A stretch of DNA of 64,000 bases from Actinopolymorpha cephalotaxi. Its GTDB lineage: Bacteria > Actinomycetota > Actinomycetes > Propionibacteriales > Actinopolymorphaceae. Position 1 is the stretch's first letter. The number at the start of each line of letters is the position of its first letter. The stretch spans positions 496,001 to 560,000 of the forward strand of contig NZ_JACBZA010000001.1 in the NCBI RefSeq assembly GCF_013408535.1, written 5' to 3'. The position numbers were made by a program, and so were the translations under genes. The notes below the pieces were generated by a model. That model worked only from the letters and a program-made list of their open reading frames with translations, was not told the DNA's origin and did not search any database. This document shows, piece by piece, positions 1-64,000 of this stretch.

Positions 1-755
1 CGACGGTCTCGCACACCTTCACCGACGCGGGCGACCACGTGGTCAAGCTCACCGTGACCGACGACAAGGGAGCCACCTCGACCGCGACCTACACCGCGAC
101 GACCACGACGGTTCCGACCGGCGTGGAGTTCGTCGGGGCGGCCGGAGCCAACGCCAACGCCACGGCCCACCGGGTGACCGTCCCGACAGCGGTGCAGGCC
201 GGTGACCGGTTGCTGCTGCTGGGCTCGTTCAACGACGTGACCGCGACCGTCTCCGGGCCCACCGGTGTCACCGGGTGGTCCGACGTCGCGCCACAGCAGA
301 CCAACGGCCTGCAGACCCGCGCCTGGCAGAAGGTGGCGGAGGCAGGCGATGCGGGAACGGCCCTCACGGTGACCACCTCCATCTATGTCAAGGGCGACCT
401 GACACTGCTCGCCTACCGCGGGAACGCCCTGGTCGTGCTCGGCGCCGCGGGCAGGTCGGAGACCACGTCGGGGACGGCCCACACCACTCCGACGGTCCAG
501 GTGCCGGACGGCACAGCGCCGCGGCTGGTCAGCTACTGGGCCGAGAAGTCCTCGACCACCACGGCGCTGACGGGCCCGGCCGGGCAGGAGGTGCGCCGCA
601 GCGGGACCGGCACCGGCGGCGGACACGTCACCACGCTGGCGACCGACAGCACCGTCGCCGCCGGCACGACCACGGCGGGCGGGCTGATCGCGACCGCCGA
701 CTCAGCGAGTGCCCAGGCCACCATGTGGTCCTTCCTGATCGGAGCCCGATCGTGA
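1..755 (+). CDS. PKD-domain surface protein, C-terminal part (5' end outside window)
   Basis: The reading frame is already open at base 3 and runs to TGA at 753-755, so the gene starts upstream of the window. The first residues (TFTDAGDHVVKLTVTD) are the typical last strands of a PKD domain. A Thr-rich linker follows, then a roughly 215-residue Ala/Gly/Thr-rich, probably beta-sheet domain starting near VEFVGAAGANANAT, of a kind I associate with large secreted actinobacterial PKD proteins. No C-terminal membrane anchor is visible. The stop overlaps the GTG of the next gene, so the two are translationally coupled. Role is probably extracellular or cell-surface adhesion; the substrate is unknown. 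Confidence 0.75.
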   Translation, partial: TVSHTFTDAGDHVVKLTVTDDKGATSTATYTATTTTVPTGVEFVGAAGANANATAHRVTVPTAVQAGDRLLLLGSFNDVTATVSGPTGVTGWSDVAPQQTNGLQTRAWQKVAEAGDAGTALTVTTSIYVKGDLTLLAYRGNALVVLGAAGRSETTSGTAHTTPTVQVPDGTAPRLVSYWAEKSSTTTALTGPAGQEVRRSGTGTGGGHVTTLATDSTVAAGTTTAGGLIATADSASAQATMWSFLIGARS

Positions 756-1513
756 CGCCTCTGAAGAACGCCGGGAACGTCGAGGTCACATCCGGCCGGA
801 AGGTGTGCGCCCTGCTGGCCGTCTCCGTGCTCGCCGTCGGACTCGGTGCGTGCTCGAACTCCTCCGGCGACCAGGAGGCCGGGCGCCCGGCCGCACAGGG
901 TGCGCCCGCCACCCCGCGCGCGACCGCGTCGGCCACACCGACCGCCACGCCCACGCCGACGGCGGCGCCGACTCCCTCGGCGAAGGTCCGGCAGGTGTCA
1001 GGGAACGACGACTCCGAGCAGAAGACGCCTCCCCGGCGCGACCTTCCCGCGCCGACGACGGCGCCGAGCCCGGTTCCCGTACCTCCGAGGGTGTACAGCG
1101 TGAAGCCGCGCACCAACACCAGCACGGCCCGGGCGCGCCTGGTCGGGCTGACCACCGCACGCGGACGCGGGTCGGAGACGGTGACGTTCCGCTTCGCCGG
1201 CACCGAGGTCGTGCCGAAGTACGACGTCCGCTACGTCGACGTCGTACGTGCCCACCCCGAGGACGACCCGATCGCGGTGGAGGGGAACGCCTACCTCCAG
1301 GTGTCGTTCAAGCTGACCAACCCCAACGTCAGCGGCCGGCTGGCGGTGCCACCCGACCTCTCGCCCGGGCAGCCGCAGGTGCGGCAGATCCTGTTGGTGC
1401 ACAACGTCGCCGGCAGCCTGACGTTCGGTGTCGGACTGGACCACCGCGCGGAGTTCCGCCTGCACGAGAGCAAGGGCAAGGCGAGCCTGGTGCTGGAGGT
1501 ACGCGACAAGTGA
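752..1513 (+). CDS. Secreted lipoprotein of unknown function
   Basis: 253 residues from a GTG whose last two bases lie in the stop of the PKD gene (GTGA overlap). The N-terminus has a basic stretch (SGRK), a hydrophobic core (CALLAVSVLAVGL) and a lipobox LGAC, so lipid attachment at that Cys is expected. After it comes a long Ala/Thr/Pro linker (about residues 50-115), as in proteins spanning peptidoglycan, then a C-terminal domain of about 120 residues with beta-like character. I recognise no family. Overlap with genes on both sides suggests it works with the PKD protein and the sulfotransferase. Confidence 0.7.
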   Translation: MTPLKNAGNVEVTSGRKVCALLAVSVLAVGLGACSNSSGDQEAGRPAAQGAPATPRATASATPTATPTPTAAPTPSAKVRQVSGNDDSEQKTPPRRDLPAPTTAPSPVPVPPRVYSVKPRTNTSTARARLVGLTTARGRGSETVTFRFAGTEVVPKYDVRYVDVVRAHPEDDPIAVEGNAYLQVSFKLTNPNVSGRLAVPPDLSPGQPQVRQILLVHNVAGSLTFGVGLDHRAEFRLHESKGKASLVLEVRDK

Positions 1514-2475
1514 GCATGCAGGGAACCGGCACGGGCAGAAACCCGCTGCGGTCGTCCGCGCCGCCCTGGGTGAAGAACTCCGGCCGTACGCTCAGCGTCG
1601 CGTTCGGCCGGCTCACCGCGAGCCACCGGCTGCTGCCGTCGTTCCTCGTGATCGGCGGCCAGCGGTGCGGCACCACGGCGCTGCACCGCGCGCTGATCGC
1701 CCACCCGGTGGTGGCCGGACCCGTTCTGCACAAGGGGATCAACTACTTCGACCTCGGCTACCACCACGGCCCGGAGTGGTACCGCGGCCACTTCCCGCTG
1801 CGGTTCAACGCCCGGCGGCGGGCGGCCGGCGCGCGGCTCCCGCTCCCCGGCGGCGCCTCCGGGACACCCGAACCCCAGGCGATGGAGTCCAGCGGCTACT
1901 ACCTCTACCACCCGCTGGCGCTGCCGAGGATCAGGCAGGACCTCCCGGACGTACGCCTGATCGTCATGCTGCGGGATCCGGTCGAACGCGCCTACTCCGC
2001 CTACAAGCACGGGGTGGCGCGCGGCTTCGAGACCGAGCCGACCTTCGAGGGTGCGCTGGAGCTGGAGGAGAGCCGGCTCGCCGGTGAGGAGGAGCGGCTG
2101 CGTACCGACCCGAGCTACGTGAGCCACTCGCACCGCCACCACGCCTACCTCACGCGTGGGCGTTACGTCGAACAACTGCGGCGGCTGTACGACGTCTTCG
2201 ACCCCGAGCAGGTGCACGTGGTCTCCAGCGAGGACTTCTCCACCCGGCCCGAACCCGTCTTCGCCGGCATCCTCGACTTCCTCGGCCTGCCCGGCTGGCG
2301 GCCGGCATCCTTCGAGCGGTACAACGCCCGGCCCGGCAAGCCGATGCCCGAGCCGCTCCGCCGCCGCCTGGACGACCACTTCGCGCCGTACGACGAGGAG
2401 CTCGCGCAGCTGCTCGGTCAGCCGCCGGTGTGGCGGCGCCCGGCGGTGGCGGCGCCGGGCGACCCCGCCCGCTGA
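1510..2475 (+). CDS. PAPS-dependent sulfotransferase family protein
   Basis: 321 residues from a GTG overlapping the lipoprotein stop (GTGA); ATG at 1516 is an alternative start. The 5'-phosphosulfate loop is clear near residue 40 (FLVIGGQRCGTTALHRAL), and the 3'-phosphate motif follows (RDPVERAYSAYKH). Both are hallmarks of the sulfotransferase fold that uses PAPS. It probably sulfates a glycan or glycolipid; the acceptor cannot be read from sequence. It is third in an overlapping gene series with a surface protein and a lipoprotein, which suggests a cell-envelope substrate. A hairpin at 2552-2576 may end the transcript. Confidence 0.82.
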   Translation: MSMQGTGTGRNPLRSSAPPWVKNSGRTLSVAFGRLTASHRLLPSFLVIGGQRCGTTALHRALIAHPVVAGPVLHKGINYFDLGYHHGPEWYRGHFPLRFNARRRAAGARLPLPGGASGTPEPQAMESSGYYLYHPLALPRIRQDLPDVRLIVMLRDPVERAYSAYKHGVARGFETEPTFEGALELEESRLAGEEERLRTDPSYVSHSHRHHAYLTRGRYVEQLRRLYDVFDPEQVHVVSSEDFSTRPEPVFAGILDFLGLPGWRPASFERYNARPGKPMPEPLRRRLDDHFAPYDEELAQLLGQPPVWRRPAVAAPGDPAR

Positions 2476-2535
2476 CGTTCGCGCGACGAAGCGCCAGGGA
2501 GACGGAGCACCGGGGTGACTGTCGGCGGGCCGCGC

Positions 2536-2541
2536 TAGCCT
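2536..2541 (+). promoter_or_regulatory. Candidate -10 box for mfd
   Basis: TAGCCT fits the actinobacterial TAnnnT -10 consensus and lies about 100 bases before the mfd start. No good -35 is visible. Support is the hexamer and its position only. Confidence 0.35.
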
Positions 2542-2551
2542 GGACGGGCAA

Positions 2552-2576
2552 CCCCGGTTCGCCACGCGAATCGGGG
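2552..2576. terminator. Hairpin between sulfotransferase gene and mfd
   Basis: Arms 2552-2562 (CCCCGGTTCGC) and 2566-2576 (GCGAATCGGGG) pair at 10 of 11 positions around a 3-base loop. There is no T-run. It may terminate the sulfotransferase operon or be a hairpin in the mfd leader. Confidence 0.4.
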
Positions 2577-2644
2577 CGTTCGTGGTGTTTCGGCCCCACC
2601 CGCGAGGGTGTCGCCGCCCACCTCCTCCGCACGCGAAGGAACCC

Positions 2645-6289
<3,645 letters not shown>

Positions 6290-6299
6290 CAGCGGGTCG

Positions 6300-6355
6300 G
6301 CTGTCCGGCCTCGTTAGCCCGGCCGGCCCGGCGCGCGGCTGTCCGGCTGTCCGGC
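6300..6355 (+). repeat. Short repeats GCTGTCCGGC downstream of mfd
   Basis: Three copies of GCTGTCCGGC at 6300-6309, 6338-6347 and 6346-6355, the last two overlapping. They lie in the 195-base space after mfd with a CCGGCCGGCCCGG stretch. This space must also hold the next gene's promoter, but I see no convincing one. Confidence 0.35.
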
Positions 6356-6484
6356 TGGTCCGGTTGTGACGCACTGTGCCCGGAAGGCGGCATTGCGGCA
6401 ATCAGTTATGGTTGCGGCGGCTTTGGACCCGTGGCCGTGGGGAGGACGGCACCGGGGTGTTCGTACCTTCCAGGAGTAGTGCCG

Positions 6485-7486
6485 ATGCCCGACGACCATC
6501 AGTCCGCCTCGCGGGCCCACGACGACCACGCGGCGCCCGACCCGGGCGAGCTCGCCTCGGTGGAGCGCTCCGACCAGTGGCAGCCCGGCCGGCACCGTCG
6601 GCCCCGGCCGACCCTGGTGGTCGCCTCGGTCCTCTCCAGCGTCGTCGCCGTGGGTGTCGCCGCGACCGGCGTGGGGTGGTACCTCCTCGGTGAGGGTCGC
6701 GACGAGCCCGGTGCGCTGGCCGCGTCGACACTCCGCCCCGGCGGGGCGACGGCGACGCCGGCGCCCACCAGGGCGGTCCGCGGCGCCCTCGGGTCCACCG
6801 CCCACGTGGCGGAGATGGGGTCCGCCCAGTCATGGCCGGTCCCGTTCCTGCCTGCCGCCGCCCAGCGTCCCGGCGCGGCCGGCGTGGGCCTGGCGCTGCT
6901 GGGGTTGCCGGTCACCCTCACGAACGCCGTTCCGGACGCGCTGCCGAACCCCGTTCCCGGCGAGCCGGCCCCCACGGAGGTTCCGCCGGCGAAGTCGCCG
7001 TTCGTGCTCGCCGCCGGTCCGCTGCCGGGCGCGGGCTTGACCGAGCCCGGCGCCCTCGCACCGCGCACCGCTGCGCCGGGCCCGACCCGGTCGCCCGACC
7101 GCCCCGGCCACACCGAAGACCCGAGCCCGACGGGGCAGCCGACGCCCACCGGCGACCCGACGGCGCCGGGTACTCCCGCACCCACGGATACGCCGACGCC
7201 GACCGGTACGCCGACGCCCACCTCGACTCCGACGAAGGACCCGACGCCGACCGGCAGCCCGACGCCGACGGACACGCCGAAGCCGACGCGGTCGCCGACG
7301 AAGGACCCCGTTCCCACCGCCACGGCCACGCCCACCAAGACGCCGGAGCCGACGGTGTCGCCGACGAAGGATCCCTCGCCGACGGCCACACCGGAGCCGA
7401 CGCGCTCGCCGACCGGGAAACCGTTGCCGAACCTGCCGCTGCCGCTGCCGAAGTCCCCTAATATTCCGGTGCCGGACCTTCCGTAA
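6485..7486 (+). CDS. Membrane-anchored protein with Pro/Thr repeat tail
   Basis: 333 residues from ATG 6485; the upstream SD is only a weak CCAGGAG. Residues 1-45 are polar and likely cytoplasmic. One transmembrane helix follows (about 45-70, VVASVLSSVVAVGVAATGVG). A region of about 130 residues without a recognisable fold comes next. The last 120 or so residues are a degenerate repeat of PTPT, TPT and TKDP units, typical of wall-spanning linkers, ending NIPVPDLP. No LPXTG motif is present. It is probably a type II membrane protein exposed outside the cell; function unknown. Confidence 0.7.
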   Translation: MPDDHQSASRAHDDHAAPDPGELASVERSDQWQPGRHRRPRPTLVVASVLSSVVAVGVAATGVGWYLLGEGRDEPGALAASTLRPGGATATPAPTRAVRGALGSTAHVAEMGSAQSWPVPFLPAAAQRPGAAGVGLALLGLPVTLTNAVPDALPNPVPGEPAPTEVPPAKSPFVLAAGPLPGAGLTEPGALAPRTAAPGPTRSPDRPGHTEDPSPTGQPTPTGDPTAPGTPAPTDTPTPTGTPTPTSTPTKDPTPTGSPTPTDTPKPTRSPTKDPVPTATATPTKTPEPTVSPTKDPSPTATPEPTRSPTGKPLPNLPLPLPKSPNIPVPDLP

Positions 7487-7603
7487 CACACATCAACAGA
7501 CATCAACTTGTCTTAACCGACATTCGCGACAGGTGCCGCCCACTGGGCTGAAACACACCGCACGACCACCGACCGCCAGCAACTCGAGGACCTGGGAGAA
7601 GCC

Positions 7604-8554
7604 GTGGCGCGCGACGAGCGAGACGTACTCCACCACGACGACGGACGCGACCACGCCCACTGGGACGAGGAGGCGGACCAGCCCCGCCACCGGGGTCGGA
7701 GTCCGCTCTCGCGCCGCCTGATGGCGCCGGCGCTGGTGGCGGCCGGGGTTCTCGCCCTCGGCGGCGGTGCGGTCGCGCTGGGCGGCTACTTCCAGTCCGC
7801 CGATCCGACTCCCCAGGCCGGCCGGGCACGGGTGGTCGCCGATCCGCCGCAGGGTGCGGGTACGCCCGAACGCGCCGCCGAGGCCCCGGCCGCGAAGCCG
7901 ACCCCCACCCCGGCCAGGTCGGTGAGGGCGCGGCCCGCGGCCACGCCGGCGCGCACCGCGACTCCGAAGAACACCGCCCCGGCGGACAAGCCGGCCGCCC
8001 CCGCGCGCAAGCAGAAGGCCGCCGACCCTGCGCCGAAGACGGCGGACAAGCCCGAGGCGTCCAAGGCCGACTCGCCGCGCCCCCGGCGTACCTCCCTGCG
8101 CACGCGTGAGCCGGCGCCGCCCGCGCACACCGCGAAGCCGGACACCGGCTCGGGGACCACGAGCACCGGCCGTGAGACCTCCTACGAGGACCAGGTGGCC
8201 CGGCTGACCAACGAGGCCCGGGCACGCGCCGGCTGTGGACCGCTGCGAGTGGACGACCGGCTGCGGTCGGCCGCGCACGCGCACTCCTACGACATGGCCG
8301 CCCGTGACTACTTCGGGCACGACACACCGGACGGCAGGACCCCCTGGGACCGCATCCGGGCCGCCGGCTACGACGCCCCCGCGGCGGAGAACATCGCCCG
8401 CGGCCAGCAGACGCCGCAGGACGTCACCCAGGCCTGGCTGAACAGCCCGGGCCACCGCGCGAACATGCTGAACTGCAAGATCAAGGCGATCGGGGTCGGC
8501 GCCCACATCGGATCCGGAGGCCCGTGGTGGACGCAGGACTTCGGCTACAACTGA
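7604..8554 (+). CDS. CAP/SCP-domain extracellular protein
   Basis: 316 residues from GTG 7604, preceded by GGGAGAA. An acidic, His-rich cytoplasmic N-terminus leads to a single transmembrane helix (about 42-62, APALVAAGVLALGGGAVALG), an Ala/Pro/Lys/Thr linker of about 120 residues, and a C-terminal CAP (PR-1/SCP) domain of about 120 residues. Family landmarks are seen: LTNEARARAGC, HSYDMAARDYFGHDTPDG, the GYDAPAAENIARG segment and WLNSPGHRANML, with a final WWTQDFGY. Like the gene before it, it is a linker-type surface protein, but the folded domains differ. The ligand is unknown. Confidence 0.88.
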   Translation: MARDERDVLHHDDGRDHAHWDEEADQPRHRGRSPLSRRLMAPALVAAGVLALGGGAVALGGYFQSADPTPQAGRARVVADPPQGAGTPERAAEAPAAKPTPTPARSVRARPAATPARTATPKNTAPADKPAAPARKQKAADPAPKTADKPEASKADSPRPRRTSLRTREPAPPAHTAKPDTGSGTTSTGRETSYEDQVARLTNEARARAGCGPLRVDDRLRSAAHAHSYDMAARDYFGHDTPDGRTPWDRIRAAGYDAPAAENIARGQQTPQDVTQAWLNSPGHRANMLNCKIKAIGVGAHIGSGGPWWTQDFGYN

Positions 8555-8598
8555 CCTGTCGCTGACCTGCCCCGACCTGCAACTGCGCTACGGCCGAC

Positions 8599-9111
8599 CT
8601 ACGGCTGGGGCTCGCCCACCTGCTCCGGCGCCGGACCGGTGGTGACCGTCAGCGACCGGGCGTAGCACCGGTTGCCGGGAGCCTCGCGGTGCAGGCCGTA
8701 CGACGGGATCGGTGTATATCCCGCGGACAGATAGAGCGTGATCGCCTCCGGCTGGCCGAGCCCGGTCTCCAGCACCATCCGAATCTTCCCGGCCACGGCG
8801 GCGTCGCGTTCCAGGGCGGCCAGCATCCGGCGGGCCAGGCCCCGGCCGCGGGCCTCGGGTGCGACGTACATCCGCTTGACCTCGGCGTCGCCGGGCCGCA
8901 GCAGGGTGTACGGCGGGGTACGCCAGCCCGCGCAGCCGACCGGCTTGCCGTCGAGGTAGCCGACCAGGAACAGCCCTCCCGGCGGGTCGAACTCGCGCGG
9001 GTCGATCGGTGAGCGGTCGATCCCGCCGTAGCGGACGACGTACTCCTGCTGCACCTGCTCGGTCAGCGTCTGGGCGTCGGGGTGGTCGAAGCCGACCGTA
9101 CGCAGGTCCAC
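8599..9111 (-). CDS. GNAT family N-acetyltransferase
   Basis: 170 residues from a GTG (complement of 9109-9111). The acetyl-CoA site is seen in VKRMYVAPEARGRGLARRML, with a downstream ITLYLSAGYTPIPSYG that closes the GNAT fold. The frame stays open further upstream, but that part codes an unconserved-looking Gly/Pro-rich stretch. I chose the GTG because TAGATT lies 7 bases before it, the spacing of a leaderless transcript. The acceptor substrate is unknown. It converges with the CAP gene and is divergent from the aldo/keto reductase. Confidence 0.82.
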   Translation of the reverse strand: MDLRTVGFDHPDAQTLTEQVQQEYVVRYGGIDRSPIDPREFDPPGGLFLVGYLDGKPVGCAGWRTPPYTLLRPGDAEVKRMYVAPEARGRGLARRMLAALERDAAVAGKIRMVLETGLGQPEAITLYLSAGYTPIPSYGLHREAPGNRCYARSLTVTTGPAPEQVGEPQP

Positions 9112-9118
9112 GCGGGCA

Positions 9119-9124
9119 AATCTA
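9119..9124 (-). promoter_or_regulatory. Leaderless -10 box of the GNAT gene
   Basis: On the minus strand TAGATT is followed by 7 bases and then the GTG start, so transcription would begin at or beside the start codon. No Shine-Dalgarno sequence is seen. Confidence 0.5.
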
Positions 9125-9310
9125 ACCGGCGCGGGTAGGCCCGACTCCGACTGCCCGCCTCCGATCGGCAGACCGCGGCCGACCCCGGTCGGCCCCAACT
9201 CGCCGCTGAGCCGCACCTGTGGTCTGATGTTTGGGATGCCCGGTCGGTCGTGACCCCACGTGAGGCCGACGCGACCGGCACACCAGTGCACTCGATGGAG
9301 GTTCACGCGC

Positions 9311-10141
9311 ATGTCCGCAGTACCCAACGTCACTTTGAACAACGGTGTGCAGATGCCGCAGCTCGGTTTCGGCGTCTGGCAGGTGCCCGACGAGGACGCC
9401 ACCGCCGCCGTCCGTACCGCGATCGAGGTCGGCTACCGCAGCATCGACACGGCTGCGATCTACGGCAACGAGGAGGGCACCGGCAAGGGGCTCGCCGAGT
9501 CCGGTGTCGCGCGCGAGGAGCTCTTCGTCACCACCAAGCTGTGGAACGGCGAGCAGGGCTACGACACCACCCTCGCCGCGTTCGAGGAGAGCCTGCGCCG
9601 GCTCAAGCTCGACTACGTGGACCTGTACCTCATCCACTGGCCGGTGCCGAGCCAGGACAAGTACGTCGACACCTGGAAGGCGTTCGAGAAGCTGTACGCC
9701 GACGGGCGGGCCCGCTCCATCGGCGTCTCCAACTTCAACCCGCACCACCTGCGGCGGCTGTTCGCCGACACCACCGTCGTCCCGGCCCTGAACCAGATCG
9801 AGCTGCACCCGTACCTCATCCAGGAGGAGCTACGGGCCTTCGACAGCGAGCACGGCATCGCCACCGAGGCGTGGAGCCCGCTGGCGCAGGGCGGCGAGCT
9901 GCTGAAGGACGCCGAGATCAACACGCTGGCCGAGAAGTACGGCAAGACGCCCGCGCAGATCGTGCTGCGCTGGCACATTCAGCTCGGCAACGTGGTCATC
10001 CCGAAGTCGGTCACTCCTTCGCGGATCGCGGAGAACTTCGACCTGTTCGACTTCGAGCTGTCGGCGACCGACCTGGGCACGATCACGTCTCTGAACCGCA
10101 ACGAGCGGACCGGCGGCGACCCGGACACGCTGGGTTCCTGA
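9311..10141 (+). CDS. Aldo/keto reductase (NADPH-dependent)
   Basis: 276 residues from ATG 9311, with GGAGG upstream. It has the AKR signatures: strand GVQMPQLGFGVWQV, catalytic Asp/Tyr region GYRSIDTAAIYGNEEG, Lys in FVTTKLWN, His in LIHWPVPS, and the C-terminal cofactor motif VVIPKSVTPSRI. The tetrad Asp-Tyr-Lys-His appears complete. It resembles the prokaryotic 2,5-diketo-gluconate reductase/morphine dehydrogenase branch; the natural substrate is not predictable. It ends before a strong bidirectional terminator. Confidence 0.93.
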   Translation: MSAVPNVTLNNGVQMPQLGFGVWQVPDEDATAAVRTAIEVGYRSIDTAAIYGNEEGTGKGLAESGVAREELFVTTKLWNGEQGYDTTLAAFEESLRRLKLDYVDLYLIHWPVPSQDKYVDTWKAFEKLYADGRARSIGVSNFNPHHLRRLFADTTVVPALNQIELHPYLIQEELRAFDSEHGIATEAWSPLAQGGELLKDAEINTLAEKYGKTPAQIVLRWHIQLGNVVIPKSVTPSRIAENFDLFDFELSATDLGTITSLNRNERTGGDPDTLGS

Positions 10142-10191
10142 GGTCTCGATCCACCGGAGTACCGACGTACTCACGTACTGACGTACGAACG

Positions 10192-10234
10192 AAAGGCGGC
10201 GGCCCGTCCTCACGAGGGACGGGCCGCCGCCTTT
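10192..10234. terminator. Bidirectional intrinsic terminator
   Basis: Perfect 18-bp arms 10192-10209 and 10217-10234 around a 7-base loop, with AAA/TTT at the outer ends. It sits between the converging aldo/keto reductase and GDT1-type genes and can serve both. Confidence 0.9.
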
Positions 10235-10258
10235 GTCGTTCCTACGTCGAGGGAAAGC

Positions 10259-10846
10259 TCAGCGCAGCTGGCTGATCGCCTCGATGAGCAGCCAGACACC
10301 GAAGACCGCGAACAGCGCCGAGGCGCCGTACCGGATCGTGCGTTCGGGCAGTCGCCGGCCGAGCTGCTGGCCGATCACGATGGCGATGGCGTCGGCGACC
10401 ACCATCCCGACGGTCGACCCGAGCCAGGTGCCCAGCCAGCCGTGCTGGGTGGCCAGGGTGATGGTGGCCAGCATCGTCTTGTCGCCGAGCTCGGCGAGGA
10501 AGAACGCGACGGAGACCGCGACGATCGCGGACTGCTTGGCCCGGCGGGCCTTCTGCTCCTCGTCCTCGGTGAGGCTGTCGCCGCGCAGTGTCCACCCGGC
10601 GAAGCCGAAGAACGCCAGCGCGGCCACCAGGGAGATCCAGCCGGTGGGCAGGTTCGCGCCGAGGAAGTAGCCGACGCCCACCGACACCGCGTGCACCACG
10701 GCGGTCGCGACGGTGATCCCGACGAGTACGGGGAGCGGGCGGTAGCGGGTGGCGAAGGTCAGGGCCATCAGCTGGGACTTGTCGCCGAGCTCGGCCACGA
10801 AGATGACGCCGAAGCTGAGGAAGAAGCTGGCGGTCAGGGCGTCCAT
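10259..10846 (-). CDS. GDT1/TMEM165 family (UPF0016) divalent cation transporter
   Basis: 195 residues, six predicted membrane helices in two homologous halves. Each half has the family signature: FVAELGDKSQLMAL near residue 17 and FLAELGDKTMLATI near 117. The middle loop is charged (about 90-105). Family members export or exchange Mn2+ (some also Ca2+). The leader carries a yybP-ykoY manganese riboswitch, so Mn2+ is the most likely substrate and expression should rise when Mn is high. A hairpin next to the start codon is the likely expression platform. Confidence 0.93.
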   Translation of the reverse strand: MDALTASFFLSFGVIFVAELGDKSQLMALTFATRYRPLPVLVGITVATAVVHAVSVGVGYFLGANLPTGWISLVAALAFFGFAGWTLRGDSLTEDEEQKARRAKQSAIVAVSVAFFLAELGDKTMLATITLATQHGWLGTWLGSTVGMVVADAIAIVIGQQLGRRLPERTIRYGASALFAVFGVWLLIEAISQLR

Positions 10847-10860
10847 GGGAAGTGTCGCTC

Positions 10861-10880
10861 CTCGATCAGGCCGGATCGAG
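10861..10880 (-). promoter_or_regulatory. Hairpin near GDT1 start, possible riboswitch expression platform
   Basis: Arms 10861-10867 and 10874-10880 (CTCGATC/GATCGAG) form a 7-bp stem. On the minus strand the 3' arm runs into GAGGAG, the only Shine-Dalgarno-like sequence, which ends about 8 bases before the ATG. Folding could hide the ribosome site, so translational control is an inference. Confidence 0.5.
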
Positions 10881-10918
10881 GAATGCGCGACCTCGACCCG
10901 GGCGTACTACTGCCTGGT

Positions 10919-11020
10919 CGAAGGTCTCGCCCGCCTGGGTGGAGGCTGCCGGGCCGGGCACCGCCCCTGCGGGGTGGCTGCCAGTGTGTCGACGACGGCA
11001 TTGGGGGCTACTCCCCTTCG
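10919..11020 (-). ncRNA. yybP-ykoY manganese riboswitch
   Basis: Read on the minus strand, the element opens with CGAAGGGGAGTAGC and closes with GGCGAGACCTTCG. These are the two conserved strands of the yybP-ykoY aptamer, and CGAAGG/CCTTCG form a perfect 6-bp P1. A conserved-like GTCGTCGACACACTG and internal GC-rich arms lie between. The element is 102 bases long and about 70 bases upstream of a GDT1-family transporter, a standard target of this Mn2+-sensing class. A covariance-model search was not possible here. Confidence 0.85.
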
Positions 11021-11028
11021 CGTCGTAC

Positions 11029-11057
11029 AGCCTGGCGCGGACCGGCACGATTGTCAA
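11029..11057 (-). promoter_or_regulatory. Promoter of the riboswitch-GDT1 transcript
   Basis: On the minus strand TTGACA (11052-11057) and CAGGCT (11029-11034) are exactly 17 bases apart, directly before the aptamer. The -35 is a consensus hexamer. The -10 keeps the A2 and T6 positions. Confidence 0.6.
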
Positions 11058-11144
11058 CCAGTTGCGCAAGTGACGAACTGTTGTGGGCCGGCTCACATCC
11101 GGCCGTTCCGCTCACCGGGCGGATACGGAAGAATCGGCGGCGTC

Positions 11145-11558
11145 ATGGTCAATCCAGCCGATCCGCCCTCGCCAACCGGGCAGTCTGTGACGTCCGGGTC
11201 ATCCGGGTCATCCGGGCTATCTGGGCCGTCCGGGCCGCAGCTTCGAGCGGCGGCGGAGACGTTCGACCTGCTGTCCTCACCCACCCGGCTGCACCTGGTG
11301 TGGCTGCTCGCCCGGCACGAGTACGACGTCGGCACGCTCGCGGAGAGCACCGGCGCCAACGTCGCCGCGGTCAGTCAGCACCTGGCCAAGCTCCGGCTGG
11401 CCGGCCTGGTGACCGCCCGGCGGGAGGGCCGGCGGCAGATCTACGCCGTGGAGGATCCGCACGTCCTCACCCTGGTGGACCAGATCTTCCAGCACATCGC
11501 CCCGGACGGCTCGCTGGCGCCGGACCCGCCCACGCCACGCCACCCGCGCCGCCCCTGA
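11145..11558 (+). CDS. ArsR/SmtB family winged-helix repressor, possible metal sensor
   Basis: 137 residues from ATG 11145. A Ser/Gly-rich N-tail (GSSGSSGLSGPSG, from a short DNA repeat) precedes the winged helix: FDLLSSPTRLHLVWLL, recognition helix VAAVSQHLAKLRLAGLV and wing ARREGRRQIYAV. Helix 5 has D104-x-H106-x10-H117-x2-P120, three of the four ligands of the alpha-5 metal site of SmtB/CzrA/NmtR; the fourth (His or Glu) is Pro. It may be a metal sensor or a derived form. It is divergent from the Mn-riboswitch transporter gene, and an imperfect inverted repeat in between could be its operator. Confidence 0.85.
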   Translation: MVNPADPPSPTGQSVTSGSSGSSGLSGPSGPQLRAAAETFDLLSSPTRLHLVWLLARHEYDVGTLAESTGANVAAVSQHLAKLRLAGLVTARREGRRQIYAVEDPHVLTLVDQIFQHIAPDGSLAPDPPTPRHPRRP

Positions 11559-11574
11559 GGCGGCTCACCCGCGG

Positions 11575-12237
11575 TCAGGGGATCGTCTCGCCGGTCGCCC
11601 ATATCCACGCGGCGACACCGACCCGGTTGCGTACGCCCAGCTTCCGCTGGATGTTCGCGATGTGGGTCTTGGTCGTACCCGCGGAGATGAACAGGTCGGC
11701 GCCGATCTCGGCGTTCGTCTTGCCGGCGGCGACCAGACGGGCCACCTCCACCTCCCGGTCGGTCAGCGGCTCGACCGGAGGAGTGGCGCGGGTGTGCCGT
11801 CGCTGGGTGACATGGCGCAGCAGGCGGACCGTGACCGACGGACTGATCAGCGTGTCCCCGGCCATCGCCGCGCGTACCGCCTCCACCAGCAGTGTCGGCC
11901 CGGCCCGCTTGAGCAGGAACCCGCAGGCGCCGTACTCCAGCGCGGTGTGGACGTACTCGTCCAGGTCGAACGTCGTCACCACCACCACCCGCAGCGGGTC
12001 GGCGACGTCGGGCCCGGCCAGCGCCCGGGTGAGTTCCAGACCGTCCAGCCGCGGCATCCGGATGTCGGCGATCACGACGTCCGGGCGCAGGTGCCGGGCC
12101 TGCTCCAGTGCCGAGGCGCCGTCCGCGGCCTCGGCGACGACCTGCATGTCCGGCTGGGAGTCCAGGATCAGCCGGAAGCCGCTGCGGATGTTCTCCTGGT
12201 CGTCGGCGATGAGAATCCGGGTGGCCACGCCGGCCAT
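11575..12237 (-). CDS. NarL/LuxR-type response regulator
   Basis: 220 residues. Receiver domain 1-120: acidic pair at D12-D13, phosphoacceptor D58 in IADIRMPRLDG, switch Thr in VVVTTFD, Lys in FLLKRAGP. LuxR-type HTH at about 155-215 (LTDREVEVARLVAAGKTNAEI). It is the partner of the histidine kinase just upstream, 12 bases away, and is likely co-transcribed with it. A GTG at residue 4 is a possible alternative start. Target genes are unknown; no efflux or ABC operon lies directly beside it. Confidence 0.95.
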   Translation of the reverse strand: MAGVATRILIADDQENIRSGFRLILDSQPDMQVVAEAADGASALEQARHLRPDVVIADIRMPRLDGLELTRALAGPDVADPLRVVVVTTFDLDEYVHTALEYGACGFLLKRAGPTLLVEAVRAAMAGDTLISPSVTVRLLRHVTQRRHTRATPPVEPLTDREVEVARLVAAGKTNAEIGADLFISAGTTKTHIANIQRKLGVRNRVGVAAWIWATGETIP

Positions 12238-12249
12238 CGTGTCACCGTG

Positions 12250-13593
12250 TCACCCGGTAGTCATCCGGTAGTCACCCTGGTGCTCGCCTCGGTCGTCGCC
12301 GCGGCCGGTTCGCCCGGTCGCCAGTGGGAGGACCGCGGTCGTACGCCATCCCGCCCGGCCGTACGCACCGGCGGTCAGCGTGCCGCCGAGAGCGTGCACG
12401 CGTTCGGCGAGGCCGACCAGGCCGAGGCCACCCCGGCGGTCGCCGCCGTCGACGGGTGCGTCCGGGTGGTCCGGCGTGTGGTCCGGATCGACCGGCTGGT
12501 TGGTGATGTCCACGGTCAGCGCCGAGGCGTCGCCGTCCTCCCGGGCGAGCGTGACGGTGACGGCGGAGCTCAGCGGTGCGTGCCGGCGTACGTTCGTCAG
12601 CGCCTCCACCACCACCCGGTGGACGGTGGAGCCGATCTCGCGGGGCACCGAGGCGGCGAGGTCGGGCGGCAGTTGCAGCCGCACCGGCCCGGACCCGCCG
12701 GCGGCGAACCGGTCGAGGAGTTCGGGCAGGTCGGCGACGCCCGGCGCGGGTGCCCGGTCCGTGTCCTGGGCGTACGCCGGGCTCGGTGATTCCACGTCCT
12801 CCTCCAGGTCGTGCAGCATGTGCACGGTCCGGTCCATCGAGGACAGCGCCGCGAGTCCGGCCTCCTCGATCCGCGCGAGCGCCTCGAGGACCGCCTCCGG
12901 CCGCTGCGCCGCCACCGCCCGCGCGGCCTGCGCCTGGACCACGATGCCGCTGATGTCGTGCGCCACGAAGTCGTGCAGGTCGCGGGCCAGCGCCAGCCGC
13001 TGCGTGCGGCGGGCCTCGCGCACGGCTCGTTCGCGGGTGCCGTCCAGCGACCGCAGGTAGGTCCCGCCGAGCGCCGCGCACACCGCGCCCAGCGCCCAGA
13101 AGCCGACCGACCCCACCTGGTCCAGCAGGGACCAGCCGTGCACCGCGCGCAGGATCATCGTCGCCTGTGCGGCCGAGGTGAGCAGGCCGACGGCGACCGC
13201 CTGCCAGAGCGGCGCGAGCCGGACCACCAGGATGATCAACCAGAGCAGCCCGGCCAGCTCGAACAGCCCGAACCACTGCACGCTCGGCGGCAGCGACTCC
13301 GGAATGAGGATCGTGGCGGCGAGGGAGACCAGCGCGGCGGCGGTCGCGACGGGGACAAGGGTGTTCCGGTACGCCGGCCCGGCCACCAGGAGCCACACCA
13401 GACCGCCCGCGGCGACGCCCGCCGGAACGCTGACGAACGGGCTGACGAGGAACGCCGCCACGCAGCCGGCGAGGACGAACAGCCCGCCCACGGCGAGGCC
13501 CGTCCGGAACCTGGCCGCGCCGGTTCGCAGTGGGTGGGATCCGGATGGGCGGGTTCCGGAAGGGCCGGTTCGTTCGGAGATGGGGCCGGACAT
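12250..13593 (-). CDS. NarL-family sensor histidine kinase
   Basis: 447 residues from the ATG complementing 13591-13593. Five or six membrane helices occupy about residues 25-190 with little extracytoplasmic loop, so sensing is probably within the membrane. The HisKA_3 box is LARDLHDFVAHDISGIV (phosphoacceptor His in LHDFVAHD). The HATPase_c region has the N-box EALTNVRRHA and G-box GGLGLVGLAERV. The frame stays open far upstream, but that extension is the antisense of the SurA-like gene. I chose this ATG because TACTCT lies 6 bases before it, the leaderless pattern. Confidence 0.93.
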   Translation of the reverse strand: MSGPISERTGPSGTRPSGSHPLRTGAARFRTGLAVGGLFVLAGCVAAFLVSPFVSVPAGVAAGGLVWLLVAGPAYRNTLVPVATAAALVSLAATILIPESLPPSVQWFGLFELAGLLWLIILVVRLAPLWQAVAVGLLTSAAQATMILRAVHGWSLLDQVGSVGFWALGAVCAALGGTYLRSLDGTRERAVREARRTQRLALARDLHDFVAHDISGIVVQAQAARAVAAQRPEAVLEALARIEEAGLAALSSMDRTVHMLHDLEEDVESPSPAYAQDTDRAPAPGVADLPELLDRFAAGGSGPVRLQLPPDLAASVPREIGSTVHRVVVEALTNVRRHAPLSSAVTVTLAREDGDASALTVDITNQPVDPDHTPDHPDAPVDGGDRRGGLGLVGLAERVHALGGTLTAGAYGRAGWRTTAVLPLATGRTGRGDDRGEHQGDYRMTTG

Positions 13594-13599
13594 GGGACG

Positions 13600-13605
13600 A
13601 GAGTA
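13600..13605 (-). promoter_or_regulatory. Leaderless -10 box of the histidine kinase gene
   Basis: TACTCT on the minus strand, then 6 bases, then ATG. No Shine-Dalgarno sequence precedes the start. Confidence 0.5.
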
Positions 13606-13701
13606 GGGTCCGGCCCGTCGGCCCGCCGCCGGAACGGTCTGCGTACGATCGGGTGCGGACGTGGCTGGTATCCGTTGCGAGAACGTGCGAGAAGAGGTCC
13701 C

Positions 13702-14316
13702 GTGGTCGGTCGAAGGCACGCTGGTCGAGTCGCCGCTGTCGCCCTGGTCGCCGGGCTGGCGCTGTCCGGCTGCGGCGCGGTCTCCAACCCCGGAGCCGCG
13801 GCCCAGGTCGGCGACGAGACGATCTCGGTGTCCTACCTCCAGAAGCAGTCGCGCGACATCCTGGCCAAGGCCGGCCGGTCCGATCTCGGTGACTCCGAGG
13901 CGACGAAGCTGCAGAGTGACCTGCTCCAGCAGCTCGTCGACGACGCCCTGATCGTGCCCACCGCCGCGCGTGCGGGTGTGAGCGCCAGTCAGGCCGACAT
14001 CGACGAGGTGAAGTCGCAGATCAAGGCGCAGCGTGTGGTGATCCCGCCGGACATGCTGGACGGCTTCGCCCGCTGGGTCGTCCTCCGCCGCGGCCTCAAC
14101 ACCAAGCTGCTCGGCGGGGAGCCGTCCAGCCAGCAGGAGCAGGCCAAGGCCGACCAGCTGGTGGCCAGGGAGATGTCCAAGACCGCCGAGCAGGTCGGGG
14201 TCAAGGTCAACCCGCGCTACGGCACCTGGTCCGGTGGAGCGGTGAAGCCGGGCGGCCAGCTCGTCACCCCGGAGCCGACCGCGCCCGAGGCTCCCGCCCA
14301 ACCCCAGATGCCCTGA
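13702..14316 (+). CDS. SurA-N-like secreted lipoprotein
   Basis: 204 residues from GTG 13702 with GAAGAGG upstream. Lipoprotein signal: RR-containing n-region, hydrophobic core and lipobox LSGC (about residue 23). A SurA N-terminal-like helical domain follows (VGDETISVSYLQKQSRDIL, DLLQQLVDDALIV), as found in periplasmic/extracellular chaperones. No parvulin-type PPIase domain is present, so it is a chaperone-like fragment, usual for actinobacterial members beside mazG. The C-terminus is Pro-rich. It lies 7 bases before mazG and is probably co-transcribed. Confidence 0.82.
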   Translation: MVGRRHAGRVAAVALVAGLALSGCGAVSNPGAAAQVGDETISVSYLQKQSRDILAKAGRSDLGDSEATKLQSDLLQQLVDDALIVPTAARAGVSASQADIDEVKSQIKAQRVVIPPDMLDGFARWVVLRRGLNTKLLGGEPSSQQEQAKADQLVAREMSKTAEQVGVKVNPRYGTWSGGAVKPGGQLVTPEPTAPEAPAQPQMP

Positions 14317-14323
14317 TCCCACC

Positions 14324-15442
14324 GTGGATCCCACCGTGGCTCCGCAGCTGACCGCCGGCCGGGTCGCCCTGCTGCTGACCAGTCCGCGGGTGGCGCCGGG
14401 GCTGCTCGCCTGGCCGGCCTGGGAGCTGCTGCGCTCGGCCGACCAGGTGCTCACCGACGACGCCGCCCATCCGCAGCGCGCGGCGGTCGAGGCCGCCGGG
14501 GTCCGGGTCCACGTGGTCGAGGATCCGCTCGGTCCCGCGGAGCTGGCCGAACTCCTCGTGACGAGGGCGCGTTCCGGCGCCGACGTGGTGTGGCTGGCCG
14601 CCGACGACGGCGACCCCGTGCTCGGCCGGGCGCTGGGCCACCTGCTGGCCACCGCCGCCGAGGCCGGTACGCAGGGCCTGCCGACGCTGGAAGTCGTGCC
14701 CGCCTCCTACGACCTGCCCGGCGCCCGGCTGCTCGACCTGGTGTCGGTGATGGACCAGCTGCGCGACCGCTGCCCGTGGGTGCGCGACCAGACGCACCGG
14801 TCGCTGGTGCGGTACCTCGTCGAGGAGTCGTACGAAACCGTCGAGGCGATCGAGACCGGCGGCGGGCAGCACCTTCGTGAGGAGCTCGGCGACCTGCTCT
14901 TCCAGGTGGTGTTCCACGCCCGGCTGGCCGAGGAGGACGCGGAGACGCCGTTCTCCATCGACGACGTCACCGCCGACCTGGTGGGCAAGCTGATCCGGCG
15001 CAACCCGCACGTCTTCGGCCCCACCGCTGTCGGCCCCACTGGCCCGGCTGGGTCGACGGCAGCCGAGGTGGAGAACGTCTGGGACCAGCTGAAGGCCGAG
15101 GAGAAGCAGCGCACCTCCGTGGTCGAGGGTGTGCCGCTGGCGTTACCCGCGCTGACGCTCGCCGACAAGCTGGTCGGGCGTACGCGGCGGTCGGGTGTCC
15201 GGGTGGCCGGGCCCGATCCCGCCGTACTCGCCGAGATCTCCGCGGACACCACGGACACCACCACCGGGCCGGAACGCCTGGACGCCGACCGGCTCGGCGA
15301 GGCGTTGCTGGCGCTGGTCGACCGCGCGCGATCCGCGGACCTCGACCCCGAGCAGGCGTTGCGGGACGCCTGCCGGCGCTACGTCGACGCCGTACGCGCC
15401 GCCGAGCAGCACCGCACCGCCGAGCAGCACCGCGGCGGCTGA
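14324..15442 (+). CDS. mazG: Nucleoside triphosphate pyrophosphohydrolase MazG
   Basis: 372 residues; GTG 14324 or GTG 14336 may start it. Residues 1-125 resemble the degenerate tetrapyrrole-methylase-like domain fused to MazG in actinobacteria and Bacillus YabN. The MazG domain follows (DQLRDRCPWVRDQTHRSLVRY; metal motifs EESYETVEAIE and EELGDLLFQVVFHARL; then KLIRRNPHVF). It hydrolyses abnormal or excess (d)NTPs to NMP and PPi. The C-terminal extension of about 100 residues is variable. Codon 274 is TTA, rare in this GC-rich DNA (15143-15145). Confidence 0.94.
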   Translation: MDPTVAPQLTAGRVALLLTSPRVAPGLLAWPAWELLRSADQVLTDDAAHPQRAAVEAAGVRVHVVEDPLGPAELAELLVTRARSGADVVWLAADDGDPVLGRALGHLLATAAEAGTQGLPTLEVVPASYDLPGARLLDLVSVMDQLRDRCPWVRDQTHRSLVRYLVEESYETVEAIETGGGQHLREELGDLLFQVVFHARLAEEDAETPFSIDDVTADLVGKLIRRNPHVFGPTAVGPTGPAGSTAAEVENVWDQLKAEEKQRTSVVEGVPLALPALTLADKLVGRTRRSGVRVAGPDPAVLAEISADTTDTTTGPERLDADRLGEALLALVDRARSADLDPEQALRDACRRYVDAVRAAEQHRTAEQHRGG

Positions 15443-15498
15443 TCACGGCGATCGCCGCGGTGCGCGGGTCGGTTCGCGGTGCGCACAGGTCACGCCGC

Positions 15499-15504
15499 TA
15501 GGCT
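15499..15504 (+). promoter_or_regulatory. Candidate -10 box for eno
   Basis: TAGGCT, a good TAnnnT match, lies 38 bases before the eno start codon. The space between mazG and eno is 100 bases. No clear -35. Confidence 0.4.
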
Positions 15505-15518
15505 CGGGGAGTCCATGA

Positions 15519-16832
<1,314 letters not shown>

Positions 16833-16837
16833 GTCCG

Positions 16838-17605
16838 GTGAGCGACGCGCGAGGTGGCCGCAACGCCCGGCCGGCGGGCCGCGGGCAGGGTCCGGGCCGG
16901 GCCAAGCCCGGCGCGTCCGGGCGCGGAGCGCGGGGTGGTGCGGGTGCTTCCCGGACCACCCGCCGCTCCGCCGGGGCCGGTCCCACCCGCACGGCCGGCC
17001 GGGGCGAGGCCCGTCCGGAGGCGGCGGTGCGGCCCGGGGTGGCCCGCGCGACCTCCGGAACCGTGCCCAGCGCACGCCGCGACCCCGGCCGGCCCGACGC
17101 TGCCAAACTCGCCTCGCGGCGCAACGCCAACGTCACCGGCCGGGCGGCGATCCTGGCGCTGGTGATCGCGGCGCTGGTCATCTCCTACGCGTCCAGCCTG
17201 CGGGCCTGGGTCGAACAACGCAGCCAGATCGCCGCGCTGCGCACCGAGGAGACCCAGCGCACCAAGCGCGTGGCCTCGCTGGAGAAGGAGCTGCGGCGCT
17301 GGCACGATCCGGCGTACGTCCAGGCGCAGGCCCGCGAACGCCTGCGCTGGGTGAAGCCGGGCGAGACGGGATACGTCGTCGTGGACGAGGACGGCTCGGT
17401 CTCGAAGGCGCCGGCCGTCGCCGGTGCCGCGGCCGTACCCACGGGACCCCAGCAGGCCTGGTGGTCCAGCCTGTGGGGGAGTGTCGAGAGGGCCGGTGTG
17501 CAGCCGACGTCGCCCCCGGTCGGTAAGACGCCCAGCACGCCGAAGCACCAGCCGCCGAAGACCATCGACCCCAGTCCCACCCAGACGCCGCGACCGAACC
17601 GATGA
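16838..17605 (+). CDS. FtsB/DivIC family septum formation initiator
   Basis: 255 residues from GTG 16838, only 5 bases after eno. A long basic Gly/Arg/Ala-rich cytoplasmic N-terminus (about 1-100) leads to one membrane helix (AILALVIAALVISYASSL), a coiled coil (IAALRTEETQRTKRVASLEKEL) and the conserved DPAYVQAQARERLRWVKPGE segment. A Pro/Lys/Thr tail ends it. In the family this bitopic protein helps assemble the divisome outside the membrane. The 100-residue basic N-tail is longer than typical. The stop overlaps the next ATG (ATGA). Confidence 0.92.
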   Translation: MSDARGGRNARPAGRGQGPGRAKPGASGRGARGGAGASRTTRRSAGAGPTRTAGRGEARPEAAVRPGVARATSGTVPSARRDPGRPDAAKLASRRNANVTGRAAILALVIAALVISYASSLRAWVEQRSQIAALRTEETQRTKRVASLEKELRRWHDPAYVQAQARERLRWVKPGETGYVVVDEDGSVSKAPAVAGAAAVPTGPQQAWWSSLWGSVERAGVQPTSPPVGKTPSTPKHQPPKTIDPSPTQTPRPNR

Positions 17606-19122
17606 CCGCGCCCGACCCCGTGGACCCCGTTGACCCCGTGGACCCTGCGGATCCGGTCACCCCGGTGGACCCGGCTGACGTGGCCGCGGTCAGCGCCCAG
17701 TTGGGCCGGCCGGCCCGCGGTGTGCACCGCGTCGCGCACCGATGCCGGTGCGGGCTGCCCGACGTCGTGGAGACCGAGCCGCGGCTGCCCGACGGTACGC
17801 CGTTCCCGACCACGTTCTACCTCACCTGCCCGCGGCTGGCCGCCGAGATCGGGCGGCTGGAGGCGAGTGGGCTGATGCGGGAATGGACCGAACGCCTGTC
17901 CGCCGACCCCGACCTGGCCGCCCGCTACCGGCGCGCACACGAGCACTACCTCAGCGCGCGCGAGCGGCTCGGTCACGTACCCGAGATCGCCGGGATCTCC
18001 GCCGGTGGCATGCCCGACCGGGTGAAGTGCCTGCACTCCCTCGTCGGCCACGCGCTCGCGGCCGGGCCGGGGGTCAACCCGCTCGGGGACGAGGCGCTGG
18101 CGCTGCTGCCCGACTGGGCGGCGGAGGGGCGCTGCGTGGAGGTCGATCCGCCGGTCCGCGTGGCCGCCGTCGACTGCGGCACCAACTCCATCCGGCTGCT
18201 GGTCGCCGACATCACCTCCGAGCCGGCCACCGGGACGCGGGCCCTGCACGAGCTGGACCGCCGGCTGGAGATCGTCCGGCTGGGCGAGGGCGTCGACCGT
18301 ACCGGCCGGTTGTCCGAGCAGGCGCTGGACCGGACGTTCGCCGCCTGCGAGCGGTACGCCGAGCGGATCCGCGAGCTGGGTGCGGAGCAGGTGCGGTTCG
18401 TGGCCACCTCAGCCTCCCGCGACGCCGGCAACCGGGCCGAGTTCGTGGCGGGGGTCCGGGAGGTCCTCGGCGTCGAACCCGAGGTGATCACCGGCGCGGA
18501 GGAGGCGGACCTGTCCTTCGCCGGCTCGACTCGGGAGCTCGCCGGACGCCGGATCCCGACGCCGTACCTCGTCGTGGACATCGGCGGCGGCTCCACCGAG
18601 TTCGTCCTCGGCGGCGCCCGCCCGGAGGCCGCGGTCTCGGTCGACCTGGGCTGCGTACGCCTGACCGAGCGGTACCTCACCGACGACCCGCCGACGCCCG
18701 CGCAGATCGAGCAGGCCCGGGCGGAGGTCGAGCGTCAGCTGGACGAGGTGGCCGGGGAGGTTCCGCTGGAGCGCGCCCGTACCCTCGTCGGCCTGGCCGG
18801 CACGGTGACCACGGTGGCGGCGATGGCGCTGGACCTGCCGTCGTACGACCGCGACCGGATCCACCACGCCCGCGTCCCCGCGGCCGACGTGCACGCGGCC
18901 GCCGACCGGCTGCTGACGATGACCCATGCGCAGCGGAAGGCGCTGCCGTACATGCATCCGGGCCGGGTGGACGTGATCGGCGCCGGCGCGCTGATCCTGG
19001 ACCGGATCCTCGCCCGGGTGTCGCCGCACCTCGCCCGTACGCACCTGCTGGTCAGCGAGCACGACATCCTGGACGGCATCGCGTGGAGCGCCGCCGAGCA
19101 GGCGTCCCGTCCGGCCGGCTGA
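17602..19122 (+). CDS. Fused DUF501 - Ppx/GppA phosphatase
   Basis: 506 residues in one frame. Residues about 25-180 are a DUF501 domain (FYLTCPRLAAEIGRLEASG, HEHYLSARERL, GGMPDRVKCLHSLVGHALA). From about residue 189 a full Ppx/GppA domain follows: phosphate-1 loop VAAVDCGTNSIRLLVAD, FVATSASRDAGN, IGGGSTEFVLG, and GLAGTVTTVAAMAL. Ppx hydrolyses polyphosphate or pppGpp. In most actinobacteria I know these are two adjacent genes; here there is no stop between them. An internal GTG at the junction could still allow separate Ppx. The start overlaps the DivIC stop; the stop overlaps the next start. Confidence 0.92.
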   Translation: MTAPDPVDPVDPVDPADPVTPVDPADVAAVSAQLGRPARGVHRVAHRCRCGLPDVVETEPRLPDGTPFPTTFYLTCPRLAAEIGRLEASGLMREWTERLSADPDLAARYRRAHEHYLSARERLGHVPEIAGISAGGMPDRVKCLHSLVGHALAAGPGVNPLGDEALALLPDWAAEGRCVEVDPPVRVAAVDCGTNSIRLLVADITSEPATGTRALHELDRRLEIVRLGEGVDRTGRLSEQALDRTFAACERYAERIRELGAEQVRFVATSASRDAGNRAEFVAGVREVLGVEPEVITGAEEADLSFAGSTRELAGRRIPTPYLVVDIGGGSTEFVLGGARPEAAVSVDLGCVRLTERYLTDDPPTPAQIEQARAEVERQLDEVAGEVPLERARTLVGLAGTVTTVAAMALDLPSYDRDRIHHARVPAADVHAAADRLLTMTHAQRKALPYMHPGRVDVIGAGALILDRILARVSPHLARTHLLVSEHDILDGIAWSAAEQASRPAG

Positions 19123-19994
19123 TGACAGCGCCCGAACAGCGTCCGCATCCGGTGACCGGTGTGGCGTTCGCCAGTCCGGTTCCTCCGGGCACCGGCTGGC
19201 CCGACGACCCGGCCGAGCCGGACACTCCCGTCGCGCACGACGCGGCCGAGGTCGAGCGGCTCGCGGCCACCGCGCCGGACCTCGGCGAGCTGACCGCCCG
19301 GCAGTCGGTGTGCCGGGCCTGCCCCCGCCTGGTCGAGTGGCGCGAGGAGGTCGCCGCCTCGCCGCGCCGGTCGTTCGCCGGCGAGCCGTACTGGGGCCGC
19401 CCGGTGGCCGGGTGGGGCGATCCTGCGCCCGCGATCCTGGTCGTCGGGCTGGCTCCGGCCGCGCACGGCGGCAACCGTACCGGCCGGATCTTCACCGGCG
19501 ACCGGTCCGGCGACTGGTTGTTCGCCGCGCTCGCCCGGGTGGGCCTCGCGGTGCAGCCGACGAGCGTTTCCGCAGGGGACGGGCAACGGCTGCTCGGCGT
19601 CCGCGTGGTCGCCGCGGTCCGCTGCGCGCCGCCCGCGAACAAGCCGCTGCCGGCCGAACGCGACGCGTGCTTTCCCTGGCTGCGCAGGGAGTGGGAACTG
19701 TGCGCACCGACCGTCCGGTCGGTGGTCGCCCTCGGGTCGTACGGCTGGACCGCCGCCGTCGGCACCCTCGCCGCGCTGGGCTACCGGATTCCCCGCCCGC
19801 GGCCGCGGTTCGGCCACGGAGCGGAGGTGCCGCTGGCCGCGCCCGACGAGGCTCCGGCCGAGCGCCCCGAGGTGCTCCTCGTCGGCTCCTACCACCCGAG
19901 CCAGCAGAACACCTTCACCGGCAAGCTCACCGAGCCGATGCTCGACGCCGTCCTCACCCGCGCGGCCGACCACGCCGGTCTGCCCGCGCACTGA
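19122..19994 (+). CDS. Uracil-DNA glycosylase, family 5 (UdgB-like)
   Basis: 290 residues; ATG 19122 overlaps the Ppx stop by one base (TGATG). Family landmarks: motif GLAPAAHGGNRTGRIFTGD, C-terminal motif SYHPSQQNTFTGKL, and four Cys placed for a 4Fe-4S cluster (SVCRACPRL near residue 65 and RCAPPANKPLPAERDACF near 175). It removes uracil and related deaminated bases from DNA. The catalytic Asp of families 1 and 4 is absent, as expected for UdgB. It belongs to the DivIC-Ppx operon. Confidence 0.93.
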   Translation: MTAPEQRPHPVTGVAFASPVPPGTGWPDDPAEPDTPVAHDAAEVERLAATAPDLGELTARQSVCRACPRLVEWREEVAASPRRSFAGEPYWGRPVAGWGDPAPAILVVGLAPAAHGGNRTGRIFTGDRSGDWLFAALARVGLAVQPTSVSAGDGQRLLGVRVVAAVRCAPPANKPLPAERDACFPWLRREWELCAPTVRSVVALGSYGWTAAVGTLAALGYRIPRPRPRFGHGAEVPLAAPDEAPAERPEVLLVGSYHPSQQNTFTGKLTEPMLDAVLTRAADHAGLPAH

Positions 19995-20017
19995 CCGAGC
20001 CGCGCGCCGCCACTGCC

Positions 20018-20692
20018 TCAGCGGCCGAGGAGATTGGCGACCCGGATGACCGAGTCCACGGCAGGCAGTACGCGGGTGGGTTCCATCCGGCCCTGCCAGT
20101 ACACCAGCAGGTCGGTGCCGTGCAGGCTCCAGTTGGGCGCCATGCCGGCCAGGTGGGTGCGCACCAGCGCCGGGCCGATCACCTGACGTACGAGTTCGGG
20201 GTGGGTGCTGTGGACCCGGTAGTCCCGGTCGAACTCGTCGATGCCCACCTCCTCGGTCTGGTCCGGGCCGTTGAGCCAGCGCCACATGCGCGAGCCGGAG
20301 CCGCGGCTGGCGACCTCGATGCCGGGGTAGGTGTACGGGAGGTGCACGACGCACGCGACGAAGTCGTGGTTGTCGGTGGTGACCTGGGTTTGCCCGTTGA
20401 CGTAGGTCGTGTGCGTGGTCTGGTACGTGTACTCCGCCATGCTCACGGGTAGTTCGCGGTAGATGCCGGTGAACAGACACCGGACCCCGCGTGGGTTCGC
20501 TCCGGGCAGGCGGGCGGTCCAGGGCACCTCGACGCTGCCGGCGTACGTCGTCCATCCGATCGACGACGCCCAGGCGGCAAGCCCCTCGAGTCGACGCTGT
20601 TCGCGGCGCTGGACGAGCGCGACGAGCGGCACGGTCAGCGCTACTGCTGCGACGACGAGGGCGATGAGGATGACAGCGAAGATCGCGCCCAC
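20018..20692 (-). CDS. Membrane-anchored protein of unknown function
   Basis: 224 residues from a GTG with GGGAGGG upstream. One N-terminal membrane helix (AIFAVILIALVVAAVALTVP) then a short basic stretch and a cytoplasmic or extracellular domain of about 190 residues with Trp/Tyr-rich beta character (YTYQTTHTTYVNGQTQ, MWRWLNGPDQTEEVGIDEFD). It resembles actinobacterial DUF3137-like proteins, but I am not sure of the family. It is divergent from ndh. Confidence 0.65.
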   Translation of the reverse strand: MGAIFAVILIALVVAAVALTVPLVALVQRREQRRLEGLAAWASSIGWTTYAGSVEVPWTARLPGANPRGVRCLFTGIYRELPVSMAEYTYQTTHTTYVNGQTQVTTDNHDFVACVVHLPYTYPGIEVASRGSGSRMWRWLNGPDQTEEVGIDEFDRDYRVHSTHPELVRQVIGPALVRTHLAGMAPNWSLHGTDLLVYWQGRMEPTRVLPAVDSVIRVANLLGR

Positions 20693-20769
20693 GGCTCCCT
20701 CCCTCGTTCATTCGAGCTTAGGGCGTGTCATGCGAATCGTGTGACGTTCCCGACAGTGCCGTCCGGTCC

Positions 20770-20798
20770 TTGTGAAAGATTTCACGAGCGACTAGCCT
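20770..20798 (+). promoter_or_regulatory. ndh promoter overlapped by Rex-type operator
   Basis: The sequence at 20770-20787, TTGTGAAAGATTTCACGA, is the inverted repeat TTGTGAA-N4-TTCACGA. It differs by one base from the Rex consensus TTGTGAA-N4-TTCACAA. Its first six bases (TTGTGA, 20770-20775) are also a -35 placed exactly 17 bases before TAGCCT (20793-20798). A repressor here would block the promoter. Rex releases DNA at high NADH, which fits an NADH dehydrogenase gene. Confidence 0.75.
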
Positions 20799-20819
20799 GA
20801 ACAGCGACCGAGGAGGTGA

Positions 20820-22220
20820 ATGGACGTGAACACACGCCACGTCCTCATCGCCGGAGGCGGCTACGTCGGCATGTACGCCGCATTTCGGCTCCAGAAATCC
20901 CTTCGCAAGGAAATCCGTCGCGGCGAGGTCACGATCACCGTCGTCGAGCCCCGCTCCTACATGACCTACCAGCCCTTCCTCCCCGAGGCCGCGGCCGGCA
21001 ACCTCGAGCCCCGCCACGTCGTCGTGCCCCTGCGACGGGTCCTCCCGGACGTCCAGGTGATCACCGGCCGCGTCGTGGGCATCGACCACGCCGAGCACAC
21101 CGCCCGGATCGACCCGCGGGACGGCGCCGCGTACGACGTGCACTACGACGAGCTCGTCGTCGCCCTCGGCTCGGTCGCCCGCACGCTGCCCATCCCCGGC
21201 CTCGCCGAGCGCGCGATCGGGTTCAAGCAGGTCGAGGAGGCCATCCAGCTTCGCAACCACGTGCTCGACCGGCTCGACGTCGCCGAGTCCACCACGAACG
21301 AGGAGACCCGGCGGCGGGCACTGTCGTTCGTCTTCGTCGGCGGCGGCTACGCCGGAGTGGAGGCCCTCGCCGAGCTCGAGGACATGGCGCGCTACGCCTG
21401 CCGCTACTACCGCAACTTCCGCGCCGAGGACATGCGCTGGGTGCTGGTCGAGGCGGCCGGCCGGATCCTGCCCGAGGTCGGGGAGGACATGGGCCGCTAC
21501 ACCGTCGAGCGGCTGCGCAAACGGCACATCGACGTGAAGCTGAACACCATGTTGGAGTCCTGCGTCGACGGGCACGTGGAGCTCTCCGACGGCACCCGGC
21601 TGGACTCCGACACCATCGTGTGGACCGCGGGCGTCAAGGCCAACCCGGTCCTCGCCGAGTCCGACCTGCCGCGCGACGACAAGGGCCGGCTGCCCACCGA
21701 GCCCGACCTGCGGGTCGTCGGCGCCGAGCACGTCTGGGCGGCCGGTGACTGCGCCGCCGTGCCCGACCTGACCGGACCGCCGAACGCGGTGTGCAGCCCC
21801 TCCGCCCAGCACGCCGTACGCCAGGCGAAGGTGCTCGGCGACAACGTCGCCCGCGCCCTCAAGGGCAGGCTGCTGCAGAACTACGAGCACAAGCACGTGG
21901 GTTCGGTCGCCAGCCTCGGCCTGCACAAGGGCGTGGCGCAGGTCTACGGCATCAAGCTGCGCGGCTGGCCGGCGTGGTTCATGCACCGCACGTACCACGT
22001 CAGCCGGATGCCCACCCTGAACCGCAAGGTCCGCATCGTGGCCGACTGGACGCTCGGGCTGTTCTTCCCCCGCGAGATCGTCTCGCTGGGCAGCCTGCAG
22101 CGCCCGCGGGAGGAGTTCGAACGCAGCGCCCTGCCGCGCCAGTTCTCCCCACCCGCGAGCAGGTCGCCCGAGCTCGAATCCGCTCATGCTGGTGGGAGAC
22201 CCGAGCAGGACGGGAAGTAG
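20820..22220 (+). CDS. ndh: Type II NADH dehydrogenase
   Basis: 466 residues from ATG 20820, preceded by GAGGAGGTGA. It transfers electrons from NADH to quinone without pumping protons, at the membrane face. FAD motif: VLIAGGGYVGMYAAFRL (residues 8-24). NAD motif: FVFVGGGYAGVEALAEL (about 170). The C-terminal FAD contact is GAEHVWAAGDCAAVPDL, and the quinone-site-like segment AVCSPSAQHAVRQAKVLGDN. The C-terminal 90 residues contain amphipathic helices for membrane binding. The upstream Rex-like operator links expression to the NADH/NAD+ ratio. Confidence 0.93.
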   Translation: MDVNTRHVLIAGGGYVGMYAAFRLQKSLRKEIRRGEVTITVVEPRSYMTYQPFLPEAAAGNLEPRHVVVPLRRVLPDVQVITGRVVGIDHAEHTARIDPRDGAAYDVHYDELVVALGSVARTLPIPGLAERAIGFKQVEEAIQLRNHVLDRLDVAESTTNEETRRRALSFVFVGGGYAGVEALAELEDMARYACRYYRNFRAEDMRWVLVEAAGRILPEVGEDMGRYTVERLRKRHIDVKLNTMLESCVDGHVELSDGTRLDSDTIVWTAGVKANPVLAESDLPRDDKGRLPTEPDLRVVGAEHVWAAGDCAAVPDLTGPPNAVCSPSAQHAVRQAKVLGDNVARALKGRLLQNYEHKHVGSVASLGLHKGVAQVYGIKLRGWPAWFMHRTYHVSRMPTLNRKVRIVADWTLGLFFPREIVSLGSLQRPREEFERSALPRQFSPPASRSPELESAHAGGRPEQDGK

Positions 22221-22313
22221 CGCCTGCCGTGACTCGGGTCTGACCCGGCAGTGGCTCGATCGTCCCCGGGACGGGTAGAACGTCTCGGAGACGACCGAAC
22301 GAAAGGGGGCGCC

Positions 22314-23609
22314 GTGGCCGGTCCCGTGGTCGCCGAGCGGCTGCACGACATCCTGCTGCGGTTGTTCGGTCTGGAAGCGCCCGTCCGCCTGTACGCCTGG
22401 GACGGCTCGGTCGCCGGGCCGACCGAGGCACCGGCCGTGCGCGTGCACTCCCGGCGCGCGGTCCGCCGGCTGTTGTGGCGGCCGGACGAACTCGGCCTGG
22501 CCCGGGCGTTCGTCGCCGGCGAGATCGAGGTCGACGGCCCGATCCTCACCGCCCTGGAACGCCTCGCGCCGTTCGGCCGCTCGATCGGCGCCCGCCCCGA
22601 GCTGACCGCCGCCGACCGCAGCGAGCTGATGCGGGCGGCGGTCTATCTCGGCGCCGTCGGCCCCGCGCCGAAGCCGCCGGAGGAGGAGATCACCGGGGCC
22701 GAACGCCGGCATGCCCTGGACCGCGACACCGCGCCGAGCGGGTCGCCGGACAACCCGGTCGGTACGCGGTTCCTGGCGAAGGTGTTCGGCCAGACGCTGA
22801 TGCTGGGCGCCGGCTACTGGGCCGAGCCGGGCATGTCCCTGGACGACGCGCAACGCGCCGGCCTGCAGCTCGCCTGCCGCAAGCTCGGCCTCACCGACCG
22901 GGACGCTGGACAACGCGGCGCCCGGCTGCTCGACGTCGACTGCGGCTGGGGGACGTTCCTCCTGCACGCCGCCGAGCACCACGCGGTGACCGGGCTCGGT
23001 ATCACCGCCTCCGCCGAACAGGCCGAGCAGGCGACCAAGCGGGCCGTCGACGCCGGGCTCGCCGGGCGGGTGGAGTTCCGGGTCGCGGACTGGCGCGAGG
23101 TCGAGGCCGACCCGTTCGACGCGGTCGTGGCGTACGGGCTGGCCGACTACGTGGGCGAGGACCGGCTGGGGGAGTACGCCCGGACGCTGCACGGCCTGCT
23201 GCGCCCGGGCGGCCGGCTGCTGGTCAACCAGGTCGGCCGGCGTGGTGAGCCGCTGGCGCAGGAACGCTCCTTCCTGGACGCGTACGTCCATCCCGGCGCC
23301 GAACTCCTCCCGATCGGGACCGTCACGAACCTCGTCGAGGGCGCGGGCCTGGAGGTCCGCGACGTGGAGGCGATGCGCGAGCACTACGCCCGCACCCTGC
23401 GCGCCTGGGTGGCCAACCTGGAGGGGGCCTGGGACGAGTGCGTGCGGCAGGCCTCACCGGGGCGGGCCCGGATCTGGCTGCTCTACCTCGCGGTGTCCGC
23501 GCTGGCCTTCGAGGCCGCCCGGATCTCGGCGTACCAGCTGCTGGTCGTACGCCCGCACACCGACGGCCGGGCACCACTGCCCGCCACCCGGAGCGCCTGG
23601 CAACACTAG
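22314..23609 (+). CDS. Cyclopropane-fatty-acid-synthase-like SAM methyltransferase
   Basis: 431 residues from GTG 22314, with GAAAGGGGG upstream. The N-terminal 130 residues form the lipid-binding-like domain (HSRRAVRRLLWRPDELGLAR, FVAGEIEVDG). The Rossmann methyltransferase core follows: motif I LLDVDCGWGTFLLHAAEHHA (usual family form is LDIGCGWG, so one Gly is Asp), then GLGITASAEQAEQA and YGLADYVGEDRLGEY. The usual His of the post-core HTI-type motif reads VNQVG. It may modify unsaturated phospholipids, but the altered residues leave activity open. CGTCTC-G-GAGACG (22281-22293) is an inverted repeat in its leader. Confidence 0.82.
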   Translation: MAGPVVAERLHDILLRLFGLEAPVRLYAWDGSVAGPTEAPAVRVHSRRAVRRLLWRPDELGLARAFVAGEIEVDGPILTALERLAPFGRSIGARPELTAADRSELMRAAVYLGAVGPAPKPPEEEITGAERRHALDRDTAPSGSPDNPVGTRFLAKVFGQTLMLGAGYWAEPGMSLDDAQRAGLQLACRKLGLTDRDAGQRGARLLDVDCGWGTFLLHAAEHHAVTGLGITASAEQAEQATKRAVDAGLAGRVEFRVADWREVEADPFDAVVAYGLADYVGEDRLGEYARTLHGLLRPGGRLLVNQVGRRGEPLAQERSFLDAYVHPGAELLPIGTVTNLVEGAGLEVRDVEAMREHYARTLRAWVANLEGAWDECVRQASPGRARIWLLYLAVSALAFEAARISAYQLLVVRPHTDGRAPLPATRSAWQH

Positions 23610-23663
23610 GCTTGCGGGTGGTCACAGGTCGGTTGTCGGTGATCCGGCGGTCGACCGCGCAGC

Positions 23664-23740
23664 GCCCCCGTAGCCCAACTGGTCGAGGCGGCCCACTTAA
23701 AATGGGCGTCAGTTTGTGGGTTCGAATCCCACCGGGGGCA
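23664..23740 (+). tRNA. tRNA-Leu (anticodon UAA), short variable arm
   Basis: Acceptor arms GCCCCCG (23664-23670) and CGGGGGC (23733-23739) pair perfectly, with discriminator A at 23740 and no encoded CCA. D-stem GCC/GGC, anticodon stem GCCCA/TGGGC with loop CTTAAAA (anticodon TAA), T-arm GTGGG-TTCGAAT-CCCAC. The variable region is only 8 bases (GTCAGTTT), whereas tRNA-Leu normally has a long class II arm. The anticodon assigns it to Leu UUA, but it departs from the usual Leu structure. Confidence 0.88.
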
Positions 23741-23762
23741 CCCTGGTTTCCCGACCGGAGCG

Positions 23763-24734
23763 TCACTCCCGGGTCTGCTCCGGGCGTACCTCCAACAGGG
23801 TCTTGCCGACGGTGGCGCGCGCCTCGATCGCCGCGTGTGCCTCGGCCGCCCGGGCCAGCTCGAACCGCTGGCCGATCACCGGGTGCAGCCGCCCGTCGGC
23901 GGCCGCCCGCAGCGCGCGCTCGGTGAGGTCGCGGACGTCCGCCGGGTCCAGAGCCGGGCGGAGCGTGCGTACGCCGCGTCGCCGCGCCTCCTCTTCCGGA
24001 ACGTCGGTCCAGGTGCCGCTTGCCAGCCCGAAGCTGAGCATCCGCCCGCCCTCGCCCAGCAGGTCGAACGCCGACCTGCCCAGCGCACCGCCCACGCCGT
24101 CGAGTACGAGGTCGACGCCGCCGACGGACTCGCGTACCCGCTCGGTCCAGTCCGGACGGCGGTAGTCGACGGCGACCTTCGCGCCCAGCGCCGTCGCCAA
24201 CGCGACCTTGCGGTCACCGCCGGCGGCCGCGACGACCTGCGCTCCGGCCGCCGTGGCGAGCTGCACCAGCAGGGTTCCGACGCCGCCGGCGGCGGCGGTC
24301 ACCAGCACCCGGTCGCCGGACCCGGCCCCGCTCGCGCGCATCAGCCAGGTGGCGGTCCGGCCGTCCGCCAGCAGCGCCACCGCGTCGTCGAGCCGGAGCG
24401 GGGCAGGGACCTCCACCAGCCCGTCCGCGGGCACCGCGACGAGTTCGGCGTACGCGCCCGAACCCCCGGTGCTGGTCACCACCCGCCGGCCGGCCAGAGC
24501 CGGATCGACGCCGGGCCCGACCGCGCGGACGGTCCCGCCCACGCCGTTGCCGGGGATGGCAGGCAGCTTCGGGGCGAAGGGGCCGGTGCCGGACCGGAGC
24601 TGGGTCTCCACGAACGTGATGTTGGCGTACGCCACCTCGACCAGTGCCTGGCCCGGACCGGCCTCGGCGTCCGGCGCCTCACCGGGAACCAGAACCTCCG
24701 GCCCCCCGAACTCCTCGACCCACACGGCTCGCAT
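23763..24734 (-). CDS. Zinc-independent quinone oxidoreductase (MDR family)
   Basis: 323 residues from ATG (complement of 24732-24734), GGAGGT seven bases upstream. N-terminal GroES-like fold (VWVEEFGGPEVL, IPGNGVGGTVRAVG) and NADPH-binding Rossmann fold (VLVTAAAGGVGTLLVQLA). The structural and catalytic zinc ligands of alcohol dehydrogenases are absent, as in the QOR branch. It reduces quinones or enones with NADPH. The promoter has a MerR-type architecture (24778-24808), suggesting induction by redox or electrophile stress; the regulator gene is not next to it. Confidence 0.92.
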   Translation of the reverse strand: MRAVWVEEFGGPEVLVPGEAPDAEAGPGQALVEVAYANITFVETQLRSGTGPFAPKLPAIPGNGVGGTVRAVGPGVDPALAGRRVVTSTGGSGAYAELVAVPADGLVEVPAPLRLDDAVALLADGRTATWLMRASGAGSGDRVLVTAAAGGVGTLLVQLATAAGAQVVAAAGGDRKVALATALGAKVAVDYRRPDWTERVRESVGGVDLVLDGVGGALGRSAFDLLGEGGRMLSFGLASGTWTDVPEEEARRRGVRTLRPALDPADVRDLTERALRAAADGRLHPVIGQRFELARAAEAHAAIEARATVGKTLLEVRPEQTRE

Positions 24735-24777
24735 CCGCAGACCTCCAGGCTCGTGCCCTCGTCATCCGTACGGGCAC

Positions 24778-24808
24778 AGCCTGCGACCTTCACCAAGGTT
24801 CAGGTCAA
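24778..24808 (-). promoter_or_regulatory. MerR-type promoter with 19-bp spacer and inverted-repeat operator
   Basis: On the minus strand -35 TTGACC (24803-24808) and -10 CAGGCT (24778-24783) are 19 bases apart, the overlong spacing used by MerR-family activators. Within the spacer is the inverted repeat ACCTGAACC-TT-GGTGAAGGT (24786-24805), 7 of 9 positions paired. The combination is diagnostic for the family, but the specific regulator cannot be told. Confidence 0.75.
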
Positions 24809-24854
24809 GCGACGGCGCAAAGGCGGTGTTATGCGGTCGGGAGTGGCCGAAGGA

Positions 24855-25349
24855 TCAGCCGTCGCGCCGGGCCAGGACGAACACCGGGTGACGCGGAGCG
24901 ATCCGGGCGAGTTCCTCCGCTGGGGAGTCGGCGTTCACCCCGTCGAAGAACGCTCCGACCTCGGCTTTCCAGCGGTGAAGATAGGCGCGCAGCACCGCCG
25001 GTTTGTCGGCGTCGGCGACCTCGGTCGCCAGCCAGTGCTCACGCCGCCGGCCGAGGAGCAGGTCGAGCCGGCCGTCCGCGGCCCGGACGTTGCGTACCCA
25101 CTGGGCCTGGCCGCGCGGCGCGACGAGGTACTGACGTCCCTCGTGGGTGAGCAGGTTGACCGGCACCCGCCGGGGCTGCCCGCTGCTGCGCCCCCGCACC
25201 TCCAGGATCCGACTGCCCCACACGCTCAGCCCGGCCCTCGTGGCGGCGGCCACCAGGGGGTTGAAGACCCGGCGGGTGAACCACCCCGGTGCCTTGTAGT
25301 GCCCGCCGCCGACCGGGCCTACGTCCTCAGGCCGTGAGCTCTCCGACAT
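24855..25349 (-). CDS. Deazaflavin (F420)-dependent nitroreductase family protein
   Basis: 164 residues from the ATG complementing 25347-25349, with GGGAGG upstream. It has the Ddn/split-barrel pattern: GWFTRRVFNPLVAAATRAGL, ILEVRGRSSGQPRRVPVNLL, and GQAQWVRNVRAADGRLDLL. Such proteins bind F420 (or heme/FMN in some clades) and reduce quinones or nitro compounds. The frame is open further upstream but without conservation. Together with the PPOX and LLM proteins it makes several F420-type enzymes in this window. Confidence 0.88.
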   Translation of the reverse strand: MSESSRPEDVGPVGGGHYKAPGWFTRRVFNPLVAAATRAGLSVWGSRILEVRGRSSGQPRRVPVNLLTHEGRQYLVAPRGQAQWVRNVRAADGRLDLLLGRRREHWLATEVADADKPAVLRAYLHRWKAEVGAFFDGVNADSPAEELARIAPRHPVFVLARRDG

Positions 25350-25493
25350 CGCCGTCCTCCCGTGGTCACCGGACTGGCACCCAGCCGGAGTTCGACGCCC
25401 ATCCTGGCTGTTCGGGCCGTCGGGAAACCAGGACAGGGCGGGCATTCTCGGCGGAATTGCCGCTGGGGGAGGACAAGGACTTTGCCGAGTCAT

Positions 25494-25499
25494 TACTAT
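25494..25499 (+). promoter_or_regulatory. Candidate -10 box for the BI-1 family gene
   Basis: TACTAT lies in a locally AT-richer patch (25480-25500) of the 272-base gap, 122 bases before the start codon. No clear -35. The rest of the gap shows no gene. Confidence 0.35.
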
Positions 25500-25621
25500 T
25501 GGCGTCACCGTCGAGCCGGCTTGACCGGCCCGGCGTCGTTGTGGATCCGTTCCGCGACCAGTCGGCCCGCGCTTCGCGGGCCGTCCGACCGTCACCGCCT
25601 CCGGCGGAGGAGGACTCCAGG

Positions 25622-26422
25622 ATGCAGAGCAAGAACCCGGTGTTCCGGCGCAGCGACGCGTTCCAGTCGGCCGGCGCCGGCGCGGGCCCGAGCGCCGACC
25701 AACTGCGGGAGATGTACGACGCACCGTCCTACTCCGGCCCGCGCCGCGACCGGATGACCATCGACGACGTGGTGGCCCGCACCGCGATGACGCTCGGCAC
25801 CCTGGTCGTGGTGGCCGGCGCGACGTGGTTCCTCACCGGACCCGTGCAGCCGGCGCACTTCGGCTGGCTGATCGGCGCCGCGCTGGTCGGGATGGGCCTC
25901 GGCTTCGTCATCGGCATGAAGCACATCACCAACCCGGCGCTGATCCTCGGCTACGCCGCGGTCGAGGGCGTGTTCGTCGGCCTGGCCAGCAAGGTGCTGT
26001 CCGCCTATGCCGGCGACACCAACATCGTGGTCCAGGCGGTCCTCGGCACGATGTGCGCCTCGGCCGGCATGCTCGCGGTCTACAAGTTCCGGATCATCCG
26101 GGTGACCCCGAAGTTCCAGCGGTTCGTCGTCGCCGCCACCCTCGGGTTCTTCCTGATCGTGGCTGTCAACCTCGTCCTGCGGATGTTCGGCCTCAACCTC
26201 GGCGTCAGCGGCCTGGGCGGGCTGGGCCTGGTGTTCGCGATCATCGGCGTGGCGCTGGCCTGCTTCAACCTGCTGCTCGACTTCGACTACGTCGAGAAGG
26301 GCATCGCCGCCGGCGCGCCGAGCAAGGACGCGTGGTTCGCGGCGTTCGGGCTCACCGTCACGCTGGTGTGGCTCTACATCGAGCTGCTCCGGATCCTCGC
26401 CATCCTGCGTGGCGGCGACTGA
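25622..26422 (+). CDS. Bax inhibitor-1/YccA family membrane protein
   Basis: 266 residues from ATG 25622; GGAGGAGGA lies about 10 bases upstream. A cytoplasmic N-terminus of about 50 residues (with NPVFRRSDAF, seen in actinobacterial members) precedes seven membrane helices (about 55-262). Family features: MTIDDVVARTAMTLGT, NPALILGYAAVEGVFVGLASK, LNLLLDFDYVEKGIAAGAPS and TLVWLYIELLRILAILR. The paired Asp residues of the BI-1 pH-sensing/Ca2+ leak site fall in the DFDYVE segment. Bacterial function is not well defined. It ends at a strong terminator. Confidence 0.92.
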   Translation: MQSKNPVFRRSDAFQSAGAGAGPSADQLREMYDAPSYSGPRRDRMTIDDVVARTAMTLGTLVVVAGATWFLTGPVQPAHFGWLIGAALVGMGLGFVIGMKHITNPALILGYAAVEGVFVGLASKVLSAYAGDTNIVVQAVLGTMCASAGMLAVYKFRIIRVTPKFQRFVVAATLGFFLIVAVNLVLRMFGLNLGVSGLGGLGLVFAIIGVALACFNLLLDFDYVEKGIAAGAPSKDAWFAAFGLTVTLVWLYIELLRILAILRGGD

Positions 26423-26461
26423 CCGGCCGGCGGGTGCACCGGATGCACCCGCCGACAACGA

Positions 26462-26496
26462 AAAGGGCCGCCCGGGAAACTCCCGGGCGGCCCTTT
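26462..26496. terminator. Bidirectional intrinsic terminator
   Basis: Perfect 16-bp arms 26462-26477 and 26481-26496 with a 3-base loop and AAA/TTT ends, between the converging BI-1 gene and a PPOX gene. Confidence 0.92.
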
Positions 26497-26507
26497 CGTA
26501 CGCTCTC

Positions 26508-26918
26508 TCAGCCGGACACCGCCGGCCCCACCCGGTCCATCCGGACGCGGACCAGGCAGCGGCGCTCGCGTTCCATCGCGGCGCGGTAGTCGGCCCAGTC
26601 CGGATGCTCACCGGAGACGTCGCGGTAGTAGTCGACCAGCGGCTCCATCGCGTCCGGCAGCGACACGATGTGCGCCTCGCCCTCGACCTGGACCCACGAG
26701 CCGTAGAAGGCGTCGGTGAAGACGCAGAGGCTGGCCCGCGGATCACGCCGCAGGTTTCGCACCTTGTACGCCGGCTCGCGGGTGCTGATCACGGCGTACC
26801 CCTCGGCGTCCACCCCGACGGTGACCGGGGAGAGCTGGGGCCGCCCGTCCTGGCGAAGCGTGCCCAGAACGGCATGGTGGTGTTCGCGCAGGAACGCCCG
26901 CGCGCGCGTCACGTCCAT
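26508..26918 (-). CDS. PPOX-class F420-binding oxidoreductase (copy 1)
   Basis: 136 residues. Split-barrel fold: ARAFLREHHHAVLGTLRQDG, PQLSPVTVGVDAEGYAVIST, KVRNLRRDPRASLCVF and WVQVEGEAHIV, with SGEHPDWADYRAAM near the end. Family members bind F420 and reduce varied substrates. It is a paralogue of the gene at 27423-27899 (same order of motifs, including PR-x-S-x-CV and GEHPDW). No SD is clear before the ATG. Confidence 0.9.
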   Translation of the reverse strand: MDVTRARAFLREHHHAVLGTLRQDGRPQLSPVTVGVDAEGYAVISTREPAYKVRNLRRDPRASLCVFTDAFYGSWVQVEGEAHIVSLPDAMEPLVDYYRDVSGEHPDWADYRAAMERERRCLVRVRMDRVGPAVSG

Positions 26919-26975
26919 CGGTGCCGCCGGCTCAGTGCCGGGGCCGGGCCGCGACGCTCACCGCGTCCGCGGGGC

Positions 26976-27206
26976 TCACAGGAAGTTGCGCTGGGCGCGG
27001 CGGAGGTCCTGCTCGTGCACGATCGCGGTGGCGTGCCCGTGGGCGATGCCGTACTCGCTGCGCAACCAACTGACCCGATCCTCGAAACGGAGGAACGTGG
27101 GTCCGGCCTCCAGCACTCTGATCCACTCGGTGAGATCTCGTCCGGTCGCCTGCGCCAGCCTGGCGCAGAGGTTCTGATGGGTCTCTTCGGAGTGGTGCAG
27201 AGCCAT
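26976..27206 (-). CDS. Small DUF4287-like protein
   Basis: 76 residues from the ATG complementing 27204-27206, with GGGAGGGC upstream. It looks like a DUF4287 protein (TGRDLTEWIRVLEAG, LRSEYGIAHGHATAIVHEQD). No catalytic residues are recognised. It sits between two PPOX paralogues on the same strand. The 216-base gap upstream of it shows no gene. Confidence 0.8.
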   Translation of the reverse strand: MALHHSEETHQNLCARLAQATGRDLTEWIRVLEAGPTFLRFEDRVSWLRSEYGIAHGHATAIVHEQDLRRAQRNFL

Positions 27207-27422
27207 GTCGCCCTCCCGAGATCGGGGACAGTCAGTGGTGGACCATGCCCCCGAGCCTGCCTGACGTGCGGGCCGTACACAACCCCCCGCGCGCACCTAC
27301 CTCGGGCATCCGCCGGACCACCCGGAGAGATCCCTCATGATCGCCCCGTTTCCGTAACCCTCGTTGGCGTCTCGGCACACTCGGGGCGTGGTTCCGGACG
27401 GTTCGGCGTACGGGTGGATGCG

Positions 27423-27899
27423 TCAGGTTTCGTCGGACTGGGCCAGCCGCGGGGGGAAGCCGCCGCGGGCGACCGGACCCCACCTGTCGATGTCGATCTC
27501 GATCACGCACTTGCCCTGCCGGCGCATCGCCTCGCGGTATTCGTCCCAGTCGGGGTGCTCGCCGCTGATGCACCGGAAGTACTCCACGAGCGGCTCCACC
27601 GCCTCGGGCAGGTCGATCACCCGGGCGGTTCCGTCCACCTGGATGTAGGGGTCGGAGAAACCTTCCGACATCACGCACACGCTGACCCGCGGGTCACGCC
27701 GGGCGTTGATCGCCTTGGCCCGCTCGGGGTAGGTGGACACGACGATCCGGTCGTCGGAGTTGAGGCCCAGTGTGACCGGGGAGATCTGCGGCCGGCCGTC
27801 GCGCCGGGTGGTGACCAGCACGCCCTGGTGGCGCGTACGGAGGAAGGAGAGCAGGTCGGGGCGCTCGAGGTGCTCGGTGGTGGCGATGGAAGGGCTCAT
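27423..27899 (-). CDS. PPOX-class F420-binding oxidoreductase (copy 2)
   Basis: 158 residues. Motifs: LLSFLRTRHQGVLVTTRRDG, PQISPVTLGLNSDDRIVVST, RRDPRVSVCVMSEGF, YIQVDGTARVIDLPEAVEP and SGEHPDWDEYREAM, all parallel to copy 1 at 26508-26918. This suggests an old tandem duplication with a DUF4287 gene in between. TAGGCT lies 8 bases before the ATG, close to leaderless spacing. The C-terminal extension (ARGGFPPRLAQSDET) is not in copy 1. Confidence 0.9.
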   Translation of the reverse strand: MSPSIATTEHLERPDLLSFLRTRHQGVLVTTRRDGRPQISPVTLGLNSDDRIVVSTYPERAKAINARRDPRVSVCVMSEGFSDPYIQVDGTARVIDLPEAVEPLVEYFRCISGEHPDWDEYREAMRRQGKCVIEIDIDRWGPVARGGFPPRLAQSDET

Positions 27900-27989
27900 G
27901 GCCGGTCAGCCTACGGCCAGCCGAGCCGTTCCGCCGGAACCGTCGGGCCCGGCAGGCGTTCGGGCCGGCGTACGGACCGTCGAGTTCGG

Positions 27990-29228
27990 TCAGGACAGGC
28001 GTTCGAGGACGATCGCCATGCCCTGTCCGCCGCCGACGCACATGGTCTCCAGGCCGAACTGCGCGTCCCGGCTGCGCAGGCCGTTGAGCAGCGTGGTCAT
28101 GATGCGGGCGCCGGTCATGCCGAACGGGTGGCCGAGCGCGATCGCCCCGCCGTGGACGTTCAGCTTGTCCCAGGGGATGCCGAGGTCCTCGGCCGAGGGA
28201 ACGACCTGGGCCGCGAACGCCTCGTTGATCTCCACCAGGTCGATGTCGCCGATCCCCAGACCCGCTCGGGCCAGCGCGCGCCGGCTCGCCTCCACCGGGC
28301 CGAGGCCCATGATCTCCGGGGACAGCGCGGACGCGGCGGTGGCGACGATCCGGGCGAGCGGGGTGACGCCGAGCCGGCGGGCCTTCTCCGCACTCATGAT
28401 CACCACCGCGGCGGCGCCGTCGTTGAGCGGGCAGCAGTTGCCCGCGGTGATGGTGCCGCCCGGCCGGAAGACGGGCTCGAGTGTGCCGACCTTCTCCAGG
28501 GTGGTGCCGGCGCGCGGCCCGTCGTCGGTCTCGACGAGGGTGCCGTCGGGCAGCGGGTACGGCGTGATCTCGCGGGCGAAGAACCCGCTGCGGATCGCCT
28601 CCTCGGCGAGGTTCTGCGAGCGCACGCCGAACTCGTCCTGGACCGCCCGGCTCACCCCGCGCGCGGTGGCGACGTTCTCCGCGGTCTGGCCCATCGCGAT
28701 GTAGATGTCGGGCAGCTGGTCGTCGGCGCGCGGGTCGTGCCAGACGTCGTTGCTCTCGGCGTACTTGCGGGTGCGTGCCTCCGCCTCGGCGAACAGCGGG
28801 TTGTGCGTCTGCACCGGGTCGACACCCGCGCTGCCGAAGCCGGCGTACCGCGACACACACTCCACCCCGGCGGAGACGAACACGTCGCCCTCGCCCGCGC
28901 GGATGGCGTGGAAGGCCATCCGCGCCGTCTGGACGCTGGAGGCGCAGAACCGGTTGACGGTCACCGCCGGCAGGGTGTCCAGGCCGAGCTGGACGGCCAC
29001 CCGGCGGGCCATGTTGCCGCCGTGCTCGTCGCGGGGCTCCGCGCAACCGAGGTGCAGGTCGTCGATCTCCGCGCGGTCCAGCTGGGGGACCTTGGCCAGG
29101 GCCGCGTCCACCGCGAAGGCGGCAAGGTCGTCGGGCCGGACGTCCTTCAGCGAGCCCTTGCCGGCCCGCCCGATGGGGGTACGCGCGGTGGCGACGATGA
29201 CGGCGTCGTTGGCGCTGACCTCGGACAT
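27990..29228 (-). CDS. Acetyl-CoA C-acyltransferase (thiolase)
   Basis: 412 residues, normal length; GGGAGG upstream of the ATG. Catalytic residues: nucleophile Cys95 in VNRFCASSVQTARMA, His in GGAIALGHPFGMTGAR and C-terminal Cys in ETMCVGGGQGMAIVLE. It catalyses thiolytic cleavage of 3-ketoacyl-CoA or condensation of acetyl-CoA; the sequence is closest to the FadA/FadI-type degradative group by eye. No other beta-oxidation gene is adjacent. A perfect 14-bp palindrome lies 34 bases upstream of the start, probably a regulator site. Confidence 0.96.
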   Translation of the reverse strand: MSEVSANDAVIVATARTPIGRAGKGSLKDVRPDDLAAFAVDAALAKVPQLDRAEIDDLHLGCAEPRDEHGGNMARRVAVQLGLDTLPAVTVNRFCASSVQTARMAFHAIRAGEGDVFVSAGVECVSRYAGFGSAGVDPVQTHNPLFAEAEARTRKYAESNDVWHDPRADDQLPDIYIAMGQTAENVATARGVSRAVQDEFGVRSQNLAEEAIRSGFFAREITPYPLPDGTLVETDDGPRAGTTLEKVGTLEPVFRPGGTITAGNCCPLNDGAAAVVIMSAEKARRLGVTPLARIVATAASALSPEIMGLGPVEASRRALARAGLGIGDIDLVEINEAFAAQVVPSAEDLGIPWDKLNVHGGAIALGHPFGMTGARIMTTLLNGLRSRDAQFGLETMCVGGGQGMAIVLERLS

Positions 29229-29261
29229 GGGGCCCTCCCTGTGGTCGTCCGGCCGCCATGG

Positions 29262-29275
29262 TTACCGGCCGGTAA
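29262..29275. promoter_or_regulatory. 14-bp palindrome TTACCGGCCGGTAA, candidate operator
   Basis: A perfect palindrome, 34 bases before the thiolase ATG and between it and the SGNH hydrolase. Size and symmetry fit a TetR-family operator of the type used for acyl-CoA genes. No regulator gene is adjacent. Confidence 0.55.
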
Positions 29276-29306
29276 TGTCGAGGCTAGTACGCCCGCCCGG
29301 TCCTGC

Positions 29307-30296
29307 TCAACCGGTCCGCTCGCGCAGCTCCACCTGGCGGTGCGGATGCCGGCGCAGCAGCGCCCACCGGCCCCGCGGCCCGCGTTCGTGTCCGGCCACG
29401 TCGGTCGCGGCCACCTCGGTGCCGGACGACCGCGCGGCCCGTACGGCGGCGTAGGAGATCGGCAGGATCTGCCCCTCGCCCAGGGGTGTGTCGGCGTCCT
29501 CGTCCTCGGGCCAGTAGCCGATCGCGGCGGCGATCGAGGGCAGCAGCGCCACCGCCGCGCTGGCGTAGCCGGCGGCCGAGGGGTGGAAGCGGTCCGGGCC
29601 GAACAGCTCCCGCGGCGCCGCGGCGAACTCCGGCCCGAGCAGCGAGCCCAGCGAGACCGTACGCGCGCCGTTCTCCACCACGGCGATGGTCTGCGCCGCC
29701 GCCAGCCGCCGGCTCCACATCCGGGCGAGCTGGCGCAGCGGGAACGCCAGCGGCTCGACGGTGCCGAGGTCGGGGCAGGTGCCGACGACGACCTGGCAGC
29801 CGGCCTCGCGCAGGCGGCGTACGCCCTGCACGAGCAGGCGTACGGAGTCCGACGGAAGGGTCCGGTGGGTGACGTCGTTGGCGCCGATGATCACCAGGGC
29901 GACGTCGGGTTCGACGGCCAGCGCCTGGTCCACCTGGTCCTCCAGGTGCTGGGTCTCCGCGCCGGAGAAGGCGGCGACACTGAGCTGGACGGGCCGGTCG
30001 GAAAGGGACGCCAGGCCGGCCGCGAGCAGCGCGCCGGGGGTCTCCTCGGCGGCCTCGGTGCCGAGCCCGCAGGCGGTGGAGTCGCCGAGGACGACGAACG
30101 AGATCGGGTCGCCGGCCCCGTCGCCGTAGATGCCGTCGGCGTCCGGCGCCTGGCCGACGGGCTCGCCGATGGTGCGCTTGGCGAGCATCGCCTCGGCGAA
30201 CAGGATCGCGATCACGGTGCCGCCGAGCAGTCCGGCGCCGCCACCGCCCAGCGCGGCGGCGGCCGCCCACTTTCGTGCGGCGCGAGCCTTGCCCAC
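29307..30296 (-). CDS. SGNH/GDSL-type hydrolase, membrane-anchored
   Basis: 329 residues from a GTG with GGAGGT just upstream. An N-terminal hydrophobic helix (AAAAALGGGGAGLLGGTVIA) may anchor it. Block I is VVLGDSTACGLGTEA with the nucleophile Ser. Block III is IIGANDVTHRT (oxyanion Asn). Block V is DRFHPSAAGYASAA with the catalytic Asp/His. It is therefore a lipase/esterase-type enzyme of unknown substrate. The C-terminal 80 residues are charged and variable. Confidence 0.9.
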   Translation of the reverse strand: MGKARAARKWAAAAALGGGGAGLLGGTVIAILFAEAMLAKRTIGEPVGQAPDADGIYGDGAGDPISFVVLGDSTACGLGTEAAEETPGALLAAGLASLSDRPVQLSVAAFSGAETQHLEDQVDQALAVEPDVALVIIGANDVTHRTLPSDSVRLLVQGVRRLREAGCQVVVGTCPDLGTVEPLAFPLRQLARMWSRRLAAAQTIAVVENGARTVSLGSLLGPEFAAAPRELFGPDRFHPSAAGYASAAVALLPSIAAAIGYWPEDEDADTPLGEGQILPISYAAVRAARSSGTEVAATDVAGHERGPRGRWALLRRHPHRQVELRERTG

Positions 30297-30448
30297 CTGG
30301 ACCTCCCTCGAGGTCTTGCCCGTCCGAGGGCCGGTCGAGGGACCGTCGGAGGGCTCCGGTTGATGCTTCTACCCCGTGCGGGGCCGGAACTCTCCCGTTC
30401 GCACCGCGTGGCGGTGACGTCGGGATGCCGCACCCGGCCCCCACCACC

Positions 30449-30454
30449 TAGAGT
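30449..30454 (+). promoter_or_regulatory. Leaderless -10 box of the cbs gene
   Basis: TAGAGT is followed by 6 bases and then the GTG start of the gene. No SD is present. A typical leaderless layout. Confidence 0.6.
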
Positions 30455-30460
30455 GCACCC

Positions 30461-31831
30461 GTGCGGTATCACGAGTCCCTGCAGTCCCTTGTCGGCAACA
30501 CCCCGTTGGTCCGGTTGACCCGGTCCGCCGAGGGTGTCCGTGGCCTCCTGCTGGCCAAGGTGGAGTACTTCAATCCTGGCGGCAGCGTCAAGGACCGGAT
30601 CGCGCTGCGCATGGTCGAGGCGGCCGAACGCGAGGGTGCCCTGCGCCCCGGCGGCACGATCGTGGAGCCGACCAGCGGCAACACCGGCGTCGGGCTGGCC
30701 ATCGTCGCCCAGTCGCGCGGCTACCACTGCGTGTTCGTCTGCCCGGACAAGGTGAGCGAGGACAAGCGCAACGTCCTGCGGGCGTACGGCGCGGAGGTCG
30801 TGGTGTGCCCGACCGCCGTACCCCCTGAGCACCCCGACTCCTACTACTCGGTGTCGGACCGGCTGGTGAAGGAGCGCGAGGGGGCCTGGAAGCCGGACCA
30901 GTACTCCAACGTCAACAACCCCGAGTCGCACTACGAGGGCACCGGGCCGGAGTTGTGGGAGCAGACCGACGGCCGGATCACGCACTTCGTCGCCGGCATC
31001 GGCACCGGCGGCACGATCAGCGGTGTCGGGCGTTACCTCAAGGAGGTCTCCGGCGGCCGGGTGCAGATCATCGGCGCCGACCCGGAGGGCTCGGTCTACT
31101 CCGGCGGGAGCGGCCGGCCCTACCTCGTCGAGGGTGTGGGCGAGGACTTCTGGCCGACCACGTACGACCGGACCATCTGCGACCGGATCATCGCGGTGTC
31201 CGACCACGACTCGTTCACGATGACCCGCCGGCTCGCCCGCGAGGAGGGGCTGCTGGTCGGCGGCTCGTCCGGGATGGCGGTGGTCGCCGCGGCCCAGGTC
31301 GCCCGGGAGGCCGGCGAGGACGCCGTGGTCGTTGTGCTGCTGCCCGACGGCGGCCGCGGCTACATGTCGAAGGTGTTCGACGACGCGTGGCTCACCCACT
31401 ACGGCTTCCTGCGCGGGCAGAGCAACGACTCCGTGGGGGACGTCCTGCGGCGCAAGACCGGGACGATGCCCTCGCTGGTACACACCCACCCCAACGAGAC
31501 GATCGCCGAGGCGATCGACATCCTGCGGGAGTACGCCGTCTCGCAGATGCCGGTCGTGCGGGCCGAGCCGCCGGTGATGGCGGCCGAGGTCGCCGGCGCG
31601 GTGCACGAACGCGACCTGCTGGAGGCGTTGTTCTCCGGGCACGCCAAGCTGGCCGACCGGGTGGAGCAGCACCTGTCGCCGCCACTGCCCCAGCTCGGTG
31701 CCGGCGAGCCGGTCTCCGCCGCGGTGCGGCTGCTGGAGACCGCGGACGCGATCCTCGTGCTCGACGACGGCAAGCCGGCGGGCGTCCTCACCCGGCAGGA
31801 CCTGCTCGAGCACCTCGCGGCCGGGGAGTAG
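30461..31831 (+). CDS. cbs: Cystathionine beta-synthase with CBS domain pair
   Basis: 456 residues from GTG 30461. The PLP fold has Lys44 in NPGGSVKDRIALRM, the TSGNTGVGLA loop and GTGGTISGVGRYL. The EGVGEDFWPTTYDRTICDRI segment distinguishes CBS from O-acetylserine sulfhydrylase. Residues about 330-455 form two CBS domains (MPSLVHTHPNETIAEAIDIL; VLDDGKPAGVLTRQDLLEHL), the regulatory module; the N-terminal heme domain of animals is absent. It joins serine and homocysteine into cystathionine. A cystathionine gamma-synthase gene is 17 kb away at 49114. Confidence 0.95.
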   Translation: MRYHESLQSLVGNTPLVRLTRSAEGVRGLLLAKVEYFNPGGSVKDRIALRMVEAAEREGALRPGGTIVEPTSGNTGVGLAIVAQSRGYHCVFVCPDKVSEDKRNVLRAYGAEVVVCPTAVPPEHPDSYYSVSDRLVKEREGAWKPDQYSNVNNPESHYEGTGPELWEQTDGRITHFVAGIGTGGTISGVGRYLKEVSGGRVQIIGADPEGSVYSGGSGRPYLVEGVGEDFWPTTYDRTICDRIIAVSDHDSFTMTRRLAREEGLLVGGSSGMAVVAAAQVAREAGEDAVVVVLLPDGGRGYMSKVFDDAWLTHYGFLRGQSNDSVGDVLRRKTGTMPSLVHTHPNETIAEAIDILREYAVSQMPVVRAEPPVMAAEVAGAVHERDLLEALFSGHAKLADRVEQHLSPPLPQLGAGEPVSAAVRLLETADAILVLDDGKPAGVLTRQDLLEHLAAGE

Positions 31832-31849
31832 CCGGCGCGGCCCCTTGGC

Positions 31850-32221
31850 TCACTCCGGGTCGAGGACCGCGGCGAGTGCCTTCCACCGGGCGATCTCGCA
31901 TCCGTTCTTCTTGTCGTACGACGCCTGGACGCGTTGTCCCCGCCAGGTGCCCTCGATGACCGCCCGCTGCGGCCCGCCGTAGATCTGGGTGCACATCGCG
32001 TCGCGGGGAACGGGCTCGAACGGCCGGCGCGCCGCCTCGATCGCGGCGACCGCGGCCTCGGGGCGGGGATGGGTGCCGGCCGGCGGGGCCTCGGTGAGCT
32101 CGAACGTCCGCGGCTCGGCGCCGGGGCTGTCCCACACGGTGACGGTGAGCCGGGTCGGGTTCTCGGTCGGCTTCTCGGACGAGTTGTCGGACGAGCTGTC
32201 GGGTGTCGGCATGCGTCCCAT
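31850..32221 (-). CDS. Subtilisin-inhibitor-like (SSI) domain protein without signal peptide
   Basis: 123 residues; ATG at 32221 or 32212. The first 30 residues are polar (Ser/Asp/Glu/Pro) with no signal peptide. The rest matches the Streptomyces subtilisin inhibitor pattern: AGTHPRPEAAVAAIEAA, CTQIYGGPQRAVIEGTWRG and NGCEIARWKAL. Of the two SSI disulfides only the C77-C108 pair is present; the first pair is lost. The position matching the P1 reactive residue (Met in SSI) is Gln79. It follows the tetR gene by 12 bases on the same strand. It may be a cytoplasmic derivative; inhibitory function is unproven. Confidence 0.75.
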   Translation of the reverse strand: MGRMPTPDSSSDNSSEKPTENPTRLTVTVWDSPGAEPRTFELTEAPPAGTHPRPEAAVAAIEAARRPFEPVPRDAMCTQIYGGPQRAVIEGTWRGQRVQASYDKKNGCEIARWKALAAVLDPE

Positions 32222-32233
32222 TGAACTGCGGTG

Positions 32234-32899
32234 TCAACGCAGGTGGGGGAGGACCGCGCCGAGGATCACCTCGATCCGGCGGCGGAGTTCGGCCTCGTCC
32301 ACGCCCGGCCTGCCGCGGATGATCTGGTCGTAGAGCAGGCCGTCGAGCAGCGCGACCAGCAGCGGCCCGTCGCGGTCGGGATCGGGGCCGCCCGCCGCGG
32401 CCAGGAGTTCGCGCGCTCCGCCGACGAACCGCGCGCTCGCGGTGTCCAGCAGTTCGTGCAGCTCGGCGTGGTGGCGGCCCTCCAGGTAGAGGGCGTAGCG
32501 CGCCCGCAGGCGTTGCCGTCCCGGACCGAGCCAGTGGGTGAACAGCCGGGCCCAGCCCGCCGCCATCGCGGCCAGGTCGGTGGCCCGCACCGACGCCTCG
32601 TCGTCGAAGGGGAGGTACGTCGCGGAGTCGGCGGCGTCCAGGTCGATCAGCCGCTGCAGGATCGCCTGCAGCAACGCCACCCGGGTGCGGAAGTAGTAGC
32701 TGGCCGAACCCGCCGGCACCTCCGCCCGGGCGTCGACCGCACGGTGGGTGAGCCCGCGCAGGCCGGAGTCGGCGACCACCGTGATCGCGGCATCCAGCAG
32801 GGCGTCGGCCCGTGCCGTACGGACGGCGGGACGGGCGGGTTGGCGGTCGGGTTGGCCGCCGGGCCGTCGTCGAGCGGGTCGCGGTGCGTCGGGCGTCAC
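32234..32899 (-). CDS. TetR family transcriptional regulator
   Basis: 221 residues from the GTG complementing 32897-32899. HTH region: ADALLDAAITVVADSGLRGLTHRAV with recognition helix RAEVPAGSASYYFRTR. The C-terminal ligand domain is variable. TAGGGT lies 7 bases upstream of the GTG (leaderless), and a perfect palindrome at 32925-32936 covers the -35 of that promoter, implying autorepression. It is divergent from the FAD monooxygenase gene, its most likely target. Confidence 0.93.
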   Translation of the reverse strand: MTPDAPRPARRRPGGQPDRQPARPAVRTARADALLDAAITVVADSGLRGLTHRAVDARAEVPAGSASYYFRTRVALLQAILQRLIDLDAADSATYLPFDDEASVRATDLAAMAAGWARLFTHWLGPGRQRLRARYALYLEGRHHAELHELLDTASARFVGGARELLAAAGGPDPDRDGPLLVALLDGLLYDQIIRGRPGVDEAELRRRIEVILGAVLPHLR

Positions 32900-32906
32900 G
32901 TCCGGA

Positions 32907-32912
32907 ACCCTA
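32907..32912 (-). promoter_or_regulatory. Leaderless -10 box of tetR
   Basis: On the minus strand TAGGGT is 7 bases before the GTG start. The matching -35 (32930-32935, TACAGC) lies inside the palindrome at 32925-32936. Confidence 0.5.
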
Positions 32913-32924
32913 CCCACCACCCCT

Positions 32925-32936
32925 CTACAGCTGTAG
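32925..32936. promoter_or_regulatory. TetR operator 1 (CTACAGCTGTAG)
   Basis: Perfect 12-bp palindrome in the tetR/monooxygenase divergent gap. It shares CTACA...TGTAG with operator 2, 28 bp away centre to centre. Confidence 0.75.
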
Positions 32937-32949
32937 TGTGACCGCGACA

Positions 32950-32967
32950 CCTCTACAGATGTAGAGG
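32950..32967. promoter_or_regulatory. TetR operator 2
   Basis: CCTCTACAGATGTAGAGG is an 8-2-8 inverted repeat, perfect apart from the central GA. It is nearer the monooxygenase gene and probably controls it. Confidence 0.75.
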
Positions 32968-33022
32968 ATGGATGGGATCCAACCGAACAGCCGAACGGGA
33001 CGTGCGGGGAGCGGAGGAACGG

Positions 33023-34225
33023 ATGAGTACGCAGCAGCGCAGGGCGGTCGTCGTCGGTGCCGGAGTGGGCGGGCTGGCCGCCGCGGGCGCACTGGCCCGG
33101 GACGGCTGGCAGGTCGACCTGCTCGAACGCCGGCCGCAGATCCGGGCCGTCGGCGCCGGTCTCTCGCTGTGGCCGAACGCCCTGCGGGCCATCGCCGCCA
33201 TCGACCCGGCCGCCGTCGACCAGTTGCGCGGGCGGAACGAGTTGCAGGACATGGTCGGGCTGCGCCGGCCGGACGGGCGCTGGCTCAGCCGGGTCGAGCC
33301 GAGCCCGGCCGGCGCCGAGGACGCCGACTCCGCCGGTGCTGCCGACGCCTTCACCGTTCCGCTGATGGTGACCCGGCCGAAGCTGTACGACGTACTCCGC
33401 GACCTGGTGCCCGCCGAGTCGCTCCACCTGGGCCGGACCGCGACCGGAGTGGACGCGGGGCCGGCCGGCGCGGTCGTACGTACCGACGGCGAGGAGTATC
33501 CCGCCGACCTGGTGGTGGCCGCGGACGGCATCCACAGCCGGCTGCGGACGTCGGTCGACCCGCGGACCCGGACCCGCGGCGCCGGCTACGTGACCTGGCG
33601 GGCGCTGATCCCGCCGGAGTCGGCGCCCGCGCTGGTGTCGGGCAGCGAGACCTGGGGGCGCGGCCAGCGGTTCGGCTGCATTCCGCTGGCCGACGGCGGC
33701 GTCTACTGGTACGCCACGCTCGCGCACGCCGACCCCCGCTACCGGGCCGACGGCGCCGAGGACCTGCCCGGGCTGTTCGCCGACTGGCACGATCCCGTTC
33801 CCCGGCTGCTCGGAGCCACCCCGCCGGACCGGATCATCCGTACCGACATCGAACTGCTGTGGCCGCTGCCGCGCACCTTCGTCCGCGACCGGCTGGTGCT
33901 CCTCGGCGACGCCGCGCACGCGATGACGCCCGACCTCGGCCAGGGTGCGTGCCAGGCGCTGGAGGACGCGGTGGAACTCGCGACCGTCGTGCGTTCCGCG
34001 GGGCCCGGCGAGGTGCCCGCGGCGCTGCCGGAGTACGACCGGCTCCGGCGGGCGCGCACCACCGGGCTGGCCAGGCAGGCGCGAGTGCTCGGACTGATCG
34101 GGCAGGTGCGCAACCCGTTGGGTGCGCGGCTGCGGGACCGGCTGATCTCGCTGGTGCCCGCGAACAAGGCCAGCCGCAGTCTCACCTCTCCGACCACCTG
34201 GGAGCCGACCGGCGTGCGTTCGTGA
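33023..34225 (+). CDS. FAD-dependent monooxygenase
   Basis: 400 residues from ATG 33023, GCGGAGGAAC upstream. The N-terminal FAD motif is AVVVGAGVGGLAAAGALARDG, the DG motif VVAADGIHSRLR and the GD motif LVLLGDAAHAMTPDLGQGACQALEDA. This is the salicylate hydroxylase/PHBH type that hydroxylates aromatics with NAD(P)H and O2. Substrate unknown. The divergent TetR regulator and its two operators suggest induction by an aromatic or related compound. Confidence 0.94.
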   Translation: MSTQQRRAVVVGAGVGGLAAAGALARDGWQVDLLERRPQIRAVGAGLSLWPNALRAIAAIDPAAVDQLRGRNELQDMVGLRRPDGRWLSRVEPSPAGAEDADSAGAADAFTVPLMVTRPKLYDVLRDLVPAESLHLGRTATGVDAGPAGAVVRTDGEEYPADLVVAADGIHSRLRTSVDPRTRTRGAGYVTWRALIPPESAPALVSGSETWGRGQRFGCIPLADGGVYWYATLAHADPRYRADGAEDLPGLFADWHDPVPRLLGATPPDRIIRTDIELLWPLPRTFVRDRLVLLGDAAHAMTPDLGQGACQALEDAVELATVVRSAGPGEVPAALPEYDRLRRARTTGLARQARVLGLIGQVRNPLGARLRDRLISLVPANKASRSLTSPTTWEPTGVRS

Positions 34226-34285
34226 GACACGTCCCCGGAGATCCCGGCGAATCTCACCACGGGTCCCAGCGCTTGTGCGGGCTCT

Positions 34286-34340
34286 GTTACCGCACCACGG
34301 CCCTCGGGTGACTCCGGCTGAAACAGCGCCTTCCTAACGT
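34286..34340 (+). promoter_or_regulatory. Candidate GlnR box and promoter of the nitrate operon
   Basis: GTTAC (34286), ACGGC (34297), GTGAC (34308) and TGAAAC (34319) start at exact 11-base intervals, matching the a1-b1-a2-b2 layout of GlnR boxes (gTnAC-n6-GaAAC). The b1 half-site is poor. A -10 TAACGT (34335-34340) follows without a good -35, as in activator-dependent promoters. GGGAGGA precedes the GTG. Confidence 0.5.
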
Positions 34341-34393
34341 CACCACGACCGGGTAACCGTGCCCCGCCGTGGGCGCCGTCGTGGGAGGACGCC

Positions 34394-35788
34394 GTGAGCA
34401 CAACGCAGACGCCGACAGATTCGCCGACGGGGACCACGCCGAGGACGACGGGCCGGCTCGGCGGCCGGTGGATCGACCGCTGGGAGCCGGAGGACGCGGC
34501 GTTCTGGCGGCGTACCGGCCGCCGGGTGGCGACCCGCAACCTGCTGGTGTCGGTGTTCGCCGAGCACCTCGCGTTCTCGGTCTGGCTGGTGTGGAGCGTG
34601 ACCGTCGTCGCGTTGCCGGCCGCCGGGTTCGCGTTCTCCGTCGACCGGTTGTTCTGGCTGGTGGCGCTGCCCAGCCTGGTGGGTTCGCTGCTGCGGCTGC
34701 CGTACACCTTCGCGGTGCCGAGGTTCGGCGGGCGGAACTGGACCGTGGTGAGCGCGCTGCTGTTGCTGGTGCCGGCGGTCGCGATGGCGCTCGCGGTGAG
34801 CGACCCGGGCACGCCGTACTGGGTGTTCGTGCTGGTCGCCGCCGCGGCCGGGCTCGGCGGCGGCAACTTCGCCTCGTCGATGACCAACATCTCGTTCTTC
34901 TTCCCCGAACGCGCCAAGGGCCTCGGCCTCGGCCTGAACGCGGCCGGCGGGAACCTCGGCACCAGCACGGTGCAGTTCCTGGTGCCGGTCGTGCTCGGCG
35001 CGGGTGCGGGGACGCTCGCGTACGCCGGGCTGATGTGGGTGCCGCTGATCGCGGTGTCGGCGGTGCTCGCTTGGTTCTGCATGGACAACCTCACCGTGTC
35101 GAGGGCGCCGGTCCGGGGTCAGCTGGCGGCGGCGAAGCGTCCGCACACGTGGGTGATGTCGCTGCTCTACATCGGGACGTTCGGTTCGTTCATCGGCTAC
35201 TCGGCGGCGTACCCGCTGCTGGCGAAGACCGTGTTCCCGGACTCGGGCGCGACGAAGTACGCGTTCCTGGGCGCCCTGGCCGGCTCGCTGGCGCGGCCGG
35301 TCGGCGGCTGGCTGGCCGACCGCTGGGGCGGCGCCCGGGTCACCTGCGCGGTCTTCGCGGCGATGGTGGCCGGGATGGCGGTGCTGCTGGTCGCGGTGAA
35401 CGCGGGGTCGCTGGGGTTGTTCGTCACGGCGTTCGCGGTGCTGTTCGTCGCCGCAGGCGTGGGCAACGGCTCGACGTACCGCATGGTCCCGGCGATCTTC
35501 GCCCGGCAGGGTGAACGCGACGAGCGGGCCGGTGTCCCCGGTGCCCGGCGGGCGGCGCTGACCGAGGCCGGCGCGGCGGTCGGGATCATCTCCGCGGTCG
35601 GCGCGTTCGGCGGCTTCCTGATCCCGCGGGCGTACGGCGCCTCGCTCGGCGCGACGGGCTCGGTCGCCGCCGCGGTCGTCGCGTACGCCGCCTTCTACGC
35701 CCTCTGTCTCGGCGTGACCTGGTGGTGCTACCTGCGCCGGCAGTTGCTGGTCGCCCGGATGCCGAGCCTGGCCGAGGCGGCTGTCTGA
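34394..35788 (+). CDS. narK: Nitrate/nitrite MFS transporter NarK
   Basis: 464 residues from GTG 34394 (GGGAGGA upstream). Twelve membrane helices after a 50-residue cytoplasmic N-terminus with RWIDRWEPEDAAFW, usual in NarK. Signature glycine-rich helices are present: GLGGGNFASSMTNISFFFP (NS1-like) and FVAAGVGNGSTYRMVPAIF (NS2-like). It imports nitrate (or exchanges it for nitrite) across the cell membrane. It is the first gene of the nitrate assimilation set and follows a GlnR-like box. Confidence 0.95.
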   Translation: MSTTQTPTDSPTGTTPRTTGRLGGRWIDRWEPEDAAFWRRTGRRVATRNLLVSVFAEHLAFSVWLVWSVTVVALPAAGFAFSVDRLFWLVALPSLVGSLLRLPYTFAVPRFGGRNWTVVSALLLLVPAVAMALAVSDPGTPYWVFVLVAAAAGLGGGNFASSMTNISFFFPERAKGLGLGLNAAGGNLGTSTVQFLVPVVLGAGAGTLAYAGLMWVPLIAVSAVLAWFCMDNLTVSRAPVRGQLAAAKRPHTWVMSLLYIGTFGSFIGYSAAYPLLAKTVFPDSGATKYAFLGALAGSLARPVGGWLADRWGGARVTCAVFAAMVAGMAVLLVAVNAGSLGLFVTAFAVLFVAAGVGNGSTYRMVPAIFARQGERDERAGVPGARRAALTEAGAAVGIISAVGAFGGFLIPRAYGASLGATGSVAAAVVAYAAFYALCLGVTWWCYLRRQLLVARMPSLAEAAV

Positions 35789-35845
35789 GCGATCCGGGGA
35801 TCGGTGAGCGCCCGTTGACAGACACGAAACAGAGGGGACCCAGGC

Positions 35846-38005
35846 GTGAAACGGTGGGACCGCAGGCTCGACGACATGTCCGATTCGGTGGTGGCGGCGA
35901 CGCACTGTCCGTACTGCGCCCTGCAGTGCGGGATGGAGCTGAGTGCCACGCCGGACTCCGCACCGGACGCGGGCGCCGTGCTGGTGGCGCCCCGCGCGCA
36001 CGGCGACAACGCCGCCGCCCTGTGCCAGAAGGGCTGGACGGCGGCCGAACTCCTCACGTCCACCGACCGGTTGCGTACGCCGCTGGTGCGGGCCGCGCGC
36101 GGTGAGGCGCTCGCGCCCACGTCCTGGGAGGCGGCGTTCGGCACCGTCGCCGCGACGATCGCGCGGGTGCAGGCCGAGCACGGCCCGGGTGCCGTGGCGG
36201 TGCTCGGCGGCGGAGGGCTGACGAACGAGAAGGCCTACCTGCTGGGGAAGTTCGCCCGGACCGTTCTACGGACACCGAACATCGACTACAACGGCAGGTT
36301 CTGCATGTCGTCGGCGGCGGCCGCCGCCAACCGGGCGTTCGGGCTCGACCGCGGGCTGCCGTTCCCGCTCGGCGACATCGCCGCGGCCGACGTGGTGCTC
36401 CTCGTCGGCGGCAACGCGGCGGAGACGATGCCGCCGTTCCTGCGGGTGCTCACCGCACCGCGACCGGACACCGGCGGCCTGATCGTCGTCGATCCGCGGC
36501 GTACGCCCACGGCCGAGCGTGCCCGGCTGCACCTGCAGCCCACGCCCGGCACGGATCTCGCGCTCGCGCTGGGGCTGCTGCACATCGTGCTGGTGGAGGG
36601 GTACGCCGACACCGAGTACGTCGCCGCGCGCACCGACGGTCTGGCCGGCGTACGGCCGATCGCGATGAGCTACTGGCCCGAACGCGTCGAGCGGATCACC
36701 GGCGTGCCGGTGGCCCAGCAACGCGAGGCGGTACGGCTGCTGGCCACCGCCGGCCGGGCGGTGGTGCTCACCGGACGCGGCGCGGAGCAACACGCCAAGG
36801 GCACCGACACGGTGAGCGCGTTCGTCAACCTGGCCTTGGCACTGGGGCTGCCGGGCACACCGGGTTCGGGGTACGGCTGCCTCACCGGGCAGGGCAACGG
36901 GCAGGGCGGCCGCGAGCACGGGCAGAAGGCCGACCAGCTGCCGGGCTACCGCCGCATCGACGACCCGGCAGCCCGTGCGCACGTCGCCGCCGTCTGGGGG
37001 GTCGACCCGGACGACCTGCCCGGCCCGGGCCCGAGCGCGTACGAACTCCTGGACTCCCTCGGCCGGCCGGGTGGGCCTCGCGTCCTGCTGGTGTTCGGCA
37101 CCAACCCGGTGGTCTCGGCGCCCGCGGCCGCACGGGTCGAGGAACGCCTGGCCGGTCTGGACCTGCTCGTGGTCTCCGACCTGGTGCGCTCGGAGACCGC
37201 CGACCTCGCGGACGTGGTGCTGCCCTCCGCGCAGTGGGCGGAGGAGGACGGCACGATGACCAACCTGGAGGGCCGGGTGATCCGTCGCCGCCGGCTGCGA
37301 CCGCCACCCGGCGAGGTGCGTACCGACCTGGAGATCATGGCCGGGCTCACGGACGCACTGGGCCGCGGGCCGGCCGTGGAGACCGACCCCGAACGCGTCT
37401 TCGCCGAGCTCGGCCGGGCCAGCGCGGGCGGTCCCGCCGACTACGCGGGGATCAGCTACGAACGCATCGACGCCGAGGAGGGCGTCTTCTGGCCGTGCCC
37501 CTCGCCCGCGCACCCGGGCACGCCGCGGATGTTCCTGGACCGCTTCGCCACTTCGGACGGCCGGGCGCGGTTCGTCCCGGTCGAGCACCGGCCCGCGGTG
37601 GAGGACGTGGACGTGGCGTATCCGGTCTACCTCACCACCGGCCGGGTGCTCGCGCAGTACCAGAGCGGCGCCCAGACCAGGAGGGTCGGAGCGCTCCGGC
37701 GGGCGGCGCCGGGTCCGTTCGTGGAGGTGCATCCGGTGCTCGCCGAACGCCACGGCATCGCCGAGGGGGACGACGTACGGGTGGTGAGCAGGCGCGGCGT
37801 CGCCGTGGCACCGGCCCGGCTGACCGAGACGATCCGGGTGGACACGGTGTTCATGCCGTTCCACTGGCCGGGCGCCGGCCGGGCGAACGTGCTCACCAAC
37901 CCCGCGCTGGACCCGACGTCGCGGATGCCGGAGTTCAAGGTCTGCGCCGTCCGGCTGGAACCTGTGGGCCGCGTGGTGCGCGAGCGGGCGGAGGCGACCC
38001 GATGA
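35846..38005 (+). CDS. nasA: Assimilatory nitrate reductase catalytic subunit
   Basis: 719 residues from GTG 35846; ATG 35876 is a possible alternative. N-terminal 4Fe-4S ligands C21, C24, C28 and C60 (CPYCALQCGM, ALCQKGW). Cys153 in NGRFCMSSAAAAANRAFG is the likely Mo ligand. The bis-MGD binding regions and the C-terminal domain (YLTTGRVLAQYQSGAQTRR) are typical of NasA/NarB. There is no Tat signal, so it is cytoplasmic. It reduces nitrate to nitrite. The stop overlaps the next start (ATGA). Confidence 0.95.
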   Translation: MKRWDRRLDDMSDSVVAATHCPYCALQCGMELSATPDSAPDAGAVLVAPRAHGDNAAALCQKGWTAAELLTSTDRLRTPLVRAARGEALAPTSWEAAFGTVAATIARVQAEHGPGAVAVLGGGGLTNEKAYLLGKFARTVLRTPNIDYNGRFCMSSAAAAANRAFGLDRGLPFPLGDIAAADVVLLVGGNAAETMPPFLRVLTAPRPDTGGLIVVDPRRTPTAERARLHLQPTPGTDLALALGLLHIVLVEGYADTEYVAARTDGLAGVRPIAMSYWPERVERITGVPVAQQREAVRLLATAGRAVVLTGRGAEQHAKGTDTVSAFVNLALALGLPGTPGSGYGCLTGQGNGQGGREHGQKADQLPGYRRIDDPAARAHVAAVWGVDPDDLPGPGPSAYELLDSLGRPGGPRVLLVFGTNPVVSAPAAARVEERLAGLDLLVVSDLVRSETADLADVVLPSAQWAEEDGTMTNLEGRVIRRRRLRPPPGEVRTDLEIMAGLTDALGRGPAVETDPERVFAELGRASAGGPADYAGISYERIDAEEGVFWPCPSPAHPGTPRMFLDRFATSDGRARFVPVEHRPAVEDVDVAYPVYLTTGRVLAQYQSGAQTRRVGALRRAAPGPFVEVHPVLAERHGIAEGDDVRVVSRRGVAVAPARLTETIRVDTVFMPFHWPGAGRANVLTNPALDPTSRMPEFKVCAVRLEPVGRVVRERAEATR

Positions 38006-39450
38006 GCGTCGTCGTGGTGGGCAACGGGATGGCCGGTACGCGGTTCGCGGCCGACCTGCGTGCCCTCGACCCGCATCGTCCGCTGGTCGTCTTCGGCGCC
38101 GAGCCCGGCCGGGCTTACAACCGGATCCTGCTGCCGGAGGTGCTGTCCGGGCGGCTCACGCCGGACGACCTGGCGCTGCCCGAACCGTCGGGGGCGCTGG
38201 ACCTGCGGTGTGGTGTGGCGGTCACCGCGATCGACCCGGACCGCCGGGTGGTCTACGCCGACGACGGCAGCCGGACGAGGTACGACGCGCTGGTGCTCGC
38301 CACCGGGAGCAGGCCGGTGATCCCTGCGGTCGAAGGGATCTGCCGCGACGACGGTTCGCTCGCCGACGGCGCGGCGGTGTTCCGTACCCTCGGCGACTGC
38401 CGGCGGATCCTGGCCGCGGCGCGCGGCGCCCGCGACGTGGTCGTGCTCGGCGGCGGGCTGCTCGGCCTGGAGGCCGCGCGCGGCCTGTCCAGGCGGGGAC
38501 TCCGGGTCCGAGTCGTGCACGCCCGAGGTCAGCTGATGGAACGTCAACTCGACCTTGACGCCAGCCGCATCCTCACCAGCACGCTGGCCGGACTCGGGGT
38601 CGAGGTGCTGGTCGAGGCGGCTACCGCGGCGGTGGCCGGCGACGCGGACGGCCGGGTGCGGGGTGTCGTCCTGGACGACGGCACCCGGATTCCGGCCGAT
38701 CTGCTGGTGGTCGCCTGCGGTGTACGGGCCGACACGGGCCCTGCTGTCAACGCCGGCTTGCGCACCGGCAGGGGGATCGTGGTGGACGACCGGATGCGTA
38801 CGTCCGACCCGGCCGTCTACGCCCTCGGCGACTGCGCCGAACACCGCGGACGCGTGTACGGCCTGGTCGCCCCGGCCTGGGAGCAGGCCAGGGTCGCGGC
38901 CGGGGTGATCGCGGGCCGGGGCGGAACGTACGCCGGGTCGCGGCTGGTCACCCGGCTCAAGGCGCCCGGCATCGACCTCGCCACGATGGGCGACCCACAC
39001 GTGCGCGACGAGAACACCGAGGTGGTGACCTTCGCCGACCCGGCGCGGCACGTCTACCAGAAGGTGCTCATCCGCGAACGCCGACTGGTCGGGGCGATCC
39101 TGCTCGGCGACAACCCGAGCGTCGGCACGGTCACGCAGCTGTTCGACCGGGACGCACCGGTGCCGGTGGACGCCCGGTCGCTGCTGTTCGCCCGCCCCGG
39201 CTCGGGGCCGGCCGCGAACGGGTCGCCGGGTGTGCCCGCCGCCGGCGACACGCTGTGCCGGTGCAACGGCGTCACCGCCGGCGGCATCGCCACCGCCTGG
39301 CTGGCCGGCGCCCGCACCACCGAGCAGGTCGCGCGGGCAACCCGCGCAAGCACAGGTTGCGGCGGCTGCCGCGACACCATCGAGGGGTTCGTCGCCGCGC
39401 TGTCCGCCGGCCCGGCGCACACCCCCGCGCCGGAGGAGGTGGTCGCATGA
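38002..39450 (+). CDS. FAD/NAD(P) oxidoreductase with BFD-type 2Fe-2S domain (NasB-like)
   Basis: 482 residues. FAD motif VVVVGNGMAGTRFAADL, NAD motif VVVLGGGLLGLEAARGL, and C-terminal BFD-like motif LCRCNGVTAGGI with STGCGGCRDTIEGF (four Cys for 2Fe-2S, about 419-456). It has the same plan as the N-terminal half of NirB encoded next. It probably feeds NAD(P)H electrons to NasA. It overlaps nasA and nirB by four bases on each side. Confidence 0.9.
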   Translation: MSVVVVGNGMAGTRFAADLRALDPHRPLVVFGAEPGRAYNRILLPEVLSGRLTPDDLALPEPSGALDLRCGVAVTAIDPDRRVVYADDGSRTRYDALVLATGSRPVIPAVEGICRDDGSLADGAAVFRTLGDCRRILAAARGARDVVVLGGGLLGLEAARGLSRRGLRVRVVHARGQLMERQLDLDASRILTSTLAGLGVEVLVEAATAAVAGDADGRVRGVVLDDGTRIPADLLVVACGVRADTGPAVNAGLRTGRGIVVDDRMRTSDPAVYALGDCAEHRGRVYGLVAPAWEQARVAAGVIAGRGGTYAGSRLVTRLKAPGIDLATMGDPHVRDENTEVVTFADPARHVYQKVLIRERRLVGAILLGDNPSVGTVTQLFDRDAPVPVDARSLLFARPGSGPAANGSPGVPAAGDTLCRCNGVTAGGIATAWLAGARTTEQVARATRASTGCGGCRDTIEGFVAALSAGPAHTPAPEEVVA

Positions 39451-41981
39451 AGCTCGTCGTCGCCGGCAACGGCATGGTGGGGCAGCGGTTCGTGGAGGCA
39501 CTGCGTGCCCGTGACAGCGCCGGCCGCTGGGAGGTGACGGTGCTCGCCGAGGAGAGCCGGCCCGCGTACGACCGGGTGGGCCTGTCGGCGTACTTCACCG
39601 GCACGTCGGCGGAGGACCTGTCGCTGGTGCCCGAAGGGTTCTACGACGACGCCCCGGCGGTGACCCTGCGACTCGGTGAGCCGGTGCTGTCGGTGGATCG
39701 CGACCGCCACGTGGTGACCACCGCGCGGGGTGAGTACGCCTACGACGCCCTGGTGCTGGCCACCGGGTCGTACCCGTTCGTGCCGCCGGTGCCGGGCAGC
39801 GACCTGCCGGGCTGCTTCGTCTACCGCACGCTGGAGGACCTGGAAGCACTCGCGGCGCACTGCGCCGGGCGGCGCGCGGGTGCGGTGGTCGGTGGTGGCC
39901 TGCTGGGGCTGGAGGCCGCGAACGCCCTTCGCCTGCTGGGACTTCGCACCCACGTGGTGGAGTTCGCGCCGCGGCTGATGCCGATGCAACTCGACGAGGC
40001 TGGCGGTGCGATGCTGCGCCGCCACGTCGAGGCGCTCGGCCTCACGGTGCACACCGCCACGAGGACCGAACGCCTGGAGGCGGGACCGGACGGCATCGTG
40101 GAGCGGATGGTGTTCGCCGCCGCCGAGGACGGCGCACCCGTCACCGGGGGCGCGGAGCCGGGCATCGACGTGGACACCGTCGTGTTCGCGGCCGGCGTCC
40201 GTCCCCGTGACGACCTCGCCCGCGCGTGTGGCCTCGAGGTCGGCCCGCGCGGCGGTGTGGTCGTCGACCGCACCTGTCGTACGTCTGACCCGGCCGTGTA
40301 CGCGATCGGGGAGTGCGCGAACGTCGACGGGCAGGTGCACGGCCTGGTGGCGCCCGGCTACGCCATGGCCGAGGTGGTGGCCGCCCGGTTGCTGGGCGGT
40401 GACGACACCTTCGCCGCGGCGGACAGCTCGACCAAGCTCAAGCTGCTCGGCGTGGACGTGGCGAGCTTCGGCACGCCGGCCGGCGAACTCGACGTGGTCT
40501 ACTCCGACCCCGCACACGGGATCTACGCCAAGCTGGCGTTGACAGACGACGCGCAGACCCTGCTCGGCGGGATCCTGGTCGGCGACGCCTCGGCGTACGC
40601 CGTGCTGCGGGCCGGTGTCAACGGCCCCTTGCCGGGGAAGCTGGCCGACTTCCTCGGCTCCGGCGAGGTGTCCGGCGACCTGCCCGGCGGCGCGCAGGTG
40701 TGCTCGTGTCACGCGGTCACCAAGGACGACATCCTCACCGCCGTGGGCGACGGCCACACCGACGTCGCCGGGCTGAAGGCGTGCACCCGGGCGGGCACCG
40801 GGTGCGGGTCGTGCGTACCGCTGCTGAAGACGCTGCTCACCCAGGCCGGCGTGGAGCAGTCGAAGGCGATGTGCGAACACTTCGCGTACTCCCGGCAGGA
40901 GCTCTTCGACCTGGTGCGGGTACGCGAGCTGCGCAGTTTCTCAAGGATCGTGGCGGAGTTCGGCACCGGCCGGGGATGCGACGTCTGCAAGCCCGCGATC
41001 GCCTCCATCCTGGCGAGTCTGGGCAACGGGCACATCCTGGACGGTGAGCAGGCCGCGCTGCAGGACACCAACGACCGCTTCCTCGCCAACCTGCAGCGCA
41101 ACGGCACCTACTCCGTCGTGCCCCGCATCCCGGGCGGGGAGATCACGCCGGACAAGCTGCTGGTGATCGCCGAGGTGGCCCGCGACTTCGGCCTCTACAC
41201 GAAGATCACCGGTGCCCAGCGCATCGACCTGCTCGGCGCCCGGGTTGAGCAGTTGCCGCTGATCTGGCGCCGGCTGGTCGACGCGGGGATGGAGTCCGGG
41301 CACGCGTACGGCAAGGCGGTCCGGACGGTGAAGTCCTGTGTGGGCACGACCTGGTGCCGCTTCGGCGTACAGGACTCGGTGAGTCTCGCCGTCAACCTGG
41401 AGTTGCGCTACCGCGGCCTGCGGTCCCCGCACAAGATCAAGGCGGGGGTGTCCGGTTGTGCGCGCGAGTGTGCCGAGGCGCGGGGCAAGGACGTCGGCGT
41501 GATCGCGACCGAGAACGGCTGGAACCTCTTCGTGGGCGGCAACGGCGGCTTCCGTCCCCGGCACGCGGACCTGTTCGCCACCGATCTGGACACCGAGACC
41601 CTCGTCCGGACCATCGACCGGTTCCTGATGTTCTACGTACGAACGGCCGACCGGCTCCAGCGCACCGCCGCCTGGATCGAGGGCATGGACGGTGGGCTGG
41701 ACCATCTCCGGTCGGTGATCGTCGACGACACGCTCGGCATCTGTGCCGACCTCGACGCGGCCATGGAACGCCATGTCGCCGACTACAGCGACGAGTGGGC
41801 GGCGACCCTCGACGATCCGGACAAGCTCAGCCGCTTCGTGTCGTTCGTCAACGCACCCGGAACGCCGGATCCCTCGATCGAGTTCGTCACCCAACGCGGC
41901 CAGGCGGTACCCGCCGACGCGCCCGTCCTCGTCGCCGGACCCACCCTGGCGACGCGAACGCAAGGAGAGGTTGACAGATGA
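39447..41981 (+). CDS. nirB: Nitrite reductase [NAD(P)H] large subunit NirB
   Basis: 844 residues, normal size. N-terminal FAD/NAD oxidoreductase (KLVVAGNGMVGQRFVEAL; GAVVGGGLLGLEAANAL), BFD-like domain near 417 (VCSCHAVTKDDILTAV, GTGCGSC), then the siroheme/4Fe-4S catalytic half with SCVGTTWCRFGVQDS (about 630) and GVSGCARECAEARGKD (about 666). It reduces nitrite to ammonium with six electrons. It overlaps nirD by four bases. Confidence 0.97.
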   Translation: MKLVVAGNGMVGQRFVEALRARDSAGRWEVTVLAEESRPAYDRVGLSAYFTGTSAEDLSLVPEGFYDDAPAVTLRLGEPVLSVDRDRHVVTTARGEYAYDALVLATGSYPFVPPVPGSDLPGCFVYRTLEDLEALAAHCAGRRAGAVVGGGLLGLEAANALRLLGLRTHVVEFAPRLMPMQLDEAGGAMLRRHVEALGLTVHTATRTERLEAGPDGIVERMVFAAAEDGAPVTGGAEPGIDVDTVVFAAGVRPRDDLARACGLEVGPRGGVVVDRTCRTSDPAVYAIGECANVDGQVHGLVAPGYAMAEVVAARLLGGDDTFAAADSSTKLKLLGVDVASFGTPAGELDVVYSDPAHGIYAKLALTDDAQTLLGGILVGDASAYAVLRAGVNGPLPGKLADFLGSGEVSGDLPGGAQVCSCHAVTKDDILTAVGDGHTDVAGLKACTRAGTGCGSCVPLLKTLLTQAGVEQSKAMCEHFAYSRQELFDLVRVRELRSFSRIVAEFGTGRGCDVCKPAIASILASLGNGHILDGEQAALQDTNDRFLANLQRNGTYSVVPRIPGGEITPDKLLVIAEVARDFGLYTKITGAQRIDLLGARVEQLPLIWRRLVDAGMESGHAYGKAVRTVKSCVGTTWCRFGVQDSVSLAVNLELRYRGLRSPHKIKAGVSGCARECAEARGKDVGVIATENGWNLFVGGNGGFRPRHADLFATDLDTETLVRTIDRFLMFYVRTADRLQRTAAWIEGMDGGLDHLRSVIVDDTLGICADLDAAMERHVADYSDEWAATLDDPDKLSRFVSFVNAPGTPDPSIEFVTQRGQAVPADAPVLVAGPTLATRTQGEVDR

Positions 41982-42364
41982 CAGCAGTGCTGAGCAGGAC
42001 TCCGGACACGGCTCCGGACACAAGGCCGGGCGGCGCCTGGGTCGCGGTGTGTGCCGAGACCGACCTGACGCCCGAACGCCCGGTCGCGGCACTGGTCGGC
42101 GAGGAACAGGTCGCGATCGTCCGCACCCACGACGGTCAGGTCTACGCCGTGGGCAACCGCGACCCCTTCTCCGGCGCGTACGTCCTGTCCCGCGGCATCG
42201 TCGGCAGCGCCGGTGAGGTTCCCGTGCTCATCTCGCCGATGTTCAAGCAGGCGTTCGACCTGCGGACCGGACAGTGTCTCGCAGCGCGGGGAGTGGCCGT
42301 GCCGACGTACGCCGTGACCGTCGGCGAAGGCGTCGTGTCCGTCGCCCTCGGGGCCAGGTCATGA
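41978..42364 (+). CDS. nirD: Nitrite reductase small subunit NirD
   Basis: 128 residues, Rieske-like fold (GEEQVAIVRTHDGQVYAVGN, DPFSGAYVLSRGIVG, PVLISPMFKQAFDLRTGQCL). The Cys/His cluster ligands are missing, as is normal for NirD. It completes the NirBD enzyme. GGAGAGG lies before the ATG. It overlaps both neighbours by four bases. Confidence 0.94.
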   Translation: MTAVLSRTPDTAPDTRPGGAWVAVCAETDLTPERPVAALVGEEQVAIVRTHDGQVYAVGNRDPFSGAYVLSRGIVGSAGEVPVLISPMFKQAFDLRTGQCLAARGVAVPTYAVTVGEGVVSVALGARS

Positions 42365-43566
42365 CTCCCGTCCAGCAGGGCGAGGTCCCGTCCACGGGTC
42401 TGGCGCCGCCGGCGGTGGCGAGCGTCGAGCCGCCGCGCGCCCACTCCGAGGCCTCGACGGAACTGCGGCCGCTCACCGGCTTCACCGTGGGGGTGACCGC
42501 CGCTCGCCGCCGGGAGGAGCTCGTCGCTCTCCTCGAACGTCGCGGCGCACGGGTCGTCGAGGCCCCGGCCATCCGGATCGTCCCGCTGGCCGACGACCGG
42601 GCGTTGCAGGCGGCCACCCGGCTGTGCCTGGCCCAGGGCATCGACGTCGCGGTGGCCACGACCGGGATCGGCTTCCGTGGCTGGCTGGAGGCGGCGGAGA
42701 GCGCCGGCCTGGCCGAGGGGCTGCTGGCCACCCTGGCCGGCGCCCGGTTGCTCGCGAGGGGGCCGAAGGCGCGGGGTGCGATCCGTGCGGCCGGGCTGAC
42801 CGAGACGTGGGCACCCGCGTCGGAGTGTTCGGAGGAGGTGCTCGACCACCTGCTGGCCGGTGGCGTACGCGGTCTGCGGATCGCGGTCCAGCTGCACGGC
42901 GAGCCGTTGCCGGACTTCGTGGCGGCGCTGCGGGCGGCGGGTGCCTCGGTGGTCGAGGTGCCCGTCTACCGGTGGGTGCTGCCCGAGGACGTCGCGCCGC
43001 TGGTCCGGCTGGTGGAGCTGGTGAAGCTTCGCTACGTCGACGCGGTCACGTTCACCAGCGCACCGGCGGCGGCCGCGCTGCTGGAGGTGGCGGGTGCCGA
43101 GGAGGGGGCCGTGGTCGAGGCGTTCCGGAGCGGAGTGCTGGCCGCCTGCGTGGGACCGGTGGCCGCCGGTCCGCTCGCCCGGCGCGGCGTACCCACGTTG
43201 CAACCCGCCCGGGCCAGGCTCGGCGGGCTGGTGCGCACCCTGACCGACCGGCTGCCCGCACACCGCACCCGGCAGGTCGCGGTGGCCGGCCATCGGCTGG
43301 AGATCCGCGGCCACGCCGTCGTCGTGGACGGGGAGATGCGGATGCTCGCCCCCGCGCCGATGGCCGTGCTGCGGGCGCTCGTGGAGCATCCCGGCCGGGT
43401 GGTGTCCAGGGCGGATCTGCTGCGCACCCTCCCGCGCAGCGCCGACGGGCACGCGGTGGAGATGGCGATCGCGCGGCTGCGCGCCCGGCTGGGGGACTCC
43501 CACATCGTCGGTACGGTCACCAAACGGGGATATCGCCTCGCGATCGACCCGGCGGACGGCGGCTGA
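42361..43566 (+). CDS. nnaR: NnaR-type regulator: HemD-like domain plus winged helix
   Basis: 401 residues from ATG 42361. Residues about 35-270 match uroporphyrinogen-III synthase ([53 protein letters not shown]). Residues about 300-398 are an OmpR-type winged helix ([51 protein letters not shown]). This is the arrangement of NnaR of Streptomyces and mycobacteria, which co-activates nitrate and nitrite genes with GlnR. The first 35 residues are unstructured. Synthase activity is doubtful. Last gene of the overlapping operon. Confidence 0.88.
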
Positions 43567-43602
43567 GCCGGGCGGCGGCCGAGCGGCCGAACTGTCGTGC
43601 CG

Positions 43603-43608
43603 TAGCGT
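43603..43608 (+). promoter_or_regulatory. Leaderless -10 box of the YnfA gene
   Basis: TAGCGT is followed by 7 bases and the GTG start at 43616. No -35 is evident. Confidence 0.4.
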
Positions 43609-43615
43609 CCGGTGG

Positions 43616-43948
43616 GTGACGGTGGCGCGTTCCCTGGTTCTGTTCGTGGTCGCGGCGCTCGCCGAGATCGGCGGCGCCTGGCTGATCTGGCAAGGTGTCC
43701 GCGAACACCGCGGTCTGGCCTGGATCGGCGCCGGCGTCATCGCGCTGGGGGCGTACGGCTTTGTCGCCACCCTTCAGCCGGACCCGAACTTCGGCCGGAT
43801 CCTGGCCGCGTACGGCGGGGTCTTCGTGGCCGGCTCACTGGCCTGGGGCGTCGTCGTCGACCGGTTCAGGCCGGACCGATGGGACCTGCTCGGCGCCGCG
43901 ATCTGCCTGGTGGGCGTGGCCGTGATCATGTACGTTCCCCGTCGCTGA
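43616..43948 (+). CDS. YnfA family (UPF0060) small membrane protein
   Basis: 110 residues, four membrane helices. Family motif [22 protein letters not shown], then [34 protein letters not shown]. It belongs to the drug/metabolite-type small transporter fold, with no settled function. It starts 49 bases after the nnaR stop but has its own TAGCGT box, so it may not be part of the nitrate operon. Confidence 0.92.
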
Positions 43949-43972
43949 CCTCGCCGCGCCGCCGACCCGCCG

Positions 43973-45241
43973 TCAGTCCTCCGACAGCGGCGTGCGTGCG
44001 ATCACCGCGGCGGCCAGCAGCTGGGCGTGCGCCGGCCGGCCCGGGTCGAGCCTGGTCAGCTTGGCCACCCGGTTCAGGCGGTAGTCGAGGGTGTTCGGGT
44101 GCACGTGCAGCTCGGCGGCGGCCTGCCGGCGGTTGTGCCCGCTCCGCTGGTAGGCGAGCAGCGTCTCCACCAGGTGCGGGTGCCCGTCCAGGCAGTCGAG
44201 AATGCGGGCCAGCCGTTCCCGCCCCGGTCCCGGCCGGGTGAGTTGGTACTCCAGGAGCACGTCGGTGAGGACGTACGCGCCGGGCGGGCGGCCCAGGGCG
44301 GACGCGAGGTGGGCGATCTCGTCGGCCTGCTCCACCGCGTCCGGGATCGCGCCCAGCCCGACCGCGCGTTCGGCGCCGACCAGCACCGGAGTGGTGAGCG
44401 CCGCGCCCAGCCGCTCGGCCAGCGAGACCAGCCCGAGCTCCAGCGACGGCAGGGTGTCGCCCGGTGCGGGGACGAGTGCGACGCCGCGGTGCCCGTCCAG
44501 CACGGTGAGTACGGGCGTTCCGGCGTAGGCGTCCAGCTCCTCCTGGACCAGGTGACCGACCTTCTCGGCGGTCACGTCGGCCGGCCCGCTGATGGTGAAC
44601 ACCAGCACCAGGTGGTTGGTGGTGAGGCTGATCCCGGCGCGCTCGGCGTGGGCGGATGCGGGTTCGCCGGACAGGAGTGCCCTGGTCAGCGCCCGCCGGG
44701 CGGTGTTCTCCTCGTCGTTGAACTCCTGGTGCCCCTCGACGTAGCCGCTGGACACCACGGCCGTCACGGAGCGTAGGTAGGCCAGCAGATGCTCGCTCCA
44801 CCGGCGCAGCTCGCCGGGGTCGGCCGCCGAGACGACCTCCTCCCAGCCGGTCCGGGAGCTCAGGTGGTACGCGCCGAGCAGGTCGGCGAGGGGTAGGTCC
44901 GCGCGGGCGTGGCGGGCGGCGTCCTCGCGTACCTCCGCCAGCTCGGCCCGGGTGGGCAGCCGGTGCTCGTCCGCGGAGCGGAGGTAGCGGTCGACGTTCT
45001 CCTCGATCACCGCGACGAGCGAGTCGTACGACGCGCCCGCGGGCGGCGACCCGGTGGCCGGCGGGTCGGCGGCGTCCCCAGGGGGCCCGTGCTGGCGTGC
45101 CCGGGGCCGGGCCTGCGCCGGCGAACCGGCCTCCGGACGCTCGAAGACGACGGTCGGAACCTCGGCGGCCAGCTCGTCCAGGGCGCGCCGGACCGCCGCG
45201 GCTGCCCGCGATGTCCACCGGCCCTCTGGCGCGCCGTTCAC
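43973..45241 (-). CDS. PucR/CdaR-type regulator with C-terminal HTH
   Basis: 422 residues from a GTG (complement 45239-45241). The N-terminal half is helical and variable, with a Pro/Ala-rich insert (about 40-70). A GGDEF-like degenerate domain is in the middle. The C-terminus is the PucR HTH_30 domain (LAYQRSGHNRRQAAAELHVHPNTLDYRLNRVAKL). Such regulators control catabolic genes. A strong leaderless promoter (45248-45276) lies directly upstream. No obvious catabolic target lies beside it; the 45506 gene is divergent. Confidence 0.9.
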   Translation of the reverse strand: MNGAPEGRWTSRAAAAVRRALDELAAEVPTVVFERPEAGSPAQARPRARQHGPPGDAADPPATGSPPAGASYDSLVAVIEENVDRYLRSADEHRLPTRAELAEVREDAARHARADLPLADLLGAYHLSSRTGWEEVVSAADPGELRRWSEHLLAYLRSVTAVVSSGYVEGHQEFNDEENTARRALTRALLSGEPASAHAERAGISLTTNHLVLVFTISGPADVTAEKVGHLVQEELDAYAGTPVLTVLDGHRGVALVPAPGDTLPSLELGLVSLAERLGAALTTPVLVGAERAVGLGAIPDAVEQADEIAHLASALGRPPGAYVLTDVLLEYQLTRPGPGRERLARILDCLDGHPHLVETLLAYQRSGHNRRQAAAELHVHPNTLDYRLNRVAKLTRLDPGRPAHAQLLAAAVIARTPLSED

Positions 45242-45247
45242 CAGGTG

Positions 45248-45276
45248 ATTGTCATCGTCACAAAGGGGCCGTGCAA
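45248..45276 (-). promoter_or_regulatory. Leaderless promoter of the PucR-type gene
   Basis: On the minus strand TTGCAC (45271-45276), 17 bases, GACAAT (45248-45253), 6 bases, then the GTG start. Both hexamers and both spacings fit a sigma70-type leaderless promoter. Confidence 0.6.
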
Positions 45277-45505
45277 ATCAGGCGATTCGCGGGCGGCGTC
45301 GGCGTATTGTCTGCATACTGATCACCGTTGCGCAGAACCCCGACTGCCGGCCGGGCGGAGACGGGGGTCACGTGACGCGGTAGGCACATCCACGACGAGC
45401 AGCAGTGCGGCGGCGGATGGGTCGCCGGACCGGCCTCGCGCCGGCCGGGCGGACCCGTCGCGCAGGGAACAGGGATCCGCGGCCCGCGCCTGAGGAGACC
45501 ACGGC

Positions 45506-45841
45506 ATGAAGGTTGCACTCGGAGACCGAATACGCACCACGGTCGAGATCCGCAGCGGTTTCCAGGTCATCGAAACCGGCACCGTGGGAGTCGTGTTCGA
45601 CACCCACGACAAGCCCGACCGGTCCTATCTGATCGACCTCGGCGCGGACAGTGACGTCCGTTACACCGTGCTCTTTCCCGGGGAGTTCGAGGTGACCGCG
45701 AAGGCCGCGAAGCCCGGCTGCCCCGATGCCGAGGCGGCGGAGGAGGCCGAGGCGGCCAACGCAGCGGACCCGGTTGCGGGCCCCGAGGCGGACAAGCCCG
45801 CGAAGGCGTCGCCCGTCCCCGCCACAGCCTCCCGCCGCTAG
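45506..45841 (+). CDS. Small protein with KOW/SH3-like N-terminal region
   Basis: 111 residues from ATG 45506 with TGAGGAGA upstream. Residues 1-65 look like a small beta barrel (VALGDRIRTTVEIRSGFQV, ETGTVGVVFDTHDKPD, SYLIDLGADSDVRYTVLFPGEF). The tail is an Ala/Glu/Pro low-complexity region. I do not recognise a family; similar short KOW-like proteins occur in actinobacteria. The 264-base gap upstream contains the PucR-type promoter and a TATTGT that could be its own -10. Confidence 0.7.
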   Translation: MKVALGDRIRTTVEIRSGFQVIETGTVGVVFDTHDKPDRSYLIDLGADSDVRYTVLFPGEFEVTAKAAKPGCPDAEAAEEAEAANAADPVAGPEADKPAKASPVPATASRR

Positions 45842-45875
45842 CTCGCTCGGGTTTCCGGCCGGCCGGCGGCGGGGC

Positions 45876-46184
45876 TCACCCGTCGCCGCCTCCAAGTCGG
45901 GCGCGCAGCTCCGTCCACTCCGCTGGGACATGCCGGACGAAGCCTTCTTCCCGTCCTTCGATGGCGTCCTGGATCGCCTCCCGATATCCGGGCCGGGCGT
46001 AGGCCATCGCCCGTAGGCGCCACTGACCCAGCAGAGTCCGCAGTTGCGCGAACTGCGCGGGATCATGGGCCGCGTCGAGAGCGGCGTGGTATTCGCTCAG
46101 GAACTGCGCATGCCGTTCCTGGGGGAGCGCCCGCAGGATCTCGGCCGGGTCCCACGCGACCCCGGGCATCGGCTCGGAAGGCAT
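45876..46184 (-). CDS. DUF6247-like protein, solitary copy
   Basis: 102 residues. It is clearly similar to the 46515-46805 product: WDPAEILRALPQERHAQFLSEYHAALDAAHDPAQF compares with YDPAEILRVLPEEWHAQFLGEYHSALDAAHEIWRF, split here as separate pieces of one conserved region. It has no toxin gene after it. TAGCTT lies 6 bases before the ATG (46191-46196), the leaderless layout, so it can be expressed alone. It may be a duplicated antitoxin-like protein. Confidence 0.78.
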   Translation of the reverse strand: MPSEPMPGVAWDPAEILRALPQERHAQFLSEYHAALDAAHDPAQFAQLRTLLGQWRLRAMAYARPGYREAIQDAIEGREEGFVRHVPAEWTELRARLGGGDG

Positions 46185-46272
46185 GCACGGAAGCTACAAC
46201 TCACCTCCGACCACCCCAGTGAGCCCACGCGGCAGGTGGTTATGGGGTGTATGCAGTCCAGCCGTCAGGTGC

Positions 46273-46518
46273 TCAGCCGACCCATGTCACGTTGAAGATC
46301 GTAAGGAGTTCGGCTCCCTCATCGACCTTGAAGTACATAATCCCGGCGTCGCCAAAGGTCGTCTGCCGGAACTCGGGTTGATCCTGGTACAAAGTCCGTG
46401 CATCCCACGGCTTGTCGAGCAACTCGACTGTCCTCGAGACCAGCGCATCAAGCGCCTCGGTCGGGAGGCCCTTCATCTGTGCCAACGCAGCCACGTGGAG
46501 CTCCACGCGGTAGGTCAC
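46273..46518 (-). CDS. RelE/ParE-type toxin-like protein
   Basis: 81 residues from a GTG that overlaps the stop of the upstream DUF6247 gene (GTGA). The pattern fits the RelE/ParE fold: YRVELHVAALAQMKGLPTEAL, VELLDKPWDARTLYQDQPEF, RQTTFGDAGIMYFKVDEG and LLTIFNVTWVG. In RelE enzymes these positions bind the ribosomal A-site mRNA; here catalytic residues cannot be assigned with confidence. Translational coupling with the preceding gene is typical of antitoxin-first modules. Confidence 0.72.
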   Translation of the reverse strand: MTYRVELHVAALAQMKGLPTEALDALVSRTVELLDKPWDARTLYQDQPEFRQTTFGDAGIMYFKVDEGAELLTIFNVTWVG

Positions 46519-46805
46519 CGTTCGTCGGCCCAACCGGGAAACGCCTCGTCCATCGAAACGAACTCGTCCCGCCTGTTCTCCCGCACGGCACGCTCCGCCT
46601 GCTCGAATGCGGGATTGGAGACGGCGGCCGCGTGCAGCCTCCATACCCGCAACAGCTCTTGCAGTTGTTTGAACCGCCAGATCTCGTGGGCCGCATCGAG
46701 CGCGCTGTGGTACTCCCCGAGGAACTGCGCATGCCACTCCTCGGGGAGCACCCGCAAGATCTCCGCCGGGTCGTACCCGACTTCATGGATCGGCTCAGCA
46801 CTCAT
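46515..46805 (-). CDS. DUF6247-like protein, probable antitoxin partner
   Basis: 96 residues, paralogous to the 45876-46184 product. Conserved start region DPAEILRVLPEEWHAQFL, then a helical pattern LQELLRVWRLHAAAV and an acidic C-terminus. It overlaps the RelE-like gene by four bases. TAGCCT (46812-46817) lies 6 bases before the ATG, so the operon is probably leaderless. No DNA-binding motif is recognised. Confidence 0.78.
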   Translation of the reverse strand: MSAEPIHEVGYDPAEILRVLPEEWHAQFLGEYHSALDAAHEIWRFKQLQELLRVWRLHAAAVSNPAFEQAERAVRENRRDEFVSMDEAFPGWADER

Positions 46806-46903
46806 TTCGTCAGGCTATCGGACGGTGACGGAGCCGCGGTGACGCAAGGCGGACCGGTGCTTGGTGTTCCTGCCCGCCCTCCATCACTTGGGAGGATGCC
46901 GCC

Positions 46904-46932
46904 GAGGTTCTTCGGTCCCGCCGAAGAACCTC
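46904..46932. terminator. Perfect 12-bp hairpin downstream of the YciI gene
   Basis: Arms GAGGTTCTTCGG (46904-46915) and CCGAAGAACCTC (46921-46932) around a 5-base loop. No T-run on either strand. On the minus strand it follows the YciI stop (47049) by about 117 bases and precedes the TA promoter. Likely a T-less terminator; the rest of the 243-base gap shows no gene. Confidence 0.5.
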
Positions 46933-47048
46933 TCGCAGCCCCCAGAGATCGGGCCGACGCTACCCGTCGCCGGGACGGGACGCCGGTGGTCGCCTGCCTG
47001 CAGTGCCCCTCGGGCCCGCCCGCGAGCTACTGCCGGACAGGGCTGCTG

Positions 47049-47411
47049 TCAGGACGAGACTTGCGGCCACGGCTTGAAGCGGCGTACTTCCTGGGGCCAG
47101 CCGCACCCTTCCGCGACCTTGCCGGCCCACATCTTCGCGGCCTCGTCGTCGGGCACGTCCACCACGGTGAATCCGCCCAGGAACTCCTTGGTCTCCACGT
47201 ACGGCCCGTCGGTGATCATCACGGTGCCGCTGGTCGCGTCGGCGCTGAAGGCCTTCTCGGGTTCCTCCTCCAGACCCCCGGCGAAGACGAACACGCCGGC
47301 AGCCTTCATCTCGTCCACGACCGCTCTGCTCGGCGCCACCCGCCCGCGATACCACTCCTCGGGGTGGTCGCCGACCCACTGCTGGTTGAAGAAGATGAGG
47401 TACTGGGCCAT
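47049..47411 (-). CDS. YciI/DGPF-domain protein
   Basis: 120 residues, GGGAGGAG upstream. The YCII fold with YLIFFNQQWVG, VFVFAGGLEEEP, the conserved VMITDGPYVETKEFLGGFTVVDV segment, then WPQEVRRFKPW. Family members form dimeric alpha-beta barrels; some are small enzymes, some are paired with ECF sigma factors. No sigma factor gene is next to it here. Function unknown. Confidence 0.88.
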   Translation of the reverse strand: MAQYLIFFNQQWVGDHPEEWYRGRVAPSRAVVDEMKAAGVFVFAGGLEEEPEKAFSADATSGTVMITDGPYVETKEFLGGFTVVDVPDDEAAKMWAGKVAEGCGWPQEVRRFKPWPQVSS

Positions 47412-47518
47412 TGGTTGCTCCTCCCGCCGGCGGGCCTGGGTGCCCGCCCTTCGCCTCCTCGACGAACGGCGAGCGGCGAAATCGACACGATCATCCGGAT
47501 CAGATCATGCGGGACCGA

Positions 47519-48157
47519 TCATCCGGGGAAGGGCACCCCGGTGTTCGCGTGGCAGCGGTAGCCGTGCGGGTTCTTCGCGAGGTACTGCTGGTGCCCGTCC
47601 TCGGCCAGGTAGTACGCCGGCGCCGGCGCGATCTCGGTGGTGATCTCGCCGTACCCGCGGTCGGCGACGGCCTTGCCGTACGCCGTGCGCAACTGCTCGG
47701 CGACCTCGGCCTGCTCCGGCGTCGTGTAGTAGATCGCCGAGCGGTACTGCGTGCCGATGTCGTTGCCCTGGCGCATCCCCTGGGTCGGGTCGTGCACCGT
47801 GAAGAACGTCTTCACCAGGTCGGCGTACGACACCCGCGCCGGGTCGTAGACCACCCGGACCGCCTCGGTGTGCCCGGTGCGGCCGGAGCAGACCTCCTCA
47901 TACGTCGGGTTCGGCGTGACGCCGCCCGCGTACCCGACCGAGGTGGACCACACGCCCGGCAGCTGCCAGTAGATCTCCTCCGCACCCCAGAAGCAGCCCA
48001 GGCCGAACAGCGCGACCTCGTGGCCGTCGGGGACCGGGCCCTCCAGCGGGTTGCCGAGGACGAGGTGGCGCGGGGCGACCTTGAAGGGCCGCTCGGGCCG
48101 GCCGGGCAGGGCCTTCTCCGGGCTGGGCATCTCGGTCTTACGGCTGAACAAGCTCAT
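47519..48157 (-). CDS. msrA: Peptide methionine-S-sulfoxide reductase MsrA
   Basis: 212 residues from the ATG complementing 48155-48157, with GGAGAGGG upstream. The catalytic Cys55 is in [38 protein letters not shown] and [14 protein letters not shown] are all standard. The C-terminal resolving Cys lies in [14 protein letters not shown]. It reduces the S-epimer of methionine sulfoxide in proteins. The frame is open further upstream but antisense to the next gene. Confidence 0.97.
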
Positions 48158-48252
48158 GAGCCACCCTCTCCTTGCTGCGACCTGCGTACTCGGCGGGGGT
48201 CGCCGACGGGTTGACGACGGGTTCCCGACGGGATTCCCCGAATGGCTCAACG

Positions 48253-48290
48253 CGGCCCCGCGGGTACCGAATTCCCCGACCGCGGGGCCG
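48253..48290. repeat. 11-bp inverted repeat between msrA and the YczE-like gene
   Basis: CGGCCCCGCGG (48253-48263) and CCGCGGGGCCG (48280-48290) are perfect complements with a 16-base loop that contains GGTACC and GAATTC. It lies in the 207-base divergent gap. Possible operator or structured leader. Confidence 0.55.
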
Positions 48291-48364
48291 GGGAGCGCGG
48301 GATGGGTGCTCGCCCTGTGGAACCCGGTGGCAGCCGCCGCCGGACGTGGCGCAGGATCGGACCC

Positions 48365-49117
48365 GTGCCCAACGATCATGCCCGTTCCGCCGACCAGGAC
48401 CAACCGCCCGGCGATCACGACCGGAAAGCCGGCGATCAGGAGCAACCGCCCAAGGACGCCTCCGGTCCGCTGGCCGCGCTCCGGACCGGCCGGCTGGGTC
48501 GCCGGCTGCCCCAGTTGTACGCCGGGCTCGCGTTGTACGGCGTCTCGATGGCGCTGTTGATCCGCGGCAACCTCGGCCTGGACCCGTGGGACGTGTTCCA
48601 CCAGGGACTGGCCGTACGCATGCCGCTGTCGTTCGGGACGATCGTGATCCTGGTCAGTCTGGCCGTCCTGCTGTCCTGGATCCCGCTGCGCCAGTGGCCC
48701 GGGCTGGGCACGGTGAGCAACGCGCTCCTCGTCGGGGTGGCGGTCGACCTCGCCCTCGCGGTGCTCCCGGCCCCGGACCCGATGGCCGCCCGGATCGCGT
48801 TCATGCTCGGCGGGGTCGTCCTGAACGCCGTCGCCACCGCCGCCTACCTCGGCGCCCGGCTCGGGCCGGGGCCGCGGGACGGCCTGATGACCGGCCTGGT
48901 GAGGCGAACCGGGGGATCGGTCCGGGTTGTCCGTACCTGCATCGAGGTGGTCGTCCTCGCGATCGGCTGGCTGCTCGGCGGCACCGTCGGCGTCGGCACG
49001 GTGGTGTACGCGGTCGGGATCGGCCCGCTCGTGCACGTGCTGCTGCCGCGACTCACCGTGCCGACCCGGCCTGGTCCCCGCCGCCGGGAGCCGTCCCGGA
49101 TAGCCTCGGGGCCATGA
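48365..49117 (+). CDS. YczE/YitT-like integral membrane protein
   Basis: 250 residues from GTG 48365 (CAGGAT 7 bases upstream, leaderless-like). The cytoplasmic N-terminus of about 50 residues is charged. Five membrane helices follow, with [26 protein letters not shown] (family feature; shown as separate parts [12 protein letters not shown] and LGLDPWDVF), [16 protein letters not shown] and [12 protein letters not shown]. The family has no firm function. It overlaps the metB-like start by four bases (ATGA), but that gene also has its own -10. Confidence 0.85.
49101..49106 (+). promoter_or_regulatory. Leaderless -10 box of the cystathionine gamma-synthase gene
   Basis: TAGCCT is followed by 7 bases and the ATG at 49114, inside the end of the preceding gene. 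This would let metB be transcribed separately. Confidence 0.5.
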
Positions 49118-50265
49118 ACGAGCAGCACCGCGGGTTCGAGACCCAGGCCATCCACGCAGGTCAGGAGGCCGACCCGGCGACCGGCGCGGTGATCACGCCG
49201 ATCTTCGCCACCAGCACCTACGCGCAGGACGGCGTGGGCCGGCCCCGTCAGGGCTATGAGTACTCCCGTACGCAGAACCCCACCCGCGCGGCGCTGGAGG
49301 AGTGCCTGACCGCGCTGGAGCAGGGGGTACGCGGGTTCGCCTTCGCCAGCGGCATGGCCGCCGAGGACACCCTGCTGCGGACGATCTGCCGGCCCGGCGA
49401 CCATGTGGTCATCCCCAACGACGCCTACGGCGGCACCTACCGGCTGTTCGCCAAGGTCGCCCAGCCGTGGGGGGTCGACCACACGCCCGCGCACGTGTCC
49501 GACGTGACCGCGGTCCGGGCTGCCGTACAGGCGCGGCCCACGTCCGTGCTGTGGGTGGAGACGCCGACGAACCCGCTGCTCTCGGTCGCCGACATCGCGG
49601 CCCTGGCCGACGTCGCGCACGAGGCCGGCGCGTTGCTGGTGGTCGACAACACGTTCGCCTCGCCGTATCTCCAGCAGCCGCTCACCCTGGGCGCCGACGT
49701 GGTGGTGCACTCGACGACGAAGTACGCCGGCGGCCACTCCGACGTCGTGGGCGGCGCGCTGGTCACCAACGACGCGGACCTCGGCGAGCGGCTGGCGTTC
49801 CACCAGAACTCCATGGGTGCGGTGGCCGGGCCGTTCGACTCGTGGCTGGTGCTGCGCGGGCTGAAGACCCTGGCCGTACGCATGGAACGCCACTGCGACA
49901 ACGCCGAGCGGATCGCCTCGTTCCTGCAGGCGCACCCGAAGGTGCGCCAGGTGCTCTACCCCGGACTGCCCGAGCACGCCGGTCACGAGGTCGCGGCCAA
50001 GCAGATGCGGCGGTACGGCGGGATCGTGTCGTTCCGGCACGCCGAAGGTGCCGAGGCGGCCGCGGAGGTCTGCGAGCGCACGCGGGTGTTCACCCTCGCC
50101 GAGTCGCTGGGCGGCATCGAGTCGCTGATCGAGCACCCGGGCCGGATGACACACGCCAGCGCGGCGGGTTCGCCGCTGGAGGTGCCCGACGACCTGGTAC
50201 GGCTGTCGGTGGGCATCGAGACGGTGGACGACCTGCTCGAGGACCTCGCCCAGGCCCTCGGCTAG
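49114..50265 (+). CDS. metB: Cystathionine gamma-synthase / gamma-lyase
   Basis: 383 residues. PLP-dependent Cys/Met metabolism family: [51 protein letters not shown] and the PLP Lys203 in [17 protein letters not shown]-terminal [20 protein letters not shown] is typical. It makes cystathionine from an activated homoserine and cysteine, or acts as lyase in the reverse direction; sequence alone does not decide. Together with the Cbs at 30461 the window has both transsulfuration steps. Confidence 0.95.
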
Positions 50266-50281
50266 GACCTGCAACCGGAGG

Positions 50282-50318
50282 AAAACGTATACACATCACC
50301 CCGATGTGTATACGGTTT
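50282..50318. promoter_or_regulatory. Long inverted repeat, AbiE operator
   Basis: Arms 50282-50297 and 50303-50318 match at 15 of 16 positions, with a perfect core GTATACACATC / GATGTGTATAC and spacer ACCCC. It ends 5 bases before the abiEi ATG, the place where AbiEi proteins bind for autorepression. Confidence 0.8.
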
Positions 50319-50323
50319 CCTTC

Positions 50324-50932
50324 ATGGCGCGGCCAACCGAACCAGTCACGGCAGGCATCCTCGCTGCTTTGCCGGTCACGTTCACCTACTCCGAGGCGCG
50401 GGCGGGCGGCCTCTCGGAAAGGCGACTGTACGCGCTGCGCGACGAGGGAAAGATCGAACAACTCGGGCGGGGCCTGTTCCGTCAGGTCGACGCGGCGGAC
50501 GAGGCTGATCCGGATCTACTGGAGATCGCGTATCGCGCGCCGCAGGCAACGCTGTGCCTGACCACCGCACTGGCCAGGCATGGACTGAGCGACGCCATAC
50601 CAGCCCGCATAGATGTCGCTCTCCCGCGAGGCCGGCGCGCTCCGGGTACCAGTGCTCCGGTTGCCTGGCATGCTTTCGCCCCGGATACGTTCACCATCGG
50701 CCGCGACGAACTGGCGCTGACCGCGCAGACGAGCATCGGCCTGTACAACCCGGAGCGATGCATCATCGACGTCTTCCGGCTCCGCCACCTCGAAGGACCC
50801 GAGGTGGCAGTCGAGGCATTACGCCGCTGGCTGAGGCGTCGCGGCGCGCAGCCGGCAACGCTCCTGAGAATGGCCCGGTCGTTCCCCAAGGCCGAACCCG
50901 CGCTGCGCGACACCCTGGAGATACTGCAATGA
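50324..50932 (+). CDS. abiEi: AbiEi-type antitoxin (type IV TA)
   Basis: 202 residues from ATG 50324; a GTG at 50306 lies inside the palindrome and is less likely. N-terminal winged helix (AALPVTFTYSEARAGGLSERR, LYALRDEGKIEQLGRGLFRQ) and a C-terminal domain (ALARHGLSDAIPARIDVALPRG, ALTAQTSIGLYNPERCIIDVFRLR). AbiEi represses its operon and neutralises AbiEii. Codon 166 is TTA (50819-50821), and codons such as ata and aaa are more frequent than in neighbours, suggesting horizontal transfer. Overlaps abiEii (ATGA). Confidence 0.9.
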   Translation: MARPTEPVTAGILAALPVTFTYSEARAGGLSERRLYALRDEGKIEQLGRGLFRQVDAADEADPDLLEIAYRAPQATLCLTTALARHGLSDAIPARIDVALPRGRRAPGTSAPVAWHAFAPDTFTIGRDELALTAQTSIGLYNPERCIIDVFRLRHLEGPEVAVEALRRWLRRRGAQPATLLRMARSFPKAEPALRDTLEILQ

Positions 50933-51738
50933 CCGCCGTCCGCCGGCCCACCCGAGCCACCGTCGAGGGCCGCGCCTATCTGGATCTGCAGAACCTCGCC
51001 CGTCGCCAGCATCGTCCTACCGATGAACTGCACCAGCTCTACGCTCTCGAAGGCTTCCTCAGCCGCCTCGCCATCTCTCGGCACGCCGACAAACTGGTAC
51101 TCAAGGGTGGCGTACTCCTTGCTGCCTACGACGCCCGCCGTCCGACCAGAGACGTCGACATGCAGGCGCGCGCGATCAGCGGGGAGCGTGAAGATGTGCT
51201 GCGCCTCGTACGAGACATAGCAGCGGCACGCGTGGACGACGGGCTGCGCTTCGACACTGACGCGTCGACGGCAGAGGTCATCCGAGACGATGACGAGTAC
51301 AGCGGCGTACGCATCACGCTGACCGCGACGCTGGCCAGTGCAAAGCTCAGCTTGCACGTCGACATCAACATCGGCGATCCGATCTGGCCAACTACCGCAC
51401 TGCAACGCGGCATCGTCAACACGCGGCGGCGCGACTTTGCTGACCTTTACCTCCTTTCCGGACGCCACTCTGTCAAGGGGGCCGAACTACAAGGGTCCCT
51501 CGCCGAGGTCGCGGCGTACCGCCGGGTGGAGCTGCTACCGCTTACAGACGTCCTGGATGGATACGCCTCGTCGGCCCAAGCGCGTTGGTTTGCCTGGCGG
51601 CGCAAGCAGAGCCTCGAAGAGCGTCTACCGTCGTCGTTTATGGAACTGCTCGGCACGGTGATCGCCTTTGCCGATCCCGCGCTGACCGGGACGATCGCAC
51701 ACCACCAGTGGGACCCGGGGACACGGAGGTGGAGCTGA
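50929..51738 (+). CDS. abiEii: AbiEii-type nucleotidyltransferase toxin, internal deletion suspected
   Basis: 269 residues. The nucleotidyltransferase core is visible: LVLKGGVLLAAYDARRPTRD followed by VDMQ (D75 and D77). Next is LSLHVDINIGDPIWP (about 141-154), and directly after it TALQRGIVNTRRRDFADLYLLS (shown in parts: RGIVNTRRRDFADLY). From memory of relatives, about 35-40 residues with a GYPLxMVxAEK element should lie between them, including a Lys thought to be essential. The frame is intact, so the deletion (if real) is in frame. Toxicity is doubtful. Codon use is less GC-biased. Confidence 0.8.
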   Translation: MTAVRRPTRATVEGRAYLDLQNLARRQHRPTDELHQLYALEGFLSRLAISRHADKLVLKGGVLLAAYDARRPTRDVDMQARAISGEREDVLRLVRDIAAARVDDGLRFDTDASTAEVIRDDDEYSGVRITLTATLASAKLSLHVDINIGDPIWPTTALQRGIVNTRRRDFADLYLLSGRHSVKGAELQGSLAEVAAYRRVELLPLTDVLDGYASSAQARWFAWRRKQSLEERLPSSFMELLGTVIAFADPALTGTIAHHQWDPGTRRWS

Positions 51739-51756
51739 CTCCGACCCGGGTGCATC

Positions 51757-51762
51757 TACGCT
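51757..51762 (+). promoter_or_regulatory. Leaderless -10 box of the MazG-like gene
   Basis: TACGCT is followed by exactly 6 bases and the ATG at 51769. No SD sequence. Confidence 0.55.
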
Positions 51763-51768
51763 GAGGCG

Positions 51769-52128
51769 ATGACCGGGGACCGGCTGGATCTCGACCAGCT
51801 CACCGAACGCGCGATGCGGGTGCACGCCCTCTACGACGAGCTCAACCACAAGGAGCGCGGGCGTACGTGGAACCGCGAGGAGTTCATGCTCGGCTTCGTC
51901 GGCGACGTGGGTGACCTGGCCAAGCTGGTGATGGCCCGGGAGGGCGCACGGCACATGCCGGGTGGCCGGGAGGCGCTGCACCACGAACTCGCCGACTGCC
52001 TGTGGTCGGTCCTCGTACTCGCCAGGCTGTACGACGTCGACCTGGACACGGAGTTCCGGCGTACGGTCGGCGAACTGGAGAAAGCGATCTCCGCCCGGCT
52101 GGCCGACCCGCCGTCGAGGGCGACGTGA
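51769..52128 (+). CDS. MazG-like nucleotide pyrophosphohydrolase
   Basis: 119 residues, all-alpha MazG fold. LGFVGDVGDLAKLVMAREG takes the place of the usual EExxE helix (Asp instead of Glu at the metal positions), and HHELADCLWSVLVLARLYDV provides ExxD. Members hydrolyse (d)NTPs or related metabolites. It overlaps the next gene by four bases (GTGA). It is small and separate from the large mazG at 14324. Confidence 0.88.
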   Translation: MTGDRLDLDQLTERAMRVHALYDELNHKERGRTWNREEFMLGFVGDVGDLAKLVMAREGARHMPGGREALHHELADCLWSVLVLARLYDVDLDTEFRRTVGELEKAISARLADPPSRAT

Positions 52129-53534
52129 CCGACCCGAACGACTCCACCCGGATCCTGTGCGTCGACTTCGGGTCGACGTTCACCAAGGCCGCCCTGGTCG
52201 ACGTACCGACCGGGCGGCTGGTCGCCACCGGCAGCCATCGCACCACCATCGGAACCGACCTGATGGAGGCGCTGGACGTCCTGCGTACCGACCTCGCGAA
52301 GGCGACCGGTGACCAGCCGGACTGGCCGGTGCGCGCGTGCTCGAGCGCCGGCGGCGGCCTGCGGATCGCGGTCGTCGGCAACGAGCGACTGGTGACCGTC
52401 GAGGCCGGTGAACGCGTCGCCACCTCCTCCGGTGGCCGGGTGGTGCACGTGGCGGCCGCGATCCTCGATTCCGGCGCGCTGACCGCGCTGGCGGCGTCGG
52501 CGCCGGACCTGGTGCTGCTGGTCGGCGGCACCGACGGAGGCAACACCGCGGTGCTGCGGGCCAACGCGCGGGCGCTCGCGGACGCGGCCACGACGTCGGG
52601 CTCCGCCTCGGCCGCCCCGGTCGTCGTGGCCGGCAACGCCGCCTGCGCTCCGGAGGTGGCGCGGGTGCTGACCGGCGCCGGGGTCGCGGCGGTGGTCGCC
52701 GGCAACGTTCTGCCCCGCATCGGCGTGGTGTGCCCGGACCCGGCCAGGGCCGCGATCCGGGAGATGTTCGTCCGGCACGTGATCGGCGGGAAGCACCTGT
52801 CCCGGCGGGAGGAGTTCGCCCGCATCGTCGTGGGTGCCACCCCCGACCTGGTGCTGTGCGGGGTGGAGGTGCTGGCCCGCACCCTGGGTGTTCCGGGCGT
52901 GGTCGTGGTGGACGTCGGCGGGGCCACCACCGACGTGCACTCGGTGGTCGAGCCCGATCCGGAGGACGCCGGGCTGGGCCGGGAGGTCGTCGCCACCCTG
53001 CCGGTCGGCCGCACCGTCGAGGGTGACCTCGGGCTGCGGTGGAACGCGCCGCAGATCGTCCACGCGGCTGTCAAGGCGCACTTGCTCGACGAGGTTGCCG
53101 CGCCCGAGGTCGAAGCGCTGCGGATGGAAGCCGAACGCCGTAAGGAGAATCCGGGGTTCGTCGCCACGACGCAAGCAGAGGTTGACATCGACGTACGCCT
53201 GGCGGAACTCGCTGTCAAGCTGGCCCTGCGCCGGCACGCCGGAAGGTCCCAGGTGGTCACCGGTCCGGCAGGGCCTGCGGTGGACCGCACCGGCAGGGAT
53301 CTGCGCGAGGTGGGCCTGCTGGTGGGTTCGGGCGGGCTGCTGCGGCACGTCGACTCCGAGCTCGCCCGGCAGGTGGTGGCGACCGGCCTGGCCGGATCCG
53401 GTGGGCACGGCCGGCTGGTCCCCGAGCGCCCGGACCTCGCGGTGGACCGCGACTACGTACTCGCCGCCGTGGGCCTGCTGGCACCGGACCACCCGGACGC
53501 AGCCGCCACGCTGGTGCCGGCCGTACGTCCGTAG
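52125..53534 (+). CDS. GlmL/MutL-family ASKHA ATPase-like protein
   Basis: 469 residues from GTG 52125. Motifs of the actin-like ATPase fold: phosphate-1 VDFGSTFTKAALVD, phosphate-2 VVVDVGGATTDVHSVV, adenosine loop VGLLVGSGGLLRHVDSE. Middle features such as SSAGGGLRIAVVGNE and LLVGGTDGGNT are those of the glutamate mutase accessory protein GlmL. In that family it is thought to reactivate B12-dependent mutases. No mutase (GlmS/GlmE-like) is within this window. It is translationally coupled to a MazG-like gene. Confidence 0.9.
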   Translation: MTDPNDSTRILCVDFGSTFTKAALVDVPTGRLVATGSHRTTIGTDLMEALDVLRTDLAKATGDQPDWPVRACSSAGGGLRIAVVGNERLVTVEAGERVATSSGGRVVHVAAAILDSGALTALAASAPDLVLLVGGTDGGNTAVLRANARALADAATTSGSASAAPVVVAGNAACAPEVARVLTGAGVAAVVAGNVLPRIGVVCPDPARAAIREMFVRHVIGGKHLSRREEFARIVVGATPDLVLCGVEVLARTLGVPGVVVVDVGGATTDVHSVVEPDPEDAGLGREVVATLPVGRTVEGDLGLRWNAPQIVHAAVKAHLLDEVAAPEVEALRMEAERRKENPGFVATTQAEVDIDVRLAELAVKLALRRHAGRSQVVTGPAGPAVDRTGRDLREVGLLVGSGGLLRHVDSELARQVVATGLAGSGGHGRLVPERPDLAVDRDYVLAAVGLLAPDHPDAAATLVPAVRP

Positions 53535-53602
53535 GGTGCGTCGCCGGCTCCGAACGTGAACGCCCCCTCGCCGGTACGGGTCCGGAGCGGTAAGACTGGC
53601 GC

Positions 53603-54472
53603 ATGACTTCTGTCGCGGACAACACCTCGGGCCTGCGAGTCGGTCTCAAGCTCGCACCCCAGAACACCACGGTCGACCACCTGCGCCGCGTGTGGAAGCT
53701 GGCCGACCAGGCCGGTTTCGACAGCGTCTGGAACTTCGACCACTTCGCCGCCATCCATGGCGACCCTGAGGGCGACGTCTTCGAGGGCTGGACGCTGCTC
53801 GCGGCGATGGCGGAGAGCACCCAGCGGGTGCGGATCGGCTGCATGGTCACCGGCGTCACCTACCGGCACCCGGCCGTGCTGGCGAAGATGGCGGTCACCG
53901 TCGACCACCTGTCCGGCGGCCGGCTGGAGTTCGGCCTGGGTGCGGCATGGGCGGAGATCGAGCACACCATGCTCGGCATCGACCTGGGCAGCGTGAAGGG
54001 CCGGCTGGACAGGTTCGAGGAAGCCTGCCAGGTGATCAGGTCGCTGTGGACCGAGCCGACGACCACGTTCCACGGGGAGCACTACCACCTGACCGACGCG
54101 CTGGCCAACCCCAAGCCGGTGCAGCAGCCGGGGCCGCCGCTGTGGATCGGCGGCAGCGGGCGCCGGCGTACGCTGAAGATCGTCGCGCGGTACGCCGACG
54201 CCTGGAACGCCGCGGGTGGCTCCGTCGAGGAGATCGCCGACCTGTCCGGTGTGCTCGACCGGCACTGCCACGACGTCGGCCGCGACCCCGCGCAGATCCG
54301 GCGTACCGTCCAGATCCGTGCGGACGAGGGCACCGACCACCTGCTGAAGCAGGCCGAGGCCTTCGCCGGGGTCGGCATCGGCGAGGTGATCGTCGTGGTG
54401 CGCGGCGACGACGCCGTGGCGCGGGCCGAGCAGGTCGCCGAGATCCTGCCCAAGCTGCGCTCGGTCGGCTGA
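53603..54472 (+). CDS. LLM-class F420-dependent oxidoreductase
   Basis: 289 residues from ATG 53603; AAGACT lies 5 bases upstream and there is no well-placed SD. TIM-barrel luciferase-like pattern: VGLKLAPQNTTVDHLRRVW, FDSVWNFDHFAAI, GCMVTGVTYRHPAVLAKMA, GRLEFGLGAAWAEIEHTMLG, PPLWIGGSGRRRTLKIVARY and YADAWNAAG. These are typical of F420-binding enzymes. Substrate unknown. Confidence 0.93.
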   Translation: MTSVADNTSGLRVGLKLAPQNTTVDHLRRVWKLADQAGFDSVWNFDHFAAIHGDPEGDVFEGWTLLAAMAESTQRVRIGCMVTGVTYRHPAVLAKMAVTVDHLSGGRLEFGLGAAWAEIEHTMLGIDLGSVKGRLDRFEEACQVIRSLWTEPTTTFHGEHYHLTDALANPKPVQQPGPPLWIGGSGRRRTLKIVARYADAWNAAGGSVEEIADLSGVLDRHCHDVGRDPAQIRRTVQIRADEGTDHLLKQAEAFAGVGIGEVIVVVRGDDAVARAEQVAEILPKLRSVG

Positions 54473-54485
54473 GCGCGGCGGCTGC

Positions 54486-55316
54486 TCAGACGCCTCGGCG
54501 CAGGCGGTAGTACGCGGTGTCGTGCGGTACGCCACCACCGGTGGGTGCTGCCGGCGTACGGCACGACACCGCGACGTACCCCTGGTCCAGCGCGGACTCC
54601 AGCGCGTCGCGGACCGCCGCCCGAACCCGCGCCGCCCGGACCGGCTCAGGCTCCGTCCGCGACCACGTCCGGGGTACGCCGAGCAGCAGGTCGTCCCCGG
54701 CCGGCGCCGTCTCGCCCCATCCCGGCAGCCGATCGGCTCCGGGTTCGGCGACCGGTGACGGCGCGCCGGTCAGGTCCCACTCCACGACCAGCCGGTCGGT
54801 GGGCTCGGCCGGCCCGCCATGGCCCGATCCGTGCGTGTCCGGGCCGTAGAGATCCCGCACGAACCACCGGCCGCGCGCGCCCAGCACGTCCAGGTTGAAG
54901 TGCGCGTTCCGGGCGCGCACCGGGTCGTAGGCCCAGCGCATCCGGGTGAGCCCGGTGGCCAGGACGTACTCCCGCTGCCCCTGCTTCAGGGCCCGGCCGA
55001 CCCCGCGTCCCTGCCAGGCCCGAGCGACCACGGCGGCCTGGGAGTAGTGGTACACCTCGCCGGTGCCCGCGTCCCGGCCGACGTAGCCGTACGCGAAACC
55101 CACCAGCGTGTCCCCGTCGTACGCGCCGATCACCGAGCCGCCGTTGCGGGGCAGGCCGGCGAGCAGCCGGGGACTCACCGCCGGGTCGCCGGGCGGCAGG
55201 TCCAGCACCGTCCGGTAGAGTCGGACCGCCTCGGGCAGCCGCGCCGGGTCCACGATCGGCCCCACCCGGACCTGTCCGGAGCCGCCCTCTCGGGTCGGGA
55301 TCACGTCGTTCGTCAC
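54486..55316 (-). CDS. COG3375-like GNAT acetyltransferase
   Basis: 276 residues from a GTG (complement 55314-55316); GTG at 55304 is possible too. Acetyl-CoA site in YSQAAVVARAWQGRGVGRALK, preceded by GYVGRDAGTGEVYHY. The second half, with MRWAYDPVRARNAHFNLDVLG and RWFVRDLYGP, marks the COG3375 group of predicted acetyltransferases. Function unknown. It converges with the LLM gene 14 bases away. Confidence 0.87.
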   Translation of the reverse strand: MTNDVIPTREGGSGQVRVGPIVDPARLPEAVRLYRTVLDLPPGDPAVSPRLLAGLPRNGGSVIGAYDGDTLVGFAYGYVGRDAGTGEVYHYSQAAVVARAWQGRGVGRALKQGQREYVLATGLTRMRWAYDPVRARNAHFNLDVLGARGRWFVRDLYGPDTHGSGHGGPAEPTDRLVVEWDLTGAPSPVAEPGADRLPGWGETAPAGDDLLLGVPRTWSRTEPEPVRAARVRAAVRDALESALDQGYVAVSCRTPAAPTGGGVPHDTAYYRLRRGV

Positions 55317-55420
55317 CAGGTCACCAGAGGGAGTCCTGCCCCGCGACGGTGTCCGGCAAAGGCCTCCGGCCGAGGTGTTCGGCAGGCGATCACACACCGC
55401 AAGTTCTTGATCCACTCCGC

Positions 55421-55426
55421 TAGGCT
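55421..55426 (+). promoter_or_regulatory. Candidate -10 box for the degenerate AAA+ gene
   Basis: TAGGCT lies about 100 bases before the GTG at 55527, in the divergent 210-base gap. No clear -35. Confidence 0.35.
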
Positions 55427-55526
55427 GCCGGAGATCTTGTTCGTTCCGCGGTCCTGGTCCCGCTCCCCGGCCGAGGGTCGCCCGACGCCCGGCCGCGTGC
55501 TGCGCCCGGAAGCCGGAGGATCCTCA

Positions 55527-57752
55527 GTGCAGACGAACGCGTCCCGGGCATCCGGCGCCCTCGAGGCGATGTTTCGCGAGGAGTCGGTGTTCGACCTGTA
55601 CTCCCGGGGCAGGTGGCAGGTCCCCGACGGCCTGGTCGCGGAAGTCACCGAACGCGTGGACGCGCTGGCCGAGGATCCGCGCGCGGCGCTGCTGGTCGTC
55701 GACGAGCACCCGGTGCTCCACACTCCGGTGCCGGCCGTCGTCGCCGACGTGCTCGGCATCACCGCCTTCCTCTGCGGTGACGTCGCGGTCCGCTCCGGGT
55801 CCTGGCGGAGGCTGGACCACGACCTGGTGAGATCGCACCTCGCCGGCCCGACTCCCGGTCGGGGCGGCCTCGATGGCGCGTACGCCGGGTGGGCGGCCCC
55901 CGCGGCTTCGTGGCGACCGCCGGGCGGCGCGCTGTTCCGGGCGGCCGGCGACGACCGCGGCCTACGCCGGCTGGCGTGGGAGCTGACGGTGGAGATCCTC
56001 CGGGCGCTGGCGGGGATCGAGTCCCTGGAGGCCCGGCGGCAGAGCCTGGTGAAGCTGTACGACCACGCGGCGGCCGACCACGACCTGGTGGAGGCGACCC
56101 TCTCCGCGCCCGGCACGCCGTCGGGCCGGGCCCGGCTGCGGGAACGCTGGGCGGACGCGGCCGCCGACGACCTCGTCACCACGCTGCCCGAACTCACCGG
56201 CGGCGTCGGCTACCTGAGCTGGATCGTCGACGGCTGGTGCGCGGCGCACCAGCACCTCGCCGACACGGTGCCGGGTGGGGACGACGTGTGCACCGCGTTG
56301 TCCCGCCTGCTGGTGCAGGCCGGGCTCACGGCCGTGCCGCCCGAACTCGCCGTTGGCGTACGCGGTGATCTGTACGCACAGGTGGGTGCGCGGCTCCCCG
56401 ACGAGGTGCGGACGTGGGACGCCGCCGGCTGGCGCGGTCGGGTGCGGTCCTGGCTCGCCCGGGCGACGGTGGCCGGTGAGTTCGACGTGGCCCGGATCTG
56501 GCTCGACCTCGCGGTCCGGCTCACCGGCGTGGTGCAGGGCCTGCCCGGCGACGCGGTGACGCCGGATCCGTGCCTGGTTCCGGTGGGGGAGTTCCAGGAC
56601 GACGTACGCCGGCTGTTCCGGGTGCGGCGGGTGCGGCATCCGCTCGCCGGTGTGGTGGCCGCGCCCTCCTGGCTCGCCCCGGAAGACGTTTTCCCGCCGG
56701 TCGGTCACCGCAACGGTCACGTACGCGGCACGGCGGGAGCGCTCGTGCCGGCCGACGCGCTGGACGAGGCGACGGACGAGGCGACGGACGGGACGCCGGA
56801 CGAGGCGGCGGAGCGGGACGCCGGGCACGTCCTGCCGGGCGCGGGCGGGCCGGGACGCGCCCGGGCCTCGGCGCTGGCCCAGGCCACCGCGATGATCGAC
56901 CGGATCGTGGGGCAGCCCGCTCTGGTCGCCGTACTCCGTGAACTCGTGGACATGCCCGCCCAGGATCTCCGGCTGCTGGTGACCGGACCGCCGGACGTGG
57001 GCACCAACCTCGCCGTCGACGTACTCGCCCGGCTGATGACCATGCGCGGCTTCGACGGGACCGCGGTGTGGCTCCACCACGAGCAGTTCGCCCTCCTGGA
57101 CGCCGACAGCGCGGTCGCTCAGCTCCGGGACCGGGTGGAGGGCTGCGACGGCGAGCGGCTGATCGCCATCGAGGGGCTCGACCGGCTGGTGAGCTACGAG
57201 CGGATCGGCGAGCCACTGGCGCAGGAGCTGCACCGGCTGATCAGCGCACACGGCGCGCAGGTGCAGCTCGTCGCGTTCGGTGGGCCGGACGGCTATCGCC
57301 GGCTGGTCCGCGCCAGCCCGTCCCTGGCGGCCTGGTGGCGGGTCGTGCGTACGCGCGAGTTCGCGGCCGGCGACTTCGCCGTACTGTTCGGCCGCGCGCT
57401 CGACCGGCGCGGGGCGGCCACCACGCCGGACGCGCTCCGGGCGGCCGGCGACCTGCTGGCCGTGACCCGGGCGGCTGTGGCATCGCCGGGGGAGGCCGGC
57501 CGGTACGCGCAACCGGTCGACGAGGGCCGTAACGCCGGCCTGGCGACCCGGTTGGCCGACCTCGCCGTCGCCGCCGCCCGCAGGCGGACGAACTGGGCGA
57601 CCTCACCGGTGGTCGATGTCGTCGACCTGCCGGCCGAGGACGCCGAACCGGCGAGCGATGGACCGGCGAGCGAAGAATCCGCCGGCACAGAATCGGCGGT
57701 CATCGAAGCGCCGCCGCGGCACGCCCAGGGAGCAGAGTCGGGACGCCCCTGA
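55527..57752 (+). CDS. Large protein with degenerate AAA+ domain
   Basis: 741 residues from GTG 55527, GGAGGA upstream. I do not recognise the N-terminal 420 residues, which are mostly helical. Residues about 455-690 look like an AAA+ module: IVGQPALVAVLRELVDMP before a Walker A position reading TGPPDVGTNLAVD (Lys replaced by Asn, about 487-494), and a Walker B-like RLIAIEGLDRLV (about 542) lacking the Asp-Glu pair. A lid-like region with FAVLFGRALDRRG follows. It is likely a non-hydrolysing AAA+ protein. The C-tail is acidic and disordered. An acidic low-complexity insert (DEATDEATDG) lies near residue 412. Confidence 0.75.
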   Translation: MQTNASRASGALEAMFREESVFDLYSRGRWQVPDGLVAEVTERVDALAEDPRAALLVVDEHPVLHTPVPAVVADVLGITAFLCGDVAVRSGSWRRLDHDLVRSHLAGPTPGRGGLDGAYAGWAAPAASWRPPGGALFRAAGDDRGLRRLAWELTVEILRALAGIESLEARRQSLVKLYDHAAADHDLVEATLSAPGTPSGRARLRERWADAAADDLVTTLPELTGGVGYLSWIVDGWCAAHQHLADTVPGGDDVCTALSRLLVQAGLTAVPPELAVGVRGDLYAQVGARLPDEVRTWDAAGWRGRVRSWLARATVAGEFDVARIWLDLAVRLTGVVQGLPGDAVTPDPCLVPVGEFQDDVRRLFRVRRVRHPLAGVVAAPSWLAPEDVFPPVGHRNGHVRGTAGALVPADALDEATDEATDGTPDEAAERDAGHVLPGAGGPGRARASALAQATAMIDRIVGQPALVAVLRELVDMPAQDLRLLVTGPPDVGTNLAVDVLARLMTMRGFDGTAVWLHHEQFALLDADSAVAQLRDRVEGCDGERLIAIEGLDRLVSYERIGEPLAQELHRLISAHGAQVQLVAFGGPDGYRRLVRASPSLAAWWRVVRTREFAAGDFAVLFGRALDRRGAATTPDALRAAGDLLAVTRAAVASPGEAGRYAQPVDEGRNAGLATRLADLAVAAARRRTNWATSPVVDVVDLPAEDAEPASDGPASEESAGTESAVIEAPPRHAQGAESGRP

Positions 57753-57758
57753 GCGTCC

Positions 57759-58835
57759 TCAGACCTCGGCGCAGACCCCGAGGAAGTTCTCCCAGCTGTC
57801 GGCCAGCCGGACCGGCAGGGCGACCTGCCGTGCCGACGCCCCTCCGTCGCTGAACCGCATCGTCACCTCGGCCGCGCCGTCCAGCGGGACCCGGCAGTCG
57901 TTCGCCCGGAAGTCCAGCGGAATTGCACGCTCCTCGCCCACCGGCACCAGTCTCGGTTGCCCCGGCCGCGCGGCGTCCGGGCCGGCGGAGTCGCCGCTGG
58001 GGGAGACGACCCGCATCGAGGGGTCGGCGGCGACCACGGTGTCGCGGTAGGTCAGCGGCCGGCCGCCGACGTTCTGCACGGTCACCAGAAGCAGCAACGA
58101 ACGCGATCCGTCGCTTCTGACCGGCCCGGTGTCGACCAGGCGGGCCCGGCCCGCGCCCGGGTCGCTCGTGCAGACCGAGGGCAGCAGGCCGCGCTGCACT
58201 CCGACGGACAGCCGGAGCGTGCTCCTCGCGCCACCGGGGTCGACGACTCGCAGCGGGGCGGCGACCTCACGGTCACCGGCCGCCAGGGCGGGTGCGCAGT
58301 CCCGCACCTTCCAGTACAGCGAGAACTCACGCCGCCCGTGCCCCGGCAGTTGCATCGACCGCCACTCCGCCCGGCCCTGGGCCGTCGGGTCGGCGAGGCC
58401 GTTCACCCCGGCGAACTCCAGGCCGGGCAAAGCCGGCGGCTGAGGCGGCAGGACCACCTGCGGGTCGCCGATCCGGCTCCGCACCGTGACGTCGACCCGG
58501 GCGGTGAAGTTGTCGACGAACCGCGGCCTGCTCACCTGGACCTCCGCGCCGGGTGCGGTGAGGCGGGTCAGCGCCAGCCAGCCGAGCACCAGCGCGGTCG
58601 CGACGCCCAGGGTGAACCGCACCCAGCGCGGGAGCCGGCGGCGGGGCGCTCCGGTCTCGGCGACGTCGGCGTCCGTCCCGTCGCCGAACGACCTGGGTGC
58701 GTACGGGTCGCCGCCGGGAGAGCTGCCGGCGTAGGACCTGTCCCGGCCGGAACGCGATCCTTCGGGTGACGGAGCAGGCTCGCTGACGGGGGCAGGCTTA
58801 CGGTCGGGCCTGGTGGGGCCGTCGTACCACTGCAT
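57759..58835 (-). CDS. Single-pass membrane protein of unknown function
   Basis: 358 residues from the ATG complementing 58833-58835, with GAGGAGG upstream. A Pro/Ser/Asp-rich cytoplasmic part (about 1-75), one membrane helix (VRFTLGVATALVLGWLALTRL), and an extracellular part of about 260 residues with beta character and conserved-looking Cys (VRDCAPALAAG, PSVCTSDPG, RANDCRVPLDG, FLGVCAEV). I recognise no family. It converges with the AAA+ gene, 6 bases apart. Confidence 0.68.
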   Translation of the reverse strand: MQWYDGPTRPDRKPAPVSEPAPSPEGSRSGRDRSYAGSSPGGDPYAPRSFGDGTDADVAETGAPRRRLPRWVRFTLGVATALVLGWLALTRLTAPGAEVQVSRPRFVDNFTARVDVTVRSRIGDPQVVLPPQPPALPGLEFAGVNGLADPTAQGRAEWRSMQLPGHGRREFSLYWKVRDCAPALAAGDREVAAPLRVVDPGGARSTLRLSVGVQRGLLPSVCTSDPGAGRARLVDTGPVRSDGSRSLLLLVTVQNVGGRPLTYRDTVVAADPSMRVVSPSGDSAGPDAARPGQPRLVPVGEERAIPLDFRANDCRVPLDGAAEVTMRFSDGGASARQVALPVRLADSWENFLGVCAEV

Positions 58836-58995
58836 GCGCGAAGCCTCCTCGTCGCGCCGACCCGCGTCGGCCCGGAACCCGGTCGCCGCCAGATGCCGGT
58901 GCCGGGGTCGTTCGGCCTGACGGGTCATGGAGGCCGCTGCGCCGAAGCTTCGTCCTCATGTCCGGCGTTGGCAAGGGACCGGGCAAGATGCGTGC

Positions 58996-59979
58996 ATGAC
59001 CGACCTGAAAGCCGGCCGCCCGGCAAACGCACGTACCGAACCCGTTCTCGCCGTCGACATCGGCGGGACCAAGATCGCCGCCGGGGTGGTCGACGCCGAC
59101 GGCCGGGTGCTCGTGAGCGATCGCGCGCCCACGCTGGCAAGTCACGACGACGACGCGGACGCGATCTGGGCGCGGCTGCACGCTTTGTGCGAGTCCGTCC
59201 TGGACGCGGCCGGCCGGCCGGTGATCCAGGGAGTCGGAGTGGGCTGCGGCGGACCGATGCGCTGGCCGGTGGGTGAGGTGTCGCCGGTCAACCTGCTGCC
59301 GTGGCGGGACTTCCCGCTGCGCGCCCGGCTGGCCGCGGCGTACCCCGACGTACCGGTCCGGGTGCACAACGACGCGGTGGCCGTCGTCGTCGCCGAGCAC
59401 TGGCAGGGCGCGGGCCGGGGCGTGGCCAACATGCTCGGCATGGTCGTGTCGACCGGGGTCGGCGGCGGGCTGATCCTCGAAGGCCGGCTGATCGACGGCG
59501 GCAGCGGCAACGCCGGGCACGTGGGCCACATGGTCGTCGACCCGGACGGCCCGCCGTGCGGCTGTGGCAGCCGCGGCTGCGTCGAGGCGTTCGCGCGCGG
59601 GCCGGGTCTCGCGGCCTGGGCACGTGAGCAGGGCTGGCGGCCGAACGACCCGACGGCGAACGCCCGGGATCTCGCCGACGACGCGCGCGCCGACCACAAG
59701 GTCGCCCGGGCCGCGTTCGAGCGGGCCGGCTGGGCACTCGGCCTGGGCATCGCGTCCGCGGTCGCGTTGTGCGACGTCGAACGCGTCGTCCTCGGCGGCG
59801 GGGTCTCCCAGGTCGGGCCGCTGCTGTTCGAGCCGCTGGAGCGCACCCTGCGGGAGTACGCCCGGATCGAGTTCGCCCGGCACGTGCGGGTGGAGCGGCC
59901 CATCCTCGACCAGGACGCGGGCATGGTCGGCGCCGCGGGGTTCATCCTGCGCGGCGACCGCTACTGGTCCGCCGACTGA
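58996..59979 (+). CDS. ROK family glucokinase-like protein
   Basis: 327 residues from ATG 58996; CAAGAT 6 bases upstream suggests leaderless expression. Phosphate-1 motif LAVDIGGTKIAAGVVDADG, catalytic-Asp segment VRVHNDAVAVVVAEHW, and the ROK zinc motif from GNAGHVGHMVVDPDG to CGCGSRGCVEAFARG. Adenosine-binding GLGIASAVALCDVERVVLGG follows. No N-terminal HTH, so a kinase (probably glucose or another hexose) rather than a repressor. Confidence 0.94.
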   Translation: MTDLKAGRPANARTEPVLAVDIGGTKIAAGVVDADGRVLVSDRAPTLASHDDDADAIWARLHALCESVLDAAGRPVIQGVGVGCGGPMRWPVGEVSPVNLLPWRDFPLRARLAAAYPDVPVRVHNDAVAVVVAEHWQGAGRGVANMLGMVVSTGVGGGLILEGRLIDGGSGNAGHVGHMVVDPDGPPCGCGSRGCVEAFARGPGLAAWAREQGWRPNDPTANARDLADDARADHKVARAAFERAGWALGLGIASAVALCDVERVVLGGGVSQVGPLLFEPLERTLREYARIEFARHVRVERPILDQDAGMVGAAGFILRGDRYWSAD

Positions 59980-59989
59980 CCCCGCGACG

Positions 59990-60055
59990 GGTGCCGTCCT
60001 GGTGCCTTCCGGGTGGCGCCCAGGTGCCGCCAGGGTGCCGTCCGGGTGCGGCCGG
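59990..60055 (+). repeat. Six tandem 11-bp repeats (GGTGCCGTCCG-like)
   Basis: Six consecutive 11-base units begin at 59990, 60001, 60012, 60023, 60034 and 60045. All start GGTG and follow GGTGCCGYCCG with one to three changes. It begins 10 bases after the ROK stop. A coding explanation is not seen. Confidence 0.85.
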
Positions 60056-60156
60056 ATGCGACCCGGGCCGGTGGCTGCGATGCTGGCGGGCATGGTGACA
60101 GGGATGGCGTACCCGAGATGGGCGTGTTGTCGCCCTCGTCCGTCGGGTAGGAACCG

Positions 60157-61674
60157 GTGGTGATCAACGAGGGCGGGGCCACGGGTTCCGGTGAAGGCGC
60201 GGCGGGCACGGCCGGCACGGCCGGCACGGCCGGTGCGAGCGGGAGCGGTGCCCGGTCCCGCGGGCGGTTGCGGGGCGCGGTCCGGCGGCTGCGTCCGGGC
60301 CGCTCCGGGGCGACCGGTCAGGCGGACCCGGAGGCCGACCCCGCGCGGGCAGCCCAGGGCGAGGACGCACCGGATCGGGCGGAGCTCGTTCCGCACGGCC
60401 TGCGGGTGGCCGGCGAGTGGACCTGGCGGCTGTTGCTCCTCGCGGTGGCCGGGCTGGCCATCGGCTACGTCCTGCTCAAGCTCAGCGTCGTCGTGGTGCC
60501 CGTCTTCATCGCGATCCTGGTGACGGCTCTGCTGGTGCCGGCCACCGGGGTGATCAGCCGGGCCGTCCCGCGCGGCCTGGCGGCCCTCCTCACCCTGATC
60601 GCGCTCTTCATCGTGATCTTCGGCCTGCTCACGCTCGTGGGGCAACAGGTCGCGGTCGGCTACCAGGGCCTGGTCAAACAGGTGGTCAGCGGCGTGGCGG
60701 AGATCCAGACGTGGCTGGTGCACGGGCCACTTCACCTGTCGCAGTCGGAGATCACCCGGACGTTCAAGAACCTCGGCAACACGTTCTCCACCAAGCAGGT
60801 CACCGCCGGTGCGCTGCAGGTCGGTACGACCGTCGGCCACCTGGTGGCCGGCTTCTTCATCGCCTTGTTCTCGACGTACTTCTTCCTCTACGAGGGCGAA
60901 CGCATCTGGACCTGGCTGGTCCGCCTGCTGCCGCGCTCGGGGTGGGAACGCGTCGACGCGGCGGGCCGGCAGGGCTGGGTCTCCCTGACCGCCTTCGTCC
61001 GGGCAACAGTCCTGGTCGCCCTGGTGGACGCGATCGGCATCACCATCGTCGCGGTGATCCTGCGGGTTCCGTTCGCGCTGCCGATCGGTGTGCTGGTGTT
61101 CCTCGCCTCGTTCGTGCCGCTGGTCGGTGCGTTCGTGTCCGGCTCGGTGGCGGTCCTGGTCGCTCTGGTGGCGCAGGGACCCGTGGTGGCGGCGCTGATG
61201 CTGCTCGGGGTGCTCGCCGTCCAGCAGTTGGAGGCGCACCTGCTGCAGCCGTTCCTGATGGGAAGGTTCGTCCGGCTGCACCCGCTGGCGATCCTGCTGG
61301 CGATCGCGGCCGGCGGCTATCTGTTCGGCATCGGGGGCGCGTTGTTCGCGGTGCCGCTGACCGCTGTGACGAACGGCGTCGTCCGCAGTGTCGCTGCGGG
61401 CTCGCGGTCCCAGCGCGCCCGGCCATCGGGCCCTCCGCCGGGCGGGGCCACCGGATCGCCGCAGGGGGAGTCGCCGCCTGCCGCCGACGGAACTCCGAGG
61501 GCGTCGCAGCCCGGTGGCGAGACGACCTCCCGGACGGCGCCCCCGGCCGCCGACGAGCCGTCGCCCGCCCAGGTGCCGCCGCCGGAGGCGACGACCTCTC
61601 CGCCGCCCGGTGAGGAGTCGCAGGGCACCGGTGAGGAGCCGGCCCCGCCGGACGAGCCGCGCACGGACAGGTAG
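60157..61674 (+). CDS. AI-2E family transporter (PF01594-type)
   Basis: 505 residues; GTG 60157 or GTG 60160, with TAGGAA upstream. A Gly/Ala/Arg-rich cytoplasmic N-terminus (about 1-85), then about eight membrane helices: LLLLAVAGLAIGYVLLKLSVV, IAILVTALLVPATGVISRA, FIALFSTYFFLYEGERIW, LVALVDAIGITIVAVILR and VPLVGAFVSGSVAVL among others (each part at most 20 residues). The family exports varied small molecules or sodium; AI-2 itself is not implied. A long Pro/Glu/Thr tail of about 90 residues is unusual. Confidence 0.92.
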   Translation: MVINEGGATGSGEGAAGTAGTAGTAGASGSGARSRGRLRGAVRRLRPGRSGATGQADPEADPARAAQGEDAPDRAELVPHGLRVAGEWTWRLLLLAVAGLAIGYVLLKLSVVVVPVFIAILVTALLVPATGVISRAVPRGLAALLTLIALFIVIFGLLTLVGQQVAVGYQGLVKQVVSGVAEIQTWLVHGPLHLSQSEITRTFKNLGNTFSTKQVTAGALQVGTTVGHLVAGFFIALFSTYFFLYEGERIWTWLVRLLPRSGWERVDAAGRQGWVSLTAFVRATVLVALVDAIGITIVAVILRVPFALPIGVLVFLASFVPLVGAFVSGSVAVLVALVAQGPVVAALMLLGVLAVQQLEAHLLQPFLMGRFVRLHPLAILLAIAAGGYLFGIGGALFAVPLTAVTNGVVRSVAAGSRSQRARPSGPPPGGATGSPQGESPPAADGTPRASQPGGETTSRTAPPAADEPSPAQVPPPEATTSPPPGEESQGTGEEPAPPDEPRTDR

Positions 61675-61687
61675 TACCACCGACGAC

Positions 61688-61720
61688 GAAGGAGCCCCGG
61701 CGGATCGCCGGGGCTCCTTC
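61688..61720. terminator. Bidirectional intrinsic terminator
   Basis: Perfect 15-bp arms 61688-61702 and 61706-61720 around GAT, between the AI-2E family gene and the converging DHA2 gene. Ends GAA/TTC. Confidence 0.88.
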
Positions 61721-61770
61721 GCGTCGTGCCGGTCTGCTCGTCGGAGCAGGCTGCTCGTCGTACCAGATGG

Positions 61771-63381
61771 TCAGTGCGTGGCGGTCGGGGCGAACTCCGC
61801 CTCGACCTCGCCGGTGCCCTCCGCCGGCGGGCGCCCGGTGGCCAGCGGAAGCTCCTTGAGGAAGAACGCCACCACCATCGCCACCAGCGCGAACGGCGCA
61901 CCGGTGAGGAACACGTCGTGCAGCGTACGGACGAACGCCTCGATCACCGGCGCCTTCAGCTCCGGCGGGAGCTTCTGGATCGCGGTGACGTTCTCCACCG
62001 CGCCGGCCGGGATCCTGGTAGCCGCCGCCGGCGGCAGCACCTCGGTCAGGTGGGTGGACAGCCGGCTGGTGAGGATCGCCCCGAACACCGCCGTGCCGAG
62101 TGCGCCGCCCATGCTCCGGAAGAACGTCGTCGCGCTGGTCGCGGTGCCCATGTCGCGGAAGTGCACGGAGTTCTGCACCGCCGTCATGATCGTCTGCATG
62201 GTGAGGCCGAGCCCGAAGCCGAGGACGTACTGGTAGACCCCGATCGTCCACATCGAGGACCCCGAGCTCAGCCGCGACAGCAGCCACACCGCGAGCGCCA
62301 TGAACAGCGCACCCAGGATCGGGTAGATCTTGTAGCGGCCGGTCTTGCTGATCAGCCGGCCGGAACTGATCGAGGACGTGAAGATGCCGGCCACCATGGG
62401 CAGCATCGCCAGCCCGGAGGCGGTCGGGGACAGACCGTGCACCACCTGCAGGTAGAGCGGGAGGTAGATGATCGCGCCGAACATCACGAACCCGGCGATC
62501 AGGCCGAAGACGTTGCTGATCGAGAACACGGAGTTGCGGAACAGCCGCAGCGGCAGGATCGGCTCGGCGGCCCGCGACTCGACGAAGACGAACAGCACGG
62601 CAAGCGCGATGCCGGCGCCGAGCAGGCCCAGCGCCCCGCCCTCGGTCCAGCCGTAGGACTGGCCCCGCCAGGACAGGTAGAGCAGGATCGAGGACACCGA
62701 GGCGACGATCGTGGCCGCGCCGAGGTAGTCGATCTGGTGGTTGCGCCGGACCGTGGGCATCCGCAGCGCGTACGTCGTGACGATCAGCGCGGCGACACCG
62801 ATCGGGAGGTTGATCCAGAAGATCCACCGCCAGCCGGGACCGTCGGTGAACCAGCCGCCGAGCAGCGGGCCGGCGACGCTGGAGATGCCGAACACGGCGC
62901 CGAAGTAGCCCTGGTACTTACCGCGCTCACGCGGCGGGATGATGTCGCCGATGGTGGCGAAGGCCAGCGCCATCAGGCCGCCGCCGCCGAGTCCCTGGAT
63001 CGCCCGGAACGCCACCAGTTCGGGCATGTTCTGCGCGAGGGCGGCCAGCACCGAGCCGACCAGGAAGGTGCCGATCGCCGCCTGGAAGATCAGCCGGCGG
63101 CCGTACAGGTCGGAGATCTTTCCCCACAGCGGGGTGGACGCGGTGGAGGTCAGGAGGTACGCCGTGACCACCCAGGACAGCTTGTCCAGGCCGCCGAGGT
63201 CGCTGACGATGCGGGGCAGCGCGGTGCCGACGATGCTCTGGTCGAGCGCGGCGAGCAGCATCCCGGCCATCAGGCCGCCGAGGGTGATCAGGATCTGCCG
63301 GTGGGACAGGTAGGAGGGGCCGTCGGCGGGCGCGGGGGTCGTTCCCGCGCCGGCCGACGGCCCGCGTTGGGGTTCGTTCAT
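61771..63381 (-). CDS. DHA2-family (EmrB/QacA-type) drug efflux transporter
   Basis: 536 residues from the ATG complementing 63379-63381 (ACGGAG upstream). Fourteen membrane helices; motif D1 LDQSIVGTALPRIVSDLGG, motif A GKISDLYGRRLIFQ, motif C-like GPLLGGWFTDG. It is a proton-driven exporter of varied toxic compounds. An in-frame ATG at 63507 would add residues encoded by two identical 15-bp repeats (TRQQV twice) and is rejected. It lies downstream of a marR-type gene on the same strand. Confidence 0.94.
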   Translation of the reverse strand: MNEPQRGPSAGAGTTPAPADGPSYLSHRQILITLGGLMAGMLLAALDQSIVGTALPRIVSDLGGLDKLSWVVTAYLLTSTASTPLWGKISDLYGRRLIFQAAIGTFLVGSVLAALAQNMPELVAFRAIQGLGGGGLMALAFATIGDIIPPRERGKYQGYFGAVFGISSVAGPLLGGWFTDGPGWRWIFWINLPIGVAALIVTTYALRMPTVRRNHQIDYLGAATIVASVSSILLYLSWRGQSYGWTEGGALGLLGAGIALAVLFVFVESRAAEPILPLRLFRNSVFSISNVFGLIAGFVMFGAIIYLPLYLQVVHGLSPTASGLAMLPMVAGIFTSSISSGRLISKTGRYKIYPILGALFMALAVWLLSRLSSGSSMWTIGVYQYVLGFGLGLTMQTIMTAVQNSVHFRDMGTATSATTFFRSMGGALGTAVFGAILTSRLSTHLTEVLPPAAATRIPAGAVENVTAIQKLPPELKAPVIEAFVRTLHDVFLTGAPFALVAMVVAFFLKELPLATGRPPAEGTGEVEAEFAPTATH

Positions 63382-63398
63382 CGAAACAGCACTCCGTG

Positions 63399-63428
63399 TG
63401 ACTTGTTGCCTGGTGACTTGTTGCCTGG
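63399..63428. repeat. Two exact 15-bp direct repeats before the DHA2 gene
   Basis: TGACTTGTTGCCTGG at 63399-63413 is repeated at 63414-63428, then TGA. CTGGT-GA-ACCAG (63425-63436) is an adjoining inverted repeat. The block lies 18 bases upstream of the DHA2 start, a position suited to regulator binding. Confidence 0.75.
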
Positions 63429-63523
63429 TGAACCAGTGCTTCGTGGTGGGCGCGCGGTGGCGCGCCGGTGAGTTCGCTTTGTGCGGGTGAGGTCGTGGTG
63501 TGGCCATGGCGGCGTCCTCCGGG

Positions 63524-64000
63524 TCAGGGCCCAGGCGGCGTGGACGTCTCGGCCTCCAGGTCCTTGGCGAGCTGGTCGAGCAGTCGCTCGAGGGTGTGTA
63601 CGTCGTCGGCCGGCCACTGGGACAGCACGGCGTCGATGCGGGCGCGCCTGCGGGCCGCCGCCTCCTCCAGAACGCGGTTGCCGACCTCGGTGACCGAGAC
63701 CAGTGCGGCCCGGCGGTCGTCGGGATCGGTGACGCGTCCGAGGTAGCCGGAGGTCTCCAGCGCGCGGACGTGCCGGCTCACGGTCGACACGTCGAGCTGC
63801 ACCTGGCCGGCGAGATCGGACAGCCGGGTCGGCCCCGAACACGCGACCGTGTGAAGAACGTAATGCAGAGCGGGCTCGATCGGCGCGTCATTTCCGCGCT
63901 TGACCAGCCGCACCAGCCGCATCAGGGCGACCAGCAACGTCTCCGGCGCCGGACCGGAGGCGGAGGGGGAGCCGCCGGGTTCGCCGGTCGGAGCGGGATT
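63524..64000 (-). CDS. MarR family regulator (5' end outside window)
   Basis: At least 137 residues; the frame stays open to the right edge without a good ATG or GTG, so the start is likely beyond the window. MarR winged helix: PIEPALHYVLHTVACSGPTRL, SDLAGQVQLDVSTVSRHVRAL (recognition helix), wing YLGRVTDPDDRRAALVSVTEV. A C-terminal dimerisation helix follows. Probably represses the DHA2 exporter downstream and responds to its substrates. Confidence 0.9.
   Translation of the reverse strand, partial: NPAPTGEPGGSPSASGPAPETLLVALMRLVRLVKRGNDAPIEPALHYVLHTVACSGPTRLSDLAGQVQLDVSTVSRHVRALETSGYLGRVTDPDDRRAALVSVTEVGNRVLEEAAARRRARIDAVLSQWPADDVHTLERLLDQLAKDLEAETSTPPGP

Follow-up and report, generated by a model that had tools for sequence, protein, structure and literature searches.

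The leader of the GDT1/UPF0016 gene in the analysed stretch of the Actinopolymorpha cephalotaxi genome (64,000 nucleotides, hereafter called the window) very probably carries a yybP-ykoY (Mn2+) riboswitch without a P2 helix, which is located at the extreme 5' end of the exporter mRNA and is followed by a candidate relay switching translation on with Mn2+; we put the probability of this reading at about 93%. The initial annotation had proposed a promoter, an aptamer, a hairpin and a gene in this region, and all of these pieces are present on the minus strand at positions 11057–10858 (Table 1). Covariation, reciprocal matches and the kind of target genes support the interpretation of these pieces as a yybP-ykoY-type aptamer which has its own promoter and is joined to a translational platform in front of a GDT1-type gene. 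Sequence comparison establishes a conserved and covarying aptamer fold, homology to known Mn2+ riboswitches, the target gene and the conserved position of the promoter.

The gene behind the leader was confirmed as GDT1-type by its match to PF01169 and starts with an ATG at position 10846. Its product contains two E-x-G-D-K-(S/T) motifs, AELGDKSQ and AELGDKTM, in agreement with the E-x-G-D-(K/R)-(S/T) motif which defines the GDT1/UPF0016 exporter family (PMC7380456). A strong G+C-rich inverted repeat (AAAGGCGGCGGCCCGTCC ... GGACGGGCCGCCGCCTTT) at positions 10190–10246 of the window separates the GDT1 gene from a convergent aldo/keto reductase gene and looks like a two-way terminator.

Table 1. 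Features of the GDT1 leader and its surroundings, in window coordinates.
Feature	Positions	Strand	Basis or remark
ArsR/SmtB-family metalloregulator gene, divergent	11145-11558	plus	NF033788, 82 bits vs. cut-off 55
Palindrome ACTTGCGCAACT, 12 bp	11060-11071		one mismatch to perfect repeat; 2 bases upstream of -35
-35 element TTGACA	11052-11057	minus	sequence; kept in genus and family leaders
-10 element CAGGCT	11029-11034	minus	17 bases from -35; aligns with TANNNT cluster of other leaders
P1.1 5' strand CGAAGG (outer switch helix)	11015-11020	minus	fold, alignment, covariation
L1 5' strand GGAGUA	11009-11014	minus	GGGAGTAG in 77 of 78 rows of alignment A3
P1.2 5' strand GCCC	11005-11008	minus	fold, alignment, covariation
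L3 loop ACACACU	10983-10989	minus	third base A10987 aligns with Mn2+-ligand adenosine
P1.2 3' strand GGGC	10929-10932	minus	fold, alignment, covariation
L1 3' strand GAGA	10925-10928	minus	alignment
P1.1 3' strand CCUUCG	10919-10924	minus	doubles within CCUUCGACC (strand 2, 10924-10916) as anti-P1 5' arm
Strand A GGUCGAGG	10891-10898	minus	pairs with strand 2 or strand B
Strand B CCUCGAUCC	10873-10881	minus	pairs with strand A or SD strand
SD strand GAUCGAGGAG	10858-10867	minus	contains AGGAG 10862-10858
GDT1/UPF0016 gene, 195 aa	10259-10846	minus	PF01169, 156 bits vs. cut-off 27

Promoter and Aptamer Architecture

The promoter claimed for the leader, TTGACA and CAGGCT at a distance of 17 bases, was found exactly as described. 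Taken alone, CAGGCT is a poor -10 element, and it is located 18 bases 5' of GGGGAGTAG. When we aligned 79 leaders with 70 bases of upstream sequence, TANNNT motifs were found at offsets of -18 (n = 35), -19 (n = 19) and -17 (n = 8) from GGGGAGTAG, adding up to 62, and at most four occurred at any single other offset. Because this cluster covers offsets -17 to -19 and the CAGGCT of the window is at -18, the transcript start is expected within a few bases of P1.1. The position of the promoter is conserved across the leaders.

The predicted aptamer extends from position 11020 to 10919 of the minus strand, which is exactly the proposed length of 102 nt, and the outer helix P1.1 (CGAAGG/CCUUCG) deserves its description as perfect, with six base pairs and no mismatch. 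Both of the conserved strands named for it, GGGGAGUAG and GCGAGACC, are present. As is required for the class, an internal loop L1 with the strands GGGGAGUAG and GAGACC lies between P1.1 and P1.2, and the P3 arm contains an asymmetric L3 loop of 7 nt with an invariant adenosine. In all 77 genuine rows of alignment A3 (see below), L3 starts with ACA, the commonest versions being ACATACT (37 rows) and ACACACT (26 rows). The corresponding loop of the Xanthomonas oryzae aptamer comprises residues A48, U49, A50, C51 and U52 (PMC6754395), and the site of the Lactococcus lactis aptamer residues U39, C40, A41, U44 and C45 (PMC9190785). The third L3 base of the window, A10987, aligns with the Mn2+-ligand adenosines A48 (X. 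oryzae) and A41 (L. lactis) and would be their equivalent.

The order of the elements, P1.1, L1, P1.2, P3.1, L3, P3.2 and P4, is the same as in the crystallised aptamers of X. oryzae and L. lactis, which also have the invariant adenosine as third L3 base. Unlike the element described here, those aptamers have P2 as part of a four-way junction and control transcription termination. Neither P2 nor a four-way junction is found in the 77 genuine rows, where only 7–9 nt connect P1.2 to P3.1; this linker is too short for a P2 helix and argues for a three-way junction. The loss of P2 was considered as a new architecture and rejected because the alx riboswitch of E. coli is likewise P2-less, which indicates that P2 is not a class-defining element.

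Unconstrained minimum-energy folding of the aptamer already yields P1.1, P1.2, P3.1, L3, P3.2 and P4. The folding energy of the aptamer alone is not better than that of shuffled sequences (z = 0.25; 113 of 200 shuffles fold equally well), and that of the whole leader lies somewhat beyond the shuffles (z = -2.07; 4 of 200 as good).

Conservation and Covariation of the Element

A search with the GDT1 protein resulted in matches in all six genomes of the genus, seven of eight of the family and 25 of 60 of the class (the lists overlap). The element was present upstream of the gene in 26 of the 33 GDT1 loci read as a first set, a number which includes the window itself and one sequence counted twice because genome G004 has it at two sites; the seven loci without it code for distant GDT1 proteins scoring below 82 bits. 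An unbiased MAFFT alignment (A1) was prepared from 24 of the 26 rows, excluding the repeat (L010) and a near-identical sequence (L013), and RNAalifold returned P1.1, P1.2, P3.1, P3.2 and P4 from it. In this alignment, 96.0% of the cells are paired, eight of 20 pairs have changed on both sides, and none of 500 shuffles reaches the covariation score; the further pair types are less decisive, with 47 of 500 shuffles scoring as high.

A covariance model (R2) constructed from 17 of the 24 sequences, all from outside the family of the window, matched the element with 68 bits (E 4.3e-16), and the runner-up place within the 64-kb window reached 15.7 bits. Applied to 80 named GDT1 loci, R2 detected the element upstream of the gene and on the coding strand in 77, the three exceptions being L131, L134 and L137. 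Alignment A3 consists of 78 rows, including one chance match on the minus strand (L099, 20.8 bits) which was kept in its counts. It shows 98.6% paired cells and double changes in 10 of 23 pairs, compared to at most 50.9% paired cells in slid controls; because A3 was fitted to the R2 model, these values lean towards the structure. Altogether, covariation supports the helices P1.1, P1.2, P3.1 and P3.2, and it is weak for P4, with no double change on A3 and one on A1.

A second covariance model (R1), derived from actinobacterial GDT1 leaders only, matched two E. coli riboswitches at the leaders of their genes, alx with 28.5 bits (E 8e-6) and mntP with 22.9 bits (E 2e-4). The alx leader shares the P2-less aptamer and the strands GGGGAGUA and GUGAGACC with the actinobacterial elements; it differs in its TerC-family target, a longer P4, an L3 loop resembling UCAUUAC instead of the ACAYACU found here and an AT-rich downstream platform. 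The mntP leader has the same L1 strands, an L3 loop reading ACAUACU and Mn2+-induced translation (PMC9603457), as is proposed here, but it contains a P2 hairpin, visible as an insertion in the alignment, its target is MntP, and its protein regulator is MntR rather than an ArsR-type protein. The same kind of target as in the window is known from Vibrio, where a yybP-ykoY element is located upstream of the UPF0016/GDT1 gene mneA (PMC13274385); this case comes from another phylum, and its mechanism was left unsettled by the authors.

Performance of the Rfam Model RF00080

The expectation that the site would give a high-scoring match to RF00080 was not borne out, since no match was obtained there up to an E-value of 10; judged by the criterion of the initial annotation, this outcome would count against the claim. 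The model (copy of Rfam release 15) gave no match in the window at its gathering score of 45 bits, nothing at E ≤ 10 on stretches of 601 and 121 bases around the site, and nothing at the site at E ≤ 10 over the whole genome (6.86-Mb contig), where three weak matches appeared elsewhere. Searching E. coli K-12 with RF00080 yielded the validated mntP riboswitch with 41.6 bits, which is under the 45-bit cut-off, and alx was absent from the matches at E ≤ 1. Both are reported to be Mn2+-responsive yybP-ykoY riboswitches (PMC9603457). Because the model fails on these two validated members, we regard the test as unsound and dropped the missing match as evidence.

Below its threshold, RF00080 matches two other actinobacterial leaders of our set (L029 with 28.3 bits, E 7.6e-5; L018 with 23.6 bits, E 0.0019). 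Among 197 genomes of the class, it produced no match above the cut-off and seven at E ≤ 0.01, five of which (in G008, G027, G106, G111 and G128) coincide with places recognised by R1. At the same limit of E ≤ 0.01, R1 matched 112 of the 197 genomes, some of which had also contributed training sequences to it. These data are evidence that RF00080 is nearly blind to yybP-ykoY riboswitches in the sampled genomes of the class Actinomycetes. Leaders belonging to RF00080 have already been published for terC of Corynebacterium glutamicum and two other cases (PMC3890552), and our search of open-access papers found no actinobacterial Mn2+ riboswitch linked to GDT1.

The silence of RF00080 at the site and the chance-level folding energy of the aptamer are what one would expect of a chance resemblance or of a leader which is no riboswitch, such as a bare SD hairpin or a protein-binding leader. 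This explanation is contradicted by the conservation, the covariation, the position at the transcript start and the reciprocal matches with validated riboswitches, and we consider it extremely improbable.

Target Genes and the Sensed Ion

Searching the entire genome containing the window with R1 resulted in three matches, the element described here (86.7 bits) and two others with 42.6 and 40.8 bits. These two further copies are located outside the window (L038, 1501–1591, and L039, 1501–1612), each directly in front of a TerC gene (PF03741). We also picked 40 weaker R1 matches from the class-wide listing and checked the genes downstream by tblastn, then by Pfam. According to tblastn, 31 of them precede a TerC relative and three a divergent GDT1 relative. 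The other six precede genes for MntP, an Na/Ca exchanger (a group to which YrbG is related), a PGPGW protein, a GreA/GreB protein and, in two cases, proteins without a Pfam match; four of these six matches are thus in front of genes without a known link to Mn2+. Known yybP-ykoY targets comprise GDT1/UPF0016, TerC, MntP and, in Vibrio, yrbG (PMC13274385). The PGPGW membrane protein and the two Pfam-less proteins behind weaker matches (L180, 189–518; L169, 586–1461; L182, 211–1074) may represent new Mn2+-linked genes or chance matches. In the leaders of the Na/Ca exchanger and MntP genes (L172 and L187), we observed extra sequence between P1.2 and P3.1 which possibly forms a P2 hairpin, unlike in the GDT1 leaders.

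The element therefore occurs, as expected for its class, in the 5' leaders of genes for Mn2+ homeostasis. It is conceivable that the fold was kept and another ion or signal is sensed, for example alkaline pH, Ca2+ or Co2+/Ni2+, since E. coli alx is also affected by alkaline pH (PMC9603457) and the Pfam name of the GDT1 proteins designates them as divalent cation/proton antiporters. However, the adenosine aligned with the Mn2+ ligand and the ACA start of L3 are invariant in every genuine row, and TerC, MntP and GDT1 constitute the known Mn2+ set (PMC13274385), which makes such a change of ligand quite improbable. We infer that Mn2+ is the ligand of the aptamer in the window.

Expression Platform and Proposed Mechanism

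The claimed SD hairpin, CCUCGAUC/GAUCGAGG, was found with its 3' arm running into AGGAG, 11 bases before the start codon. The predicted stabilities of the hairpins in the window are -17.3 kcal/mol for the anti-P1 hairpin (strand 2 with strand A), -10.7 kcal/mol for A:B and -11.5 kcal/mol for B with the SD strand. This arrangement of strand 2, A, B and the SD strand looks like the anatomy of a relay, and the model-based tests of that relay gave mixed results.

An anti-P1 helix of at least 8 bp is present in 74 of 78 leaders, compared to 6.3% of shuffled sequences, and E. coli alx likewise forms an anti-P1 hairpin from its P1 3' strand and the stretch following it. Within the helix, the A-U pair at position 7 (61 leaders) is replaced by G-C in 10 leaders, and the C-G pair at position 8 (62 leaders) by U-A in 9; these changes were counted inside the longest helix, so unpaired cells within it cannot appear. 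With strand 2 free, 69 of 79 leaders are predicted to sequester the SD. One leader with an L1 strand of CAAGAC (L142) was mis-cut in the SD and shuffle counts based on 79 leaders and is omitted from those based on 78; another (L139) is absent from the folding counts on SD opening. In simulated nascent RNA, A:B pairing became stronger upon withdrawal of strand 2 in 69 of the 78 leaders and weaker in none, and the pairing exceeded the mean of the leader's own shuffles in 74 of 78 leaders, which are related rather than independent sequences. Because strand A is defined by its pairing with strand 2, this definition gives A:B no advantage. In the window, A:B pairing is nearly equal either way (9.6 vs. 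10.4 expected pairs). If strand A was instead defined by a sequence pattern, which misplaced it in some leaders including that of the window, the real A:B pairing amounted to 4.46 vs. 4.87 in shuffles.

In equilibrium folding, the SD of the window remained paired even with P1 forced. Forcing P1 has a predicted cost of approximately 10 kcal/mol relative to free folding of the window's leader, which likely exceeds what metal binding can repay at equilibrium. Over the whole set, withdrawing strand 2 at equilibrium led to an SD opening of more than 0.1 in 15 of 78 leaders and to a closing in five. Equilibrium folding was therefore rejected as proof of the switch, with SD opening not reproduced in the window and mixed over the set. 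Because P1 and the anti-P1 hairpin are mutually exclusive, the choice between them most likely falls while the RNA is being transcribed rather than at equilibrium; given the closed SD at equilibrium, the relay, if right, would have to be decided co-transcriptionally.

The small Mn2+-dependent change of SD pairing in equilibrium folding, together with the common occurrence of transcription-acting members among the known riboswitches of the class (PMC6754395), could also mean that the aptamer is real and acts mainly on transcription, by attenuation or via Rho, instead of on SD access. The sequence between the aptamer and the ATG, however, lacks any hairpin with a run of Ts behind it, and SD sequestration is predicted in most leaders when strand 2 is free, and we regard a mainly transcriptional action as unlikely, if still the strongest competitor of a translational switch.

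For the preferred translational switch, we propose that Mn2+ binding would hold L1 and L3 together and thereby stabilise P1.1, an effect of Mn2+ on P1.1 which is known from PMC6754395. Formation of P1.1 would withdraw strand 2 from strand A, and the free strand A would pair with B as soon as B is made, leaving the SD strand free and translation on. Without Mn2+, strand 2 would take A and B would take the SD strand, turning translation off. The sign of the response, with Mn2+ turning translation on, is inferred by analogy from the known members and from the strand architecture; in E. coli, Mn2+ turns on translation initiation at the mntP leader and activates an alx reporter (PMC9603457).

A Divergent ArsR/SmtB Gene and a Palindrome at the Promoter

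Upstream of the GDT1 promoter, a divergent gene codes for an ArsR/SmtB-family protein. Its residues D104, H106 and H117, which would belong to an alpha-5 metal site, are invariant in all eight homologues, and the same letters are aligned in SmtB, where we take them to be metal ligands; the position of the fourth SmtB ligand is occupied by a proline (P) in the protein of the window. The palindrome next to the -35 element is a putative operator of this ArsR/SmtB-type gene, judged from its sequence and position. The motif TTGCGCAA was detected upstream of GDT1 in exactly those 11 of 87 loci which have an ArsR gene, and neither occurs there singly. Removal of three repeats leaves eight distinct loci, seven of which belong to the family of the window and one to Allonocardiopsis, so phylogeny explains much of the co-occurrence. 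Near-copies of the palindrome are also not rare, with nine places in the genome at one mismatch or less.

A combination of protein and riboswitch control has a precedent in E. coli mntP with its regulator MntR (PMC9603457). We tentatively suggest, as a possibility we consider rather unlikely at present, a two-tier control in Actinopolymorpha, in which an SmtB-type ArsR repressor, possibly Mn2+-responsive, would act at the palindrome near the -35 element and a co-transcriptional P2-less riboswitch relay (P1.1 3' strand, A, B and SD) would follow. If this were true, ArsR would gate transcription and the riboswitch translation of GDT1.

Implications

Annotation pipelines depending on RF00080 would, in many actinobacteria, overlook the control of GDT1 and TerC genes by Mn2+. 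Among these riboswitches, the GDT1 subgroup offers a compact aptamer with a three-way junction and a conserved translational platform, on which the docking of a P2-less Mn2+ switch may be studied.
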